From an uncultured Kangiella sp. (GTDB lineage Bacteria; Pseudomonadota; Gammaproteobacteria; Enterobacterales; Kangiellaceae): a stretch of 64,000 nucleotides of DNA. The DNA is taken from positions 186,001-250,000 of the forward strand of contig CANNDL010000004.1 in the NCBI GenBank assembly GCA_947503435.1, read 5' to 3'. Below the pieces are notes generated by a model that was not told where the DNA came from, searched no databases, and saw nothing but the letters and a program-made list of their open reading frames with translations. The position numbers were made by a program, and so were the translations under genes. Positions 1 to 64,000 of the stretch are shown in pieces. Numbering within the stretch: position 1 is the first letter of the stretch; every line of letters begins with the position of its first letter.

Positions 1-1
1 A

Positions 2-700
2 GCTACAGATGTTGTTGCAGAAGTTTCATTTGACGAGAATGATTTAATCCAAAAAACCTCTTACTCCATCGGGCAAAACTTTGCCAAACAAATGAGTAAG
101 AATTTCGAAGGTTTAAAAGAACACGATATTGAGATTAATAAAGATCTAGTCTTGCAAGGCATCAGAGATGGCTTTGCAGATAAAGGAAAATATGCAGAGG
201 CTGACTTAGCTGAGAATATGCAAGCGTTTAACAATTTCTATCAAGAAAGAGTACACGCTGCACAAGCAAAATTGGATGCTGAAGCTAAAGTTAAAGCTGA
301 AGCTAGTAAATCTGAAGGCGATGCCTATCGCGCTGATTATGCTCAAGCAGATGGCGTTAAAGTTACCGATACCGGCTTAATGTATAAAGTGCTTAGCAAA
401 GGCGAAGGCGGAAACAAGCCAACTGCTCAAGACACGGTAAAAGTGCATTACAAAGGCACTTTTATTGACGGCACTGAGTTTGATAGTTCCTACTCGCGTA
501 ATCAGCCTATTTCATTCTCGTTAGGTGGTGTGATTAAAGGTTGGACGGAAGGTCTTCAATTAATGGAAGTGGGCGATAAATTTGAGTTCGTGATCCCACC
601 GGAAATTGGCTATGGTGCAGGCGGTAGCAGTACTATTCCGGGTAATTCGACATTAGTTTTTGAAGTTGAGTTGTTGGATATCAATCCAAACAGTAAATAA
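2..700 (+). CDS. FKBP-type peptidyl-prolyl cis-trans isomerase, Mip/FkpA class (5' end cut off)
   Basis: Prolyl isomerase that speeds folding of proteins, normally in the periplasm. The reading frame is open to the left edge, so the true start and any signal peptide lie outside the window; the in-frame ATG at 92 is internal because the 30 codons before it already encode Mip/FkpA N-terminal sequence (YSIGQNFAKQM). About 232 residues are visible. The first ~115 are the helical dimerisation part, followed by an Ala/Lys/Glu-rich linker helix. The last ~100 are the FKBP domain, with VHYKGTFIDGTEFDSS, the GGVIKGWTEGLQLM active-site segment and the IPGNSTLVFEVELL end. The stop is 14 bases before the next gene. 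Family certain; FkpA, FklB and Mip cannot be separated without the N-terminus. Confidence 0.93.
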   Translation, partial: ATDVVAEVSFDENDLIQKTSYSIGQNFAKQMSKNFEGLKEHDIEINKDLVLQGIRDGFADKGKYAEADLAENMQAFNNFYQERVHAAQAKLDAEAKVKAEASKSEGDAYRADYAQADGVKVTDTGLMYKVLSKGEGGNKPTAQDTVKVHYKGTFIDGTEFDSSYSRNQPISFSLGGVIKGWTEGLQLMEVGDKFEFVIPPEIGYGAGGSSTIPGNSTLVFEVELLDINPNSK

Positions 701-714
701 TTGCATATACCCTT

Positions 715-1041
715 ATGAGTAAAGAGCGATTTGCTAGTTTTCAAGATTTTTGGCCATATTATTTGTCAGAACATCGTTTACCTAGCAATCGCTTATTACA
801 TTATATAGGCACTTTTTTATCTCTAACATTATTAGCGTATGCGGTTATAAGCCAACAATGGCTTTTGATCTTAGGTTGTTTTATTGTGGGATATGGATTT
901 GCTTGGCTGGGTCATTTTGTTGTTGAAAAAAATAAACCTGCTACTTTTAAGTATCCGCTTTGGTCATTTATTGCCGATTATAAAATGTGCTATATGGCGC
1001 TGACAGGTACTCTTAAAAACGAATGGCCAAAATATTTTTAG
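715..1041 (+). CDS. DUF962 / Mpo1-like membrane protein
   Basis: Small (108 aa) inner-membrane protein of the DUF962 (YGL010w/Mpo1-like) family. The signature is visible: F-W-P-Y-Y-L-x-E-H near residue 13, the RLLHYIGT segment, and GHFVVEKNKPATFKYPLWSF near residue 67, whose conserved His/Glu residues in yeast Mpo1 belong to an Fe(II)-dependent dioxygenase acting in fatty-acid alpha-oxidation. Two hydrophobic hairpins lie at about residues 32-64. The bacterial function is not established, so enzyme activity here is inference from the family. It directly follows the FKBP gene and probably shares its transcript; a strong hairpin terminator follows. Confidence 0.85.
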   Translation: MSKERFASFQDFWPYYLSEHRLPSNRLLHYIGTFLSLTLLAYAVISQQWLLILGCFIVGYGFAWLGHFVVEKNKPATFKYPLWSFIADYKMCYMALTGTLKNEWPKYF

Positions 1042-1059
1042 GATAAAATTAAGAGAATA

Positions 1060-1085
1060 AAAAAGCTGGCATCTGCCAGCTTTTT
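1060..1085. terminator. Bidirectional rho-independent terminator
   Basis: Stem AAAAAGCTGGC / GCCAGCTTTTT with a 4-base loop, followed by T-rich sequence. It lies between convergent genes (Mpo1-like on +, ABM protein on -) and has an A-run before and a T-run after, so it can serve both strands. Confidence 0.9.
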
Positions 1086-1378
1086 TATTTTAAACTTGTG
1101 GACTCTAATATAGTTACTTTTTCATCATTTTCGAGCAAAGGACGCATAGCCTCAAGCAGTTCGAGTCTTTGCTCGGACTCAGCCCAAATCTCCCATGCTT
1201 CGATTGTGTCCCAGCATGACATGACCACTATGTGATTGCTATTGCCAAGCACATTGAAAATTTCACCCGATAAAAAGCCTGGTACATTGCTCGCTTTGTT
1301 TTTTGCCTTGCGTATAAGCCCATGATAGTCATCAACTTTTTCTGGATTGACTTGGCGTTCAATAATTACACGAATCAT
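1085..1378 (-). CDS. Antibiotic biosynthesis monooxygenase (ABM) domain protein
   Basis: A 97-aa single-domain protein of the dimeric alpha/beta-barrel ABM fold. It shows the usual pattern: beta strand MIRVIIERQVNPEK, helix with a VPGFLSGEIF segment, central strand HIVVMSCWDTIEAWEIWAES and a C-terminal helix/strand. Family members include quinol monooxygenases, heme-degrading enzymes and proteins of unknown role; nothing here picks one, and no IsdG-type Asn/His/Trp triad is evident. It lies 12 bases downstream of dsbB on the same strand, so the two are probably co-transcribed; a role in redox or quinone chemistry beside DsbB is possible but only inference from position. Confidence 0.82.
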   Translation of the reverse strand: MIRVIIERQVNPEKVDDYHGLIRKAKNKASNVPGFLSGEIFNVLGNSNHIVVMSCWDTIEAWEIWAESEQRLELLEAMRPLLENDEKVTILESTSLK

Positions 1379-1390
1379 AATATTACTCTT

Positions 1391-1903
1391 TTATAAATGT
1401 TTTGGTGCTCTAAAAGCATGCACCAAGCGATATGTCGTTAGTATAAAGGCTACGCTGAAAATTAGTAGCATCCAGCCTGGCATAGTTAAGCCTAACCATT
1501 CAAAATTTACTTCAGCGCATTTGCCATCCCCCATTAATACGGTACTAATCACTTCGGTCATTGGCATAACGTCCATCAACAGATCTAACGGGGCCCCACA
1601 GTCCATGACTTGGTCCGCAGGGAGGTTTTGGATATAAACGTGCTTAGCGGAAATCCATATGCCCATAGAAGCACAAATCATTCCTAGTATTTGGAATAGT
1701 TTATTCCAAATTGACTCATGACGAGGCTGGAAAATAGCATTCAGTAATAAAACTACACCTAAACTAAATATAGCTACTCTAGAAAAAATGCATAAAGGAC
1801 ATGGCTCCATAAACTGGACGTATTGAAAATAATAGGCTGTAACAATCAACTGGTAGCAAATAAATGCGCCCAGAAAATTTAGGGGTCTAGAATTTAATGT
1901 CAT
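1391..1903 (-). CDS. dsbB: Disulfide bond formation protein DsbB
   Basis: Inner-membrane quinone reductase that reoxidises periplasmic DsbA and so drives disulfide formation. The 170-aa protein has four membrane segments and both periplasmic cysteine pairs: C35-P-L-C38 in the first loop and C102/C129 in the second (GDGKC). These match the spacing of the four essential cysteines of E. coli DsbB. The conserved TMPGWMLLIFS stretch before the last helix is also present. It is the first gene of a short minus-strand unit with the ABM protein. Type II secretion substrates, such as the Cys-containing subtilase at 56-58 kb, often need disulfides made by this pathway. Confidence 0.96.
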   Translation of the reverse strand: MTLNSRPLNFLGAFICYQLIVTAYYFQYVQFMEPCPLCIFSRVAIFSLGVVLLLNAIFQPRHESIWNKLFQILGMICASMGIWISAKHVYIQNLPADQVMDCGAPLDLLMDVMPMTEVISTVLMGDGKCAEVNFEWLGLTMPGWMLLIFSVAFILTTYRLVHAFRAPKHL

Positions 1904-2028
1904 CTTAAAACCTATGCAGGACTTTTAATGTCCTCTTTTCATAATTTAGCGCACACTACTCCTAACTTTAAGAAAGTTCAAGTAGTGGCGGCTAAAATTT
2001 AATCAATATAAAGTAAATCAGGTCTTGG

Positions 2029-4335
2029 TTACTTTTTAAAAGCATCGGCCAAAGCATTAGCAAATGCTCCCTGTGGCTGTGCTTGACGTTGCGATTTTGA
2101 ATTATGCGAGCGCTGATTTTGTGGCTTCTTGGGTTTTGACATTGGCTTGCTGGAACCAGTTTGCGGACCAATCATGGATAAGCCAATACGCTTTCTTTGG
2201 ATATCAACGTCCATTACCCATACTCGAACAATATCACCTGCTTTCACAACTTCTGCAGGATCTTTAATAAATTCATTAGCCATATTGGAAAGATGAACCA
2301 AGCCATCCTGATGCACACCAATATCCACAAAAGCACCAAAGGCGGTTACATTGGTGATGACACCCTCAAGCTCCAAGTTAGGCTTCAAATCTTTCATGGT
2401 TTCTATGCCATCTTTGTAACGAACCATTTTAAATTCCGGACGCGGGTCGCGACCTGGTTTATCCAGCTCTTTTAGAATGTCATTGACCGTGTGCAGACCA
2501 AATTGATCGCTAATGTACTGATCGGCGTTGATGGCCTTGAGCTTTTCACCATTGCCCAAGAGCTGAGCAAAATCCTGAAGAGATAAATCGCTCATAATTT
2601 TTTCAACTAAAGGATAAGATTCAGGGTGAACCGCAGATACATCCAAAGCATTAGCACCTGAAGTAATGCGCAAGAAGCCAGCAGCTTGCTCATAAGTTTT
2701 TGGTCCCATGCGCTCCACTTCTAGTAATTGTTCGCGTGATTCAAATCGACCATGTTGATTACGCCAATTGATAATGTTCTGAGCGATGGTTTTGCTAAGG
2801 CCGGATACTCGAGTTAGTAGTGGGACAGAAGCCATATTTAAATCTACGCCAACGGCATTAACACAATCTTCGACAACACCATCAAGACTACGTGCTAGCT
2901 GACTTTGACTTACATCGTGCTGGTATTGACCAACGCCAATGGATTTTGGATCGATTTTCACCAATTCTGGCAACGGGTCCTGCAAACGACGAGCGATCGA
3001 AACCGAACCGCGATAACTGACATCTAGGTCTGGAAATTCTTGTGATGCTAAGGCTGAAGCTGAGTACACAGAAGCGCCTGCTTCACTTACCATGATTTTC
3101 TGCATCTTCAAATCGGGTGACACTTTGATAAGTTCGGCAACTAATTTATCGGTTTCTCGAGAAGCTGTACCATTGCCAATACTGATTAATTCCACTTTGT
3201 GCATTTGGCACATGGTTTGTAGTTTACGAATGGACTGGTCCCATTGGTTCTGTGGTGCGTGTGGAAAAATGGTGCTGTGAGCTAATAGCTTTCCTGTTTC
3301 ATCGACGATAACTGCTTTACAGCCAGTGCGTAGGCCAGGATCTATACCCATAGTGATTTTGGCACCTGCAGGAGCAGCCATTAAGAGGTCTTTTAAATTC
3401 TTGGCAAAAATTCTAATAGCTTCGGCTTCAGCTTCTTCTCGAATTTTTCCCATTAGCTCAGTTTCGAGATATAAGTGTAATTTGATTTTCCAGGTCCATA
3501 AAACGACTTGCTGCAACCAATTATCAGCGGGGCGCTTTTGATTACGAATTTCGAAATGCTCAGCAATCATTCCTAGACAAGGATCCGAGCTAGATTCATC
3601 TTTAATTAAATCTAAGTTAGATACCATTTGTAGACTTAGAATTGACTCATTACGGCCTCGTAATAGCGCCAAAGTGCGATGTGACGGTATTGATTGGATT
3701 TTTTCATGGTGGTCAAAGTAGTCTGCAAATTTAATGCCTTCCTTTTCTTTGCCAGGCATTACGGATCCTTTTAAATAAGCATTCGCCCATAAATAGTCCC
3801 GTAAACCCTTAATGAGTTCGGCATTTTCTGCAAACAATTCCATTAATATTTGTTTAGCACCATCTAGAGCATCTTTATTGGTTATGATCTTGTGCTCTTC
3901 ATTAAGAAATTTATTGGCTTCTATTTCAGGATCTAAACTTGGATCTTGCCATAAACTTAACGCTAAAGGCTCCAAGCCAGCTTCTTTGGCAATTTGCGCT
4001 TTAGTTCGCCTTTTGGGCTTGTACGGCAAGTATAAATCTTCTAACTCACTTTTTGTCGCAGCACTGCTTATGGAGGTCTTAAGTTCTGGGGTTAGTTTTT
4101 CTTGTTCTTCAATGCTTTTTAATATGGCACTCCGGCGATCTTCAAGTTCGCGTAAATATCCCAATCGCTGCTCGAGGTCTCGTAATTGTGCATCATTTAA
4201 TGCTCCCGTGACTTCTTTGCGGTATCGAGCAATAAATGGGACAGTGGAGCCTTCATCCAGCAGCTTCACGGCTGCGTCAACCTGCCCATTTCCTACTTTT
4301 AGCTCTGTTGCTATTTGTTGATTAATTTGTAACAT
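2029..4335 (-). CDS. tex: Transcription accessory protein Tex (S1 RNA-binding)
   Basis: Tex is a conserved nucleic-acid-binding protein implicated in transcription and RNA metabolism. At 768 aa it has the family's usual length. It has the N-terminal helical domain, a YqgF-like RNase H-fold core starting at ITMGIDPGLRTGCKAVIVDETG (residues ~327-345), the SIGVGQYQHDVSQSQL stretch, helix-hairpin-helix segments (LTRVSGLSKTIAQNI; VERMGPKTYEQAAGF) and a C-terminal S1 domain (GVITNVTAFGAFVDIGVHQDGLVH). The tail after ~720 is basic and Ser/Gln/Lys-rich. The gene is divergent from ompR, as in enterics where yhgF lies near ompR. A TATACT -10 candidate lies 36-41 bases upstream of the ATG (+ strand AGTATA at 4371-4376). 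Confidence 0.97.
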   Translation of the reverse strand: MLQINQQIATELKVGNGQVDAAVKLLDEGSTVPFIARYRKEVTGALNDAQLRDLEQRLGYLRELEDRRSAILKSIEEQEKLTPELKTSISSAATKSELEDLYLPYKPKRRTKAQIAKEAGLEPLALSLWQDPSLDPEIEANKFLNEEHKIITNKDALDGAKQILMELFAENAELIKGLRDYLWANAYLKGSVMPGKEKEGIKFADYFDHHEKIQSIPSHRTLALLRGRNESILSLQMVSNLDLIKDESSSDPCLGMIAEHFEIRNQKRPADNWLQQVVLWTWKIKLHLYLETELMGKIREEAEAEAIRIFAKNLKDLLMAAPAGAKITMGIDPGLRTGCKAVIVDETGKLLAHSTIFPHAPQNQWDQSIRKLQTMCQMHKVELISIGNGTASRETDKLVAELIKVSPDLKMQKIMVSEAGASVYSASALASQEFPDLDVSYRGSVSIARRLQDPLPELVKIDPKSIGVGQYQHDVSQSQLARSLDGVVEDCVNAVGVDLNMASVPLLTRVSGLSKTIAQNIINWRNQHGRFESREQLLEVERMGPKTYEQAAGFLRITSGANALDVSAVHPESYPLVEKIMSDLSLQDFAQLLGNGEKLKAINADQYISDQFGLHTVNDILKELDKPGRDPRPEFKMVRYKDGIETMKDLKPNLELEGVITNVTAFGAFVDIGVHQDGLVHLSNMANEFIKDPAEVVKAGDIVRVWVMDVDIQRKRIGLSMIGPQTGSSKPMSKPKKPQNQRSHNSKSQRQAQPQGAFANALADAFKK

Positions 4336-4530
4336 CTTGTAATGGATTATTGGGAAAAATAAAGCGGCATAGTATAGTAGCTGTGTGAATTTGAAAAGAG
4401 GCCACTTAAAAAAGCTATATCAGCATCCAAATACCTCTTTTAATAACAATTAGTTGCGTACTCTTAACCCGTTGAATAATTATAAGCTTAGTCAGCAGTA
4501 GCAACTAGATAATCAGTAGAAGGATAAAAT

Positions 4531-5256
4531 ATGACCGAAGAGACCCCGAAAATATTAGTGGTTGATGATGATGTACGCTTGCGTAGCTTGTTGGAGCGGT
4601 ATTTAAAAGAACAAGACTTCATCGTTCGTACCGTTGAGAATGCCGAGCAGATGGATCGTTTCTTAGAGCGTGAAAATTATCATCTAATGGTTTTAGACTT
4701 AATGTTGCCAGGGGAAGATGGTCTATCTATTTGCCGCCGACTAAGAGCGGACAACAACCCAATTCCAATCATCATGCTCACGGCGAAAGGCGATGAAGTT
4801 GATCGTATCGTTGGGCTAGAAGTTGGCGCCGATGATTATTTAGCTAAGCCATTTAATCCACGTGAATTATTGGCGCGTATTCGTGCCGTATTGCGTCGCC
4901 AAGCAAAACATATTCCAGGAGCGCCTAGTAATTCAGAAACAGTAATTTCTTTTGGCCGATTCACTTTAAACTTGGCCACTCGTGAAATGACGGACGACGG
5001 TAAGTCGATCTCATTAACTAGCGGTGAGTTTGCAGTATTGAAATCATTGGTCGAACATTCTCGTCAGCCACTATCGCGTGACAAATTGATGAATTTAGCG
5101 CGTGGAAGAGATTATTCGGCACTTGAGCGTTCAATAGATGTTCAAGTATCACGCTTACGTCGCTTAATCGAAGAAGATCCGGCTCAACCACGCTATATCC
5201 AAACGGTTTGGGGCGTAGGTTATGTGTTTGTACCGGATGGCGGAGAAGCTGGCTAA
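4531..5256 (+). CDS. ompR: Osmolarity response regulator OmpR
   Basis: DNA-binding response regulator of the EnvZ/OmpR two-component system, which controls outer-membrane porins and other envelope genes. The 241-aa protein has a receiver domain with the acidic pair in VVDDDVRLR and phospho-acceptor D56 (HLMVLDLMLPGEDG), followed by a winged-helix domain (LTSGEFAVLKSLVEHSRQPLSRDK, ERSIDVQVSRLRR, QTVWGVGYVFVPDG). Similarity to E. coli OmpR is obvious over the full length. An AAGGA ribosome-binding site lies ahead of the ATG. envZ begins 6 bases after the stop, so the two form an operon. Confidence 0.98.
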   Translation: MTEETPKILVVDDDVRLRSLLERYLKEQDFIVRTVENAEQMDRFLERENYHLMVLDLMLPGEDGLSICRRLRADNNPIPIIMLTAKGDEVDRIVGLEVGADDYLAKPFNPRELLARIRAVLRRQAKHIPGAPSNSETVISFGRFTLNLATREMTDDGKSISLTSGEFAVLKSLVEHSRQPLSRDKLMNLARGRDYSALERSIDVQVSRLRRLIEEDPAQPRYIQTVWGVGYVFVPDGGEAG

Positions 5257-5262
5257 AACTCC

Positions 5263-6552
5263 ATGGGCTTGTTACCAAAAACGGCTTTTGGCCGAATCGC
5301 TTTATTAGTAGGGTTCTTGCTGGTTATTAATCAGTTAGTATCCTACTTTACGATTTCTTGGTATGTCACCAATCCTTCTATGAAGCAGTTAGTGCAGCTG
5401 TTGGCGTCGGATGTGAATACCGCCATTTATGTGCAGCACAAAGAATTCCCTCAAGAAGTACGTCAAGAAATTATGGATAGCCAAAACATGGAGTTGGTCT
5501 CAACTCGAAATGGTGAACCTAGAGCTTTAAGAGAAGCCCAGCCTTATAAAGTACTGACTGAAAATTTAGCCAGTTATTTAAACGTGCCTGTGGAAAGAAC
5601 TGAGATGCGGGTGGAAGAGTCCGATAAAATTTATTATTGGATAAAATCACCACGCCATTCGAATATTTGGATTCGTGTTGCCATGGAACCATTTGAGGGT
5701 TTCAACATACATCCTCCCTTAGTTTATTTTTCTGCAATTCTACTGCTAAGTTTGTTAGGCGGTTGGATCTTTACCCGCCAAATATCAAGACCATTACGCC
5801 GCTTAGAATTCGCTGCTCGTGAGATTGGTCGAGGTGATAATCCGGGACAATTACAAGAGCGCGGTTTGGAAGAAATGGTCACCGTGACTCGTGCTTTCAA
5901 CCAAATGGCCAGGAACGTTCAACAATTAGAAGAAGATCGAACTTTATTGTTGGCAGGGGTTTCGCATGATCTTAGAACGCCACTAACTCGAATTCGATTA
6001 GCAACCGAGTTTATGGGTGAAGCAGAAGCTGAAACGAAAGAAGGGATCATTCGTGACACCGAAGATATGGATCAGATTATTAATCAATTTATATCCTTTG
6101 TCCGTGATGGACGTGATGAGCGTGCCATTGCAGGCGATCTTAATGCTCTGGTTGAAGAGTGCGTTTTAGCTAATCGACTTAGGGAAGAAGATATAAGCTC
6201 TGATCTCGGCGATTTATCGGAGGTAGCATTTAAGCCTTTAGCGATGAAACGTCTGATCACCAATTTGATTCAGAATGGTTTAAAATACGCCGGTGCACCA
6301 TTGCATTTAGTGACGGGTTTGTACGGCGATAAAATTAGAATTTCAATTTTTGACCAAGGCTCTGGTATTGATGAGCAGGAGGTTGAAAGATTGTTTCAGC
6401 CGTTTTCGCGAGGTAATACTGCTCGATCTGGCGGTGGTTCAGGGTTAGGTCTAGCTATTGTGCGCCGTATTGCTGAAATGCATAACGGAAAGGTCAGTTT
6501 AATTAACAGGCCTGAAGGTGGACTTGAAGCAAGATTTGAAATGCCGCGCTAG
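5263..6552 (+). CDS. envZ: Osmosensor histidine kinase EnvZ
   Basis: Inner-membrane sensor kinase that phosphorylates and dephosphorylates OmpR. The 429-aa protein has a first membrane helix at about residues 8-35, a periplasmic part to ~150, a second membrane helix at ~153-171, and a HAMP domain with the conserved RPLRRLE entry. The DHp domain carries H235 in [17 protein letters not shown], and the HATPase domain shows the N box ([10 protein letters not shown]), DQGSGI and [14 protein letters not shown]. It is co-transcribed with ompR and ends 7 bases from the convergent dioxygenase gene. All motifs needed for kinase and phosphatase activity are present. Confidence 0.97.
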
Positions 6553-6559
6553 TTTTAAA

Positions 6560-7225
6560 CTAAGACCAACTTAGCCCATAGGGTAATTGATAACTAGAAA
6601 ATTCTAGATGCAGAACCTTCCGAGAAGTGGGTTTTGTCGCTTTACTAGAGGCGTGTAAAAGAGTTGGCATCATTATTAAAGCAGAGTTTCTTGGGGCTTC
6701 AATAAAATCTATTTTGTGTTCACAAACTATTTTATTTATCTCGTCTTGAGATAAAATCCCTTGATTATGACTCTTCGGTATAACTTTTAAGCAACCGTTG
6801 TTTTTAGTTGCTTCATCTAAATGAATTCGTACCGTGATAATAGATTCTAGTACATCTAATGGAGGGCTAGCGTGTACAACAGAATCCTTTATACTCCAGG
6901 CCTTCCAAGCAAGTCGTTCATCTCTAGCGGATATAGAAACCTTCTTATCTTGGTGCCAACCAACAAGCCAATTTTGAGATTCTGATTTATTGAATAAAAT
7001 GGCTCGAACTAATTTGGCTTCATTATTTAAGAGCTTCGTAGCTAGAGTTAGAATAAGCTCTGAGTTAGCGAAATTAGAAATACTGGGGACTAATTTGTCA
7101 ATATTTCTAATACCACCTCTATTTTTTAAGATGTTTAATTGAGCTAATTCATCATTTATCTGATTGGCTAAATCTTCAGTTATAAAGCTCGGAATTAATT
7201 GATAACCTAGGGTGGCTAAAGACAT
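6560..7225 (-). CDS. Phytanoyl-CoA dioxygenase (PhyH) family protein
   Basis: A 221-aa protein with the marks of a non-heme Fe(II)/2-oxoglutarate oxygenase of the PhyH family: an H-x-D iron-binding pair in GWHQDKK, a distal His in MPTLLHASSKATKP, and an Arg nearby (SRKVLHLEFSS) fit to bind 2-oxoglutarate. The GCLKVIPKSHNQG segment is also typical. The substrate cannot be told from sequence. It begins 6 bases after hslO on the same strand, so it is probably transcribed with hslR-hslO. In enteric genomes the corresponding space between envZ and hslO holds pck, so this looks like a lineage-specific insertion into a conserved neighbourhood. Confidence 0.82.
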   Translation of the reverse strand: MSLATLGYQLIPSFITEDLANQINDELAQLNILKNRGGIRNIDKLVPSISNFANSELILTLATKLLNNEAKLVRAILFNKSESQNWLVGWHQDKKVSISARDERLAWKAWSIKDSVVHASPPLDVLESIITVRIHLDEATKNNGCLKVIPKSHNQGILSQDEINKIVCEHKIDFIEAPRNSALIMMPTLLHASSKATKPTSRKVLHLEFSSYQLPYGLSWS

Positions 7226-7231
7226 AAGGAA

Positions 7232-8125
7232 CTAATTTATTGACTCTAGATCCGCTTCTTCAGTCAATAAGTCCATGATTTGCTGACGGTCAAAAATTTC
7301 TTTATTACTACAGAAATCGCATACCATTTCTATTTCGCTTTGTTCGTCGACCAAGCTCATTAGCTCTGCGGGATCTAAAGTGGTCAGTGCTGCCATATTG
7401 CGTTCTCGGGAACAGCTGCATTGAAACTTAATGCTTTTTTCAGGATAGATACTGACTTCGTCTTGGTGAAAGAGTCGAAAGAGTAAATCTTCATGATTCA
7501 ATTCAAAAGCTTCTTCTGCTTTGATAGTACTGGTTAAAGCGGTTACATGCTCGAAGGCTTGCTGAGATTGCTCATTGCCAATACTTGATTCGGATTCCTG
7601 CGGTAATGTTTGTACGAAAATGCCAAAGGCTTTATGGTCGTCAGCAATGATTTTAATGTGAGTAGGCAGTTGCTCTGATAAGTTAAAATAATCTTCTAGG
7701 CATTCAGCTAGGGTATTTTTATCCAGCGGCACAACTCCTTGATAGCGTTGCCCTTTATCAGGCTCAATAGTGATGGCTAACTGTCCCTTCGCGGTCCATT
7801 GTTTAAAGTCAAAGGCTTCGTCATTGATAAGGTGTTCAAGCTCCTCATTGATTTGCAGCAAACCACGAATATGACCCTGGTGATTACACTCTACCAGTAG
7901 TAGTTTTACGATTGATTGACTTTGTAATTGAAGTGCAACACGCCCTTCGATTTTGATGATATCTGCTAGCAAGGTGCAGGCCGTTAAAGCCTCAGCCAAT
8001 AAGTGCCGAATTTCTTTAGGATATTGATGTTGATTGCAAATAGTATCAATACTACTGCTTATACTAACGATTTCTCCACGAATCGGAAGTTGTGCGAAAC
8101 TAAAGCGCTGTATTTGGTCGCTCAT
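7232..8125 (-). CDS. hslO: 33 kDa redox-regulated chaperonin Hsp33
   Basis: Cytoplasmic holdase chaperone switched on by oxidative unfolding. The C-terminal redox switch shows the four zinc-binding cysteines, C-S-C (FQCSCSRER) and C-D-F-C (MVCDFCSNK). The N-terminal substrate-binding domain is typical (LLVECNHQGHIRGLLQIN, ITIEPDKGQRYQGVVPLD). I chose the ATG at 8125 (297 aa, about the E. coli length) over an in-frame TTG six codons upstream because GAAAGG sits at suitable spacing before the ATG. It follows hslR on the same strand and is followed by the PhyH gene; hslR-hslO pairing is conserved in gammaproteobacteria. Confidence 0.96.
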   Translation of the reverse strand: MSDQIQRFSFAQLPIRGEIVSISSSIDTICNQHQYPKEIRHLLAEALTACTLLADIIKIEGRVALQLQSQSIVKLLLVECNHQGHIRGLLQINEELEHLINDEAFDFKQWTAKGQLAITIEPDKGQRYQGVVPLDKNTLAECLEDYFNLSEQLPTHIKIIADDHKAFGIFVQTLPQESESSIGNEQSQQAFEHVTALTSTIKAEEAFELNHEDLLFRLFHQDEVSIYPEKSIKFQCSCSRERNMAALTTLDPAELMSLVDEQSEIEMVCDFCSNKEIFDRQQIMDLLTEEADLESIN

Positions 8126-8169
8126 GACGAATGGGCCTTTCAATGTTTAGTAAAGCGATTATATAAGAG

Positions 8170-8547
8170 TTAATCTTGCTCGCGAAGAAATTTATGTATT
8201 TGCCGACGTTGTTTTTTATCAGGCTTGGTATTAGACATAGGCATTGATTGGCGCTGAACCAGTAGTTCTTCTCTCTTTGCTATGCTTTCTGGAGTCTCTT
8301 GATATAAGCTTTGCGCTACTTTAGCTGGCCCGCGATGTTCGGAAAGCGCAAGAACATCTATAGTTTTTTGTTGATGCCCTTGCATCAAACGAATTTGCAT
8401 ACCGATAACAACTTGACGATTGGCTTTTCCTTTAACTCCATCACAGTGTACTTTACCGCCATCGATAGCTTTCTTTGAAAGCGAACGAGTTTTATAAAAT
8501 CGAGCCGCCCATAACCACTTGTCTAATCGTACTGAGTCTACTACCAA
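8170..8547 (-). CDS. hslR: Heat-shock ribosome-associated protein Hsp15
   Basis: Small S4-domain RNA-binding protein that binds 50S subunits carrying stalled nascent chains and helps recycle them. The S4 motif runs from the start (VRLDKWLWAARFYKTRSLSKKAI, then GGKVHCDGVKGKANR). The basic C-terminal tail (KPDKKQRRQIHKFLRE) matches Hsp15. Length is 125 aa. The only plausible start is a TTG at 8547, preceded by AAGG; no ATG or GTG lies nearby in frame. It heads the minus-strand unit hslR-hslO-phyH and is divergent from the type II secretion operon. Confidence 0.95.
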   Translation of the reverse strand: MVVDSVRLDKWLWAARFYKTRSLSKKAIDGGKVHCDGVKGKANRQVVIGMQIRLMQGHQQKTIDVLALSEHRGPAKVAQSLYQETPESIAKREELLVQRQSMPMSNTKPDKKQRRQIHKFLREQD

Positions 8548-8648
8548 GCTGACCTTACCTAAAGTTTACTAATGCTGACCAGTGTCTGACTAATCTATAA
8601 TTTTCTTTACAGAGCCTAGACTTGCTTTATTTTTTCTTGCATGGGAAG

Positions 8649-8667
8649 ATTTGATTATAAATCAAAT
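8649..8667. repeat. 19-bp dyad upstream of the type II secretion promoter
   Basis: ATTTGATTATAAATCAAAT is an inverted repeat with two perfect 7-bp arms around TATAA. Its centre lies near position -58 relative to the start point predicted for the gspC promoter, a usual place for an activator. No regulator can be assigned from sequence. Confidence 0.5.
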
Positions 8668-8680
8668 TGATAGTGAATGT

Positions 8681-8709
8681 TTGAGTTAATAAACTTTAAC
8701 TTGTACTAT
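8681..8709 (+). promoter_or_regulatory. Predicted sigma-70 promoter of the gspC-N operon
   Basis: TTGAGT (8681-8686) and TACTAT (8704-8709) are separated by 17 bases in the hslR-gspC intergenic region. This predicts transcription from about 8716, giving a leader of some 75 bases before gspC. It is the best -35/-10 pair in this gap and no other promoter-like pair is seen before gspN. Confidence 0.5.
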
Positions 8710-8790
8710 GGGGTTATGGATGTAAGCTCAAATGGGGTTTAGGAACTGAGCTTTTACTAAGGATAGGATATCAATCAATAAATTAAACTA

Positions 8791-9765
8791 ATGAATACAT
8801 CTAATCAAAATTTTGCTGCCTTTTGGCAAAAAAATGCGTCATCTATTACTAAGATATTAGCGGTGTTGTTCCTAATACTGACACTATATATTTTGGCTAA
8901 ATTAATTTGGTTATGGGTTGATTATGCTCAGCCAGATAACCCTGTTGCCAACGACCCTTCAACGCCAATAACTTCATCGAATAACAAGGTAAATGTTAAT
9001 AAAATTGCTCAAATGCATTTATTTGGTACGGCAAATCGAACTGAAGAGCCTGTTGAACAAGTTAGCGGTGAAACGAAACTTAGTTTGAAGTTAGTGGGTG
9101 TTTATGTGGACTCTAACGAACAATTAAGCAGCGCTATTATTCGGAGCAGTAGTAATCAAGAAAAAGTCTATTGGATAGGCGATAAACTGCAAGGTGTTGG
9201 TCGAAATCAAGTGGAATTAAAGAAGGTTGAACCATTAAGAGTAATTATTCGAAATGGTGCCAGAAATGAAACACTGACTTTGCTAGAAAAGCTCAATAAA
9301 CAAGTTATTGCCTCAGCCAAAAAGCCACTAGCGGAAGTAAAGCCGGGTGATGGTAAGACGATAGATAAGCGACAAGATTCTAGGTTGACTAAAGATTTGA
9401 GCGATATTCGCAACAAACTTAGTCAAAGTCCACAGTCCTATGCCGATTTAGCGCGTTTTGAAATGGTTACTGATAACGCTGGGCAGGTTTCAGGCTTTAA
9501 AGTGGCGCCAGGTAAAGATCCGAGAATGTTTAGCCGCTTAGGTTTACGTCGAAACGATGTAATTACTTCAGTAAACGGAGAAGCATTAAGCAATCAAGCT
9601 TACTGGACAGTGTTGGAGCAGCTGCAAACCGCAGAATCACTAGAAGTGAATATTGAGCGTAATGGACAACCCATTACCTTGTTACTAAATTTGGGGGCGG
9701 GGCAAAGATCGAACCAACAAAATGATCAGCCTCGCGACAATACAAGAGACCTAAAAATTCAATAG
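8791..9765 (+). CDS. gspC: Type II secretion system protein GspC
   Basis: Inner-membrane clamp protein linking the cytoplasmic assembly platform to the secretin. The 324-aa protein has a short cytoplasmic N-terminus, one membrane helix (~residues 18-40), a homology region (HR) around residues 75-165 (MHLFGTANRTEEPVEQ, LVGVYVDSNEQLSSAII) that contacts GspD, a Lys-rich linker, and a C-terminal PDZ domain (~residues 215-305: LRRNDVITSVNGEALSNQ). It ends with a low-complexity Asn/Asp/Gln/Arg tail. First gene of the twelve-gene gsp operon; gspD follows after 36 bases. Confidence 0.95.
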   Translation: MNTSNQNFAAFWQKNASSITKILAVLFLILTLYILAKLIWLWVDYAQPDNPVANDPSTPITSSNNKVNVNKIAQMHLFGTANRTEEPVEQVSGETKLSLKLVGVYVDSNEQLSSAIIRSSSNQEKVYWIGDKLQGVGRNQVELKKVEPLRVIIRNGARNETLTLLEKLNKQVIASAKKPLAEVKPGDGKTIDKRQDSRLTKDLSDIRNKLSQSPQSYADLARFEMVTDNAGQVSGFKVAPGKDPRMFSRLGLRRNDVITSVNGEALSNQAYWTVLEQLQTAESLEVNIERNGQPITLLLNLGAGQRSNQQNDQPRDNTRDLKIQ

Positions 9766-9801
9766 TTTTTAAGGATTGAAAACACACGACGAGAACAGTG
9801 T

Positions 9802-11883
9802 ATGAATACGAAGCATAAGCTAATTACAACAGCAACAAGTTTGGGATTATTGTTAGCCTCTTTTTCGGCTGACGCAGAGCGACTGAATGTTCGTGATGCG
9901 GATATTCGCGAAGTGGTGGAAACGGTTGCTAGAATTACGGGTAAAAACATGATTGTGGATCCGCGGGTTTCACAAAAGAAAATTACCATTATCTCCAATC
10001 AAGACAGCAGCAAAGATGATATTTATCGTATGTTCTTGGCTACCTTGAAAATTCATGGATTCCAAGCGATCCAAGTGGATAAAAATACTGTAAAAATCAT
10101 TCAAGAAGCCAAAGCTCGCTCCGAACCAGGTCCAGTCAATCCATCAAACCCAGCAAAATACGGCGATACTTATGTTACTCAAGTGATTCCGGTAAATAAT
10201 GTTAACGCTCAGCAGTTGGTCAATGTATTGCGTCCTATGGTTTCAGCAACTTCTGGCCAAATGTTAGCGGTGCAAGGCACTAATACCATTATTCTTCACG
10301 ATTCTGCCTCTAACGTAAAACGCTTGAAAGATATTATTGCTCGTACCGATAAAGCTAACGATGAAGAGATTGAAGTCATTCCATTGCAGCACGCTTCTGC
10401 TACCGAAGTGGTGCGAATATTGGATTCGATTACCAACACTCAAGGTGGGCAACAACAAGTTAATCAAAGCCAGGCGCCTAAATTTGTTGCTGATGAGCGT
10501 ATGAATACTATTCTTCTGAGCGCTACCGATAAAACTCGTGTACGTTTACGTGCGTTAATTGCAAGTTTAGACCGCCAGCAAAATTCTGTTGGAAATACCA
10601 AAACGATTTTCTTGAAATACGCTAAAGCTGAAGAAGTGAAAGAAGTGTTATCAGGGATTGGCGAATATAAGCAAAAAGAAGAGTCTGGCGCAGCGGGACA
10701 ACCTGCTGGCGGAGCTCGTTCTCAAAAATCTTTATATAGCATTCAATCTCACGAAGAAACCAACGCTTTGGTAATGACTGCACCACCCGATATGATGCGT
10801 GAGTTTGAATCGGTGGTAAGAAGTTTAGACATTCGTCGCAAACAAGTTCATGTAGAAGCGATCATTGTTGAAATCTCGGATCGGAAAGCGCGAGAACTGG
10901 GTATCCAATGGTTATTCTCTCCTTCAGGAAATGGCACCCAACCGGCCGGTATTATTAACTTTGGTTCTATTGGTCAAATTGCAGCAGGAGTTCAAGCTGG
11001 TCGAGATTACACAGAAGAAACAGTCACCCGCGATACTGATGGTTTCGTGACCGGTAGTGTTTCTACCACGGTTAGAGGTGATGGCGGCGTTGCTTTAGGA
11101 CAAGTGTTAAGTGGATTATCAGGAGCCGGAATTGGCCTTGCTAGAACTTCAACTTCGGGTTTAAGCTGGGGTGCCTTTATTAATGCATTAGAAGGTGTCA
11201 CTGATTCTAATACTTTAGCTCGTCCAAGTATTACTACCTTAGATAATACTGAAGCTGAGTTTAGTGCCGGTCAAGAAATTCCAATTATTACCGGGTCAAC
11301 ATTGGGAAATAACAACGCTAATCCGTTCCAAAATGTGGAGCGAAAAGACATAGGTGTTTCTTTAAAGATTAAGCCGCAAATTAATGAAGGTAATCATGTT
11401 CGTTTAGATATCGAACAAGAAGTATCCTCATTAGCTGGCGCAACTCAAGTAGACGTAGTAACCAACAAACGTAAAGTTAAAACGTCAGTATTAGTGCCAG
11501 ACGGTGGCATGGTAGTGTTAGGTGGTTTAATTGATGACACTATTAATGAAAGTGAGCAAAAAGTTCCTCTTTTAGGTGATATTCCACTAGTTGGAAATTT
11601 ATTCAAATCACGTGGCACGACGAAAGAAAAGCGAAACTTGATGGTATTCATTCATCCTCGAGTTTTGAAAGATGATGCCGAGTTAAGACAGGTTAGTTCT
11701 GCTAAATATAGCTATATGCGTGCGCAACAGCTTGAGCAGTTAGCTGACGGTATTAATCTAATGCCAGGTGTCGATCCACACGTGATGCCAACCTATGATG
11801 AAGCGTTAGTGTTACCGCCAAGTTTTGAAGAATACATGGATAAAGAATCGAAGCAAGATGCTGAGAAAGATGGCAAGGAATAG
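9802..11883 (+). CDS. gspD: Type II secretion outer-membrane secretin GspD
   Basis: Forms the outer-membrane channel of the type II system. The 693-aa protein has a signal peptide ending near SFSADA, an N0 domain (LNVRDADIREVVETVARITGK), three N1-N3 repeats with linker inserts, and the secretin core with the hallmark VPLLGDIPLVGNLFK and the VLVPDGGMVVLGGLI strand. It ends with an S-domain-like C-terminal region that could bind a pilotin. The N-terminal residues after the signal peptide contain no lipobox, so it is not itself a lipoprotein. A pilotin gene (gspS) is not recognised in the window. gspE starts 3 bases after the stop. Confidence 0.97.
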   Translation: MNTKHKLITTATSLGLLLASFSADAERLNVRDADIREVVETVARITGKNMIVDPRVSQKKITIISNQDSSKDDIYRMFLATLKIHGFQAIQVDKNTVKIIQEAKARSEPGPVNPSNPAKYGDTYVTQVIPVNNVNAQQLVNVLRPMVSATSGQMLAVQGTNTIILHDSASNVKRLKDIIARTDKANDEEIEVIPLQHASATEVVRILDSITNTQGGQQQVNQSQAPKFVADERMNTILLSATDKTRVRLRALIASLDRQQNSVGNTKTIFLKYAKAEEVKEVLSGIGEYKQKEESGAAGQPAGGARSQKSLYSIQSHEETNALVMTAPPDMMREFESVVRSLDIRRKQVHVEAIIVEISDRKARELGIQWLFSPSGNGTQPAGIINFGSIGQIAAGVQAGRDYTEETVTRDTDGFVTGSVSTTVRGDGGVALGQVLSGLSGAGIGLARTSTSGLSWGAFINALEGVTDSNTLARPSITTLDNTEAEFSAGQEIPIITGSTLGNNNANPFQNVERKDIGVSLKIKPQINEGNHVRLDIEQEVSSLAGATQVDVVTNKRKVKTSVLVPDGGMVVLGGLIDDTINESEQKVPLLGDIPLVGNLFKSRGTTKEKRNLMVFIHPRVLKDDAELRQVSSAKYSYMRAQQLEQLADGINLMPGVDPHVMPTYDEALVLPPSFEEYMDKESKQDAEKDGKE

Positions 11884-11886
11884 ATT

Positions 11887-13404
11887 ATGGCCGAGCAAAT
11901 GTCTTCAGAAATGGAAGTTGTAGAACCGATCTTTGATAGCTTCCGTCCTTTACCTTTTAGTTTTGCTAAAAGACACGGCGTATTTTTAACAAAAACAGAA
12001 GCTGGCTTGAGTTGCTTTTTACGTGAAGGCACCTCGCCAACCGCTTTGTTAGAAGTGAAGCGTCATTGCAGTGAGCCTTTTGCAGTTACCAAGTTAAGAG
12101 AAGATGATTTTGAAGCTGAGTTAAGCGCTTACTATCAGTCTGGTACTGGTGGTGCGCAACAAGCAATGGATGATTTGGGTGATGAAATGGATCTGTTTAA
12201 GTTAGCTGAAGAGCTGCCTGAAACAGAAGATTTATTAGAAGCCGAAGATGATGCACCAATCATTAAGTTGATCAATGCATTACTGACTGAAGCCATTAAA
12301 GAAAACGCTTCCGATATTCATATTGAAACTTTTGAAAAAACACTTTCGGTCCGCTTCCGTGTCGATGGTGTTTTACGTGAAGTGTTACAACCGAGTCGAA
12401 AATTAGCACCGTTATTAGTTTCTCGTATTAAGGTTATGGCCAAGCTGGATATCGCCGAAAAACGTATTCCGCAAGATGGGCGTATTGCTTTACGAATAGC
12501 CAACCGTGCCGTTGATGTACGTGTTTCTACTATGCCGTCGAGTCATGGTGAACGGGTAGTTTTGCGTTTGCTGGATAAAGAAGCCGGCCGCCTAGAATTT
12601 TCGCACTTAGGAATGCAGCAAGACTCGATGGATTTGATGAGTGCCTTACTGCATAAGCCGCATGGCATTATTTTGGTTACCGGTCCTACGGGTTCAGGTA
12701 AAACAACCACACTTTATGCCGGTTTATCTTTATTAAATAATTCAAGCCGGAATATTTTAACGGTTGAAGATCCGATTGAGTATTTGATCGATGGCATTGG
12801 TCAGACTCAGGTTAATCCAAAAGTGGATATGACGTTTGCTCGAGGATTAAGAGCGATTTTACGTCAAGATCCTGATGTAGTAATGGTTGGTGAGATCCGT
12901 GATTTAGAAACGGCGCAAATTGCTGTACAAGCATCTTTAACTGGTCACTTAGTACTTTCAACATTGCACACTAATACTGCCGTGGGTGCAGTTACTCGTA
13001 TGCAAGACATGGGAGTCGAACCGTTCTTATTATCTTCTTCAGTACTTGGCGTATTAGCGCAAAGATTAGTGAGACGTTTATGCCCTGAGTGTAAACGCCC
13101 TGAAGTGGCTAATGAGAAAGAGTGCGAGTTAATGGGTTTGGATGCGGCTAATCCACCGACCATTTACCATCCTGAAGGATGTGAGGTTTGCAGTTACCGC
13201 GGTTATAACGGCCGACAGGGTATATATGAGTTATTGATGGTCGATGAGCATGTAAGAACCATGATCCATAACAATGCCAGTGAACAAGAGATGGAAAAGT
13301 ATGCTCGTAAATCTACTCCGGGCATCCGCTCAGACGGTAGGGATCGAGTATTGCAAGGCATCACTACTGTCGAAGAAGTCTTACGCGTTACGCGTGAAGA
13401 CTAA
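11887..13404 (+). CDS. gspE: Type II secretion ATPase GspE
   Basis: Cytoplasmic hexameric ATPase that powers pseudopilus assembly. In 505 aa it shows the N-terminal GspL-binding region, the N2 domain, Walker A at residues 266-273 (GPTGSGKT), the Asp box, Walker B ([14 protein letters not shown]), a His box (LSTLHTN), and the zinc tetracysteine module with C399/C402 and C432/C435. The RQGIYELL signature follows. Translation probably couples with gspD. All catalytic motifs are intact. Confidence 0.97.
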
Positions 13405-13433
13405 CGCAATTAGTTTAAAAGAAGGTTTTAATA

Positions 13434-14657
13434 ATGGCTGCTTTTGAATACGTTGCTCTTAACACCAAAGGTAAAGAAAAAAAAGGCGTTTTAGAAGGCG
13501 ACACGCCTAGGCAAATTCGTCAGCAACTACGCGACAAAGGCTTTACCCCGCTCGAAATATTACACATTGGAGACTCCGCTCAAACTAAAGATAAGACAGC
13601 TCTTGGTTTTGGTGGAGTATCGATCAAAGTTGCAGATCTTGCGTTAATTACTCGTCAGTTAGCGACACTGGTTAAGGCTGCGCTACCAATTGAAGAAGCG
13701 CTGAAAGCAGTATCTGAGCAAACTGAAAAACCAAAAGTAAAAAGCATTCTTTTGGGCGTTCGCGCCAAAGTCATGGAAGGTCATACTTTAGCTGATGGTA
13801 TGGCAGAATTTCCTAAAGTCTTTAATGGTTTGTATCGTGCGATGGTAGCCGCCGGTGAAAGAGCTGGGCACTTAGATACAGTATTAAATCGTTTAGCTGA
13901 CTATACTGAAAGACGCCATAAAATTCGTGGCAAAATTACCGCGGCCATGGTGTATCCAATTGTATTAATAACGGTTGCGATTACAGTGGTGATTTTGTTG
14001 ATGATCTTCGCAGTTCCGAAAATTGTTGCTCAATTTACTAACTCGGGTCAGGAACTTCCGTTTGCCACTAAGATTCTAATTGGTATCAGTGACTTTTTAT
14101 CATCTTATGCAGGATTGTTCACTTTAATTGGAATTATCGGGGCTTTGGTGTTGTTTTCACTGTGGTTACGAAACCCAGAAAATCGAAAAAGATGGCATGC
14201 GAAACTGCTTAAATTGCCCGTATTTGGCCGTTTATCAAAGAACTTAAACACCTCGCAGTTTGCTAGCACTTTAAGTATTTTACACTCTAGCGGTGTGCCA
14301 TTATTAGAAGCCATGAATATTGGCGGTAAGGTTCTGACCAATTTAAAAATGCGTGAGGCAGTGGCTGAGGCTGCTGTAAAAGTTCGCGAAGGCGCGAGTT
14401 TAAAAAACTCATTAGAGCAAACCAAACTTTTCCCGCCAATGATGATTCATATGATTGGTAGTGGTGAAGCGAGCGGAGAGCTCGAAGATATGCTGCAACA
14501 AGTTTCTGATAATCAGGAAGCTCAATTTGAAAACAGTGTCGATATTGCACTGAATATTATGGGCCCTATGATTATTTTATTTTTAGGTGGAATGGTGTTC
14601 TTTATTGTATTGGCGATGATGTTGCCAATCTTCGAATTGACCAGTTCCATCGGCTAA
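13434..14657 (+). CDS. gspF: Type II secretion inner-membrane platform protein GspF
   Basis: Polytopic platform protein that contacts GspE and GspL. Its 407 aa hold two homologous GspF/PilC domains: the first with LALITRQLATLVKAALPIEEAL, the second with LNTSQFASTLSILHSSGVPLLEAM. Membrane segments lie near residues 172-195, 222-245 and 375-400. The M-I-x-S-GEASGELEDML signature is present. A GAAGG ribosome-binding site precedes the ATG. gspG follows closely. Confidence 0.97.
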   Translation: MAAFEYVALNTKGKEKKGVLEGDTPRQIRQQLRDKGFTPLEILHIGDSAQTKDKTALGFGGVSIKVADLALITRQLATLVKAALPIEEALKAVSEQTEKPKVKSILLGVRAKVMEGHTLADGMAEFPKVFNGLYRAMVAAGERAGHLDTVLNRLADYTERRHKIRGKITAAMVYPIVLITVAITVVILLMIFAVPKIVAQFTNSGQELPFATKILIGISDFLSSYAGLFTLIGIIGALVLFSLWLRNPENRKRWHAKLLKLPVFGRLSKNLNTSQFASTLSILHSSGVPLLEAMNIGGKVLTNLKMREAVAEAAVKVREGASLKNSLEQTKLFPPMMIHMIGSGEASGELEDMLQQVSDNQEAQFENSVDIALNIMGPMIILFLGGMVFFIVLAMMLPIFELTSSIG

Positions 14658-14679
14658 TGTGTTAATGATGAGAGAAAAA

Positions 14680-15153
14680 ATGAAAAAGCAAGTTTCCAAA
14701 AAAATAACAGGTTTTACTATTACAGAAATTTTAGTGGCCTTGGCTATTGTAGCCATTATGTCCACGGTGATCGCGATTAACTTTTTGGGTAAAACCGAAG
14801 AAGCAAAATTTACTCGTGTTAAAGGCGATTTGACCAATTTACAGTCTGCCTTGATGAGCTATTACAACGATAATGGTTTTTTCCCGACAACTGATCAAGG
14901 TTTAAATGCATTGGTTAGAAGACCAACACAAGATCCTGTACCTAATAACTATCAAAAGGGTGGTTATATTTCAGGTGGTGGTGTTGTCAACGATCCTTGG
15001 GGAAAGCCGTACCAATACATTTCCCCAGGCATCGAAAATGATTACGATCTATTTTCGATGGGAAAAGATGGGCGTCCAGGTGGGCAAGGTGAATTTCAAG
15101 ACATTAGCGTTTGGAATATGAATGCAATTAACTTCAATGCTGAGAATCAATAA
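14680..15153 (+). CDS. gspG: Type II secretion major pseudopilin GspG
   Basis: Main subunit of the periplasmic pseudopilus. The prepilin leader MKKQVSKKITG is followed by the cleavage/methylation site FTITEILVAL, with Glu at mature position +5. The C-terminal part has the family pattern DNGFFPTTDQGLNALV, NDPWGKPYQY and YDLFSMGKDG, which carries the calcium-binding loop. I chose ATG 14680 (157 aa) over upstream GTG/ATG codons because GAGAG precedes it at suitable spacing and the leader length fits. The prepilin peptidase (gspO/pilD) that must process it is not in this window. Confidence 0.96.
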   Translation: MKKQVSKKITGFTITEILVALAIVAIMSTVIAINFLGKTEEAKFTRVKGDLTNLQSALMSYYNDNGFFPTTDQGLNALVRRPTQDPVPNNYQKGGYISGGGVVNDPWGKPYQYISPGIENDYDLFSMGKDGRPGGQGEFQDISVWNMNAINFNAENQ

Positions 15154-15799
15154 TAGACATATTATAAGCACAAAGCCTCAAGCAGGATTTACTATGCTTG
15201 AGGTGGTGATTGCTATGGCAATTATCGCCATTATCGCAGTTGGGGCTTTTCGGTTTTTTGGCGCTAATCATAAAGGCGAACTCAAGAATCATGCCTATAA
15301 ATTATTAGGCCAACTACAGATCGCAAATGAAGAATCGATTATTCGTGGGGTTGAGTTTGGTTTAAGAGTAGAAGACGATGGCTATACGTTTTTAATATAT
15401 AACAATGAACAATGGCAAGAACTTGAAGACCATCAGTTTTTAAAGAATCAAGAATTTGAACATCCCTTTGCCCTGTACGTTAATGTAGAAGGGCAAGATT
15501 CGCTATTAAAAAATTCGACTCAGGAAGCCGATGAAAGCAAAGATTCTGGCGAAGAATCTGAGAGTGAATTGTCCGATGGTGAAAGCAGTCCCGTAAAAAT
15601 ACCGCAAATTTTTATGCTTTCTAGTGGTGAAATGAATGAGTTTTATTTGACCATTGGTTTAGACGAGTCAGAAGGTATTTTTTATCGTATCGCTGGAAAT
15701 TATCTTGGCGATTTGAAAATATCGAAAAGAGCATTAGCAGGTAACTATCAGTCAGATTGGGATAAAGATTTAGATAAGGATGCTTTTTATGCTCAATAA
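15122..15799 (+). CDS. gspH: Type II secretion minor pseudopilin GspH
   Basis: Minor pseudopilin with prepilin site QAG/FTMLEVVIAMAIIAI and Glu at +5. The start overlaps the end of gspG; a second in-frame ATG at 15137 would shorten the leader. Length is 225 aa. A strongly acidic Ser/Glu/Asp insert at about residues 136-160 (QEADESKDSGEE...) is not part of the usual GspH fold and accounts for part of the excess length. The rest, beta-rich, follows GspH (IANEESIIRGVEFGLRVEDDGY). Co-translated with its neighbours. Confidence 0.93.
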   Translation: MQLTSMLRINNRHIISTKPQAGFTMLEVVIAMAIIAIIAVGAFRFFGANHKGELKNHAYKLLGQLQIANEESIIRGVEFGLRVEDDGYTFLIYNNEQWQELEDHQFLKNQEFEHPFALYVNVEGQDSLLKNSTQEADESKDSGEESESELSDGESSPVKIPQIFMLSSGEMNEFYLTIGLDESEGIFYRIAGNYLGDLKISKRALAGNYQSDWDKDLDKDAFYAQ

Positions 15800-16166
15800 A
15801 AAGCAAACAGGCTTAACGCTGCTAGAACTTTTGATTGCGATGTCTATTACCGGAATATTAATAGTGCCATTGGTTTACGGTCTTTTTAATTCAAGCGCCC
15901 AGAGTATTAGTTCGAATAGGGATAAAACTTTGGCAAGTTATGTGGCTAAAAATTATATAGCGGAATTGCAACTAGAAGATAATTGGCCATCTGTCGGAAC
16001 AAAAGAATCCGAAATGGAGTTGGCGAACCGTGAGTGGAAAATTGAGCATCAGGTTTTTGAAACCAGTGAGCCTAAGATGCGACGAGTTACGGTTACGGTA
16101 GAGTATGGTGGAGATGGTGTCTTTACCATGACCGGATTTGTTGGGCAAAAGGATAAAAAGCAATGA
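15789..16166 (+). CDS. gspI: Type II secretion minor pseudopilin GspI
   Basis: Minor pseudopilin that forms the pseudopilus tip with GspJ and GspK. Leader MLNKKQTG is followed by LTLLELLIAMSITGILIVP, with Glu at +5. The globular part shows NREWKIEHQVFETSEPKMRRVTVTV, typical of the family. I chose ATG 15789 (125 aa) rather than an upstream in-frame ATG at 15780 because TAAGGA lies at ideal distance from it. The first codons overlap gspH and the last overlap gspJ, pointing to translational coupling. Confidence 0.94.
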   Translation: MLNKKQTGLTLLELLIAMSITGILIVPLVYGLFNSSAQSISSNRDKTLASYVAKNYIAELQLEDNWPSVGTKESEMELANREWKIEHQVFETSEPKMRRVTVTVEYGGDGVFTMTGFVGQKDKKQ

Positions 16167-16822
16167 GCCAAAAAGTAATGCGCAATAGGGGATTCAGTTT
16201 AACTGAAGTCCTTGTTGCATTAGCAATTTTAGGGATTGTTGGATTGTTGTCGATGGAGCTTTTCAATTCAGTTCAAAAAACCATGGCCTCTAATGAGAAA
16301 CATATTGATCGATTGCGCGAAGTTCAATTAGCCATTAGGCAGTTAGAAGATGATGTTCAACACTTAGCGTATCGTGAAAGACGTGATGAGTATGGCGATA
16401 AAGTAGCCTTGTTGCGAGGAAGAACAGCGGCTTCAGATAGCTTTATAGATTTTACCCGTACCAAGTGGCGTAACCCCGCAAAATTAGCTCGCAGCAATTT
16501 ACAGCATATAGTCTACCAGCTAGAAGATGAAAAACTGATTCGTAATCATTGGCTTTATGTTGATAGCGCCGTCGAAGGGCAAGAGTTGAAGCGCCCCATG
16601 CTGTCTGGCGTTGAAGAAGTTAAATTTGAATTTTTAAAAGATGATAGCTGGCAAAAGGAATGGGAAGCTGAGCAAGATAATTTAATGGATATGCCACGAG
16701 CTATAAAAGTGACTTTGACTTTAAAAGATTTTGGAGAAATCTATCGTGTTTTTCCCATAGCTTCTTTTGAGTCTATCAAACCCCAGTCTGGAGTGAGCGC
16801 CAATTTAGGGGATAAAGGTTAG
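16163..16822 (+). CDS. gspJ: Type II secretion minor pseudopilin GspJ
   Basis: Minor pseudopilin, 219 aa, with leader MSQKVMRNRG and cleavage site FSLTEVLVALAILGI (Glu at +5). The globular domain has the family pattern LREVQLAIRQLEDDVQHLAYR and later LRGRTAASDSFIDFTRTKWRNP. The ATG overlaps the gspI stop by 4 bases. GspI, GspJ and GspK form the tip complex of the pseudopilus, and all three are present and intact. Confidence 0.95.
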   Translation: MSQKVMRNRGFSLTEVLVALAILGIVGLLSMELFNSVQKTMASNEKHIDRLREVQLAIRQLEDDVQHLAYRERRDEYGDKVALLRGRTAASDSFIDFTRTKWRNPAKLARSNLQHIVYQLEDEKLIRNHWLYVDSAVEGQELKRPMLSGVEEVKFEFLKDDSWQKEWEAEQDNLMDMPRAIKVTLTLKDFGEIYRVFPIASFESIKPQSGVSANLGDKG

Positions 16823-16823
16823 G

Positions 16824-17888
16824 ATGACATCTTTTAGTAAACCAAAGCAAACAGGTATAGCATTAATTACTGTGTTAATGATAGCTGCTGTTTTAATTAT
16901 GTTCGCCACTTTTATTATTAATGATCGTCAAGTCAGTGATCGCAGAACATTCAACATTATAAATAATGCGAGAGCGGCTGAGTATATGGTTGGTGCTGAA
17001 GTTTTTGGCAAAAGCCTTTTAGAGCAGTATTTTGAGCAGTCAAAAGCGGAACGAGTTGTGCGAACTCAGCCATGGGCAACTACGCCAATGCAGTTTCCGA
17101 TTGAAAATAACTTGGGCCAGTTAGAGGGACAAGTACGCGACATGCACAGTTGCTTTAATTTAAATTCGATTTTAATGGAAGCTAAGAATGCGGGCCCAAC
17201 TTCAAATGGCGAAATTTCTCAAAATGAACTTCGTGACGAAACCGCTTCTGATGCAGAAACACAGAATACTGAATTCGGTAAGCAGTTACCGGGTGAAAAA
17301 GTGTATATGAAATTAATAGAAACGTTATTACCAAGCGAGATAGAAGCTACGCCTGCGCAGTTGGCAGCGACTTTACGGGATTGGCTAGATGAAGATCTGG
17401 AAGTTTCTGGGGCTGATGGTGCTGAAGATTATACATATACCGGCTTAGAGATTCCCTATCGTACGGGTAATACTTTGTTGGCAGATAGCAGTGAACTAAT
17501 GGTTATAAAGGGTTATAACGCACAAATTTATGACTCGATAAAAGATTACATCTGCGTATTACCAACCAAAGAAGGCACCATAAACGTTAATACAGTAAAG
17601 CCAGAGCATGCAGTTTTAGTATGGGCTCTACTCGATGAGGTAGATTTGGCAACGGTACAGCAAGTATTGCAGGATATGCCTGAAGAGGGCTATAGTGAAG
17701 GTGATTTTTACACCGCATTAGGAAATGGAAAGGCATCGCCGGAAGCTGCTGGACGTTTAGCTTTCGATAGTAAGTTTATGCTGATGACTGCTACAGCCAA
17801 TATTCATACTGGTAGCGCTCAAACCAAGTCACTATTGTTAAAAAATCAAAATCAATTTCAAGTGGTTGCGCGCCACATTGGAGATTAG
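16824..17888 (+). CDS. gspK: Type II secretion minor pseudopilin GspK
   Basis: Largest minor pseudopilin, capping the tip complex. Leader KPKQTG is followed by IALITVLMIAAVLIM; the +5 position lacks the usual Glu, which is normal for GspK. The large globular domain (354 aa in total) shows DMHSCFNLNSIL, an insert rich in Asn/Glu/Asp, LRDWLDEDLEVSGADGAEDYTY and INVNTVKPEHAVLVWAL, typical of the SAM-like alpha domain. Translation starts one base after the gspJ stop. Confidence 0.95.
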   Translation: MTSFSKPKQTGIALITVLMIAAVLIMFATFIINDRQVSDRRTFNIINNARAAEYMVGAEVFGKSLLEQYFEQSKAERVVRTQPWATTPMQFPIENNLGQLEGQVRDMHSCFNLNSILMEAKNAGPTSNGEISQNELRDETASDAETQNTEFGKQLPGEKVYMKLIETLLPSEIEATPAQLAATLRDWLDEDLEVSGADGAEDYTYTGLEIPYRTGNTLLADSSELMVIKGYNAQIYDSIKDYICVLPTKEGTINVNTVKPEHAVLVWALLDEVDLATVQQVLQDMPEEGYSEGDFYTALGNGKASPEAAGRLAFDSKFMLMTATANIHTGSAQTKSLLLKNQNQFQVVARHIGD

Positions 17889-17889
17889 T

Positions 17890-19125
17890 ATGAAAGATCG
17901 ATTATTTATTCGATTATTATCAGACCAAGAGTCAGTAGAATGGGGTCTTGTTAATTCTGAGGAATCAACCACCAAGTTTCTGGATCGTGGGAACTTATTG
18001 TTAGATGACCTTATCGCATTAGCTGAAATGGCTGAAGTAAATCCTGTAACCATGCTGATTCCTGCTCAACAAGTGAGAAGCTTTAATATAGATGCACCGA
18101 CAAAGAATCGGAAGCACTTAGAAAAAGCCGTTCCTTATTTATTAGAAGAGCAGATAATTGAGTCCGTTGATAGTCAGCACTTTGCCATTGCTGATGTTGA
18201 CTCAGCTAATAAAGTAGCTGTAAATGTAATTAGTAAAAAATACCTTTCTGATTTGTTGGCAAGACTAACAGAAGCAGGTGTCGAGGTAGACGAAATATAT
18301 GCCGATGCTGCAAGTTTGCCGGTATTTGATGATGCGTGGAGTATGCTGGATTCCGAGGTGCCATTGATTCGTCAAGGTGCTAATGAGTTTTGGTCTGCCT
18401 CAAAAGATGTGTTGGCAGATTTGTTAAAGTGGAATTTGAGCGAAGCCGCGCAAGATGAGCAAACTTTAACTCAAGCGGTTAGAGTTTTTAGCACTAAGCA
18501 AGATGCAAGTGGATTAGATGGGGTTCCGGGATTGGCTATTCAGCTTATGCCGATTGAGGATGAACTCGAATGGTTGGCTTCGCAAGAACGCAGTCAGTCA
18601 ATAAATTTATTGCAACAAGAATATAGTTCAAATAAAAAGTCAAATACGGATATGAGTCAATGGAAGTTACCATTAATGGCTGCATCGGTATTAGTAATTT
18701 CTGGTTTTATTTATTTAGGCAGTGAGTTATTTATCTTAAAAACGGAGCGTGATGAGTATCGTCAACAGGCACTAACTGAAGTTCAAAAACTCAGTCCTAA
18801 TATTGATGACAGTCGATTGGATTCAAAAATAGTTGAGATTAGTAACCTTTATCGAAAAGCCGCTGGTGGAAGTGGTAAAGTTAACGGGTTGATTAACTTA
18901 ATGGATAAAGTTTATGGCAAGATTGATTCAAATCAAGTGAAGCTTGAGCAATTAGATTTTAACTCGAAGCAAGGCACCATGAACTTAGATGTGCGAGCAC
19001 AAAACTATAGTGTTCTAACTGCTGCTCAACAACAGTTAGAACAGTCTGGACTGAATGTTGAGATGCGCAATGCTCGTGATAACAATGGAAGCTGGACAAC
19101 TCGTTTAGTAGTAAAGGTGAACTAA
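17890..19125 (+). CDS. gspL: Type II secretion inner-membrane protein GspL
   Basis: Links the ATPase GspE to the membrane platform. The N-terminal ~240 residues form the actin-like cytoplasmic domain (VTMLIPAQQVRSFNIDAPTKNRKHLEKAVPYLLEEQI), then one membrane helix (~residues 258-280) and a periplasmic ferredoxin-like domain (LNVEMRNARDNNGSWTTRLVVKV at the end). ATG 17890 (411 aa) was chosen over a TTG inside gspK because GGAG lies 8 bases upstream of the ATG. The stop overlaps the gspM start as TAATG. Confidence 0.94.
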   Translation: MKDRLFIRLLSDQESVEWGLVNSEESTTKFLDRGNLLLDDLIALAEMAEVNPVTMLIPAQQVRSFNIDAPTKNRKHLEKAVPYLLEEQIIESVDSQHFAIADVDSANKVAVNVISKKYLSDLLARLTEAGVEVDEIYADAASLPVFDDAWSMLDSEVPLIRQGANEFWSASKDVLADLLKWNLSEAAQDEQTLTQAVRVFSTKQDASGLDGVPGLAIQLMPIEDELEWLASQERSQSINLLQQEYSSNKKSNTDMSQWKLPLMAASVLVISGFIYLGSELFILKTERDEYRQQALTEVQKLSPNIDDSRLDSKIVEISNLYRKAAGGSGKVNGLINLMDKVYGKIDSNQVKLEQLDFNSKQGTMNLDVRAQNYSVLTAAQQQLEQSGLNVEMRNARDNNGSWTTRLVVKVN

Positions 19126-19601
19126 TGAGCGTTATAAAAAATTGGTATGCTGGCCTTAATCAGCGTGAAAGTGTCATGGTTAATATTTTGATGGTGGCAT
19201 TTGTTTTGCTGCTAATTTCATTGTTGGTAGTCATGCCTATTAAGGAATACAGAGCAACACTTATTGATGATAGAAATGCGCTAAAGGAGCAGGTTTCAAC
19301 ATTAAAAACGCAAGTGGCAACTTTGCAGGCAGGCGGGGTTCAAGCGTCTGGTGATCAGCCTTTAAATCAATTGCTAAGCCAGTCGGCCAGTCAGTTTGGC
19401 CTTAAGCTTTCAAATATTCAAGAGCGTAAGAGAAATCAAGAAATTCAATTAAGACTGGATGATGTAGAGTTTGACAGACTTATTCGCTGGGTTTCAAATT
19501 TGGAGCAAGCAAAAGGATTGATTGTGGAGAGTTTTAGAGTTTCTAAAACCGATGCTAACGGGAAAGTGGATGTCTCGCTAAAAGTATTAAAAGCGGGATA
19601 A
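19125..19601 (+). CDS. gspM: Type II secretion inner-membrane protein GspM
   Basis: Partner of GspL in the inner-membrane platform. The 158-aa protein has the family layout: a short cytoplasmic N-terminus (WYAGLNQRESVMV), one membrane helix at about residues 18-38, a coiled coil, and a ferredoxin-like periplasmic domain (DDVEFDRLIRWVSNLEQAKGLIVESFRV). Its start overlaps the gspL stop by one base. Confidence 0.93.
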   Translation: MSVIKNWYAGLNQRESVMVNILMVAFVLLLISLLVVMPIKEYRATLIDDRNALKEQVSTLKTQVATLQAGGVQASGDQPLNQLLSQSASQFGLKLSNIQERKRNQEIQLRLDDVEFDRLIRWVSNLEQAKGLIVESFRVSKTDANGKVDVSLKVLKAG

Positions 19602-19604
19602 CCA

Positions 19605-20363
19605 ATGAAAAAGAAAATCCTCGGCGTAATGCTGAGTGTATTGGTATTGCTAGTCATAGTTATTGCTATGGCACCTGCAAAAACTATATGGCCAATTGTT
19701 ACCAGCAAGCTACCTGCTAAGTTTCAAGCTATACAATCGGGAGAAATATCCGGTTCTATTTGGAATCCTCATTTCAAGCAAATTGCATATCAGAATACCG
19801 CTGTTAACAATGTGACTGCTGATATTAGTGTTATGAGTTTAATTTTTGCAGAGTTGAAAGCAGGAGTTGTTGTTGAAGATCCTACCTTAAAATTAAATGG
19901 CAATTTAGTCGCAACCGATAAAAATCTAAAGGTAACAGAACTAAATTTTACTATCGATGCAAAACGATTAGATGCTCATATGGAATTCCCCATCAAGGGC
20001 TTAAATGGAGTTATTTCAGGACTTATTGATTCAGCTTTCTTTACTTCAACTGGTGAGTGGTTAAGTGTAGATGGGTTAGGTAGCTGGGATAATGCCATTA
20101 TTAATTATTTAGATGAAAGTTTGGATTTGGGTAATTTTAATTTCCTGATCAAGACGGATAAAGAAAACAATTTACTTCTAGTGGTTTCGGATAACCAAGG
20201 TGTATTGGATTTAAAGGGCGAAATAAAATTCACCCCCAGCAAAAATTATCTTATCGATGTTACTACTCAGCAAAACTTACCGTCAGAACTTGAAACATGG
20301 ATAAAATCATTTGGCAAAAAACAGAATGATCGCTACCGGATTCAATGGAACGGCAAGCTTTAA
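19605..20363 (+). CDS. gspN: Type II secretion protein GspN
   Basis: GspN is an accessory type II secretion protein found in many but not all systems; its exact role is unresolved. The 252-aa protein has an N-terminal membrane anchor (residues ~4-24) followed by a beta-rich periplasmic domain. The motifs AIQSGEISGSIWNPHFKQI and LNGVISGLIDSAFFTS fit the family. It completes the order C-D-E-F-G-H-I-J-K-L-M-N. Its last 19 bases overlap the start of yrfG, so the operon seems to continue into the nucleotide-hydrolase genes. Confidence 0.9.
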   Translation: MKKKILGVMLSVLVLLVIVIAMAPAKTIWPIVTSKLPAKFQAIQSGEISGSIWNPHFKQIAYQNTAVNNVTADISVMSLIFAELKAGVVVEDPTLKLNGNLVATDKNLKVTELNFTIDAKRLDAHMEFPIKGLNGVISGLIDSAFFTSTGEWLSVDGLGSWDNAIINYLDESLDLGNFNFLIKTDKENNLLLVVSDNQGVLDLKGEIKFTPSKNYLIDVTTQQNLPSELETWIKSFGKKQNDRYRIQWNGKL

Positions 20364-21019
20364 TTAGCCTTAAAGAATGGGAGTCTATAGAGACTATTCT
20401 ACTAGATATGGATGGTACTCTTTTAGATCTGGCTTTTGATAATTATTTTTGGCTAGAGCTTATACCTAGAGCTTACGCGGAAAAACATATACTAAGTAAG
20501 GAGCAGGCTAACGGTTTTTTAAAAAATTTGTATCAGGAACATTATGGAACTCTTGAATGGTACTGCACGGATTTTTGGTCTAAAAAGTTAGAATTGGACA
20601 TCATTGGCTTGAAGCGGCAGGTTTCTGAAAAAGTAGAATATAGAACTGGAACCCTAGAGTTTTTACACAATGCAAAAGCTATGAATAAAAAAATATATTT
20701 AGTCACTAATGCCCACCCCGACACATTAAGAATCAAACTGAAAGTACGTGACTTTTCTAGATATTTTGAGCAGCTTTTATCAAGCCATGATACTGGTTAT
20801 CCAAAAGAAAGCATTAGATTTTGGGAGTCAATAGCCCTGAAATGGAACTTTGAAAGCAGTAAGACATTATTTATCGATGATAGCATTAGCATTCTTAAAA
20901 CGGCTAAAGAATTTGGGATAAAGCATGTTTTTGGTGTAACTCACCCTGATTCGAGTAGAGTGTCTATTTCAGTTGCTCCATTTAAAGGGGTTAATCGACT
21001 TTCTGAGTTAGTGTTATAG
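20345..21019 (+). CDS. yrfG: GMP/IMP nucleotidase YrfG (HAD superfamily)
   Basis: Cytoplasmic haloacid-dehalogenase-type phosphatase; E. coli YrfG hydrolyses purine nucleotides such as GMP and IMP. HAD motif I is DMDGTLLDL (residues ~21-29), motif II is LVTNAHP, and the motif III/IV region shows Lys in TGYPKESIRFW and FIDDSISILKTA. Length is 224 aa. The cap-domain sequence FDNYFWLELIPRAYAEKH matches the YrfG subgroup. It overlaps gspN and precedes nudE by 13 bases. In many gammaproteobacteria yrfG and nudE flank hslR; here the type II operon separates them. Confidence 0.9.
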   Translation: MERQALISLKEWESIETILLDMDGTLLDLAFDNYFWLELIPRAYAEKHILSKEQANGFLKNLYQEHYGTLEWYCTDFWSKKLELDIIGLKRQVSEKVEYRTGTLEFLHNAKAMNKKIYLVTNAHPDTLRIKLKVRDFSRYFEQLLSSHDTGYPKESIRFWESIALKWNFESSKTLFIDDSISILKTAKEFGIKHVFGVTHPDSSRVSISVAPFKGVNRLSELVL

Positions 21020-21032
21020 CAAACTTTATATT

Positions 21033-21581
21033 ATGAATAAATTACCGAAAATTAAATCATCTCAGTTAATCGCTAAAACAAGAATATTTTCTGTTGAGGA
21101 ACTGGCGATGGAGTTTTCCAATGGGGAGCAGCGTATTTACGAAAGACTTAAAGCAGGCTCTAATGGTGCTGTCATGGTAATTCCTGTGCTTGATGATGAG
21201 AACTTCTTGCTGATAAAAGAATATGCTGCTGGAGTAGAGGCTTATGAGTTAGCTTTCCCCAAAGGATTAATAGAGCCGAATGAAGTAGCGGAAGATGCCG
21301 CTAATAGGGAGTTGCAAGAAGAAGCAGGCTATGCAGCAAAAAAACTTAGTCAGCTTAAGCAAATAAGCCTAGCGCCAGGCTATTTAAGTCACAAAATGCA
21401 TTTAGTATTAGCGCAAGAATTATACCCATCAAAATTAGAAGGTGATGAGCCAGAACCAATAGAGGTTGTGCCATGGAAGTTTTCTGAAATTGATGAGTTA
21501 CTTAAGCGCAAGGATTTTACTGAAGCAAGAAGCATCGCTGCACTTTATTTATTGCAAATGTACTTAGCAAAGCTTGATTAG
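21033..21581 (+). CDS. nudE: ADP compounds hydrolase NudE (Nudix)
   Basis: Nudix hydrolase that cleaves ADP-ribose, Ap3A and NADH-type dinucleotides to AMP and a second product. The full Nudix box is present at residues ~86-108: G-x5-E-x7-R-E-L-Q-E-E-A-G-Y within the stretch starting GLIEPNEVAED. The preceding AYELAFPKG and following ISLAPGYLSHKMHLVLA agree with NudE. Length is 182 aa. It closes the plus-strand operon and overlaps the end of the convergent ctpA by 4 bases; no obvious terminator hairpin is seen there. Confidence 0.94.
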   Translation: MNKLPKIKSSQLIAKTRIFSVEELAMEFSNGEQRIYERLKAGSNGAVMVIPVLDDENFLLIKEYAAGVEAYELAFPKGLIEPNEVAEDAANRELQEEAGYAAKKLSQLKQISLAPGYLSHKMHLVLAQELYPSKLEGDEPEPIEVVPWKFSEIDELLKRKDFTEARSIAALYLLQMYLAKLD

Positions 21582-22801
21582 TTCTTTATTGAGCTGGTTG
21601 ATTCATTATTAGATAGTTTTTTTACGGCAGCAACTACTTGGTTATCAACTTTATAATTCGGTTCTCCTTCTGCTAATTCACCTTCAAACTCTTCATGTGC
21701 AATTTTAATATCGGGAGTAATTCCTAAGTCTCTAATGGAACGATCATTGGGAGTGTAATAAAGGGCCGTAGTGAGCTTTATTCCGCCTCCACCATGAATA
21801 GGGTAAATAGTTTGAACCGAACCTTTACCATAAGATTGAGAACCTAGTATTAATGCTCTTTTATGATCTTGTAATGCGCCAGATACGATTTCTGAGGCAG
21901 AAGCGCTAATACCGTTTACTAAAACAATCAATGGACGGTTACGTAGGATATCTCCAGAGGTAGCGCGATATTCTTGGTTAGAATCTTCTAGTCGCCCTTT
22001 AGTAGAAACTATAATGCCCTCGTGTAAAAACAAATCACTAACTGCTACTGCCATTTCTAAAATTCCGCCTGGATTATTTCTAAGATCTAATATAAGTCCT
22101 TGCAATGGGGCTTTATTATTTTTCTCCATCTTGGTTATAGCTTGGGTTAAATCTTTAGCGGTTCTGGTTTGGAATTCACCAATTCGTGCGTAGCCAATAT
22201 TGGGTTCTATTAACTCATAACTAACACTGGTAAATTGAATAATTTTTCTTTTAAGACTGACTTGTTTTGGTTCGTCTGAATTTTCAGAAATAATAGTCAG
22301 TTTTAATTTTGAATTAGGGATTCCTCTGAGTAACTCGCTGCCTTCATTGACCGATAAACCTACAGTAGTTTGCCCGTCAACAGCAACGATTTTATCGTTT
22401 AGTTGTAGACCTGCTTTTTGTGCTGGAGAGTCATCAAAAATAAAACGAACATAGATGGCATCTTCTAAATGATCGGCTCTTATGCCAATCCCGCCATATT
22501 CGCCACGCGCAGATTCTTCTAGTTGCTCAAAACCAGTTTCATTTAAGTAGCGGGAATGTTTATCTAAATTATTAACCATGCCTTTGATAGCATTTTCTAA
22601 AATTTCTTTGTCAGAAAGTTCATTGACATAAACTTTTTTTATTTGTGCATATACATCAGTTAGAGTTACTAACTCATCTAGCGGTAATTCTTCTATCTTA
22701 GAATTTTCTTTTCTACTTTTTTTAAATGCTTCTTCTTTATGTTCAGCAAGGGTAGAGAAGCTTATGAATAAAAAAATAGTTAATAGAAATAATTTGTGCA
22801 T
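21578..22801 (-). CDS. ctpA: Carboxyl-terminal processing protease (S41 family)
   Basis: Periplasmic serine protease with a Ser/Lys catalytic dyad, which in relatives trims cell-wall hydrolase regulators and other envelope proteins. Signal peptide at residues 1-19 (FSTLA/EHKEE). The PDZ domain shows GGIGIRADHLEDAIYVRFIF and GLQLNDKIVAVDGQ. The protease core shows GLILDLRNNPGGILEMAV, the Ser in VNGISASASEIVSGAL, and the Lys in SQSYGKGSVQTI. Length is 407 aa. It is the last gene of gpmI-envC-ctpA, an order also found in Pseudomonas. Confidence 0.95.
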   Translation of the reverse strand: MHKLFLLTIFLFISFSTLAEHKEEAFKKSRKENSKIEELPLDELVTLTDVYAQIKKVYVNELSDKEILENAIKGMVNNLDKHSRYLNETGFEQLEESARGEYGGIGIRADHLEDAIYVRFIFDDSPAQKAGLQLNDKIVAVDGQTTVGLSVNEGSELLRGIPNSKLKLTIISENSDEPKQVSLKRKIIQFTSVSYELIEPNIGYARIGEFQTRTAKDLTQAITKMEKNNKAPLQGLILDLRNNPGGILEMAVAVSDLFLHEGIIVSTKGRLEDSNQEYRATSGDILRNRPLIVLVNGISASASEIVSGALQDHKRALILGSQSYGKGSVQTIYPIHGGGGIKLTTALYYTPNDRSIRDLGITPDIKIAHEEFEGELAEGEPNYKVDNQVVAAVKKLSNNESTSSIKN

Positions 22802-22820
22802 ATGCTTCTCTTAGTTGATT

Positions 22821-23960
22821 TTACTGCTTAATCCATCTTAGCGGGTTTTGCGGTTTTCCTTTATAGCGAATTTCGAAATATAATCCTGTTTGAGAAAAAC
22901 CGCCACTTTGTCCTATTGTAGCAATGGGTTCACCAGCTTCTACGAAATCACCAGCATTTTTCAGTAATGCTTGGTTATGTCCGTATAAAGATAAATAGCC
23001 TTTACCATGATCGATAATAGTCATTAATCCAAAGCCACGCAACCAGTCAGCGAATACAACCCGTCCTTGTTGTATGGATTGAATTTCTTGGCCTTCTTTC
23101 CCAGCAATAATAATACCATTCCATCGTAATGAGCTGTCCAGCTTCGTAGTCCCAAATCGGTGTAAAATATTACCTCTTACAGGCCAATTTAGTTTGCGCT
23201 TAAAAGATGAAAGTCCTTGTAACGATTGAGGCGGGCTGAAATTTTTTAAAGTTTCTTCCAGCTGAGCTAGTAATTTTTGAAGTTCTTGCTCATTTCGTTT
23301 TAGTTTTGTAAGGCGCTGATTATTAGAAGAATACTCATCTTTTAATGCTGTTAATGCTTGTTGTTGCGTTTGTTTTGATGCTACTTGTGCTTGCTGTTGC
23401 TTTTCTTGAGAGGCTTTAAGTTGTTCTAATTCAAGAATGTTAGCATTAACTTCGTCACTAATAATGAGTAAACGTTTAAGGTTATCCTGTAATGACTGAA
23501 TGGTTTCAACACGGGCTTTGTTTAAATAGTCGTAGTACTTCAAAATTCGAGTGACTTTTGCTGGGTCTTCCTGATTTAGCAGTAACTTTATATATTCTTG
23601 ATTACCCGAAGCGTAAGCGCTGCGTAACTGATTAGCTAATAGTGATTTTTGTTTTTTGCTGCTGGCCTGTTTTTGCTTTTGTTCTTTTTGTAAAGAATTC
23701 AGGTTGTGCTGATTCGCTTTGATAGAGGCTTGAGTGCTTCTTAGTGCTTGAGTAGCTTGAGATAAAGCTTTATCTGCAACCGCTAATCGCTTTTCTGCTG
23801 TAGATTGCTGCTGTTGATTTTGTGACAGTTCTTTTTGAACAGAGTTAATGGCAGCTCTTAACTCTTTAAGCTCTTGCTCGGTTTTTGCCTTATCCGCTTT
23901 TACACCATTAGTACTAACTAATAGTGTAAAAACAAACAGGCAATAAATTGACTTTAACAA
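22821..23960 (-). CDS. envC: Murein hydrolase activator EnvC (degenerate LytM domain)
   Basis: Periplasmic activator of the division amidases AmiA/AmiB. The 379-aa protein has a signal peptide (residues 1-22), long Gln/Lys-rich coiled coils (~25-245) and a C-terminal M23/LytM fold. The zinc site is incomplete: where catalytic members have His and Asp this protein reads SSLRWNGIIIAG, and GLYFEIRYKG lacks the HxH of active enzymes. That is the known state of EnvC, which activates rather than cuts, so it is not decay. It sits between gpmI and ctpA with 1 and 19 base gaps. Confidence 0.94.
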   Translation of the reverse strand: MLKSIYCLFVFTLLVSTNGVKADKAKTEQELKELRAAINSVQKELSQNQQQQSTAEKRLAVADKALSQATQALRSTQASIKANQHNLNSLQKEQKQKQASSKKQKSLLANQLRSAYASGNQEYIKLLLNQEDPAKVTRILKYYDYLNKARVETIQSLQDNLKRLLIISDEVNANILELEQLKASQEKQQQAQVASKQTQQQALTALKDEYSSNNQRLTKLKRNEQELQKLLAQLEETLKNFSPPQSLQGLSSFKRKLNWPVRGNILHRFGTTKLDSSLRWNGIIIAGKEGQEIQSIQQGRVVFADWLRGFGLMTIIDHGKGYLSLYGHNQALLKNAGDFVEAGEPIATIGQSGGFSQTGLYFEIRYKGKPQNPLRWIKQ

Positions 23961-23961
23961 A

Positions 23962-25500
23962 TTATTGGGTCAACTCAAAAATAGGACGACCAGTCATTTC
24001 TTCGGGTACTGGCAAGTCCATTAATTTGAGCATTGTAGGGGCTAAGTCTGATAAGACCCCATCTTTAATTTTGACGCGGGAATTGCGACCAACATATAGC
24101 AATGGAACGGGCTCCGAGGTATGTGCTGTATGAGCTTGACCAGTAGTTGCATCAGCCATTTTTTCGGCATTCCCATGGTCGGCAGTAATAAGTGCCTCAC
24201 CTCCAACTTTCTCAAGTGCTGCTACGATACGGCCAACGCAAGTATCTAGTGCTTCAATCGCTTTTACCGTGGCTTCAAAGTTGCCAGTATGGCCAACCAT
24301 ATCAGGATTTGCAAAATTGCAGATAATTACGTCGTGAGTCTGGTTCTCGATTACATTAATGAGTTTATCCGTGACTTTGTCCGCATGCATTTCTGGTTGT
24401 AAGTCGTATGTGGCAACATTAGGCGAAGGAATTAATTCGCGATCTTCGCCTGTAAAGGGCTCTTCAACGCCACCATTAAAAAAGAAAGTTACGTGGGCAT
24501 ATTTTTCTGTTTCAGCAATGCGTAATTGCTTCTTACCAAGGTTTTGTAAATGTTCGCCTAGTACGTTTTGCATACTAATTGGCGCATAAGCTACTGAAGT
24601 ATTAATGTCGGCGGCATATTGAGTCAACATTACGAAGTCCGCTAGTTCGGGTTTGGTCTTGCGCTCAAAGCCGTGAAAGTCACTATCAACAAAAGCTCGG
24701 CTTAGCTGGCGGGCGCGATCAGCGCGATAGTTCATAAAAATTACTGAATCGCCGTCTTCTATAGGTGCCGCCTCGCCAATAACACTGGTTTTTACAAATT
24801 CATCATTCTCATCTCGCTCATATGCTGCTGCCAAGGCTTCAGTTGCTGAGGAGTAAGTAAATTCAGACTCGCTACGAGTTAGCATATTGAATGCAGTTTC
24901 TACCCGCTCCCAACGATTATCGCGATCCATGGCATAGTATCGCCCCGTCATAGTTGCAATTCGTGCATTGCCGGCTTCTGCGCAAACTTTTTCCATGGAT
25001 TCAAGGCTAGGTTTAGCTGAGCGAGGAGGCATATCGCGACCATCTAAAAATGCATGCACATAAACTTTATTTGCACCGCGTTGTTTGGCTAACTTAATAG
25101 CCGCATGGATATGCTTTTCATGGCTATGAACACCGCCGGGTGATAACAAGCCCATTAAATGCACTGCATTGCCATTAGCTACTGCCTTATCAATGGCGTT
25201 AACTAACGCTGAATTTTCGAAGAAATCGCCATCTTTGATCGCTTTGCTAATGCGGGTGTAATCTTGATAAACCACGCGGCCCGCGCCAAGATTTAAATGA
25301 CCCACTTCAGAATTGCCCATTTGGCCTTCAGGCAAGCCAACATCTGTTCCTGAACCTGAGATTAGAGTTTTTGAATATTTTTCCCAATATTTATCCCAAT
25401 TTGGGGTGTTGGCCGCCATAATGGCATTGTCTTTAGGATCTTCGGAATAGCCCCAGCCATCAAGGATAATAAGAGCCATTGGTTTAACAGATTGAGTCAT
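23962..25500 (-). CDS. gpmI: 2,3-bisphosphoglycerate-independent phosphoglycerate mutase
   Basis: Glycolytic enzyme interconverting 3- and 2-phosphoglycerate, with two metal ions and no cofactor. The 512-aa length is standard. [11 protein letters not shown] near residue 10 carries a metal ligand; the phosphorylated Ser is S64 in [48 protein letters not shown] and [11 protein letters not shown] are conserved. The gene is first in gpmI-envC-ctpA and is divergent from qmcA across a 197-base gap. Confidence 0.98.
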
Positions 25501-25697
25501 AGAATAGTGCGGTTACGCTAAAATTTGCACCTATTGTACCTGTTGCCTAAAAACTAGGCTAGAGTGAAGAGAAAATTGCTATCTTTCATAATTGGTAACA
25601 CTAAAGCGATTGATTTTCTTAGTATAATCCCCATATATTAGAATAATAAGTCGCCATTTGAGCGATATTTTTCAATAACTATAAATAGGAGCTTGCT

Positions 25698-26609
25698 ATG
25701 GAAATTGTTATCGGTGCTATTGCTGCATTTGCTATTTTCTTAATTATATCTGGGGTTAAAACGGTTTCTCAGGGTTTCGAATATACTGTGGAGCGTTTCG
25801 GTAAATTGAAAACTGTTTTGTCCCCTGGTCTACATATCATTGTGCCAGTAGTGGACAAAATTGGCGCTAAAGTCAATATGATGGAACAGGTTTTAGATAT
25901 CCCTGCACAACAAGTTATTTCACAAGATAATGCTACCGTTACTATTGATGCAGTTTGCTTCTATCAAGTAGTTGATGCGGTTAAAGCCACTTATGAAGTG
26001 AATCAATTACATCGTGCCATGCAGAATTTGGTGATGACTAACATCCGTACTGTATTAGGTTCGATGGATTTAGATGAAATGCTTTCTAAGCGTGATGAAA
26101 TCAACGCTCGTATCTTAGGCATCGTTGATGAAGCGACTAACCCTTGGGGCGTAAAAGTTACTCGTATTGAGATCAAAGACATTTTACCACCAAGAGATTT
26201 AGTGGATGCGATGGCGCGTCAGATGAAAGCTGAACGTTTAAAGCGTGCCCAAATCTTAGATGCAGAAGGTACTAAGCAAGCTGAAGTTCTAGAAGCTGAA
26301 GGTATGAAGATTGCTCAAATACTAAAAGCCGAAGGTGAAAAAGAGGCAGCTTTCCGTGAAGCGGAGGCTCGCGAGCGACAGGCTGAAGCGGAAGCCAATG
26401 CAACGCAGATGGTTTCAAAGGCGATTGCTGAAGGTAATGTGCAAGCGATTAACTATTTCGTTGCTCAAAAATACGTGGATGCTTTAGGTCAGATTGCGAC
26501 TTCTGATAACCAGAAGGTCTTGATGATGCCATTAGAAGCTTCATCGGTGATTGGCTCTGTCGCAGGTATTGCTGAGTTAGCTCAAGAAGCATTCAGTAAA
26601 AAGTCTTAA
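25698..26609 (+). CDS. qmcA: SPFH/Band 7 membrane protein QmcA
   Basis: Flotillin/stomatin-like inner-membrane scaffold; E. coli QmcA forms large cage-like assemblies. An N-terminal membrane helix (residues ~2-20) is followed by the SPFH domain ([42 protein letters not shown]) and a long Ala/Glu-rich coiled coil (~185-260, [20 protein letters not shown]). Length is 303 aa. The downstream nfeD-like gene, 22 bases on, is the usual partner. A TATAAT box at 25623-25628 is a possible -10, but no good -35 accompanies it. Confidence 0.95.
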
Positions 26610-26631
26610 TCGATACCAATAAGGGGACTTT

Positions 26632-27084
26632 ATGGAATTCTTTATGAATATGGAATATTGGCACTGGCTGGTGTTAGGTTTAGTGCTGTTGATTCTTGAA
26701 ATGTTTGCTCCCGGCGCAATCTTGTTATGGTTCGGTGTGGCAGGGTTAGTGGTGGGTGTGTTGCAGCTGATTTTCGGTGATTTGATAGGCCCACAGATGC
26801 AATGGCTATTATTTTCAATCTTTTCGATTGTCAGTATTGTGGCTTGGAAGTCTTATGCCAGAAAACACAAGATTGATGTTCGGGATGAAAATGACACTCT
26901 GAATCAGCGTGGTAAATCCTTGATTGGCAAAGAGTTTGTACTAAGCCAAGCGATCATTAATGGTGTTGGTAAGGCTCGAGTCGGTGATACTTACTGGCGT
27001 GTCATGGGCCCTGATATGGCCGTAAATGCACGAGTAAAAGTGGTTGGTTTTGAAGGTGCAAGCTTGAAAGTAGAGGCCGCATAA
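26632..27084 (+). CDS. NfeD-family membrane protein
   Basis: A short NfeD (150 aa) of the YbbJ type, which pairs with QmcA-class SPFH proteins. Two or three membrane segments lie within residues ~10-75 (WHWLVLGLVLLILEMFAPGAILLWFGVAGLVVGVLQ). The C-terminal OB-fold is marked by LNQRGKSLIGKEFVLSQAIINGVGKARVGDTYWRVMG. Such pairs are thought to organise membrane domains. It is co-transcribed with qmcA and followed by a strong terminator. Confidence 0.92.
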   Translation: MEFFMNMEYWHWLVLGLVLLILEMFAPGAILLWFGVAGLVVGVLQLIFGDLIGPQMQWLLFSIFSIVSIVAWKSYARKHKIDVRDENDTLNQRGKSLIGKEFVLSQAIINGVGKARVGDTYWRVMGPDMAVNARVKVVGFEGASLKVEAA

Positions 27085-27109
27085 ATACATAGATCGCTAT
27101 TTTAATATT

Positions 27110-27139
27110 AAAAGGCAAACCGAAAGGTTTGCCTTTTTT
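27110..27139 (+). terminator. Rho-independent terminator after the nfeD-like gene
   Basis: Stem AAAGGCAAACC / GGTTTGCCTTT with a GAAA tetraloop, followed by a T-run. It lies 26 bases after the stop of the nfeD-like gene. Confidence 0.93.
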
Positions 27140-27257
27140 ACTTTTTAGAAAGGGAGCCCTTGAAAAACTAGGTTTGAGACATCATTTGTGTATAATGCAT
27201 TATCTTGTATTACTGGCACCGTCTGCTAGTAATTCCATAACCTAACGTAAGATTATT

Positions 27258-27683
27258 ATGGATCAACTGATTGAATTTTTTACTAATCACTACCTTTTAG
27301 GTGGTGCTTGGATATTAGTGGCTGCTTTATTGGTAGTTAGCTATGTCCAAACCGCTATGAGTGGCTCACAAAATTTAACGACTGTGGGGTTGACTGAAAT
27401 GGTCAATCGCAGCGATGGTAAAGTGGTCGATTTGCGTGCAATCGCAGACTTTAATAAAGGTCATATTCCGGGCTCAATGAATGTTCCTTTTACCAAGTTA
27501 AAAGAAAGCATCAAAGATCTTGAAAAGTATCAAGAGAGCCCCATGATTATGGTTTGTAACACTGGTATGCAAGCAGGTGCTGCTTCGACTATGTTACGAG
27601 CTCAGGGTTTCAAGGATGTCCATAAATTAAAAGGTGGCATTCAATCTTGGAGCGCTGAGAATTTACCTTTGAAAAAAGGTTAA
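27258..27683 (+). CDS. Membrane-anchored rhodanese-like protein (YibN type)
   Basis: Single-domain sulfurtransferase, 141 aa, with an N-terminal membrane helix (~residues 12-32) and a rhodanese domain carrying catalytic C100 in MVCNTGMQAG. The FNKGHIPGSMNVPFTKL segment is typical. The physiological acceptor is unknown. It heads the conserved set yibN-grxC-secB-gpsA known from E. coli and Pseudomonas. A TATAAT box at 27191-27196 is a likely -10, though without a clear -35. Confidence 0.92.
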   Translation: MDQLIEFFTNHYLLGGAWILVAALLVVSYVQTAMSGSQNLTTVGLTEMVNRSDGKVVDLRAIADFNKGHIPGSMNVPFTKLKESIKDLEKYQESPMIMVCNTGMQAGAASTMLRAQGFKDVHKLKGGIQSWSAENLPLKKG

Positions 27684-27718
27684 TGGATAGTTAAACCTGT
27701 AATTAAGAGAGTCCAATT

Positions 27719-27991
27719 TTGAAAGAGCAAGCAAAAATAGTAATTTATACAAAAGCTTATTGTCCATTTTGTATTAGAGCTAAGCAATTGCTGGACTCGC
27801 TTGAGTTGGACTACCAAGAAATTTCAGTAGATGGAAAACCCGAGTTGCAAAGTGAGATGGCGCAACTTGCTGGTCGTCGAACGGTACCGCAAATTTTTAT
27901 TAATGATTCGCCAATAGGCGGTTGTGATGATCTTTTCGCCTTGTACCGTGCGAGCAAATTAGAAGCAATGGTATTTACTGCTGCTAAATAA
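27719..27991 (+). CDS. grxC: Glutaredoxin 3
   Basis: Small thiol-disulfide oxidoreductase using glutathione. The active site C15-P-F-C18 follows VIYTKAY. The TVPQIFIN cis-Pro segment and GGCDDLFAL glutathione-binding segment are present. Length is 90 aa. The only reasonable start is a TTG at 27719, preceded by a GAGAG-type ribosome-binding site. It lies between the rhodanese gene and secB. Confidence 0.95.
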   Translation: MKEQAKIVIYTKAYCPFCIRAKQLLDSLELDYQEISVDGKPELQSEMAQLAGRRTVPQIFINDSPIGGCDDLFALYRASKLEAMVFTAAK

Positions 27992-28020
27992 ATTAACGAT
28001 ATACGATAAGAGAGAAAATA

Positions 28021-28530
28021 ATGGCTGAGAATGAGCAAATCCAAAACAATCAACAACAAGCAGTAGAGACTCCAGATGGTGTGCAATTAAACATTCAAAC
28101 GATTTATGCGAAAGATGTATCATTTGAATCGCCTAACTCACCAGAAATCTTTTTGGAAGAGTACAAGCCTGACATCAATGTTAATTTAGGTAATAGCGTT
28201 AAAGATTTAGAAAATGACGCTTATGCAGTTGATTTACAAGTGACTGTTACTTCAAAAGTTGGTGAGAAAACTGCATTTATCGCAGAAGTAAAATATGGTG
28301 GTGTTTTCACGGTTAAAGGTTTAGAAAGTGATATGCTTGCTCGTGTTTTACGCACCTTCTGCCCTGAGCAACTTTTCCCTTATGTACGTGAAGCAGTTTC
28401 AGAAACAATCGCTCGCGGTGGTTTCCCACGTTTCGTACTAACGCCAATTAATTTTAATGCTATGTATGAGCAAGCACTTCAACAAGCTCAACAACAGCAA
28501 GCTGGCCAACCTGCAGAAGGCCAAGCTTAA
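28021..28530 (+). CDS. secB: Protein-export chaperone SecB
   Basis: Tetrameric cytoplasmic chaperone that holds preproteins unfolded and delivers them to SecA. The conserved core shows IQTIYAKDVSFESPNSP, the LQVTVTSKV strand, FIAEVKYGGVFTVKG and CPEQLFPYVREAVSETIARGGFP. Length is 169 aa. It has a variable Gln-rich N-terminus and a longer than usual C-terminal Gln/Ala tail. The position before gpsA is conserved. Confidence 0.98.
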   Translation: MAENEQIQNNQQQAVETPDGVQLNIQTIYAKDVSFESPNSPEIFLEEYKPDINVNLGNSVKDLENDAYAVDLQVTVTSKVGEKTAFIAEVKYGGVFTVKGLESDMLARVLRTFCPEQLFPYVREAVSETIARGGFPRFVLTPINFNAMYEQALQQAQQQQAGQPAEGQA

Positions 28531-28554
28531 TTTAGGTTTTAGACTTAACTAATT

Positions 28555-29559
28555 ATGTCTGAAATTTCTACCATTGCGGTTCTTGGGGCTGGCTCCTATG
28601 GAACCGCTTTGGCTGTACTTTTGGCCAATAACGGTAAAAATGTTACCTTATGGGCTAGAAAGTCTGAGCAAGTTGCTCAAATGCAAAATGACCGAGCTAA
28701 TCAGCAATACCTTCCTGAAATTCACTTTCCAAAAAATCTATCGGTCACCGATAATTTAGAACAAGCGCTTGAAACCGTAGACGCAATTCTTATTTCGGTT
28801 CCCAGCCACGCTTTTAATAACTGTTTAAAGCAAGCAAAGCCTTATTTAAATAGCGATAGTCAATTGGTTTGGGCGAGTAAAGGCCTCGATCCTGAAACCG
28901 GTGATTTATTAGGTAATGTTCTAGAAAAAGAATTAGGTTTTCCGGTGGCGCACGCTATTTTATCTGGCCCTACGTTTGCTAAAGAAATGGCCAAAGGGAT
29001 GCCAACTGCTATAACTTTAGCCTCAAAAAATAAAAAGCTGCGTAAACGCTTTGCTAAAGCGCTACATAACGATCGCTTCCGCGTCTATTTGAGTAAAGAT
29101 GTCGTCGGCGTACAAATCGGCGGGGCTGTTAAGAATGTGATAGCCATTGGTGCAGGTATTGCCGATGGTTTAGGCTTTGGGGCTAATGCTCGAACAGCAT
29201 TAATTACCCGCGGCTTGGCCGAGATGATGAGGTTAGGTAAAGCCCTTGGCGGTAAACGCAAAACCTTTAATGGCATGGCTGGTATGGGTGATTTGGTTTT
29301 AACCTGTACTGACAATCAATCGCGCAATCGCCGTTTTGGTATGGCTTTAGGGCAAGGTAAAGAGCGAGCTGAGATCGAAAAGGAAATTGGTCAGGTAGTC
29401 GAAGGCGTGCGTAACGCTAAAGAAGTTAAAATGTTATCAGAGCGGCATAATGTGGAAATGCCTATCTGCGAAGCAATTTATCAAATTATTTATAAAGGGG
29501 TTGATCCTAAGTTAGTTGCACATCAGTTGCTAACTAGGGATTTGAAGACAGAGTCTTAA
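28555..29559 (+). CDS. gpsA: Glycerol-3-phosphate dehydrogenase [NAD(P)+]
   Basis: Makes sn-glycerol-3-phosphate from dihydroxyacetone phosphate for phospholipid synthesis. The 334-aa protein has the N-terminal Rossmann motif VLGAGSYGTALAVLLANNG, VPSHAFNNCL, the LSGPTFAKEMAKG loop, catalytic Lys in GGAVKNVIAIGAGIADGLGFG, and GMAGMGDLVLTCTDNQSRNR. It closes the yibN-grxC-secB-gpsA operon. In E. coli cysE follows; here the next gene is trmL on the opposite strand. Confidence 0.98.
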   Translation: MSEISTIAVLGAGSYGTALAVLLANNGKNVTLWARKSEQVAQMQNDRANQQYLPEIHFPKNLSVTDNLEQALETVDAILISVPSHAFNNCLKQAKPYLNSDSQLVWASKGLDPETGDLLGNVLEKELGFPVAHAILSGPTFAKEMAKGMPTAITLASKNKKLRKRFAKALHNDRFRVYLSKDVVGVQIGGAVKNVIAIGAGIADGLGFGANARTALITRGLAEMMRLGKALGGKRKTFNGMAGMGDLVLTCTDNQSRNRRFGMALGQGKERAEIEKEIGQVVEGVRNAKEVKMLSERHNVEMPICEAIYQIIYKGVDPKLVAHQLLTRDLKTES

Positions 29560-29578
29560 TAAAGATCGATTCTTTATT
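29558..29578. terminator. AT-rich dyad between convergent gpsA and trmL
   Basis: AATAAAGA / TCTTTATT, 8 perfect bases per arm, with a 5-base TCGAT loop, overlapping the last bases of gpsA. The weak AT stem makes this only a tentative bidirectional terminator. Confidence 0.4.
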
Positions 29579-29580
29579 GC

Positions 29581-30042
29581 TCACTCAAAATTGTTAAATT
29601 CAAACTGCCTCATTGCTTCATACGCCAATATCGCAACAGTATTTGATAGGTTTAAGCTACGGCTACCTTTTTTCATCGGTATGCGAAGCAAGTGCTCTGC
29701 GATATCTTCTAAAATCCAATCAGGCAATCCTCGTGTTTCAGGGCCAAAAATAAAGAAGTCATTATCTTGATATTCCACCTCATGATAATACGCCTTGCCT
29801 TTGGTGCTAAGGCCGAATAATCGACTAGGATTTTCTGAGGTTTTAAATGCCTCGTAAGACTTATGAATCTTAACATTAGCCCATTCGTGATAATCCAAGC
29901 CCGCGCGGCGCATCCGTTTATCATTAATTTCAAATCCTAATGGCTCAATCAAATGCAATTGAAAGCCCGTATTGGCGCAAAGGCGGATAATATTGCCGGT
30001 ATTCGGCGGAATTTCTGGTTCAAATAATACGATATGAAACAT
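29581..30042 (-). CDS. trmL: tRNA (cytidine(34)-2'-O)-methyltransferase TrmL
   Basis: SPOUT-family methyltransferase modifying the wobble base of tRNA-Leu isoacceptors. The 153-aa protein shows [42 protein letters not shown] and the knot-forming [17 protein letters not shown]. It overlaps the start of the ntrC-like gene's end by one base on the same strand. The ntrC-trmL neighbourhood is the same as in Pseudomonas. Confidence 0.95.
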
Positions 30043-30656
30043 CAGTGGTTATCTTCGTCTAAGTCTGTCTGCTGCCACGATTGTAGTTTACGGGTTAAAG
30101 TATTGCGACCCCAGCCGAGCAGTTTTGCTGCTTTTTGTTTATGCCCTTGGCATAAGTTTAATGCTTGTTGCACCATAAATTGCTCAAATTCCGTTTGAAT
30201 TTCAGCGAAAATCGTGGGGTTCCCTTGATGGTATTCGGCCATAAGGGTTTTATTGATTTGCTCTTGCCAAGGGGGAAGCTGTTCTGTTTTATCTTGTGCA
30301 ATGGCCTTTTGACAAATAGAGACTGCTTGGTTGAGATCAAAAGGCTTTGGTAGATAGTCAAAAGCACCTGTCTGGTGCGATTCCACGGCCATTTGGGTAT
30401 CAGTATTGGCGGTAATAATAATGACCGGCAAACTAGGGTAACGATTTTTTGCCGTTTCCATCAATTCTAAACCACTCATACCGGGCATCTGTACATCGCT
30501 AATCATGACCTTGGGCAATTGTTTGTCCAAAAGGTGTAAAGCGTCTTGTCCATTATCTGCTGCAACTACTTTAAAGCCTGCATTGCTTAAAGCTTTACTT
30601 AGCACCCATCGTATAGAGCTATCATCGTCAACTAATAAGACTAATGGCTTTTCCAC
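30042..30656 (-). CDS. NtrC-type response regulator lacking the AAA+ sigma-54 activation domain
   Basis: 204 aa, against about 470 for NtrC. Residues 1-120 are an NtrC receiver ([16 protein letters not shown]10, D11, phospho-acceptor D54, T82, K104; FDYLPKPFD as in enteric NtrC). Residues ~155-195 are the NtrC Fis-type HTH ([22 protein letters not shown]). A ~35-residue linker joins them and aligns with NtrC sequence just after the AAA+ domain (LPPW... like QPDSW...). Walker A, GAFTGA and Walker B are all missing, in frame, with no stop or frameshift. It starts with GTG directly after the ntrB stop. Locus order (glnA, DUF4124, ntrB, ntrC, trmL) supports orthology with ntrC. It should dimerise, be phosphorylated and bind DNA, but cannot remodel sigma-54 polymerase; sigma-70 regulation is inferred. 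Confidence 0.9.
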
Positions 30657-31706
30657 TTATTGCTCCGAATTCAAATTTATTGGTAAATAGCAGTGGAAGT
30701 TGGTGTTACCTGGTTGGGAATCAAATTCAATTAATCCCAAATGCTGGCGTATTAAACTTTGTGCAATTCCTAGCCCCAATCCTGAACTGTTTTTCCCACT
30801 AATCATTGGGAAAAAGATATTGGGTTGTATTTCTTTGGGAATGCCCAGGCCGTTATCATTTATAGAAATGACTATAGCTTGAGCGGCTTCATTCGCGAGT
30901 GGGTGTTCTTTTGCCATTCGAGTTTTTAATTGGATAATGGGCGAGTCAATACTTTCAGAAGCATCTAATGCGTTTTGAATAAGATTGAGTAGCACTTGAT
31001 ATATTTGCTCAGGTGCAAAATAAAAGTCTGGAAGACTGGGATCGTAATCCCTCTTAAACTCAATTTTGTGTGATGCTTTTAATTTGATAAAGTTTAATAC
31101 GTCTTCGACAATTTCGTGGATATTCATCAACACATGGCTAGCTTTCTTTTGTCCCAATAACATTCGATCAACCAGCTGTGTAAGCCGCTCGACTTCTTTA
31201 TTTACAATGTGGCTGAGATCTTTAAATTCTGAATTATCTGACATGGTCAATAATTGAGATGCGCCGGCTATTCCGCTTAGAGGGGTTTTGATTTCATGAG
31301 CAAGGTTTTTGAGGAGTTGCTGTTGGATTTGCTGCTGTCTTAGTAATTCTTGCTCTTGCTGATGTTTTTTAGATAGTGAGCTGTTTTGCCACTCAATGAG
31401 TAAGTAAGTGTGCTCTTCCAATTGCACTTTCTGTAAATGGAGCTCGACTTCAATGGTTTGTTTATTTTTAAATTGAATTTGGCGCTGATCAACTAAACGT
31501 GTTTTGTTGGATTCAAGCTTAGTTAACCACTCTCTGACAGGTAATGTTTCTGCCTCAATAAAATAATTATAGCGTTTACCGATAAGGTTTCTAGCGGTAA
31601 TACCTAGTGCTTTTTCTGCACTGGAATTTAAAAAACAAAAGCGCCCGCTTATATCTAGAACTAGTATAGCGGTGGATAGTTGCTCAAATAACGAGTGATT
31701 TATGAT
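30657..31706 (-). CDS. ntrB: Nitrogen-regulation histidine kinase NtrB (non-canonical start codon)
   Basis: Cytoplasmic PII-controlled kinase/phosphatase for NtrC. DHp with KNLAHEIKTPLSGIAGASQLL (His at residue 137), N box NLIQNALDAS, DNGLGIP, and the NtrB-specific FFPMISGKNSSGLGLGIAQSLIRQH. The first ATG/GTG/TTG-type start is a GTG at 31427, which would cut off the PAS domain. The frame stays open upstream to a TAG at 31716-31718, and those 96 codons encode a clear NtrB PAS domain (SLFEQLSTAILVLDISGRF). They contain no ATG, GTG, TTG or CTG. An AUC at 31706, 8 bases after AGG, is the start I propose; it gives 349 aa, the E. coli NtrB length. AUA at 31703 or AUU at 31712 are alternatives. Confidence 0.85.
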   Translation of the reverse strand: MINHSLFEQLSTAILVLDISGRFCFLNSSAEKALGITARNLIGKRYNYFIEAETLPVREWLTKLESNKTRLVDQRQIQFKNKQTIEVELHLQKVQLEEHTYLLIEWQNSSLSKKHQQEQELLRQQQIQQQLLKNLAHEIKTPLSGIAGASQLLTMSDNSEFKDLSHIVNKEVERLTQLVDRMLLGQKKASHVLMNIHEIVEDVLNFIKLKASHKIEFKRDYDPSLPDFYFAPEQIYQVLLNLIQNALDASESIDSPIIQLKTRMAKEHPLANEAAQAIVISINDNGLGIPKEIQPNIFFPMISGKNSSGLGLGIAQSLIRQHLGLIEFDSQPGNTNFHCYLPINLNSEQ

Positions 31707-31761
31707 AAAAATGGCCTAAAATCAATCAAAGTAAGTTGATTTTAACTGAAAATTAATAAAG

Positions 31762-31780
31762 ACGCACCATAATGGTGCGT
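31762..31780. promoter_or_regulatory. NtrC operator upstream of ntrB
   Basis: ACGCACCATAATGGTGCGT, perfect 7-base arms with a 5-base centre, matches the NtrC site pattern TGCACY-N5-GRTGCA. It lies about 56-74 bases upstream of the proposed ntrB start. A TAAAAT -10 candidate (+ strand ATTTTA, 31739-31744) would put the -35 hexamer inside the site, so bound protein should repress, like NtrC at the E. coli glnL promoter. Confidence 0.8.
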
Positions 31781-31804
31781 AGAGGATGTTTTATTCTGTC
31801 ATAA

Positions 31805-32368
31805 TCAACGACGATTATTTTGAAGTCGAGAAGTTCTCAATAGGTGAAAACTCAAGGTTTCACTGCTTTGCAGGACTTCTCCAGTTTCATCATTAATGAT
31901 TTGTGCGGTAAGTTGATGCGTGCCACGATCAATATTGGTTAATGAGAAGTAGGGTACTTTTTGATCAGAACCGGCCGTGGATCCATCCATTAATAGCCGC
32001 ACACTGTGTTTTCGAGCTAAATGAGGACTAAGGGCAACTATCACGTATAAGCTGCCATCGTTAGCGCGAATGGCTTCATCATTACTAGGTTGTTCGATGG
32101 CCAATATTTCATAGAGATTCTCCGTTTCGCTAGTATCCTCGCTTTCAACTGACTTTGCTTTGGCTTTCGGCTTCGGCATAGTCATAACGTTTTTATTAGT
32201 GTTAATAACTACTTTTTTGGAGCCGGGGACTGGTTTGTCGGTAAAGATAACACGACCATTTTTATCAATTTTTTTATATAGAACTTTCTCCTCAGATAAA
32301 GAGGGAAAGCTAAGTGACAGCAAAATAGCCGTGGCAAAAAAATAAAAAGGACTATTTTTCAACAACAT
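31805..32368 (-). CDS. DUF4124 domain-containing exported protein
   Basis: Periplasmic protein of unknown function. A signal peptide (residues ~1-25, ending SFPSLS) is followed by the DUF4124 signature VLYKKIDKNGRVIFTDKPVPGSK, a Lys/Pro linker, and a C-terminal ~90-residue beta-sandwich-like domain (RLLMDGSTAGS, FSLTNIDRGTHQLTAQIIND). I chose ATG 32368 (187 aa) because GGAG lies 6 bases upstream; longer forms would run through the glnA terminator. A DUF4124 gene between glnA and ntrB is also seen in Pseudomonas, so the location is conserved, but a link to nitrogen control is unproven. Confidence 0.85.
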   Translation of the reverse strand: MLLKNSPFYFFATAILLSLSFPSLSEEKVLYKKIDKNGRVIFTDKPVPGSKKVVINTNKNVMTMPKPKAKAKSVESEDTSETENLYEILAIEQPSNDEAIRANDGSLYVIVALSPHLARKHSVRLLMDGSTAGSDQKVPYFSLTNIDRGTHQLTAQIINDETGEVLQSSETLSFHLLRTSRLQNNRR

Positions 32369-32427
32369 AAGATACTCCATATCATAGATATTATTAGTAT
32401 CGGTGAGAATGAATGAGCTGTCAAAAC

Positions 32428-32452
32428 AAAAAAGCCCAGCGGTTGCTGGGCT
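32428..32452 (-). terminator. Rho-independent terminator of glnA
   Basis: GCCCAGC / GCTGGGC stem with a 4-base loop; on the minus strand it is followed by a T-run (AAAAAA on +). It sits 47 bases after the glnA stop. Confidence 0.92.
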
Positions 32453-32498
32453 TCGATAAGTGGTTTCGTTGCCCGTAATTTGGGGCAAAATCAGATAC

Positions 32499-33908
32499 TT
32501 ATAGGCTGTAGTACATTTCAAACTCAATTGGATGAGTGGTCATGTTTAACTGAGCCACTTCATCACGTTTAAGTTGAATGTAAGCATCCAGCATATCATC
32601 TGAGAAAACACCGCCACGCGTCAAGAATTCACGATCTGCGTCTAAAGCATCTAACGCTTGCTCAAGAGAAGAGGCAACCGTTGGGATTTCTGCTGCTTCT
32701 TCTGCTGGTAAGTCATACAAATCTTTATCCATAGCGTCGCCAGGATGAATCTTGTTTTGGATACCGTCTAGGCCAGCCATCATCATCGCTGCAAACGCTA
32801 AGTAAGGGTTTGCCATTGGATCAGGGAAGCGCGCTTCAATACGACGACCTTTAACGCTTGGCACGTGAGGGATACGAATTGATGCAGAACGGTTACGCGC
32901 AGAGTAAGCTAACATTACTGGAGCTTCAAAACCTGGAACTAAGCGCTTGTATGAGTTAGTTGAAGGGTTAGTAATGGCATTCAATGCACGAGCGTGCTTA
33001 ATTACGCCACCAATGTAATAAAGCGCTTCTTCGGATAAACCACCGTATTTGTCTCCAGCAAAGATATTATTACCATCTTTCGATAAAGACGTATGGATGT
33101 GCATACCAGTGCCGTTGTCACCAACGATAGGTTTAGGCATGAATGTAGCAGTTTTGCCGTAAGCGTGAGCAACATTGTGAGTTACGTACTTTAAAATCTG
33201 AACTTCATCGGCCTTTTTCACTAAAGTATTAAACTTAGTAGCGATTTCGTTTTGACCAGCAGTTGCTACTTCGTGGTGATGAGCTTCTACTACTAAGCCC
33301 ATTTCTTCCATCACTAAACACATTTGTGAACGGATATCTTGTGATGAATCAACTGGTGGAACTGGGAAGTAACCGCCTTTTACGCGTGGGCGATGACCGG
33401 TATTACCATCTTCATAGCTCTTGTCTGAATTCCAAGCTGCTTCTGGGTCATCAATTTTAAACATAGAGCCGCTCATGTCAGTTTTAAACTTAACGTCTTC
33501 AAACATGAAGAATTCTGGCTCAGGACCAAAAAAGGCGGTATCTGCAATACCAGTTGACTTTAAATATTCTTCTGCGCGTTTCGCAACTGAACGAGGATCA
33601 CGATCATAGCCCGTCATTGTAGAAGGTTCTAGGATGTCACAACGTAAATTTAAAGTTGGATCTTCAAAGAAAGGGTCCATAACTGCGGTAGAAGCATCAG
33701 GCATCAATACCATGTCAGACTCATTGATACCTTTCCAACCAGCGATTGAAGAGCCATCAAACATCTTTCCGTCAGTTAAGAAATCTTCATCGACTTGGTG
33801 GGCAGGAATAGTAACGTGTTGTTCTTTACCTTTCGTATCGGTAAAACGTAAATCAACGAATCGAACTTCATTTTCTTCAAGTAAGGCTAAAACATTGTTG
33901 GCCGACAT
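32499..33908 (-). CDS. glnA: Glutamine synthetase, type I (GSI-beta)
   Basis: ATP-dependent synthesis of glutamine from glutamate and ammonia; dodecameric cytoplasmic enzyme. [54 protein letters not shown] and [21 protein letters not shown] are all standard. Y398 (KDLYDLP) is the adenylylation site, so GlnE control is expected. The start at 33908 is set by GGAG upstream and gives 469 aa, the E. coli length; a frame extension to 34001 would run into the promoter. Upstream lie a sigma-70-like promoter and an NtrC operator. Confidence 0.98.
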
Positions 33909-33956
33909 GCTTTTCTCCAATTTATAAGGGTTGGATATCACAAAATTTATGAAGGC

Positions 33957-33987
33957 ATTATACTGATTTGTATTAATGAAATGTAAA
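33957..33987 (-). promoter_or_regulatory. Predicted sigma-70 promoter of glnA
   Basis: On the minus strand TTTACA (33982-33987) precedes a perfect TATAAT (33957-33962) by 19 bases, or TTACAT by 18. Predicted start near 33950. No TGGCAC-N5-TTGC (sigma-54) element is seen between here and the gene or the NtrC operator. Confidence 0.6.
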
Positions 33988-34013
33988 GAATTAGTCATCA
34001 TCCAAGTGATTTA

Positions 34014-34032
34014 GCGCACCAAAATGGTGCGC
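34014..34032. promoter_or_regulatory. NtrC operator upstream of glnA
   Basis: GCGCACCAAAATGGTGCGC has perfect 7-base arms and contains the core CACCAAAATGGTG of strong enteric NtrC sites. Its centre (34023) is about 73 bases upstream of the predicted glnA start point, about seven helical turns. The 360-base glnA/TonB-receptor gap (33909-34268) also holds the two divergent promoters and a structured leader, and otherwise nothing recognisable. Confidence 0.85.
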
Positions 34033-34129
34033 ATACGGCAATGAATACATAAATGTGTAAAAATTCTGGGCCAGACAGAAGATAAAACAAAAAGTTCATT
34101 AACAAAATCTAACAAAATCGTAAAATTTG

Positions 34130-34157
34130 TTGACCTTTTGTCTTTTTCTGTGATACT
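34130..34157 (+). promoter_or_regulatory. Predicted promoter of the TonB-dependent receptor
   Basis: TTGACC (34130-34135), 16-base spacer, GATACT (34152-34157) with an extended -10 TGT directly upstream. Gives a ~105-base 5' leader before the receptor ATG. Confidence 0.55.
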
Positions 34158-34165
34158 TATCTACT

Positions 34166-34224
34166 TTCCAGGGGCCTTGGACCTTGTTGTCGCTTATGGT
34201 TAGCAACAAATCTGAAGCCTGGAA
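34166..34224 (+). other. Structured 5' leader of the TonB receptor mRNA
   Basis: TTCCAGG (34166-34172) pairs with CCTGGAA (34218-34224); inside lies a second stem TTGTTG (34184-34189) / CAACAA (34204-34209). No known riboswitch class is recognised and no T-run follows, so attenuation is not implied. It could stabilise a highly expressed mRNA or control access to the ribosome-binding site. Confidence 0.45.
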
Positions 34225-34268
34225 TTAATAAAAAAGTAAATTTACTAAACTACTATAGGTAGGATTTT

Positions 34269-36866
34269 ATGACTAACAAGACAATGATAGCTAAAGCTGT
34301 AAAAGCAGCTTTATTCGGCGGTTTAGCTGCTTCTATCGCTATCGCTTCTCCAGCAACTTTCGCTGCTGAAGAAGACGAAGGTGAAGAGAATGTAGTTGTA
34401 ACTACTGGTTCTCGCCTTAAGCGTTCTGACGTTGAAGGTGCACTTCCAGTAACAATTATTGACCGCGAACAAATCGAATTATCTGGTGAGAGCAACGCTG
34501 CAGACTTTTTACGTAGCTTAACTTTCAACAGTGCTGGTTCTTTCCGTCCACAATCTGGTAGCTCTGCTCAAGGTACAGCTTCAATCAGTTTACGTGGTAT
34601 TGGTTCTGACCGTACATTGGTATTAATCGACGGTCGTCGTTTACCAAAATCAGGTTCTACTGGTTCATCTCAAGATTTGAACACTATCCCAATGGGCGCA
34701 ATCGAGCGTATCGAAGTACTAACAGATGGTGCTTCTGCGGTATACGGTTCTGACGCTATTGGTGGTGTAATCAACGTAATTTTACGTTCAGATTACGAAG
34801 GCGCTGAAATCATGATAGGTCGTGCTGGTGTAAGCATTCCTACAGATGGCGGTGACCGTGAAGAAGGCTCTATCGTATTCGGCGCAGCTGGTGATCGTTC
34901 AAGCATCATCGCTGGTCTTTCTTGGAACGACCGTGACATTATTTTCGCACGTGCTTTCCCATGGAACACTCCTGGTGGCTCTATCTACGGTAACAGCTTC
35001 ACAACTATTACTGGCGGTTTTGACGATTTTAACTGGACTTCTATTACTGATGGTAATGGAAACAATGCTTGTGATTTTGCAGGTACTGGCTTCTACACTA
35101 TTGGTAACTCAGCAGCGGTTAACCCAGCGCAAGATCGTTGTGCATATGATTTCACTTTAGTAAGTGCTGATGAAGCATCTCTAAAGAACAAAGGTATGTT
35201 TGTTAAAGCTTCACACCAAGTAAATGATGATTGGGAAGTTTACATGGACGCTCGTGTAACTCGTACTGAATCTTTCGGTCGTTACGCTCCAGTTCCAGAT
35301 TCAAGCTACTTCTCAACTCCGTTAACGGCTACAAGCCCTAACAACCCAACTAACCCAGCTGGTAACGTTTATGACGCTACTTTAGGCTTAGCTCCTCAAG
35401 CAGTTAACTGGTGGCACCGTTTTGATGCACTAGGTAATCGTGATAGCTACGTTACTAACAATATGAATGACGTTCTTATTGGCGCAACTGGTAACTGGGC
35501 AGACATCGATTGGGACTTTGGTTACCGTCGTACAGACAACAAAACTGATGATGTAGGTCGTAACTACTTGCTACGTTCAGCTGCGGCTAACTTAATCGAG
35601 TCAGGCGCTTACAACTTAGCTAACCCATATGCTAACCCTGAAAATGTATTAAACTCTATGCGTATCACTGTATACCGTGAGTCTAACTTCGATTTCGAAG
35701 AAGCATTTGCAACAGGTCAATTCGACTTATTTGACATGGATGGCGGCACAGCTGCAATGTTAGTAGGTGTTGAATACCGTAAAGAAATCTACTCTGACCA
35801 ATACGACCCTCAATCAGAAGCTGGTCAAGTAGGTGGTTCTGCAGGTAACTCTGCTGGTGGTACTCGTGACGTACGTGTACTTGCTGCGGAAGCTGCATTC
35901 CCATTCACTGATAACTTAGAAATGAGCGTAGCGGTTCGTTACGATGATTATTCTGATTTCGGTGATAACACTTCTCCAAAAGTATCTTTCCGTTGGCAGC
36001 CAATGGACGAGTTAACTTTGCGTGCTTCTTATGGCCAAGGTTTCCGCGCTCCATCTTTACCTGAGTTAACTCAGAAGCCTTCGTTCAGTGCTACTTCAGT
36101 ATCTGATCCACAAACTTGTTTGGCTCAAGGTCAACCAGCTAACTGTTCAGTACAGATCAACGACACTATCCAAGCTAACCCAGGTTTAGGTGCGGAAGAG
36201 TCAGATCAATACTCTATCGGTGCAGCTTGGCAGCCAACTGATTGGATGAACGTTACCGTTGATTACAGCAACATCGAAATCAATAACCAAATCGATCAAA
36301 TCACTGCACAAGAGATCATTAACGCTCAAATTACTGGTGTACCAGTTCCTCCGGGCTTAAGCTGTCAACGTGCTCCATCTGGTGCTATTACTCAGTGTTT
36401 CACTGGTTTCGGTAACCAAGGTGTACTTGAAGTTGATCAATTCGACGTTAACTTACGTATGAACTTTGATTTATGGGGCGGTCAATTGATGTCTCAAACT
36501 CAATGGTCTCGCGTATTAGGTTACAGCTTCGACGGTGGTCAAAGCATCGTTCGTAACGCTGGCTTACCAAAAGATCGTATGGCTGTAGCGAATACTTTCA
36601 GCATCAACGATTTTGTGTTTGCTTATAACTTGAACTTAATCGGTGAAAATGGTCAAGGTACTAATCGTGCTCCGACTTGGATCACTCATGATTTACAAGT
36701 TAACTACAACACTCCTTGGGATGGTCGTATCACTGTAGGTGCACGTAACATTGGTGAGAAATTCCCACCAATCGGTTTAGGTGCTCCAGGTTCACGTGAC
36801 TATGACTTCGGCTTATATGATGGTTACGGTCGTACTACTTACGTACGTTACACGCAAACTTTCTAA
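34269..36866 (+). CDS. TonB-dependent outer-membrane receptor
   Basis: 865-aa outer-membrane receptor. Signal peptide (~1-32, ATFA/AEED), a TonB-box-like segment ENVVVTTGSR, plug domain (~45-175: PVTIIDREQIEL, ISLRGIGSDRTLVLIDGRRLP, VLTDGASAVYGSDAIGGVINVIL) and a long beta barrel ending in the OMP C-terminal Phe (RYTQTF). The ATQ-x-SAVYG-type plug and 'LRGIGSDRTLVLIDGRR' segment place it with receptors often used for peptides or oligosaccharides in marine bacteria, not clearly siderophores; the substrate is unknown. Strong use of GGT, CGT, AAC and TTA codons suggests very high expression. It stands alone between its own promoter and terminator. Confidence 0.95.
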   Translation: MTNKTMIAKAVKAALFGGLAASIAIASPATFAAEEDEGEENVVVTTGSRLKRSDVEGALPVTIIDREQIELSGESNAADFLRSLTFNSAGSFRPQSGSSAQGTASISLRGIGSDRTLVLIDGRRLPKSGSTGSSQDLNTIPMGAIERIEVLTDGASAVYGSDAIGGVINVILRSDYEGAEIMIGRAGVSIPTDGGDREEGSIVFGAAGDRSSIIAGLSWNDRDIIFARAFPWNTPGGSIYGNSFTTITGGFDDFNWTSITDGNGNNACDFAGTGFYTIGNSAAVNPAQDRCAYDFTLVSADEASLKNKGMFVKASHQVNDDWEVYMDARVTRTESFGRYAPVPDSSYFSTPLTATSPNNPTNPAGNVYDATLGLAPQAVNWWHRFDALGNRDSYVTNNMNDVLIGATGNWADIDWDFGYRRTDNKTDDVGRNYLLRSAAANLIESGAYNLANPYANPENVLNSMRITVYRESNFDFEEAFATGQFDLFDMDGGTAAMLVGVEYRKEIYSDQYDPQSEAGQVGGSAGNSAGGTRDVRVLAAEAAFPFTDNLEMSVAVRYDDYSDFGDNTSPKVSFRWQPMDELTLRASYGQGFRAPSLPELTQKPSFSATSVSDPQTCLAQGQPANCSVQINDTIQANPGLGAEESDQYSIGAAWQPTDWMNVTVDYSNIEINNQIDQITAQEIINAQITGVPVPPGLSCQRAPSGAITQCFTGFGNQGVLEVDQFDVNLRMNFDLWGGQLMSQTQWSRVLGYSFDGGQSIVRNAGLPKDRMAVANTFSINDFVFAYNLNLIGENGQGTNRAPTWITHDLQVNYNTPWDGRITVGARNIGEKFPPIGLGAPGSRDYDFGLYDGYGRTTYVRYTQTF

Positions 36867-36881
36867 TAAGTTGTTTGAGTT

Positions 36882-36910
36882 AAAAAGGGCGAGTTTCTCG
36901 CCCTTTTTTT
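36882..36910 (+). terminator. Rho-independent terminator after the TonB receptor
   Basis: AAAAGGGCGAG / CTCGCCCTTTT stem with a TTT loop and a T-run, 15 bases after the receptor stop. It separates the receptor from the methyltransferase gene. Confidence 0.93.
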
Positions 36911-36935
36911 ATGATTTATTTAAAGAGATATTAAA

Positions 36936-37916
36936 GTGAGTAATAGGAAACAAAACTGGTCTAATTATTGGAAACAAGGATTAATAGACTCCTGTTCTGG
37001 AACCATTAAATCCTCAGACTCAGAGATTTTAAAATATTGGATGAATGTAGCTGCAACAATCCAACAAAACGATACAGTAGTTGATTTGTGCACCGGAGCT
37101 GGTGCGGTAATTCGAGAGTTGTTGCAAGTACAAGCTACTGAGAAAACCTCAGGTGTAAAGTATATAGGTGTGGAGCTATCATCGTATTCGGGCCAAAAAG
37201 AAAACTTTCTTAAGGCTTTTCCTTCTCAAAACATAGAATTGTTGAATGATACTGCCACAAATAATATTCCCCTTGAAAATCATTCAGTAAATAAACTAGT
37301 TAGCCAATTCGGAATAGAATATGCTTTAGATAGCAGTTTTTATAGGGAAGTTGCAAGATTATTAAAGCCTAAGGGTACTTTTCATGCGGTTCTTCACCAT
37401 AGCGACTCGATACTTTTTAGAGTAGCCGAAGAAGAAGTGAAACATTATAAATTTATAGATAAAAAAGTAAATTTATTCCAGATATTAAAAGCTGTAGTTC
37501 CTTATTTTGCTTTATTGAAAAATCCCGCTAATAAGGCCAAGTTAAATAACGACCCAAAAGCTGTAAAAGCTAGAGATGAACTAAATGTTGCGCTAAGTGA
37601 AATAAAGTTGATTGCAAGTAAGTCGAATCACCCAGATTTACTGCATGATATTTTAAATTCGGCGACTTCTAGTTTGAACATTGCAAGAACAGAAAATAAA
37701 AAAGTAGCACTACAATTTTTAGAACAGTTACACCAACAGTTTAAAGATTCTTATTATCGTTCGCTTGAACTTTGTGACGCGGCATTATCAAAAAGTGAAG
37801 TGGAAACTATGGTAGATGAATTTTCTGCTGTATTTGAAAACTCTCACGATATTAACGAATTAACTAGTAATAATGAAGTTGTAGGCTGGAGTCTTTCGCT
37901 AAAAAGATTAAATTAA
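36936..37916 (+). CDS. Class I SAM-dependent methyltransferase
   Basis: 326 aa, start GTG at 36936. Motif I VVDLCTGAGAVIRELL (residues ~48-63) binds S-adenosylmethionine; KYIGVELSS is the acidic motif II loop, IPLENHSVNKLVSQFGIEY and LLKPKGTFHAVLHH are motifs III-IV. A C-terminal helical region of ~170 residues has no recognised domain and may select the substrate. It is not related to UbiE beyond the fold. It follows the TonB receptor terminator and seems to be a single-gene unit. Substrate unknown. Confidence 0.8.
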   Translation: MSNRKQNWSNYWKQGLIDSCSGTIKSSDSEILKYWMNVAATIQQNDTVVDLCTGAGAVIRELLQVQATEKTSGVKYIGVELSSYSGQKENFLKAFPSQNIELLNDTATNNIPLENHSVNKLVSQFGIEYALDSSFYREVARLLKPKGTFHAVLHHSDSILFRVAEEEVKHYKFIDKKVNLFQILKAVVPYFALLKNPANKAKLNNDPKAVKARDELNVALSEIKLIASKSNHPDLLHDILNSATSSLNIARTENKKVALQFLEQLHQQFKDSYYRSLELCDAALSKSEVETMVDEFSAVFENSHDINELTSNNEVVGWSLSLKRLN

Positions 37917-37922
37917 TGATTG

Positions 37923-37947
37923 AGTGGCACTAGACGTGCCACTTTTC
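37923..37947. terminator. Bidirectional terminator between the methyltransferase and PP-loop genes
   Basis: AGTGGCAC / GTGCCACT stem, 5-base loop, followed by TTTTCTTTT on the plus strand. It overlaps the stop codon of the convergent PP-loop gene. Confidence 0.8.
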
Positions 37948-39003
37948 TTTTACTTCATGTGGTTGCATGGGAACTACGTCCATTACATATGAACTACCTT
38001 CAAAATTTTCTACTTCTACCGTAACTTTTTCTGCTGCTTTACCACCCGAGTAGCGTGCGACAATTTGCGCAGCTAATTTAATATCTTCTTTATCAAAAGA
38101 GCCCTCTAAAAGGGTTAAAGGTCCACCATGGCTAACGGTATGGATAGAAGTAAATTCTTTTTTATAGCCACGTAGGAAATTATTTTCACCTTCTTCACGA
38201 CTGACAATCAGCTTAAAGTTCTTCTTAGGTCTAATGTGACGCCCAACTTTTAATAACATAATGTCATCTAGCTCATAGCGTTTTTCACCACGAGCTGCCC
38301 ATAAGTCGGCTAATTTTTTTGAATAGTTTTCATCCGTTAAGAAACAACAACCACCGGCGGGTTGAGCATAATCTTCGAATCCAAGCTTTTTAGCCAGTTC
38401 AAATTGAGGTTTACGGCTTCTTCCAGAGAAATCATACATTTCTTCTCTATTTACCCAACCTTCACGCTCAGGAAGCGTGGGTATTAAGTTCTTTGCACAA
38501 AGTGGTCTAAGTAATCTATCTTCAGCACCTGATTCACGAGCAATAATAGGCATCGTTTCTTTGCGCTGAGATTTAGGACGCTGACCAATAACCTCACCAG
38601 TAATAATAAAGTCAAAGTTATTCTCTTCAGCCCATGCCCAAGCCTGTGCTTGGTTGACCATAAAGATTTTGCAGTCGAGGCAAGGGTTTAAATTGGCACC
38701 ATAACCATGTTTCGGGTTATAGACTATATCTTTATATTCTTCTGAAATATCAATGATATGTAATTTAATACCAAGCTGTTCAGCGCTCCAAAGGGCATTA
38801 TTACGTTTTTGCTTTTCTTTATCTTTTTTACGTATCGCATGAGTATGACCTTCAACACAGAAGCCGGTATAAAAGTTAATACCTTCTACATGCACACCTT
38901 GATCCATAACGACTTTAGCTGCTAGCAATGAATCTAGGCCACCAGAAATTAAGGCTACTGCCTTACGTTGTGGCTGTTCTGTTGAAGTAGTTGTATCTGT
39001 CAT
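37930..39003 (-). CDS. PP-loop tRNA thiolase-like protein (MnmA/ThiI-like, NFACT-R-type C-terminus)
   Basis: 357 aa. The ATP-pyrophosphatase PP-loop is ALISGGLDSLLAAKV (residues ~17-31). Cysteines at NPCLDCKIFM and PAGGCCFLT are placed as in thiouridine synthetases, where three cysteines hold a [4Fe-4S] cluster. FIITGEVIGQRPKSQ and RLLRPLCAKNLIPT fit the ThiI/MnmA fold. The C-terminal ~120 residues (DIMLLKVGRHIRPKKNFKLIV) resemble the DUF814/NFACT-R domain. No THUMP domain, so it is not standard ThiI. Database entries of this type are often called tRNA thiouridylate methyltransferase; a sulfur-transfer role is more likely from the motifs. In Pseudomonas the glnA-typA interval holds thiI; this gene lies in the equivalent interval. 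Confidence 0.82.
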   Translation of the reverse strand: MTDTTTSTEQPQRKAVALISGGLDSLLAAKVVMDQGVHVEGINFYTGFCVEGHTHAIRKKDKEKQKRNNALWSAEQLGIKLHIIDISEEYKDIVYNPKHGYGANLNPCLDCKIFMVNQAQAWAWAEENNFDFIITGEVIGQRPKSQRKETMPIIARESGAEDRLLRPLCAKNLIPTLPEREGWVNREEMYDFSGRSRKPQFELAKKLGFEDYAQPAGGCCFLTDENYSKKLADLWAARGEKRYELDDIMLLKVGRHIRPKKNFKLIVSREEGENNFLRGYKKEFTSIHTVSHGGPLTLLEGSFDKEDIKLAAQIVARYSGGKAAEKVTVEVENFEGSSYVMDVVPMQPHEVKEKWHV

Positions 39004-39220
39004 AGCAATAAAATCAATTAGTTAGATAAGCATAAATGCTCAAAAAATGGACAGCGATTATAGCTAAGCTTGAGAGAACAAGCAAAGGCTAATATGAATG
39101 ATTCATTTAGTTACAAAGCATTAAAAACTGATGAAAAAATATACAGTAAGTGTATGATAAAAAAGAAGTAAATGGCATTTATATACAGGTTTTCGCAAAC
39201 TAACACGGAGTTTTGTTTGA

Positions 39221-41308
39221 GTGAGCATCTTTAAAGAGCTAAAGCGTAGAAATGTTTTTCGCGTAGCCGTGGCTTATTTAGTAGTCGGTTGGTTACTGTT
39301 GCAAGTAATAGATACGTTAGGTCCGCTTTTAGACTTTCCTGAAAGTTTTAACAAGCTTTTGTTTTATGCCTTAATTATTGGTTTCCTTCCCACGTTACTC
39401 TTTTCTTGGGCTTTTGAATTAACACCTGAAGGTATTAAGCGTGAGAAGGATATTCAACGTGACACTTCAATTACCCACATAACTGCAAAAAAATTAGACT
39501 ACATAACTCTTGGTGGTTTGGTTTTAGTCGCTGGTCTTATTGTCTGGCAGCAACTTACGCCAAATCAAGATACATTACTTGATACTGAAACTTTGAGTGA
39601 TACTCTGCAAACCGAGACTAGTACTAAAGTTGGATCTCCTGTAAAGAGTCATAATTCTGATTTAGCTTTAGGAGTGGCGGTTCTACCATTTGATAACTTA
39701 TCTGCAAATTCTGATAATAAGTTTTTTGCGGGCGGAGTACATGAAGATGTGCTGACTCAGTTATCGAAGATTAATGACTTAAGAGTCATTTCTAGAACTT
39801 CAATGCTCAAAGTAGCTGAAAAAAACATGGAAGTTACAGAAATTGGCAAACATTTAGGAGTTAGCCATGTTTTAGAGGGTAGCGTTCGTCGAGCCGGTGA
39901 TCAGGTCAGAGTTACCGTCCAGTTAATCGATGCTTCAAATGATAATCATATATGGGCAGAAAACTTTGATCGAAAACTCGATGATATTTTTGCTATTCAA
40001 TCAGAAATTGCCATAAGTATTGCCGAGCAACTAAAGGCTAAGATAACCCCTGAACAAGTTGCCAGTATTAACCAAAGTTTAACTTCTAGTACAAAAGCAT
40101 ATGATCTTTATAATCAAGCGCGCTCGCATACTAGAAGTTGGCGCGGTGCTGATGGATTTGAAGCGATGCAACCCTTATTAGAAAAAGCGATTGAACTTGA
40201 CCCTAATTTTGTTCAGGCTGAAGTCATGCTGGTTGAAGTCTATGGACGACTTTTATGGACCGGTTCTGATCAAACCGGTGAAGCTGGTACAAAAGCCAAA
40301 GCTGTATTGGAGAGAATTAAATCAATGCATCCTGATACGGCAGATTATTATCATGCAAAAGGTAATTATCACTACACTGTTGAAAGAGATTATTCTCAGG
40401 CTTTGGTTGAGTTACAAAAAGCGTTAATTAACAAGCCAAATGATATTGAACTCTTAAATCAAATGGCTGCTGCCTACAAGCGACTAAATCGTTTTGACGA
40501 GGGCATCAGAATATTGGAAAAGGCGGCAAGCCTTGACCCTGACAATCCCTTAATTGCTAGTGAATTAGTGGGGCAGCTAGCAAGAAATAATCAATTAAAT
40601 GAAGCACTGATTAGAGCGGAAAAAAACTTAGACCGATTTCCAAATGACACCGTCGTTGTGGTAAATGTTGCTGCATTTAATATTGCTAAAAATGGCAATA
40701 AAGCTAAGGCAATTGAAGTTCTCGAAACTTTATCTTTAAAAGACCGTTTCCAATTCTTTAGTAATTACTTTGCTCTGAAGCTAACACCGCAAAATGCCGA
40801 GTCTTTGATAAGAGATGTAGAAAGTCTCCGTGAAGAAGATCCATGGCAATCGATAGGTATCGACATTCAGGTAACTTTCTTAAGACGTTTACTTGGTCAG
40901 ACCGATTTAGCTAAACAAAGGGCGAATAAGGTACTGACCTTTGTCGAAGAATGGACAGCGTCAGGTAAACCATTAATCGGTAATAATCATAAGCCCCTTT
41001 ACGCCTTTTTGAGTTATTTATCGTGTTTAGCGGACGACCACCAACTTCATGAAAAGTATGTTGAGTTAATGGAAAAAGAAACTGCGGCTGAATACGGTTC
41101 TATGATTAATGCAAAGTTTAACTATGGACTAGCTCTAGCCGAGTGCGGAGATGCTAGCGCTGGGTGGAGCTTAATTGAAGAAGTTGTTAATGACAGAACT
41201 TCCACTTTATCCGATTGGGATTTGGTAGTTTATCCAGTTTATGCGCACTACTTTTCACAAATACCTGAGTACCTAGAGCGGGTGAAGGCATTAACCCAAG
41301 CTCCTTGA
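39221..41308 (+). CDS. Membrane protein with TolB-like domain and tetratricopeptide repeats
   Basis: 695 aa, GTG start with CGGAG upstream. The N-terminal ~75 residues (FKELKRRNVFRVAVAYLVV, then FSWAFELTPEGIKREKDI) are a membrane module common in marine gammaproteobacteria, followed by a third membrane helix (~98-115). Residues ~145-285 resemble the TolB/FlgO-like domain (VAVLPFDNLSANSDNKFFAGGVHEDVLTQL, VLEGSVRRAGDQVRVTVQLID). Residues ~290-690 are a series of TPR-type helical repeats. Relatives often have an adenylate cyclase, CadC-type DNA-binding or kinase domain; none is seen here. Probably a periplasmic scaffold. Function unknown. Confidence 0.85.
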   Translation: MSIFKELKRRNVFRVAVAYLVVGWLLLQVIDTLGPLLDFPESFNKLLFYALIIGFLPTLLFSWAFELTPEGIKREKDIQRDTSITHITAKKLDYITLGGLVLVAGLIVWQQLTPNQDTLLDTETLSDTLQTETSTKVGSPVKSHNSDLALGVAVLPFDNLSANSDNKFFAGGVHEDVLTQLSKINDLRVISRTSMLKVAEKNMEVTEIGKHLGVSHVLEGSVRRAGDQVRVTVQLIDASNDNHIWAENFDRKLDDIFAIQSEIAISIAEQLKAKITPEQVASINQSLTSSTKAYDLYNQARSHTRSWRGADGFEAMQPLLEKAIELDPNFVQAEVMLVEVYGRLLWTGSDQTGEAGTKAKAVLERIKSMHPDTADYYHAKGNYHYTVERDYSQALVELQKALINKPNDIELLNQMAAAYKRLNRFDEGIRILEKAASLDPDNPLIASELVGQLARNNQLNEALIRAEKNLDRFPNDTVVVVNVAAFNIAKNGNKAKAIEVLETLSLKDRFQFFSNYFALKLTPQNAESLIRDVESLREEDPWQSIGIDIQVTFLRRLLGQTDLAKQRANKVLTFVEEWTASGKPLIGNNHKPLYAFLSYLSCLADDHQLHEKYVELMEKETAAEYGSMINAKFNYGLALAECGDASAGWSLIEEVVNDRTSTLSDWDLVVYPVYAHYFSQIPEYLERVKALTQAP

Positions 41309-41310
41309 TC

Positions 41311-41724
41311 TTAATTTTTAATAATGATGACCGGATCTAATACCGGACGTTCGGCGCTTCCTCTTCTTTCTGAGATATCGACAATAGAGTATTTATAGGC
41401 ACCTGGACGGTTGGCAAACCTGAGTTTTTTATTGTTGCCAGAATTAATTGTTACTCGATACTTTCCAGAAGCAAAAGGAGTTTCTGCCGATTCAATAATG
41501 AACATCACGACATTTCTTTCGCCGGCGACAGACAATTCCAATTCGTCACCAGCATCGACAAATATCGTTGCAGCACCACGAGAAATACGAGGTGATTGAT
41601 TTTGATCGGAAGGAAGCGAAAATTCGAGATGATGCCTTTTAGCTTCAGACTCGGCACTAATAGCGGTTTGATTTATTGTAAAAAGCAAAAAGAAGCTGAT
41701 TAAAGCTGATTTTAAAATACTCAT
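41311..41724 (-). CDS. Small exported protein of unknown function
   Basis: I do not recognise this family. ATG 41724 (137 aa) was chosen because it directly starts a signal peptide (MSILKSALISFFLLF, cleavage near TAISA/ESE) and has a GGGG purine stretch upstream. The mature part is ~115 residues, rich in beta strands, with no cysteines or metal motifs: FVDAGDELELSVAGERNVVMF and YRVTINSGNNKKLRFANRPG suggest a single beta-sandwich domain. It ends 3 bases from the convergent TPR gene and lies 113 bases downstream of tusA on the same strand. Confidence 0.65.
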   Translation of the reverse strand: MSILKSALISFFLLFTINQTAISAESEAKRHHLEFSLPSDQNQSPRISRGAATIFVDAGDELELSVAGERNVVMFIIESAETPFASGKYRVTINSGNNKKLRFANRPGAYKYSIVDISERRGSAERPVLDPVIIIKN

Positions 41725-41837
41725 GATAGACCCCAATATCATTCCTTGAGACTTTATCCTAGCAGAAAAGTGAACAAAAAATGTGCAGCTAGTCTCAATA
41801 AGCGATTGATCTTGCAACAGGTTTTTGCATTGTAATA

Positions 41838-42110
41838 CTATTTTTGAAGAAGAAATTGAATGGTGTGATCGCTAAATTCGGCATAGCCCAACACTTTAAT
41901 ATCGTTAATTCGAGACCAAGTAGGAATATCTGCCATAGTGCCTGGATCGGTACATAGGATTTTCAGTATTTCTCCTTCAGCCAACTCTTTGAGTTTATTT
42001 TGAGTTTTGATAACGGGCATAGGACAAAGCAAGCGGCTACAGTTCAGGGAATCAGCGAGACTTAACTCTGATTCAAGTTGTTGAAACTCATGTTCGCTGA
42101 TTTTAGGCAT
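41838..42110 (-). CDS. tusA: Sulfur carrier protein TusA family
   Basis: Small sulfur-transfer protein, 90 aa. Active C29 lies in the SirA/TusA motif LLCPMPVIKTQNKLKEL. Then EILKILCTDPGTMADIPTWSR fits the family strand-helix-strand pattern. TusA relays persulfide from IscS to tRNA thiolation (MnmA) and other pathways. An extra Cys at 24 and an N-terminal extension of ~20 residues distinguish it slightly from E. coli TusA. It lies near the PP-loop thiolase-like gene (37.9-39.0 kb), possibly a source-and-user pair. Confidence 0.88.
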   Translation of the reverse strand: MPKISEHEFQQLESELSLADSLNCSRLLCPMPVIKTQNKLKELAEGEILKILCTDPGTMADIPTWSRINDIKVLGYAEFSDHTIQFLLQK

Positions 42111-42265
42111 GATGATTGACTCTTTATTAATTAAAACAGCCGAATTATAAGGGATTGCAAGCTACTGAGTAAATCATATATAGATGATTATTTTCTGTGC
42201 GAATGGGTTTTTCTAGTGTAGAATTGCGCCACTTTTGAAGATCCAACTAGATAAATGAGACTCCC

Positions 42266-44086
42266 ATGATCGAAAAATTACGCAATATTGCGATTATAGC
42301 CCACGTAGACCACGGTAAAACCACATTGGTTGATAAACTGCTTGAGCAGTCAGGAACCCTAGGTGAACGCGCTGGTGAACAAGATCGTGTGATGGACTCA
42401 AATGATCTGGAGAAAGAGCGTGGCATCACTATTTTGGCGAAAAATACCGCCATTACGTGGAATGATTACCGTATTAACATTGTGGATACTCCTGGTCACG
42501 CCGATTTTGGCGGTGAAGTTGAGCGAGTTATGTCGATGGTTGATTCGGTATTGTTGCTTGTTGATGCTGCTGAAGGTCCCATGCCACAGACTCGCTTTGT
42601 AACGCAAAAAGCATTCGCTCAAGGCTTAAAGCCGATTCTAGTAATCAACAAAATTGATAAGCCTGGAGCGCGCCCTGACTGGGTTATGGATCAGGTATTT
42701 GATTTGTTCGATAACTTGGGCGCAACCGATGAGCAACTAGACTTTGAAGTGGTATATGCCTCAGCGCTTAACGGTTGGGCAAGTCGTGAAGAGGGCGAAA
42801 CTAGTGAGAACATGCAGCCTCTTTTTGAAGCTATTGTTGAGAATGTTTCACCGCCACCGGCTAACTCTGAAGGTGGTTTCCAAATGCAGATTTCGCAATT
42901 GGACTATAATTCATATGTTGGTGTTATCGGGGTTGGTCGAATTAAGCGTGGTAGTGTAAAACTAAATCAGCAAGTTACTATTGTTGGCGCTGATGGTAAA
43001 AAACGAAACGGCAAAGTTGGTCAGGTTTTAGGTTATTTAGGGCTAGATCGTCACGAAGTTGAGACTGCAGAAGCCGGAGATATTATTGCAATTACTGGAT
43101 TGGGCGATTTAAAAATTTCGGACACTATTTGCGATCAAAATGAAGTAGAAGCTTTACCACCTTTAAGTGTAGATGAGCCAACGGTTACCATGACATTCCA
43201 AGTAAACACTTCTCCTTTTGCTGGCAAAGAAGGGAAGTTTGTTACTTCACGAAATATCCTTGAGCGTTTAAATCAAGAGTTAGTGCACAATGTGGCGTTA
43301 AGAGTTGAAGAAACTGAAGACCCGGATAAATTCCGTGTATCAGGTCGTGGTGAATTACACCTAGGTATTCTTATCGAAAATATGCGTCGTGAAGGTTATG
43401 AATTAGCCGTATCGCGTCCAGAAGTTATTCTTCGTGAAGAAAACGGCCAACTAATGGAACCGTATGAAATGGTTACCATTGATGCGCAAGAAGAGCATCA
43501 AGGCAGTGTGATGGAAAACTTAGGTTTGCGTAAAGCTGAGTTAACTAATATGTCGCCCGATGGCAAAGGCCGTATTCGTATGGACTTTATGATGCCAAGT
43601 CGTGGTTTAATTGGTTTCCAAACAGAATTTATGACTATGACATCGGGTTCAGGTTTGATGTACCACACTTTCGAGCATTACGGCCCACATAAAGGCGGCG
43701 AAATCGGTCAGCGTATTAATGGCGTATTGATTTCTAATGGTCAAGGCAAAGCCTTAACTAATGCCTTATTTAATTTACAGGAGCGTGGCCGTTTATTTGC
43801 TAAGCATGGCGATGAGGTTTATGAAGGCCAAATCGTAGGTATTCATAGTCGTGCCAATGACTTAACAGTTAATGCCCTAAAGGGTAAGCAGTTAACAAAC
43901 GTGCGCGCCTCAGGTACTGATGATGCGCAGGTATTAACGCCGCCGATTAAGATGACATTAGAACAGGCACTAGAATTTATTGATAACGATGAGTTAGTAG
44001 AAGTAACGCCGGAATCAATTCGAATTCGTAAAAAGCTGTTAACGGAAAGCGAGCGCAAACGCGCTGCTCGCCCGCCAAAAGCTTAA
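42266..44086 (+). CDS. typA: Translational GTPase TypA/BipA
   Basis: Ribosome-binding GTPase that aids 50S assembly and stress adaptation. Domain I: G1 [15 protein letters not shown], switch region [11 protein letters not shown]3 [16 protein letters not shown]4 [10 protein letters not shown]. Domains II, III and V follow, with [19 protein letters not shown], and the BipA-specific C-terminal domain carries [15 protein letters not shown]-like sequence. Length is 606 aa. Preceded by its own promoter gap and followed by a strong terminator. Confidence 0.98.
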
Positions 44087-44102
44087 CGCTTGAGTTAAAT
44101 AA

Positions 44103-44130
44103 GAAAGGCCGCTGAACGCGGCCTTTTTTA
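44103..44130 (+). terminator. Rho-independent terminator of typA
   Basis: AAAGGCCGC / GCGGCCTTT stem with TGAAC loop and a T-run, about 17 bases after the typA stop. Confidence 0.93.
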
Positions 44131-44233
44131 TACTTTTTAAATCAACCAAAAATTGATAATTCGTACCCCACAGATTAAACCTTTTCTTGTTATACTGGTC
44201 ACAATTACATTGCCAATTAAGTAGATGGATATA

Positions 44234-44593
44234 ATGAAAAAAATAATTTTGTTGCTAGCAGTTATTACCCTTGGAGCCTGTTCGTCAGGTACCGCACAAA
44301 AGGTAGCTAAAACTATGCGCGGTTTAACTGGTGGAGATCAACCGAATTCAGCATTTTTAGATCCAACGGTAAAAGAGTTGCTTGAGTATGAAATGCGCGT
44401 TTGCTTGGATGGGAATGATAAAGACGCAGAATTAAGAGCCGCCTGTATCCAGACCGCAGTGTCGAAAGTAAAAGCGCAAAAAGGATTGGATGAGGATATT
44501 GATCTTGGAGGTGAAGTTATTGTTCGCCAATCGGATGAAGATGAAGTGATTGACGGAACTCAAGAAGAGGGTGATGAGGGCGATGATCAGTGA
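44234..44593 (+). CDS. Small putative lipoprotein
   Basis: 119 aa. Signal sequence MKKIILLLAVITLG followed by lipobox LGAC/SSG, so a likely outer- or inner-membrane lipoprotein. The mature part has two cysteines (RVCLDGNDKD and RAACIQTAV), a helical core and an acidic Glu/Asp-rich tail (QEEGDEGDD). No family recognised. An alternative ATG at 44225 adds three residues; GGA spacing favours 44234. Its stop overlaps the dtd start as GTGA, so the two genes are translationally coupled. Confidence 0.78.
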   Translation: MKKIILLLAVITLGACSSGTAQKVAKTMRGLTGGDQPNSAFLDPTVKELLEYEMRVCLDGNDKDAELRAACIQTAVSKVKAQKGLDEDIDLGGEVIVRQSDEDEVIDGTQEEGDEGDDQ

Positions 44594-45027
44594 TCGGATT
44601 GTTGCAAAGAGTTACTCATTCTAGTGTTAAAGTCGAAGGTGAAACTATTGGTGCAATTCAGCAGGGATTAATGGTATTAATTGGAGTGGAGAAAGAAGAT
44701 AGCAAAGAATCCGCCGTAAAATTGTTAGCTAAGCTATTAAAGTACAGGGTTTTTGCTGATGAGGCAGGCAAGATGAATCTTTCGGTCAGTGATATTAAAG
44801 GAGGCTTATTGTTAGTGCCGCAATTCACTTTGGCCGCTGATACTAAATCAGGATTAAGACCAAGCTTTTCGAGTGCCGCATCACCAGAAAAAGGTAAAGA
44901 GCTTTTTGAATATTTGGTTCGAAAAGCTCGCAACGAATATCCAACTGTCGCTGCAGGTCAATTTGGTGCTGATATGAAAGTTGAGCTGTTAAATGACGGC
45001 CCGGTAACTTTCAGAATCAAAGTTTAA
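44590..45027 (+). CDS. dtd: D-aminoacyl-tRNA deacylase
   Basis: Removes D-amino acids (and glycine from tRNA-Ala) mischarged on tRNA. 145 aa, GTG start overlapping the preceding stop. Family marks: RVTHSSVKVEGE, GLMVLIGVEKED, PQFTLAADTKSGLRPSF and the Gly-Pro motif NDGPVTF that excludes L-amino acids. The residue before QFTL is Pro rather than the commoner Ser; the fold and other motifs are intact, so I read this as natural variation. Its end overlaps the convergent LplT-PlsC gene by 4 bases. Confidence 0.95.
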   Translation: MIGLLQRVTHSSVKVEGETIGAIQQGLMVLIGVEKEDSKESAVKLLAKLLKYRVFADEAGKMNLSVSDIKGGLLLVPQFTLAADTKSGLRPSFSSAASPEKGKELFEYLVRKARNEYPTVAAGQFGADMKVELLNDGPVTFRIKV

Positions 45028-46901
45028 GGGTTATCGCCTCTTAGTTCAGTAACTTTTTGTTGAAGTACTTCTTTGGTAACATCTTTTGCTGCTATAGGTT
45101 CATTTACCACTAGACCTACCGAAGTTCTTAGGCGTTTTAGCCTATCGATAAATTTATTAACCTTTTTACGACTAAACAAGCTATGCCATAAACCTTGTAA
45201 AGCCATAGGTACTACTGGTACTTTTGATTGCTCAATTATTTTCTCAATACCTGCTTTAAATTCATTCATTTCACCATTAGAAGTTAGTTTGCCTTCTGGG
45301 AAAATACAAACGACTTCGCCTTCATCTAGAGCTTCTTGTATCTGATACATAGATTTGTTGAGTAATGCTTCATCTTCACTGCGCCCAGCGATTGGGATCG
45401 CTTTTGCCGTTTTGAAAATAAAACTTAATACAGGAATCTGGAAAATTTTATAGTACATCACAAAGCGAACAGGTCGCCTGACATAGCCACCAATGATTAG
45501 TGAGTCGACATAACTCACGTGATTACAGACCAGCACACATGGTCCCTTTTCAGGAATGTTTTCAAGACCTTTAACCTTCACTTTATATACCGTGCTAATG
45601 AGCAGCCACACCAAGAAGCGCATCAAGAATTCCGGCACCAAAGTAAAGATATAGATGGCAACTACTGCATTTAAGATTGCAGTGATCAGAAATAATTGTG
45701 GAATAGTGGTGCCAAGCCATAATAAGCCCCCGGCCATAATAGCGGCTACCACCATAAATAGAGAATTAATTATGTTATTACCAGCTATTACGCGAGATAA
45801 AATACTACGGTCACAACGCTCTTGTATTAGCGCGTAGAGTGGGACAATGTAAAAGCCTGCAAAAACTCCAACCAATGCGCAGTCAATTAAAGTTCTTATT
45901 GCACCGTCGGTTTGAATAAACTCTAACGGTCCTAAAGCGCCGCTGAATCCAACTTGGGGATTAACCAAATACAGATCAATGGCAAACCAGGTCATGCCTA
46001 TGGCGCCGAATGGCACTAAACCAAGCTCAACACGTTTGCCGGAAAGCTTTTCGCAGAGTGCGGAACCTAAACCTATGCCTACCGAGAATATGGCAAGAAT
46101 AAAGTTAGCCGTAAAAGGATTCCCATCTAAGCTCAGTTTCGCAAAATTTAAGATCTGCGTGAGAAACATGGTGCCATAGAACCAAAACCATGAAATTCCA
46201 AGAATGGATAAAAATACAACCCGGTTTCGCTTAGTGAACTTCAGGGTACGCCAAGTTTCAGTGATCGGATTCCAATTAACTTTTAAAGAGGGTTGAACGG
46301 CTGGAGTATCTGGTATTCGTTTACTTGAAAAGTAGCCGCTTATTGCGACTAATATGAGCAAAACCGAAAGTATCATGGTTCCAGTTTCACGATAGCCGAT
46401 TAGAACCCCACCAATAATGGTACCAATAAGAATTGCTAAGAAGGTACCCATTTCTACCATACCATTGCCACCAACTAATTCTTCATCTTTTAAATGTTGC
46501 GGTAAAATTGAATATTTAATGGGGCCAAAGAAAGTAGATTGCAGACCTAATAAAAATAGTACGAGCAATAAAAAATAAATGTTATCGAAGTAAAGACCAA
46601 TGACTGCAAGAATCATAATGCAGATCTCTAGCACTTTAATTTTTCGGATTAAACCTGATTTTTCGTGCTTTTCAGCTAGCTGCCCAGCGGTCGCGGAAAA
46701 TAAGAAAAAGGGCAAAATGAAAAGCCCAGCGGCGACATTAGTCATAATGGCTGGGTCTAAAGCAATTTTTCCAACCGAAAAGAAGGTAATAATGGTTATT
46801 AGAGCTTGTTTAAATGTACTGTCATTAAAAGCCCCAAGCGCTTGAGTAATAAAATAAGAGGAAAAGAATTTCTTTTTAAAAAGTTGAAATTGACTTGCCA
46901 T
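45024..46901 (-). CDS. MFS lysophospholipid transporter fused to PlsC-type acyltransferase (LplT-Aas like, no acyl-ACP synthetase)
   Basis: 625 aa. Residues 1-~400 are a twelve-helix MFS permease of the LplT type (FNDSTFKQALITIITFF, GLQSTFFGPIKYSILPQHL, ELVGGNGMVEMGTFLAILIG). Residues ~425-610 are a glycerophospholipid acyltransferase with the HX4D motif VCNHVSYVDSLIIGG, FPEGKLTSNGEMNEFK, and VPVVPMALQGLW. In enterics LplT and Aas are separate and Aas has a C-terminal acyl-ACP synthetase; many bacteria fuse all three (~1,140 aa). Here the synthetase half is missing and no gene for it lies nearby. Likely role: flipping and re-acylating lysophospholipids at the inner membrane, using acyl donors made elsewhere. 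Confidence 0.88.
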   Translation of the reverse strand: MASQFQLFKKKFFSSYFITQALGAFNDSTFKQALITIITFFSVGKIALDPAIMTNVAAGLFILPFFLFSATAGQLAEKHEKSGLIRKIKVLEICIMILAVIGLYFDNIYFLLLVLFLLGLQSTFFGPIKYSILPQHLKDEELVGGNGMVEMGTFLAILIGTIIGGVLIGYRETGTMILSVLLILVAISGYFSSKRIPDTPAVQPSLKVNWNPITETWRTLKFTKRNRVVFLSILGISWFWFYGTMFLTQILNFAKLSLDGNPFTANFILAIFSVGIGLGSALCEKLSGKRVELGLVPFGAIGMTWFAIDLYLVNPQVGFSGALGPLEFIQTDGAIRTLIDCALVGVFAGFYIVPLYALIQERCDRSILSRVIAGNNIINSLFMVVAAIMAGGLLWLGTTIPQLFLITAILNAVVAIYIFTLVPEFLMRFLVWLLISTVYKVKVKGLENIPEKGPCVLVCNHVSYVDSLIIGGYVRRPVRFVMYYKIFQIPVLSFIFKTAKAIPIAGRSEDEALLNKSMYQIQEALDEGEVVCIFPEGKLTSNGEMNEFKAGIEKIIEQSKVPVVPMALQGLWHSLFSRKKVNKFIDRLKRLRTSVGLVVNEPIAAKDVTKEVLQQKVTELRGDNP

Positions 46902-46957
46902 TAAAAGTTCCTATTATTCTTAGTCGTTTCGCTATGTGATGTCTTTATGTTACGTCA

Positions 46958-47770
46958 CTATAAGGGTAATTTAAAAAAACGCTTTGTATTCTCAAAACTG
47001 ATATTAGCAATATGTTCGAAACTTTGCGAACGACATTCTGCTAGCTTTTTTACAAGGTGCGGCAAGTACTCAGGAATGTTACGGCTCGACTTAGGTTTAG
47101 GCCGAATACTACGAGGGATTAAATAGGGAGCATCAGTTTCGATCATTAATTTATCATCAGGGATGAGATGTACAATGTTAGCGAGATCCTGCCCACGTCT
47201 TTCATCACAAATCCAGCCAGTAATACCAATGTGTAGATTTCTCTCTAGGTAAGATTCAAGAACGACTTGCGAGCCAGTGAAACAATGGACGACTGCGTTT
47301 GGTAACTGTGGCAGGTATTCATCTAGTATTGAAAGCATGCTCTCACTGGCATCACGTTCATGTAGAAACAGCGGCTTTTGAATTTCACAAGCAAGCTCGA
47401 GGTGTTGTCTGAATACTTGAATTTGCATATCCGGAGGTGAGTAATTTCGGTTGAAATCTAAACCGCATTCCCCAATGGCAACTACATGTTTGTGGGTTAA
47501 CAAGTTTTGAATTAATTTAAAATCGTCTGCTGTCAGGTGCTGAGAATCGTGTGGATGGCAACCTGCAGTTGAGTATAAAGTGGGATATTGTTGAGTAAGT
47601 TGGAAAGCATGTTGGCTTTCTTTTGCATTAGTTCCCGTAATGATTTGCGAAACTACTCCCGCTGATTGAGCAGCGGAGATGATGTCATCGCGATCTTTGT
47701 CGAATCTTGAATTAGTTAAATTGACCCCTATGTCTATTAAAGACACAGAATTTGCACCGTCTAATACCAT
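46958..47770 (-). CDS. tatD: TatD-type 3'-5' DNA exonuclease / metal-dependent hydrolase
   Basis: TIM-barrel hydrolase of the TatD DNase family; E. coli TatD is a Mg-dependent 3'-5' exonuclease. 270 aa, close to E. coli TatD in DIGVNLTNSRFDKDRDDI, TAGCHPHDSQHL, AIGECGLDFNRNYS, VVHCFTGSQVV, GITGWICDERRG and IETDAPYLIPR. Metal ligands (His, Glu and Asp) are all in place. In enterics it is the fourth gene of tatABCD; here it is separate, about 3 kb from tatC with an intervening permease and peptidase. Confidence 0.93.
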   Translation of the reverse strand: MVLDGANSVSLIDIGVNLTNSRFDKDRDDIISAAQSAGVVSQIITGTNAKESQHAFQLTQQYPTLYSTAGCHPHDSQHLTADDFKLIQNLLTHKHVVAIGECGLDFNRNYSPPDMQIQVFRQHLELACEIQKPLFLHERDASESMLSILDEYLPQLPNAVVHCFTGSQVVLESYLERNLHIGITGWICDERRGQDLANIVHLIPDDKLMIETDAPYLIPRSIRPKPKSSRNIPEYLPHLVKKLAECRSQSFEHIANISFENTKRFFKLPL

Positions 47771-47847
47771 AAATCCGTGATTTTATTAGAAAAAACGTAA
47801 CTAGATGGTATAAACTTAAATGGATAAAAACAAGGGGATAGGAATTT

Positions 47848-48900
47848 ATGCAAATCAGTCGAGCCACTAATGTATTGTTAGCCATAGCCGCGACTTTTAT
47901 CATTATCGCGGGCATGAAAGCCGCCAGTAGTTTTATCGTTCCTGTAATTCTGTCAATTTTTGTCTCAATTATTCTGAGTCCACTTTATTTTTTCTTTGCT
48001 TCAAGCAAAATCCCGTTTACTAAAAGGGAAATTCCCGACTGGCTATCAATTATTTTGGTTGTGGTAATAGCTGGCTTCATCTTTTTTGTAATTGGTAAGT
48101 TAGTTGGAAACTCTATACAAGATTTCTCTAACAACTTGGAAGATTATCAGGGAGCTTTAACTACAAAGTTACAGGCACTAATAAATTCGTTAACACAACT
48201 AGGTCTACCGATACCAGAGAATGGTCTTTCAGAAAATTTTTCACCGGGAATGATTATGAATGTTTCTACTTCGGTGCTTAATGGACTCGGTTCTTTGTTA
48301 AGTAACACTTTCTTAATCGTATTCACTTCGATATTCATACTCATGGAAGCAAGTGTATTTTCAGAAAAATTGCATAGAGCATTTCCAGCTACTGATTTAG
48401 GAAATAGTAAAGCGAAAGACGGAACCGACCAAGTCATCGAAAAAATTAAGCGCTACGCTACCATTAAATCAATCGTGAGTTTAATGACAGGGGCGTTTAT
48501 TTCGGCGTGGTTATGGTTCTTTAACGTAGAGTATCCGTTCTTGTGGGGGTTAGTAGCCTTCATGTTTAATTTTATACCTAATATCGGTTCAATCATTGCG
48601 GCAGTACCTGCGGTATTATTAGCATGGCTCTCTCCCGAGAGCACTTTCGCAACTCCAATATTGGTCGCTGTAGGTTATCTAGCAGTAAACTTTATAGTTG
48701 GAAATATCGTAGAACCCAAATTCATGGGGAAAGGTTTAGGACTTTCTACACTAGTAGTATTTCTTTCGTTATTATTCTGGGGCTGGGTCTTAGGGCCTGT
48801 TGGAATGTTATTGTCTGTTCCATTAACTATCATTGTAAAAATCATTCTTGATGCGAATGAAGAAACTAGATGGATAGGGATCATGTTAGGTGATAAATAG
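47848..48900 (+). CDS. AI-2E family transporter (PerM/YdiK-like permease)
   Basis: Polytopic inner-membrane protein, 350 aa, with about eight membrane segments. The first two are VLLAIAATFIIIAGMKAASS and FIVPVILSIFVSIILSPLYF; a large loop spans ~95-155; the C-terminal signature is PNIGSIIAAVPAVLLAWLS and GNIVEPKFMGKGLGLSTLVVFLSL. Members exchange small molecules or Na+/H+; the AI-2 label comes from TqsA and is not evidence for quorum-sensing here. Divergent from tatD, with the M24 peptidase gene following. Confidence 0.9.
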   Translation: MQISRATNVLLAIAATFIIIAGMKAASSFIVPVILSIFVSIILSPLYFFFASSKIPFTKREIPDWLSIILVVVIAGFIFFVIGKLVGNSIQDFSNNLEDYQGALTTKLQALINSLTQLGLPIPENGLSENFSPGMIMNVSTSVLNGLGSLLSNTFLIVFTSIFILMEASVFSEKLHRAFPATDLGNSKAKDGTDQVIEKIKRYATIKSIVSLMTGAFISAWLWFFNVEYPFLWGLVAFMFNFIPNIGSIIAAVPAVLLAWLSPESTFATPILVAVGYLAVNFIVGNIVEPKFMGKGLGLSTLVVFLSLLFWGWVLGPVGMLLSVPLTIIVKIILDANEETRWIGIMLGDK

Positions 48901-48919
48901 GTTAATTCGGATTTTAAAA

Positions 48920-50263
48920 ATGAATAAAATTATTTCTGTGTTTTTGGTTTTGTTGAGTTTTTCTTCGCAAGCGAAAAACTTTGAACAAGGCTTAGTCATC
49001 AATGAAACGCCTGAGATATTGAGTTATCAAGAACGAGCAAAAGTTGCTAATAAAATTTTAAATCATCGTTTAGATAATTTATTGCCGCAACTAATGAAAG
49101 AGTCTGGTTTGGATATGTGGTTAGTGATTAACCGTGAGTATGGGGAAGACCGCTTATTTTACTCCTTAGTGCCACAACCTACGTTTGCTGCAAGAAGAAC
49201 CACATTATTAGTATTTGCTTTAAAAGATGACAAAGTAGAGCGATTTAGCGTAAGCCGCTATAGCATAGGCGATATTTATAAAACTCGTTGGCAAGGTGGT
49301 ACGAAAGACCAGCAATGGCAACGATTGGCTGAGATTATCGAAGAATTTAACCCTAAAAAAATCGGGATTAATGTCAGTAAAGATTGGGCAATTGCAGATG
49401 GTCTTAGCCAAGGGCTTTATCAAAAGTTAAATGAGTTTTTACCTGAGAAGTATCAGCAACGATTAGTTAGCTCTGAGCCCATGGTGATTCGATGGATGGA
49501 AACCCGGACGAAGCCTGAGTTAGCAATTTATCCTAATATCGTCAAAATGGCTCGCTCGGTTATTTCAGAAGCTTTCTCTACAAAAGCGATTACACCTGGC
49601 GTGACCACTAGCGACGAACTGTCGTGGTTTATTCGTGAACGATTCGAGGAATTACAATTATCTCCTTGGTTTCAACCCTATGTGACTATTCAGCGACAAG
49701 GTGACGAAAATGATCCTAAAGCGCCGTTTTTTGGGAAATCTGCACGGACTATTATGCCAGGAGACTTAATTCATACCGATGTCGGTATTTGTTATATCGG
49801 CTTGTGCACCGATACCCAAGAGGTAGGCTATGTAGCAAAAAACGATGAATTTGAAATTTCAAAAGGATTTAAAATCGCTTTAGCTAAAGGCAATCAATGG
49901 CAAGATTTACTAACAGGCTCTTATGTGACCGGCAGAACTGGTAATGAAATCCTAAAAGTCACACAGAACAAAGCTAAAAAGGAAGGCTTGATAAGTAGTA
50001 CCTATACTCATCCATTAGGATTCGTAGGTCACGCGGTAGGCCCAACCATTGGCATGTGGGATAATCAAGGCAAAACACCCATTCAAGGCGATTGGAAACT
50101 CTTTCCGAATACTGCTTATGCAATTGAAGGTAATATAAAAGCTAAGCTACCGGAGTGGGGCGATCAGCTAATTCAGATCCCATTAGAGCAATCCGCTTAT
50201 TTTGATGGAGAGAAAGTGATCTATTTAGGTGGAAGACAAACCGAATGGCACTTTATTAAATAA
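48920..50263 (+). CDS. Exported M24-family metallopeptidase (Xaa-Pro aminopeptidase-like)
   Basis: 447 aa from the ATG at 48920, which begins a signal peptide (MNKIISVFLVLLSFSSQA/K); a GTG at 48890 in the preceding gene is less likely. An N-terminal creatinase-like domain (DMWLVINREYGED) precedes the pita-bread domain. The five metal ligands of M24 can be seen: Asp in HTDVG, Asp in CTDTQ, His in GHAVG, Glu in AIEGN and Glu in IPLEQSAYF. A periplasmic location is unusual for the family but known for its marine members. Probably cleaves N-terminal residues from Pro-containing peptides, complementing the secreted subtilase. Confidence 0.85.
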   Translation: MNKIISVFLVLLSFSSQAKNFEQGLVINETPEILSYQERAKVANKILNHRLDNLLPQLMKESGLDMWLVINREYGEDRLFYSLVPQPTFAARRTTLLVFALKDDKVERFSVSRYSIGDIYKTRWQGGTKDQQWQRLAEIIEEFNPKKIGINVSKDWAIADGLSQGLYQKLNEFLPEKYQQRLVSSEPMVIRWMETRTKPELAIYPNIVKMARSVISEAFSTKAITPGVTTSDELSWFIRERFEELQLSPWFQPYVTIQRQGDENDPKAPFFGKSARTIMPGDLIHTDVGICYIGLCTDTQEVGYVAKNDEFEISKGFKIALAKGNQWQDLLTGSYVTGRTGNEILKVTQNKAKKEGLISSTYTHPLGFVGHAVGPTIGMWDNQGKTPIQGDWKLFPNTAYAIEGNIKAKLPEWGDQLIQIPLEQSAYFDGEKVIYLGGRQTEWHFIK

Positions 50264-50269
50264 GGTTTG

Positions 50270-50722
50270 CTACTTGCTTTTGTTGGCAATATACAAAGTC
50301 TTCCAGACCTTTGCGATCATATTACCTTCGGCGTCTTTAATATCTACTTCAAAAATAGGCTCTATTTTTTCGGTGGTTTTTAGCTGCTCTTTCCAATCAT
50401 CTAAAGTTGATTGGGGCAGCTGATATTCAGCAAAGACGTCTTTTTTTGTGGCTTTTATAAATTTAATTTCCGCTTTTTTATCCCAAACAATATAGTCCTT
50501 TCCGATTTGATAAAAGGCCATCAGCATATAGAAGGGGTCGGTCATGGAAAATAGTGAGCCACCGTAGTGAGTGCCGACTGCGTTTTGGTTATACCAACTA
50601 CGTTTTAAGCGCACTTTGGCATAGGTCCAGTCATCTTTTATTTCAAGAACTTTGATTCCGGTAAACTTAAAAGGAAACCAAATATTTAAACCAAATTTTA
50701 ATCGCTTAGGCGTGATTTTCAT
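50270..50722 (-). CDS. DUF4442 hotdog-fold putative thioesterase
   Basis: 150 aa from ATG 50722, with GAGG upstream; the start overlaps the end of tatC. Family features of DUF4442 hotdog proteins: NAVGTHYGGSLFSMTDPFYMLMA (the conserved central helix) and KKAEIKFIKATKKDVFAEY. Catalytic details and acyl substrate are unknown. It is the last gene of the ubiE-ubiJ-ubiB-HIT-tatABC unit. Confidence 0.84.
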   Translation of the reverse strand: MKITPKRLKFGLNIWFPFKFTGIKVLEIKDDWTYAKVRLKRSWYNQNAVGTHYGGSLFSMTDPFYMLMAFYQIGKDYIVWDKKAEIKFIKATKKDVFAEYQLPQSTLDDWKEQLKTTEKIEPIFEVDIKDAEGNMIAKVWKTLYIANKSK

Positions 50723-51482
50723 CTTGATGATCCTCATTGCTCTCTAACTCTTTTTGAGCAGGGAACATTTTTCCAAAGATGAGTCCTATTTCAAATAATA
50801 TCCACATGGGTAAAGCTAGCAGAGTCTGTGAAATCACATCTGGTGGTGTTAGCAGCATTCCAAATACAAATGCGCCGACGACTATGTAAGGACGTTTTTG
50901 CGATAAGGATTCAACGCTCGAGATTCCTGACCAAATTAATAATAGGGTTACGATTGGAACTTGGAAGGCTAAACCAAAAGCAAAAAACAGTTTAATCGAT
51001 ACATCTAAATAGCTACTTATGTCCGGCATATAGGTCACCCCTGCAGGTGCTATGCTGGGTAAAAATTTAAACAATATTGGTAAAATGACAAAGTATGCAA
51101 ATGCAATACCGGCATAAAATAAGAATACGCTGGAAAATAATAATGGAAAAGCAAAGCGTTTTTCTTTGGCATACAAACCTGGCGATACAAAGCCCCAAGC
51201 CTGATGCAATATAACGGGTATGGCGATAAAGACCGATGCGACAAAAGCCAATTTTAATGGCGCAAGAAATGGCGAAATAACACCGATGGCAATTTGCTGT
51301 GAATCTGCAGGTAAGTTGCTACTTAGTGGAATAGAAAGCAGTTCATATAATTTATTGGCAAAGATAGCTAATACGAGAAAAACCAATCCAACTACAATCA
51401 CGCAACGCAACAATCGATCGCGCAGCTCCATAAGGTGCGAAACTAAAGGCATATCAGTATCTGGCGAGGGCTTATCTTTCAT
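50706..51482 (-). CDS. tatC: Sec-independent protein translocase TatC
   Basis: Core twin-arginine translocase subunit that recognises RR signal peptides. 258 aa with six membrane helices. The N-terminal MPLVSHLMELRDRLLRCVIV has the conserved S-H-x-x-E-L-R-x-R-L, then FAFPLLFSSVFLFYAGIAFAYFVILP and the FGLAFQVPIV region. The acidic C-terminal tail ends in HQDENHA. Start overlaps tatB by 4 bases. Confidence 0.98.
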   Translation of the reverse strand: MKDKPSPDTDMPLVSHLMELRDRLLRCVIVVGLVFLVLAIFANKLYELLSIPLSSNLPADSQQIAIGVISPFLAPLKLAFVASVFIAIPVILHQAWGFVSPGLYAKEKRFAFPLLFSSVFLFYAGIAFAYFVILPILFKFLPSIAPAGVTYMPDISSYLDVSIKLFFAFGLAFQVPIVTLLLIWSGISSVESLSQKRPYIVVGAFVFGMLLTPPDVISQTLLALPMWILFEIGLIFGKMFPAQKELESNEDHQDENHA

Positions 51483-51787
51483 TCTTTGCTTTGAGAACGT
51501 TCTTCGGCTTGTTTTAGGGTTTTCTCAGCTTCTTCGCGTAAAGCCTCTAGTTCTGTTCCTGACGCCTGTTCTTTAATCATGCGCTCATGTTCGGCAACCC
51601 GCTTTTTCAAATCTTCAAGTTCAAGTTCACGATTGATTTGATGATTAAATTGAGTCATTGTAGATTTGGCTCTACCAAACCAACGACCTACGGTTTGCGC
51701 GGCTTTAGGTAAGCGCTCAGGACCGAGAACAAGTAAGGCGATCACGAAAATGATCAACCATTCAAAAATACCAGTATCAAAAGGCAT
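51479..51787 (-). CDS. tatB: Sec-independent protein translocase TatB
   Basis: Part of the Tat receptor complex. 102 aa: N-terminal helix MPFDTGIFEWLIIFVIALLVLGPERLPKAAQ, with the L-G-P-x-R-L hinge typical of TatB, then an amphipathic helix and a charged tail. It lies between tatA and tatC. Confidence 0.96.
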   Translation of the reverse strand: MPFDTGIFEWLIIFVIALLVLGPERLPKAAQTVGRWFGRAKSTMTQFNHQINRELELEDLKKRVAEHERMIKEQASGTELEALREEAEKTLKQAEERSQSKE

Positions 51788-51802
51788 AGGATAAAATGGA
51801 GA

Positions 51803-52042
51803 TTATTTTCGCTCTACAGGCGACTCTTCTTCAGAAGTTTTTTCTTCATTGAATTGAGCGTCTTTTTTTTCAACGGCTTCTACGTTGCCATCTTCAGTTT
51901 TATCTTCGTCTTTTACGGCATTTTTAAAGTTTTTTAATGCACCACCTAGGTCTCCGCCTAGGTTCTTCAATTTTTTAGTGCCAAATATTAAGACAATTAT
52001 AACTAAAATAATTAACAGTTGCGGAACGCTTAAGCCAAACAT
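51803..52042 (-). CDS. tatA: Sec-independent protein translocase TatA
   Basis: Pore-forming Tat subunit. 79 aa: short periplasmic N-terminus, a membrane helix ([13 protein letters not shown]), the F-G-T-K-K-L hinge, amphipathic helix [16 protein letters not shown] and a Lys/Glu-rich tail. The Phe-Gly hinge distinguishes it from TatB. It is preceded by the HIT gene in the same unit. Confidence 0.96.
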
Positions 52043-52057
52043 AATAACCTCTTTGAA

Positions 52058-52393
52058 TTACGCAAATGGTAACGGACCACCGCCACCCAAAATGTGTATG
52101 TGAATATGAAATACTATCTGACCGCCATCGGCGCCAGTATTAATTATTGTTCTAAAGCCTTCTATACCTGCATTTTTAGCGATTTGTGGAACCTTGGTCA
52201 ACATATATCCCATAAGCTCACTATCGTCTTCTGTGGTCTCTGCAAGGCTATGAATATGCTTCTTGGGTATCATCAATAAATGCACAGGGGCTTTTGGTGC
52301 TATGTCTTTAAACACCAATAATTGCTCATCCTCATAGACTTTGCTACTAGGAATCTCATTATTAATAATTTTGCAGAAAATACAGTCGTTCAT
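52058..52393 (-). CDS. HIT-family purine nucleoside phosphoramidase (HinT-like)
   Basis: Histidine-triad hydrolase of AMP-linked amines. 111 aa with CIFCKIINNEIPS, APVHLLMIPKKHIHS and the triad FHIHIHILGGG. In Pseudomonas the matching position between ubiB and tatA is filled by hisI-hisE; here a HIT gene stands there instead. Same strand as ubiB and tatA, so probably in one transcript. Confidence 0.94.
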   Translation of the reverse strand: MNDCIFCKIINNEIPSSKVYEDEQLLVFKDIAPKAPVHLLMIPKKHIHSLAETTEDDSELMGYMLTKVPQIAKNAGIEGFRTIINTGADGGQIVFHIHIHILGGGGPLPFA

Positions 52394-52430
52394 AATTTTC
52401 GATAAATCAGGCTGATAATTGGATTTTACC

Positions 52431-54080
52431 TTATTTAGGCATCGGCCACAGGCTTTTTACTAAAAAGTAAGCGGCCCCAATTCCAAGCCCAACTGCTGGC
52501 CAGTAATTACTTGGCAGGGCGCTATAAATAAGCCCTGCAGTAATTGCCAGACTCGAGCCAATAATAGCGTGCTTTTGTGCATACTGCTGGCGTAATTTAT
52601 GGGCTTCTAATTCCACCATTTGCTTTTTAATATCATCGAATGAGTCTGCCAAATGATTAACTTGATCGATGGCTTTTATCACCTTTCCAGGCACTTTAGG
52701 TAAGTCTTCTAAAATTTGCGGTGCTTCTTGTTTCATTTGTTTAAATAAGTTATTAGGTGAATATTTATCTCTGATCCACTGCTTTAAGTAGGGTTGTGCC
52801 GTTTCCCATAAATCCAATTCAGGATACAACTGGCGGCCAAGACCTTCAATATACAGTAAAGTTTTTTGTAAGAGTACTAACTGTGGCTGAACTTGCATAT
52901 TAAAACGGCGCGCAGTTTGGAAAAGCTGAATTAAAAAATGACCGAAAGATATATCAGCAATCTTTTTGCCAAAAATAGGCTCGCATGCTGCTCGAATAGC
53001 AGATTCAAATTCGGGGATAGAAACATTCTTATCAATCCAGCCGGATTCAACATGCAATTCCGCAATGCGGCGATAATCTTGATCGAAGAAGGCCAGGAAG
53101 TTATTGGCCAAATACCGCTTATCGGATTCTTTTAACGTCCCCATAATACCGCAATCGATGGCAATGTATTGAGGCTCTTTTGGATTGCTTGCATCAACGA
53201 AAATGTTTCCCGGATGCATGTCAGCATGGAAAAAGCTGTCTCTAAATACTTGAGTAAAAAAAATCTCAACACCGCGATTGGCCAGCTCCTGCATGTCGAC
53301 GCCAGCATCTTTCAGCTTTTGAACCTCGCCAATAGGAACGCCTGAGATTTTTTCCATGACCATAACTTTGTTACGGCAATAGTCCCAATAGACTTTGGGA
53401 ACATACAAAAGCTCTGAGTTTTCAAAGTTAGTTCGTAAATTTGAACAGTTCGCAGCTTCAATCCGTAAATCGATTTCACGTTTAATGGTGTCATCATAGT
53501 CGGCAACCACTTCTTTAATTCGAAAGCGGCGCGCTTCACTAGAATATTTTTCAGCCCAATGCGCCAAAGAATGCATCATATCCAAGTCTTTTTGAATTTT
53601 CGGACGGATGCCCGGGCGTAAGACTTTAACGACTACTTGTTGCCCATCATTTAATACTGCCGAATGGACTTGCGCTACTGACGCCGAAGCTAATGGCTTC
53701 TTATCAAATGTTTTGAAAATGGCTTCGATAGGCTGTTCTAATTGCGCTGAAATTACTTTAATCGCTGCTTCGCTGGCGAATGGTTCTACTTGATCTTGTA
53801 ATTTGGCAAGCTCATCAGCAATATCGTTTGGAACTAAATCTCGGCGAGTCGAAAGCATCTGACCAAGTTTTATATAGATTGGGCCTAGCTCGGTTAAAGC
53901 CAGCGCTAAGCGTTGACCGCGGGTTTTATCCTTAACTTTCTGTGAAGTAAAAGAGAAAAGCTTAGCGAATGGGCGCAATTTGGCTAAGGGAGTTGGCGCT
54001 AAAAACTCATCTAATCCGTACTTGATTAAAGTACGGTTAATAGTCATGGTATGATGAAGATGTTTTAGGCTATTCAGCAT
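52431..54080 (-). CDS. ubiB: Ubiquinone biosynthesis kinase-like protein UbiB
   Basis: Atypical ABC1/ADCK kinase-like membrane ATPase needed for ubiquinone synthesis. 549 aa: TELGPIYIKLGQMLSTRRDL (the KxGQ motif that replaces the usual P-loop), ASASVAQVHSAVL, VMEKISGVPIG, FFHADMHPGNIF and IDCGIMG. Two C-terminal membrane helices (~500-545). It directly follows ubiJ. Confidence 0.97.
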   Translation of the reverse strand: MLNSLKHLHHTMTINRTLIKYGLDEFLAPTPLAKLRPFAKLFSFTSQKVKDKTRGQRLALALTELGPIYIKLGQMLSTRRDLVPNDIADELAKLQDQVEPFASEAAIKVISAQLEQPIEAIFKTFDKKPLASASVAQVHSAVLNDGQQVVVKVLRPGIRPKIQKDLDMMHSLAHWAEKYSSEARRFRIKEVVADYDDTIKREIDLRIEAANCSNLRTNFENSELLYVPKVYWDYCRNKVMVMEKISGVPIGEVQKLKDAGVDMQELANRGVEIFFTQVFRDSFFHADMHPGNIFVDASNPKEPQYIAIDCGIMGTLKESDKRYLANNFLAFFDQDYRRIAELHVESGWIDKNVSIPEFESAIRAACEPIFGKKIADISFGHFLIQLFQTARRFNMQVQPQLVLLQKTLLYIEGLGRQLYPELDLWETAQPYLKQWIRDKYSPNNLFKQMKQEAPQILEDLPKVPGKVIKAIDQVNHLADSFDDIKKQMVELEAHKLRQQYAQKHAIIGSSLAITAGLIYSALPSNYWPAVGLGIGAAYFLVKSLWPMPK

Positions 54081-54698
54081 TTAGTTTAGGTTGCTTTGTA
54101 GTCTTGCAATCAATCGATTAATTTTCTGCTCTAACCGATCCACATCAGACTTTAGATCAGCAACATCCTCATAAAAGTTTTCCAACTCTATAGAGGCGGG
54201 AGTTGCGCGAGCTTCAAACCGCAAGTATTCACTCATATTGAGCTTGGCGGTATTGAGTGTTTCCATAGCCCAGCCGTGGAAACTTTTGCCCGCTTTAAAT
54301 AACTCATGGGCTACGACATCACCGGTATATTTGGAAAGGTGTTCTTCCCAATCAATATCAAGCTGTTCAAAGAATTTCTGGAATTTTTGCGCCGTTTGTA
54401 TTTCGCCGGAAAAAAGTACTTCGCCTTTAAATAAGGGATCTTGTTGCTCGGATAGCGCTAAACTAAAGAAAGACATGCTATTGCCTTTTAACTCAGCGTT
54501 GGCTTCTTGTTCAAAAGCGTCTTTGACAAGGATATATTCGTCATCGATCTTGAAAAAGACAGATTGATTTAAGTCAGTTAATTCGAATTTAATCAATTTG
54601 CCATCTAAAGAATTCAAACGCTCTCTGGCATCAGGATCAAGTTTTACGACTTGATTGATAACCGTTTCAATGGTGGGGGCTAATAAACCAATAAGCAT
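54081..54698 (-). CDS. ubiJ: Ubiquinone biosynthesis accessory factor UbiJ
   Basis: Lipid-carrier scaffold of the Ubi metabolon. 205 aa with the SCP2-type lipid-binding domain at residues ~15-125 (LNSLDGKLIKFELTDLN, FSGEIQTAQKFQKFFEQLDIDWEEHLS) and a C-terminal coiled coil (FYEDVADLKSDVDRLEQKINRLIARL) that links to UbiK. Start immediately adjoins the ubiE stop. Confidence 0.94.
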   Translation of the reverse strand: MLIGLLAPTIETVINQVVKLDPDARERLNSLDGKLIKFELTDLNQSVFFKIDDEYILVKDAFEQEANAELKGNSMSFFSLALSEQQDPLFKGEVLFSGEIQTAQKFQKFFEQLDIDWEEHLSKYTGDVVAHELFKAGKSFHGWAMETLNTAKLNMSEYLRFEARATPASIELENFYEDVADLKSDVDRLEQKINRLIARLQSNLN

Positions 54699-55472
54699 TT
54701 AGTATTTTTTACCAATATGTAAAGCAACTACGCCACCGGTTAAGTTGGTATATTCAACGTCATCAAAACCAGATTCTTCCATCATGCCCTTTAAAGTATC
54801 TTGATTAGGGTGCATCCGAATCGATTCGGCTAAATATTTATAGCTCTCTGAATCATTAGCCACTACCTTGCCCATAAAAGGCAACAGGCTAAACGAATAG
54901 GTATCATAAACTTTAGCAAGGGCTGGTAATACAGGTTTAGAAAACTCTAACACTAATAACTTCCCGCCTGGCTTTAAGATGCGATACATAGACTTTAAAG
55001 CATTTTCTTTTTCCGTCACATTGCGCAGACCAAAAGCAATGGTAATACGGTCAAAGTAATTGTCAGGAAAAGGCAGAGATTCGGCATTGGCTTGTACATA
55101 CTCCACATTGCCGACCACTCCGTTATCGACCAACTTTGAGCGACCAACTTTTATCATGGACTCATTGATGTCTGCTAGCACAACTTGCCCATCGTCACCG
55201 ACAAGCTTTGAAAACTTAGCGGTTAAATCGCCAGTCCCACCGGCAATATCCAGAATTTTTTGGCCTTTTCGTACTGCGGCACGCTCAATGGTGTAGCGTT
55301 TCCAGATACGGTGTACACCAAATGACATTAAGTCATTCATAACGTCATATTTGCTAGCTACCGAATGAAAAACATCGGCTACTTTGCTTTCTTTTTCTTC
55401 TTTAGCAACGGTTTCATAACCAAAGTGGGTAGTTTCTTCGGGGGACTCTTGATTTTTATTATCTTCAGCCAT
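54699..55472 (-). CDS. ubiE: Demethylmenaquinone/ubiquinone methyltransferase UbiE
   Basis: SAM-dependent C-methyltransferase in quinone synthesis. 257 aa: [26 protein letters not shown], motif [48 protein letters not shown] and a C-terminal [13 protein letters not shown]. First gene of the tight ubiE-ubiJ-ubiB set, gap 2 bases from the DUF971 gene. Confidence 0.98.
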
Positions 55473-55474
55473 GA

Positions 55475-55864
55475 TTAATTCTGTAGTTTAGGATCAAAAT
55501 GTCCAACACTGGGATCATTTGATCGTTGTAAGCCAGCTGTTTTTAGCTGTTGTAAGTAATATTGCCAATTGGCGGCGTAATCACGCCCCAATTCATACAA
55601 TGTTTGCCAATTATACAGCCCGCTGTCGTGACCGTCATCAAAAGTTAGCTTGATAGCGTATTGTCCAACTGCTTCGATATTGGTGACTTGAACCTGTTTC
55701 TTTCCACCAATAATCAGCATTTGTTGATTGCCATGACCACGTACTTCTGCCGATGGCGAGTAAACCCGGAGGTATTCATAAGGCAGCAAAAAGATCTCGC
55801 CTTCAAAATGAATCTCTAATTGACGCGAAGCTTGCTTGAGTTTTATTGAACTGGGTACTGGCAT
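55475..55864 (-). CDS. DUF971 (GBBH-like N-terminal domain) protein
   Basis: 129 aa; start [11 protein letters not shown] at 55864 (a longer frame from 56107 would run through the protease terminator and into the protease gene). The DUF971 pattern is [31 protein letters not shown] and [25 protein letters not shown]. The fold is that of the N-terminal domain of gamma-butyrobetaine hydroxylase, without the catalytic part. In Pseudomonas an equivalent gene sits beside hslU; here the subtilase gene intervenes. Function unknown; possible Fe-S or metal carrier role is inference. Confidence 0.87.
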
Positions 55865-55942
55865 GACGGCATCTATAAACAAAGTGACTTGATTATAGGG
55901 GCTTGTGATGAAACTGGCTAGCAAGCTTTGAATTGCATCAAT

Positions 55943-55968
55943 AAAAAAAAGGAGAGCCGAAGCTCTCC
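55943..55968 (-). terminator. Rho-independent terminator of the subtilase
   Basis: GGAGAGC / GCTCTCC stem with a 4-base loop and, on the minus strand, a run of T. It lies ~33 bases past the protease stop and isolates it from the DUF971-ubi-tat genes. Confidence 0.92.
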
Positions 55969-56000
55969 TTAGATTTACGCTAACTAACCGTTCAGTATGA

Positions 56001-58001
56001 TTAGAAATTAACGGATACTGAGTCTGAACAGTCGCTAGTGCTACCTTGGTTGCACACTTGGTAAGTGAAACTACCGCTAGTGCTGCGCATACGGTCATTA
56101 TAAGCACCGTCGTTAGCCGTAGTGGTTAGTAGACTACCATTACGATAAATATCAACCGAAGCTGTTGTCGCTCCAGACCATCTAACTTGAGCTATGTCCC
56201 AACGGCGCTTAGATTGCGTCGTTACGCTTAAGTCGATGCTTACGCCTACACCCGAGTCCATAACTGTTACGTTTTGCGAATCACTACCCGTAGCGCCGCC
56301 ATTATCCGTAACCGTTAAACTAACACTGTATGTTCCATCAGCATCAAAGGTATGGTTTGGAGTCGCGCCCGAAGCACTGTTGCCATCGCCAAAGTTCCAG
56401 CTATAGCTAGCTACTGAACCATCTGAATCGCTACTTGCGCTACCATCGAAGGTACAAGTTAAATCAGTACAACTAAAGGTAAAGCTAGCAGTTGGTGCTT
56501 CATTTGGAGCACCGTCAGAGAATGCCCCGACTAAATCTACGCCTGAGAAGCTTGAGTAGCCGCGAACCATTACATAGTAAGTGCCTTCTTGCGGATTAGC
56601 GAAATCACAAGATTCATTATTGCCTGAACTGTAAGGACGGCAATCATAAGTACTAGTAGTTGGGGCCGCACCGAAACGAACATAAAGATCGGCATCACCT
56701 GAGCCACCAGACATATTGAATGACAAATCACTTGCACCAGATGGTAGTTGCATCTCAAAATCTAACTCATCACCTGAACCACCGGATAAGCCAGTTTGCG
56801 GAACGCCGTTTTGTAACTCAGTCGCTGGTGGTGGCGGTGGTGGCGGATCGATAGGACCAACATCACAACCATCTGCTAACAAATCAAAGGCATCTTTAGC
56901 TTTCACGATACCGTGGCCATAAGAGTTATCACGTCCCGCTGCACCGCGATCTTCAGCAGCTTTATTTAAAGCTTGACGAATTTGCGTGTTAGAACATTGG
57001 GTATAATGACTCCAAACTAGGGCCGCCACGCCAGAAACGTGAGGTGTTGCCATTGAAGTACCGTTCCAAGATGCGTAACTGTTATTAGGCAAAGTAGAGT
57101 TTACACCCGAGCCAGGAGCTGCAATTTCAACTTGATCGGTTCTTTGTGAATAACTAGCGTGACTTCCACTTGAGTCCACTGCCGCAACTGACATTACAGA
57201 GTCATATGAAGCAGGGTAAGAATGAGCGGTATTTCCATCATTACCTGCTGCGGCAATTGATAAAACGCCCGCTGCATCAGCATTGGCAAAAGCATTGTTT
57301 TCTGCAGCACTGCTACCAGAACCACCCAAACTCATACTAATAACATTAGCACCTGCGTCCATACACTGATCAACGGCAACCACCAAATCAGAGCCATAAG
57401 CCCAGTTGCCTGAGTCATTGAATACTTTCACTATGTGCAAATTTAAGTTGTTGCCAGGATTGACACCAACTACGCCTAAATTATTACCACCAATAGCGGC
57501 AATAGTGCCGGCAACATGCGTGCCGTGACCGTGACCATCGTTAAACCAGTCACCAGTATCGTTTGAGTCATAACCATCGGAACCACTGATACGAGAATTT
57601 TGTAAATCTTCATGACCAAGCGAGTAACCTGTATCCATAATACACACGGTGCGATTTCCTGTTAGTGAGTCACTCACTAATGGCGCCTGCACCATATCGA
57701 TACCATAAGGTGTCGATTCCGCCATTAAATGGCGTTTTGGATCCACTTCGATAAATTCGATGTCTTTAGAGGCTTGTAACTTTTTAAGCTGTCCCTTATT
57801 TAGCCTGGCTGCAACAAATCTTCTTTTGTCGTGACTTTTCTTAAGCTGGCCTTGAGCTTTTCCGATTTCCTGAATGACTTTTTGCTTAGCATTGTTTTTG
57901 TATTTGATGATATAGCGTTCGGTATCATCTTGAGCGTGGGCCGACATGGCGGCCGTGGCTATAATTGCCGAGGCAATTACCCCCTTCTTAAATTGAATCA
58001 T
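56001..58001 (-). CDS. Secreted subtilisin-like serine protease with PPC and PKD domains
   Basis: 666 aa. Signal peptide to ~23 (SAHA/QDD), an inhibitor-I9-type propeptide (~28-92), S8 catalytic domain with D123 (IMDTGYS), H162 (HGHGTHVAGT), N254 (AAGNDG) and S316 (NGTSMATPHVSG). A Pro-run linker (~385-393) leads to a PPC domain (~415-505; SGGSGDADLYVRFG), a PKD domain (~510-590; YSWNFGDG and HTFDADGTYSVSLTVTDNGG) and a C-terminal Fn3-like domain. Probably exported via Sec, folded with disulfides, and released by the type II system at 8.8-20.4 kb. It separates hslU from DUF971, which are neighbours elsewhere. Confidence 0.94.
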   Translation of the reverse strand: MIQFKKGVIASAIIATAAMSAHAQDDTERYIIKYKNNAKQKVIQEIGKAQGQLKKSHDKRRFVAARLNKGQLKKLQASKDIEFIEVDPKRHLMAESTPYGIDMVQAPLVSDSLTGNRTVCIMDTGYSLGHEDLQNSRISGSDGYDSNDTGDWFNDGHGHGTHVAGTIAAIGGNNLGVVGVNPGNNLNLHIVKVFNDSGNWAYGSDLVVAVDQCMDAGANVISMSLGGSGSSAAENNAFANADAAGVLSIAAAGNDGNTAHSYPASYDSVMSVAAVDSSGSHASYSQRTDQVEIAAPGSGVNSTLPNNSYASWNGTSMATPHVSGVAALVWSHYTQCSNTQIRQALNKAAEDRGAAGRDNSYGHGIVKAKDAFDLLADGCDVGPIDPPPPPPPATELQNGVPQTGLSGGSGDELDFEMQLPSGASDLSFNMSGGSGDADLYVRFGAAPTTSTYDCRPYSSGNNESCDFANPQEGTYYVMVRGYSSFSGVDLVGAFSDGAPNEAPTASFTFSCTDLTCTFDGSASSDSDGSVASYSWNFGDGNSASGATPNHTFDADGTYSVSLTVTDNGGATGSDSQNVTVMDSGVGVSIDLSVTTQSKRRWDIAQVRWSGATTASVDIYRNGSLLTTTANDGAYNDRMRSTSGSFTYQVCNQGSTSDCSDSVSVNF

Positions 58002-58072
58002 TTAACCTACCCCTTCGATAAGAAATAATTGAATAGATGTAAAGAAATCCCTTTACCCTTTATTGTTTAGCT

Positions 58073-58111
58073 CAAGCCATAAGTCTTGCCATAAAATAAT
58101 CTAATGGCTTG
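58073..58111. repeat. Inverted repeat upstream of the subtilase
   Basis: CAAGCCAT (58073-58080) and ATGGCTTG (58104-58111), perfect 8-base arms 23 bases apart, 72-110 bases upstream of the protease ATG. It could be an operator or a leader hairpin. The 283-base gap 58002-58284 otherwise holds only the hslU terminator. Confidence 0.4.
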
Positions 58112-58232
58112 GCGTGAATTAATATAGCTAAACTAATATTTAAAAAAAAGCACTTGTCTGAACTCTTTACAGTGGCAAGCTAGAATGCACTCAATTTGGA
58201 TACAAACCGATACAATCACTTGATACCAAAGC

Positions 58233-58262
58233 AAAAAAAAGCGCCAAAAGGCGCTTTTTTTT
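58233..58262. terminator. Rho-independent terminator of hslVU
   Basis: AAAAAAAAGCGCC / GGCGCTTTTTTTT with an AAAA loop, 23 bases after the hslU stop; symmetric, so it can work on both strands. Confidence 0.93.
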
Positions 58263-58284
58263 AGGACTTTAGTGCTAAATACAA

Positions 58285-59625
58285 TTACAAAATGAAACGA
58301 CTTAAATCTTCATCATCAGCTAATTCTGAAAGTTGTTTATTCACATAATCTAGATCAATTACCAGCTTTTCTTCGCTCTCTGAAGCATCAAAGGATACTT
58401 CGTCCAGTAAACGTTCCATAACCGTGTGTAATCGACGTGCACCGATGTTTTCGGTGGTTTCATTCACTTGATAAGAGAATTCAGCAATACGCTGAATACC
58501 TGATTCTGTAAACTCGATGTTTTTGCCTTCAGTAGCCAGTAAGGCTTCGTATTGTTTAGTCAGTGCAGCATCAGGCTCAGTTAAAATTCGTTTGAAGTCT
58601 TCAACCGTTAAAGCTCGAAGTTCAACACGAATTGGCAAACGACCTTGTAGCTCAGGGATTAAATCCGACGGCTTGGCTAGATGGAAAGCTCCAGAAGCGA
58701 TGAACAGAATATGGTCTGTTTTGATCATGCCGTATTTAGTGCTGACTGTTGAGCCTTCAACCAATGGTAATAAGTCACGCTGAACACCTTCACGCGAAAC
58801 ACCACCTTCTTGGTTACCGCCGCGTTTAGCCACTTTATCGATTTCGTCTAAGAAAACGATACCGTGTTGTTCAACGGCTTCTACAGCTTTAACTTTCAAT
58901 TCTTCTTGATCAATAAGTTTTGCCGCTTCTTCTTCGGCTAAAACTTTCATGGCATCTTTAACTTTGAGCTTACGCTTTTTGGTTTTTGATGGAGTCATGT
59001 TCTGGAACATCGACTGAAGCTGGCTGGTCATATCTTCCATACCCGGAGGGGCCATAATATCGATACCAACGGCAGCTTGAGCTACGTCGATTTCGATTTC
59101 ACGATCGTCTAAGTCGCCTTGGCGCAATTTTTTGCGGAAGATTTGACGAGCAGAAGAATCTTCCGTTGGCTTTTCTTCTTGATCCCAAGGAGTATCAGCA
59201 GCACTTGAGCGAGCTGGCGGTAATAAAGCGTCTAACACTTTTTCTTCCGCTGCATCCATGGCACGGTTTTCTTGCTTGGCCATTTCTTGCTCACGCATCA
59301 TCTTGTACGACGCATCTACTAAATCGCGAATAATCGACTCGACGTCGCGACCCACATAACCAACTTCAGTAAATTTAGTCGCTTCGATTTTAATAAAGGG
59401 TGCATTGGCTAATTTAGCCAAACGGCGGGCAATTTCAGTTTTACCTACACCTGTTGGGCCAATCATTAAAATATTCTTAGGAGTAATTTCGTTACGCAAG
59501 TCTTCTGAAACTTGCATACGACGCCAGCGGTTACGCAAAGCAATGGCCACAGAGCGCTTAGCGCCAGATTGACCAACAATATGTTTATCTAATTCGTGTA
59601 CGATTTCACGAGGAGTCATCGACAT
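58285..59625 (-). CDS. hslU: ATP-dependent protease ATPase subunit HslU
   Basis: AAA+ unfoldase of the HslUV protease. 446 aa: [21 protein letters not shown], Walker [18 protein letters not shown], the GYVGRDVES pore loop, the I domain (~110-240), Walker [16 protein letters not shown], sensor residues, and the C-terminal DEDLSRFIL that docks into HslV. 39 bases after hslV. Confidence 0.98.
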
Positions 59626-59664
59626 AATATTTATCTCTTAATTCTTTCTTGGATAAGAGTTGGA

Positions 59665-60204
59665 TTAAAACTCCAACTCCTCAATTGTTTGGTTGTGATT
59701 GGTATAGATGCAGATGTCGCCAGCAATCGTTAAGCCAGTTTCTACGATTTCACGAGCATCTAAATCGGTCTTTTGCAATAAAGCGCTTGCGGCAGATTGA
59801 GCAAAAGCACCGCCAGAGCCAATGGCAATCAAATCATTCTCAGGCTGGATCACATCACCATTACCGGTGATGATTAAAGAGTGCTCTTTATCAGCTACAG
59901 CTAATAAAGCTTCAAGTTTGCGCAAGGCGCGGTCAGTACGCCAGTCTTTGGCTAATTCCACTGCGGCACGCATTAACTTGCCACCATGAGATTCTAATTT
60001 AGCTTCGAAACGCTCGAAAAGAGTAAAGGCATCGGCTGTACCGCCAGCAAAACCAGCGATAACTTGGCCATTATATAAGCGGCGTACTTTGCGCGCGTTA
60101 CCTTTCATAATGGTATTGCCAAGAGATACTTGGCCATCGCCACCGATAACTACCTTGCCATTACGGCGCACCGATAGAATGGTGGTTCCACGATATTGTT
60201 GCAT
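59665..60204 (-). CDS. hslV: ATP-dependent protease proteolytic subunit HslV
   Basis: Threonine peptidase of the HslUV complex. 179 aa: a short leader (MQQYRG) before T-T-I-L-S-V-R-R, whose first Thr becomes the nucleophile. [39 protein letters not shown] and [17 protein letters not shown] are typical. Upstream lies a small membrane-protein gene rather than ftsN directly. Confidence 0.98.
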
Positions 60205-60273
60205 TCTAATTACCTATTTTAAAATAAGCTTATTTTAGGGGTTAGGGGATATGTGGGGGTTTGAAGTTCTAAT

Positions 60274-60579
60274 TCAAGGGTCTTGGATTGTTGGAGTGGT
60301 CTCTTTTTTTGTCGATTTTTTTGGTCTCCAAATTACTGGTTTTGAGACTCTTTTAGGTTTTCGCCAATGTATGATGGATTTTGATATTTCTATTACCCAA
60401 AGTATTCCCCAGAAAATAAGTTCAAAAATTAGTAAGAAGAAAACTAGCACAGCTTCAGCTGCTGTCATTGTTTCTCCAGCAGCCAGGAATAAGCCTGCAA
60501 TAGCTTCAATTATAAACACAAAGAAAGATACGACTGGTTCAACAATAGCAAGCAATATAGAAACAATTGCTTTTAACAT
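60274..60579 (-). CDS. Small membrane protein between ftsN and hslV
   Basis: 101 aa, not recognised. Residues ~5-36 and ~42-65 are strongly hydrophobic (SILLAIVEPVVSFFVFIIEAIAGLF; LVFFLLIFELIFWGILWVIEI), followed by a basic tail (RKPKRVSKPVIWRPKKSTKK), the pattern of a two-helix inner-membrane protein with a cytoplasmic tail. It starts 9 bases after the FtsN-like gene stop and lies 69 bases before hslV, all on the same strand. A longer open frame on the opposite strand here overlaps ftsN antisense and looks spurious. Confidence 0.6.
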   Translation of the reverse strand: MLKAIVSILLAIVEPVVSFFVFIIEAIAGLFLAAGETMTAAEAVLVFFLLIFELIFWGILWVIEISKSIIHWRKPKRVSKPVIWRPKKSTKKETTPTIQDP

Positions 60580-60588
60580 CTGCGGTCT

Positions 60589-61179
60589 TTACCAAATGCG
60601 GCATTCATTAAAGTCATTGTTTTGCAGTTTATGGCGGTCGCTTTCGGCGGCGCGTTTTGAGCTGTATGGTCCTAGGCGCACACGATACCAGCCATCTTTT
60701 TCTGCGACTTCGGCTTGTAGGCCAATAAAAGCAATTTGCGCTTTCATGCTTTCCGCTTGTGCTAAAACTTTTGAAGCGCCGCACTGCATCACATAACGTT
60801 TACTGGTGCTGGCTGCTACAGTTGGATCTTTTTCTACTTCAAGCTCTCTATTGGTCAGCATTTGGTGATAATCCAATTGCTCGCCATCATTATTTTTTGT
60901 GACTGCTTGGGCCGGTTTTTGAACTGGCTTTTCAGGGGTATTTGTATTTGCCGCTTGTTCCGTTTGTGTTTTAGTCGGGATGAGCTCTTTAATCAATTCA
61001 GGCTTTTTCATATAAGCCCAAACGCCGAGTCCCACTAAAGTCAGCGCGATACCACTAAAGAAAAATAGAAATGGCGAAGATTGTTTTTTAGGAGCAGCCT
61101 TTTTTCGCGGCGTTCGAGTATTTTTCCGCGTACTTTTGCGACTAGTCGATTTGCGAGCTGCGGCTTTATGAAATTGCAT
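60589..61179 (-). CDS. FtsN-like SPOR-domain cell division protein
   Basis: 196 aa: a basic cytoplasmic N-terminus (KSTSRKSTRKNTRTPRKKAAPKK), one membrane helix (~37-57), a periplasmic linker rich in Thr/Pro/Lys/Gln, and a C-terminal SPOR domain (~125-196; YVMQCGASKVLAQAESMKAQI, GWYRVRLGPYSSKRAAE) that binds denuded peptidoglycan. Small for FtsN (E. coli 319 aa), but its position between priA and hslV is the ftsN position in many gammaproteobacteria. It could also be a minor SPOR protein. Confidence 0.85.
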   Translation of the reverse strand: MQFHKAAARKSTSRKSTRKNTRTPRKKAAPKKQSSPFLFFFSGIALTLVGLGVWAYMKKPELIKELIPTKTQTEQAANTNTPEKPVQKPAQAVTKNNDGEQLDYHQMLTNRELEVEKDPTVAASTSKRYVMQCGASKVLAQAESMKAQIAFIGLQAEVAEKDGWYRVRLGPYSSKRAAESDRHKLQNNDFNECRIW

Positions 61180-61278
61180 TTTTATCTATTGTTATGCCTT
61201 AGATCCTATTAATAAAGTTATTCTAGCCATAAACACAAGCGAGACCAACCTTTAAAGGGTAATAATAAGTAAAGAAGC

Positions 61279-63471
61279 TTAAAATACTTCTTGCGGGTCC
61301 ACATCGATTGACCAGCGGACATTTTTAGCGGATTTTTGTTCTTCAATAACGGGGAGCGCCGCATTGAGGATTTTCTGAATGGTTTGTTTATCGCTGGCTT
61401 GCAACAAAAGCTGAGCTCGCATTTTACCGGCGCGTTTTATCATGGGCGCTGGATAGGGGCCATAAACTTCCAATTGCGGATACTGATTTAAGATATTGGC
61501 CATATCCTGTAAAAACTCCATCGGTTTCGCTAGGTTGGTTGCTTGCGAGCGGATCAATACTTGCGCCGAGTAGGGCGGCAAGTTGGCTGTTTTGCGTTCT
61601 TGCAGCATTTGTTCGCTAAGTTGCTGATAATTCTGAGTAAATAGATTAACGAGTAATGGGTGATCAGGGTGGTGACTCTGAATAACAATTTCTCCATTGG
61701 CTTCACCACGGCCCGCACGACCAGCCACTTGAGTCAGTAATTGTGCGGTTCTTTCGGTAGCACGAAAATCTGCGCTAAATAGACAGCCGTCGATATCAAT
61801 TACCGCGACTAGAGTTAAATTTGGGAAATGATGGCCTTTGGCCAACATCTGAGTGCCTACTATTATATCTGCTTCGCCTCGCTTGATTTCTTCCACAATA
61901 TTTTGCATTGAGTCTTTACGGCGAGTGGAGTCACGATCCACTCGGATGACCTTATGCTTGGGAAACATGCTGCTTAATGCCTCAGCCAAGCGCTCGGTTC
62001 CTAAACCGATAGGAAGTAGCTGATCGGATTGACAGCTAGGACATTGCTTCGGCAGGAATACTTGCCGATCACAATGATGGCAATGCAGTCTTTTAAGTTG
62101 CTGGTGATAGGTCATATTTCTATCGCAGCGATTACATTCCGCTATCCAGCCGCAATCGTGACACAGAATACTGGGCGCAAAGCCTCGGCGATTTAAAAAA
62201 ACCAGGCATTGCTGACCCTTAGCTAAATGGCTTTCAATATGTTCCCTTAGCGGTTTTGAAATACCTTCATTCAATGGCCGCTGGCGCACGTCGAAAATCT
62301 TACTGTGCGGGGCTTTTGCATTGCCTGCTCGCCGGCTTAAGGTTAAACGTTCAAATCGACCATTGCTCACATTATATTGTGACTCTATTGAAGGTGTGGC
62401 GGAACCCATAATAATGGGGATATTCAAATTATTAGCCCGTACCAAAGCTAAGTCGCGCGCCGAATAGCGAAAGCCCTCTTGTTGTTTAAAGGATAAATCG
62501 TGTTCTTCATCAATCACGATCAAACCAAGATCTTTGAAAGGTGTGAACAGGGCAGAACGTGTACCAATAATTATCGAAGTAAGTCCTTGCTTCGCCTTTA
62601 GCCATTCATTTAATCGTTGCTTGTCTGTCATGCCTGAATGCAACATGGAAATATTACTATGGAAACGTTCCTTAAACCTTTGAATCGTTTGAGGCGTTAA
62701 GCCAATTTCTGGAACTAACACTAGCGTTTGTTTGCCGGCTTCTAATTGGTGGGTAATAGCTCTTAGGTAAACTTCGGTTTTACCACTCGAGGTCACGCCA
62801 TCTAATAAGAATGGCTGGAATTGAGCTTTCTTAGCAAATATTTGGGCAATGGCTTGATGTTGTTCTTTATTCGGTTCAAAAGTACTTGGTAATACTTTGG
62901 GTTGTGTAAAGCCAGTATCCAGAGGTTTAATCTCTTTAGTAAGCCATCCATTGTTAATTAAGGATTTTAAATCACCTGGTACAAATTCATGGGCCTTTAA
63001 AGTCTCTTGAGTTAAGTATGATTGGTGAGACTGAGCTAACTTTAGTAATGCAATTTGTTTGACGGCGTTGGACTTAGGTTGTGCTTTTTCACCTTCGTTA
63101 GTAAGTTGCCAAAAATACTCGGGCTCTAGTTGAGCGATTTCACCTTTGCCAATCAGGCTGGGTAAACAAGCATTAAAAACTTCACCTATTGGATGTTGAT
63201 AGTATTGAGCCGACCATTGGATAAAATTAAACAGCTCCTTATCAAGTAGTGACTCTTGATCAATAACTTTGACTATATGCTTAATCTTTTTAAGGTCGTA
63301 ATCAGATTCTTCACTAAAACCGATGACATAGCCCACTAATTGTTGGCGGCCAAATGGTACAAGCACCCGTCCACCAATCATTGGCTTTTGACTATCTTGA
63401 TATTGATAGTCAAAAAGGCGGCGTAAAGGAATTGGCACCGCTACTTTTACCAGATTAGGAGAATTACTCAT
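61279..63471 (-). CDS. priA: Primosomal replication restart helicase PriA
   Basis: 3'-5' helicase that restarts stalled replication forks. About 730 aa from ATG 63471 (E. coli 732); an upstream TTG/ATG extension has no ribosome-binding site and would exceed the usual N-terminus (VAVPIPLRRLFDYQY). Walker A DGVTSSGKTEVYL, Walker B VIDEEHDLSFKQQ, the zinc site CHDCGWIAECNRC...CHHCDRQ...CPSC, and helicase motifs V/VI (GTQMLAKGHHFPNLTLV, QVAGRAGRGEANGEI). Divergent from the terminal membrane gene. Confidence 0.97.
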   Translation of the reverse strand: MSNSPNLVKVAVPIPLRRLFDYQYQDSQKPMIGGRVLVPFGRQQLVGYVIGFSEESDYDLKKIKHIVKVIDQESLLDKELFNFIQWSAQYYQHPIGEVFNACLPSLIGKGEIAQLEPEYFWQLTNEGEKAQPKSNAVKQIALLKLAQSHQSYLTQETLKAHEFVPGDLKSLINNGWLTKEIKPLDTGFTQPKVLPSTFEPNKEQHQAIAQIFAKKAQFQPFLLDGVTSSGKTEVYLRAITHQLEAGKQTLVLVPEIGLTPQTIQRFKERFHSNISMLHSGMTDKQRLNEWLKAKQGLTSIIIGTRSALFTPFKDLGLIVIDEEHDLSFKQQEGFRYSARDLALVRANNLNIPIIMGSATPSIESQYNVSNGRFERLTLSRRAGNAKAPHSKIFDVRQRPLNEGISKPLREHIESHLAKGQQCLVFLNRRGFAPSILCHDCGWIAECNRCDRNMTYHQQLKRLHCHHCDRQVFLPKQCPSCQSDQLLPIGLGTERLAEALSSMFPKHKVIRVDRDSTRRKDSMQNIVEEIKRGEADIIVGTQMLAKGHHFPNLTLVAVIDIDGCLFSADFRATERTAQLLTQVAGRAGRGEANGEIVIQSHHPDHPLLVNLFTQNYQQLSEQMLQERKTANLPPYSAQVLIRSQATNLAKPMEFLQDMANILNQYPQLEVYGPYPAPMIKRAGKMRAQLLLQASDKQTIQKILNAALPVIEEQKSAKNVRWSIDVDPQEVF

Positions 63472-63603
63472 CAAGGAAAGTTGGTATTTATTATTAGTGG
63501 GCTCAAGCATAAGGAGACTTAAATAAAGAGGCAACTAAAAGCTTTGAAATATTTTGCAACTGGTACGACTAGTGAAACTGTTAAACTCTGGTAGTCTTAG
63601 TTC

Positions 63604-63620
63604 AGCAACTATATGTTGCT
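63604..63620. repeat. Small inverted repeat between priA and the last gene
   Basis: AGCAAC-TATAT-GTTGCT, perfect 6-base arms, in the 228-base divergent gap 63472-63699. It may be an operator for either gene or chance. No firm promoter pair can be assigned in this gap. Confidence 0.35.
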
Positions 63621-63699
63621 AAAATAAAAATTTCAAAACACAAGATGTATGAATGTTCCAAATACAATACATTATTTATAAAAGACTTGGGGGTGACAT

Positions 63700-64000
63700 A
63701 TGAAAGTAGGAAGTATTGCGTTTTTAGTAGGTTTAGTACTTGCGGTTGTAGGTGCATTTGTTGACGTTAACTGGTTTGCCGCATTATTGGTGGTAATTGG
63801 CTTAGTAGTTGGCTTCCTTAATGTTTCAGGCGGCGAATCTCGTCGTTTCTTGATCTCTGCGATTGCTTTCTTGATGGCTTCTACAGCATTATATCCTATC
63901 GATAACATTTTAGGCTTAGGCGGTGTTGTAGGCGATATTATGCATAATATTGGTTACATGGTTGGAGCTGCTGCGTTATTAGTAGCAATTATGTCATTAT
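63700..64000 (+). CDS. Multi-pass membrane protein (3' end cut off)
   Basis: Starts at ATG 63700 behind a strong GGGGGTG ribosome-binding site and runs past the right edge; 100 residues visible. It is almost wholly hydrophobic, with segments near residues 3-20, 25-42, 52-72 and 80-100 (IAFLVGLVLAVVGAFVDVNWFAALLVVIGLV; GGVVGDIMHNIGYMVGAAALLVAIMSL). Frequent GGT/CGT/GTT codons suggest strong expression. No family recognised. A minus-strand open frame of 78 codons over the same bases is an antisense shadow. Confidence 0.7.
   Translation, partial: MKVGSIAFLVGLVLAVVGAFVDVNWFAALLVVIGLVVGFLNVSGGESRRFLISAIAFLMASTALYPIDNILGLGGVVGDIMHNIGYMVGAAALLVAIMSL

Follow-up and report, generated by a model that had tools for sequence, protein, structure and literature searches.

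By descent, the short ntrC product of Kangiella is an NtrC, and the criteria tested place it outside the enhancer-binding proteins. NtrC serves as the textbook example of a sigma-54 activator, and the AAA+ ring is generally regarded as its central feature. In the window, the stretch of 64,000 nucleotides of Kangiella DNA analyzed here, the gene encodes a receiver and the NtrC DNA-binding domain joined by a short linker, without the AAA+ domain. We consider it rather likely that this protein acts as a phosphorylation-controlled sigma-70 activator of glnA and also autoregulates ntrBC. Kangiella would thus hold a nitrogen master switch minus its ATP-burning motor, kept genus-wide, with a target promoter apparently rebuilt for the ordinary transcription machinery.

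Architecture and locus of the short NtrC

The original prediction had placed the gene in the ntrC slot, after ntrB and before trmL. This placement holds, as the adjoining kinase passes the NtrB cut-off and the neighborhood is conserved in Kangiella (Table 1). The predicted composition, a receiver plus an NtrC-type Fis HTH in 204 amino acids with no AAA+ domain, agrees with the Pfam, NCBIfam, and PDB matches. The ORF opens with a GTG start codon. Pfam assigns residues 6-112 to Response_reg (E 2.2e-30) and residues 156-192 to HTH_8 (E 3.1e-13), and a scan of the whole protein gave no match to Sigma54_activat. The NCBIfam NR(I) models cover the protein as two separate stretches, with scores far above those of every other model listed; their whole-protein cut-offs are missed (195.7 versus 620 bits and 193.8 versus 558.6 bits), the AAA+ part being absent. 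The nearest PDB match of the receiver is the NtrC receiver (1dc7 group, E 2.4e-41), and that of residues 139-192 is the NtrC DNA-binding domain, whose structure is solved (1ntc, E 3e-10). In an alignment with seven full-length relatives, the gap runs from a few residues past the receiver to the conserved Trp that opens the NtrC C-terminal region, which bears out the clean in-frame excision proposed earlier.

Table 1. Features around the short ntrC gene (positions in the window)
Feature	Position	Strand	Remarks
trmL (SpoU methylase family)	29581..30042	-	conserved neighbor downstream of short ntrC
short ntrC	30042..30656	-	receiver (aa 6-112), short linker, NtrC DNA-binding domain (HTH_8, aa 156-192); without AAA+ domain
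ntrB (PAS-HisKA-HATPase), cognate kinase	30657..31712	-	PRK11073, 245 versus cut-off 240 (NCBIfam)
NtrC box CGCACCATAATGGTGCG upstream of ntrB	31763..31779	.	center at about -39 relative to a TAAAAT -10
DUF4124-like gene between glnA and ntrB	31805..32527	-	Pfam 21.5 bits, just below the cut-off of 22
glnA (glutamine synthetase), inferred main target	32499..33908	-	likely start is an internal ATG (MSANNVL...); ORF open to 34001
TATAAT, predicted -10 element of glnA	33957..33962	-	52 bp after the box
NtrC box CGCACCAAAATGGTGCG upstream of glnA	34015..34031	.	center at about -73 relative to the predicted sigma-70 start

The protein has what is expected of an NtrC ortholog, namely the slot after ntrB in a glnA-ntrB-ntrC locus and a phospho-Asp receiver with the DNA-binding domain. 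An enhancer-binding protein, in contrast, has an AAA+ domain with Walker A and B motifs and GAFTGA, for which the 202 to 220 amino acids of the Kangiella proteins leave no room (19 of 19; Pfam and alignment), and a -24/-12 promoter at its main target, which is missing from glnA in all 19. Within the locus, trmL also lies directly 3' of full-length ntrC in several outgroup loci, and an Rfam scan of positions 28000 to 36000 gave no match. At the 5' end of ntrB (31427-31712, minus strand), no ATG, GTG, or TTG precedes the PAS region, while an open frame with PAS-like sequence extends back to an ATT at 31712; the gene may use a rare start codon or may lack the PAS part.

A search for rpoN and for any full-length NtrC had been suggested with the original prediction. 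The genome from which the window comes (2.36 Mb, estimated completeness 99.97%) carries rpoN, and none of its four clear AAA+ activators is a full-length NtrC, all scoring below the cut-off (TIGR01818, 210 to 384 versus 558.6 bits; three weaker matches were left out). The next-best match to the short NtrC in this genome, after its own gene, reaches an E value of only 7.6e-18.

Conservation in Kangiella and the absence of rpoN

A search of 20 Kangiella genomes found a short ntrC of 202 to 220 codons at the same locus in 19 of them; no such locus was found in the 20th (G002), which is only 55% complete. The order secB-gpsA-trmL-ntrC-ntrB-(DUF4124-like)-glnA is kept in the 18 Kangiella loci fetched, save that one stops before glnA (L124; its glnA lies on another contig, L199) and one gave no DUF4124-like match (L119). 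PII was found in 19 of the 20 genomes. The comparison with related loci that had been called for covered 20 loci, drawn from the order and from the family's other genera; in every one, NtrC is full length (464 to 480 aa) and carries Walker A together with a loop reading GAFTGA or GSFTGA. In a tree of glnA, ntrB, and trmL, the 19 Kangiella form one clade with a support of 100 and a long stem. At the level of these genome comparisons, we consider it shown that the AAA+ domain was excised before the sampled Kangiella diverged and that the short form has been conserved since.

An assembly error or a recent disruption of a normal ntrC, either of which would have overturned the original prediction, has a negligible probability: we found no point in its favor, and the same architecture and neighborhood recur in 19 Kangiella genomes, some of them on single contigs, which rules it out as an explanation of the short gene. 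The short ntrC is also under strong purifying selection, with dN/dS values of 0.017, 0.048, and 0.052 in the only three Kangiella pairs free of synonymous saturation. D10, D11, D54, T82, and K104, the receiver residues singled out earlier, are invariant in the 19 sequences, as is most of the recognition helix.

These data also bear on whether the protein is a decaying remnant of NtrC with little function, which we regard as very improbable. The loss of a domain and the small number of boxes per genome would be in keeping with decay, and another NtrC-superfamily activator, which we take to be PilR-like, lacks GAFTGA in 13 of 13 Kangiella examined, whether or not rpoN is present (L004, L234-L244, and L247). 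The low dN/dS values, the invariant phosphorylation site and largely invariant recognition helix, and the persistence of the boxes while the neighboring spacers diverged argue against it.

Matches to rpoN were obtained in 12 of the 20 Kangiella genomes and not in the other eight, of which seven are good assemblies, two of them single-contig. The good genomes that lack it (7 of 18) form one clade with a support of 100 in the tree of glnA, ntrB, and trmL. The short NtrC, both boxes, and the -10 elements persist in this clade, so action through sigma-54 is unlikely in those cells. A PEP-CTERM-type activator has lost GAFTGA in all seven good rpoN-less genomes (L217-L223) and retains it in all 12 that bear rpoN (L001, L206-L215, and L225); in this set, L001 and L217 pass the PEP_resp_reg cut-off and the others were matched by similarity only. 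We suggest that rpoN would have become easier to lose because glnA, freed from sigma-54, no longer needed it.

Sigma-54 activation could in principle survive as a two-protein system, in which a separate AAA+ protein would work in trans with the DNA-binding and receiver parts supplied by the short NtrC. The 12 genomes that retain rpoN and a GAFTGA-bearing activator could house such a system. With a good -24/-12 element absent from all 19 Kangiella glnA promoters, and with the short gene and its boxes kept where rpoN is absent, we consider it highly unlikely.

Promoters of glnA and ntrB

The two palindromes named in the original prediction are NtrC-type boxes (Table 1), and the promoters around them carry most of the case for a sigma-70 activator. 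On a -24/-12 score whose weights sum to 25 points, a strong sigma-54 element (22 to 25 points) precedes glnA in all 15 outgroup loci that hold the glnA start (of the 20 fetched); the 19 Kangiella promoters (L199 included) reach 15 to 19 points. In the window, no good element lies within 420 bp upstream of the glnA start codon. Even a looser sigma-54 pattern falls within 150 bp of the box in just 1 of 18 Kangiella promoters (L130), where the matching stretch includes the -10. The boxes differ as well. Each of the 19 Kangiella glnA promoters has a single box, which follows the strict pattern in 17 and carries one mismatch in two (G010 and G018). In the outgroups, 14 of 15 promoters (all but L140) carry between one and three boxes, counted at 9 of 12 matches or better and placed farther upstream; two or three are found in 12 of the 15, and a box of the strict pattern in one (L150).

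An exact TATAAT follows the Kangiella glnA box at 51 to 53 bp in 18 of the 19 promoters and at 41 bp, about one helical turn less, in the other (L119). In mononucleotide shuffles, the chance of an exact TATAAT at 51 to 53 bp is about 0.004 per promoter, a figure to be read with the -10 calls as consensus matches and the related Kangiella genomes as nonindependent. Between the three clades, the sequence separating box and -10 has diverged to a mean identity of 0.30 to 0.37 while its length was kept (17 genomes; L119 and G008 left out). Matches to a -35 element are no better than in shuffled sequence (mean of 3.3 versus 3.0 mismatches, 18 promoters), the window's own promoter being an exception with a fair -35 (TTTACA, 19-bp spacer). 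The L119 promoter also holds TATTAT at -71 and -74, and two others (L125 and L127) have a second TATAAT nearer the box, which would place the box at -54. We consider it shown, from these promoter alignments, that glnA changed from a sigma-54 to a sigma-70 layout in Kangiella. As expected for class I activation, the site keeps a fixed, helix-phased distance from the -10, as far as predicted -10 elements tell, and its position, together with the missing -35, is what one finds in class I sigma-70 promoters that depend on an activator.

We propose a plausible course of events, in which the short NtrC most probably behaves as a conventional class I activator does. Under nitrogen shortage, NtrB would phosphorylate D54, and the dimer so modified would occupy the lone palindrome that lies some 73 bp before the glnA start. 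From there it would bring in the standard sigma-70 RNA polymerase, without ATP hydrolysis and probably via the alpha-CTD, at a promoter whose -35 is missing in most genomes. At ntrB, the box at about -39 would take the place of the -35 element and provide autoregulation, either positive (in the manner of a class II activator) or negative.

The ntrB box is present in 19 of 19 Kangiella, and a -10 with at most one mismatch follows it by 16 to 18 bp in 18 of them (5% by chance in shuffles). Its position would fit class II activation or repression alike. Some ntrB boxes may double as terminator hairpins; a mere terminator hairpin is not a general explanation, as at least six T residues occur in the next eight bases in only 6 of the 19.

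The strict box occurs at 45 places in the 20 Kangiella genomes: 36 at glnA or ntrB (the one-mismatch glnA boxes of G010 and G018 are not counted), three before amtB, and six elsewhere (five inside ORFs and one between ORFs). As a control, the reversed pattern was counted and gave a single occurrence apiece in three genomes. The three amtB-type boxes (G010, G011, and G018) precede an ammonium transporter gene that adjoins a PII gene. In two of these three promoters (L196 and L197), a second NtrC-box-like palindrome ends about 23 to 24 bp before the strict box. Judged by these counts, the short NtrC appears to govern a small regulon.

The original prediction had left a choice between a sigma-70 regulator and a pure repressor, and this reading is supported. 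Of the two, the glnA promoter favors activation, with its box at about -73, an exact -10, and a -35 no better than shuffled; the ntrB box would suit either. At sigma-70 promoters such as glnAp1 and glnL of E. coli, NtrC acts negatively. A short NtrC that retained only this older role would shut down or tune glnA and ntrBC, and we judge this unlikely, although it deserves some weight. The ntrB box overlaps the -35 position, and TATAAT lies within the first glnA box of G065, another lineage with an AAA+-less NtrC, as repression would have it. The Kangiella glnA box, however, is clear of the -10, and a promoter with so poor a -35 would have little basal activity left to repress.

Other short NtrCs and comparison with known systems

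When 370 genomes of the class were scanned with a Kangiella profile, the matches listed included at least three further short NtrCs (G371 and G293, both of genus g227, and G065), each encoded after glnA and ntrB; with at most eight candidates scored per genome, this count is a lower bound. In a scan of 397 genomes of the phylum, no further short NtrC appeared among the matches listed, where a short form could come to light only in the 141 genomes that matched at E 1e-40. Kangiella, g227, and G065 are set apart by full-length relatives or by long branches in trees of glnA plus ntrB and of NtrC, so we count at least three excisions of an apparently rare architecture. Within g227, the short G371 groups with full-length genomes in the glnA plus ntrB tree (support of 45 and 78) and with short ones in the NtrC tree (88); we count one excision there.

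The family of G371 (41 genomes) offers a view of the steps. A complete short gene is present in 17 genomes and a cut copy in one, all within the 31 genomes of g227. Full-length NtrC is found in three genomes of g227 and in 8 of the 10 that belong to two sister genera, and no clear NtrC was seen in the remaining 12 genomes of the family. No glnA promoter in this family has a -24/-12 element above 19 of 25 points, whether NtrC is short (14 of 14 scorable) or full length (6 of 6 scorable; L271, at a contig end, and L282, with a run of N, were left out). A box followed by TACAAT precedes glnA in 13 of 14 genomes with a short NtrC and in five of six with a full-length one. In the short-NtrC genomes, TACAAT lies 66 to 67 bp after the box in 10 and 56 to 57 bp in three, a step of about one turn. 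A TATAAT or TAAAAT is also present 18 bp past the box in six of these 14 promoters; taken as the -10, it would set the box at -39 instead.

In the same family, G449 encodes an NtrC of 451 aa (L281, from about 4521, plus strand) that keeps Walker A and has lost GAFTGA and Walker B. It adjoins the short NtrCs in the NtrC tree (support of 84) and not in the weakly supported glnA plus ntrB tree. G449 is a possible intermediate, with a decayed AAA+ domain in a genus where relatives excised theirs. The family suggests an order in which the promoter switched first, the idle ATPase then decayed, and excision followed. No intermediate NtrC was found in Kangiella, so the order cannot be read there. G065 (1.7 Mb, no rpoN match) is the sole genome of its order examined. 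Before its glnA lie two NtrC-like palindromes (L260 3526-3572), the first with TATAAT inside it, like a repressor operator, and its short NtrC may be a repressor.

The genus-wide architecture, the at least three apparent origins, the accompanying promoter switch, and the persistence where rpoN is absent are additions of the present analysis to the original prediction. We see an even chance that they reflect a repeatable path by which NtrC crossed from sigma-54 to sigma-70 through outright loss of its ATPase, at least three times. On this path, glnA would first gain a sigma-70 promoter that carries one NtrC box; erosion of the unused AAA+ domain (as in G449) and its excision would follow, and rpoN would finally become losable. 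What was an ATP-driven enhancer-binding protein would have become, without leaving its native locus, an uncomplicated class I activator. Repeated excision in nature, seen alongside intact and decayed domains and a promoter that switched to match, opens two questions to testing: by what route a regulator passes from one kind of bacterial RNA polymerase to the other, unrelated kind, and what leads a lineage to give up sigma-54. The short protein could also serve biochemistry as a minimal NtrC under presumed phosphorylation control.

Literature searches, confined to open-access sources, found no AAA+-less NtrC. The enterobacterial NtrC (NR(I)) has a box consensus of the GCACC-N5-GGTGC type. It shares with the Kangiella protein the slot after ntrB in the glnA locus, the receiver phosphorylation site, the DNA-binding domain, and the type of box, whereas Kangiella lacks the AAA+ domain and the sigma-54 element at glnA and has a single box per glnA promoter. 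The ActR/PrrA/RegA family is laid out as a receiver plus a Fis HTH, and the two-domain layout and similar size are shared. The short NtrC is not a member, as it scores 64.4 bits against a cut-off of 250 (NF033791), far under its scores with the NtrC models, and its locus and boxes are those of NtrC.

Descent from sigma-54 activators with loss of the sigma-54 link is common to Kangiella NtrC and to TyrR, HupR, DhaR, and VpsR, activator paralogs with a lost sigma-54 interaction or a defective GAFTGA; unlike in Kangiella, loss of the whole AAA+ domain is not described for them in the available portion of PMC3162934. Closest in kind are the GAFTGA-less NtrCs of Rhodobacter capsulatus and Caulobacter, likewise NtrC orthologs that left sigma-54 for sigma-70 promoters. 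According to the accessible text of PMC10274813, the former needs ATP binding and the latter needs the AAA+ domain and its Walker residues, and the sigma-54-independent NtrCs reported so far still depend on that domain. Both retain and need the AAA+ domain by that account (PMC10274813), whereas the NtrC of Kangiella has none.
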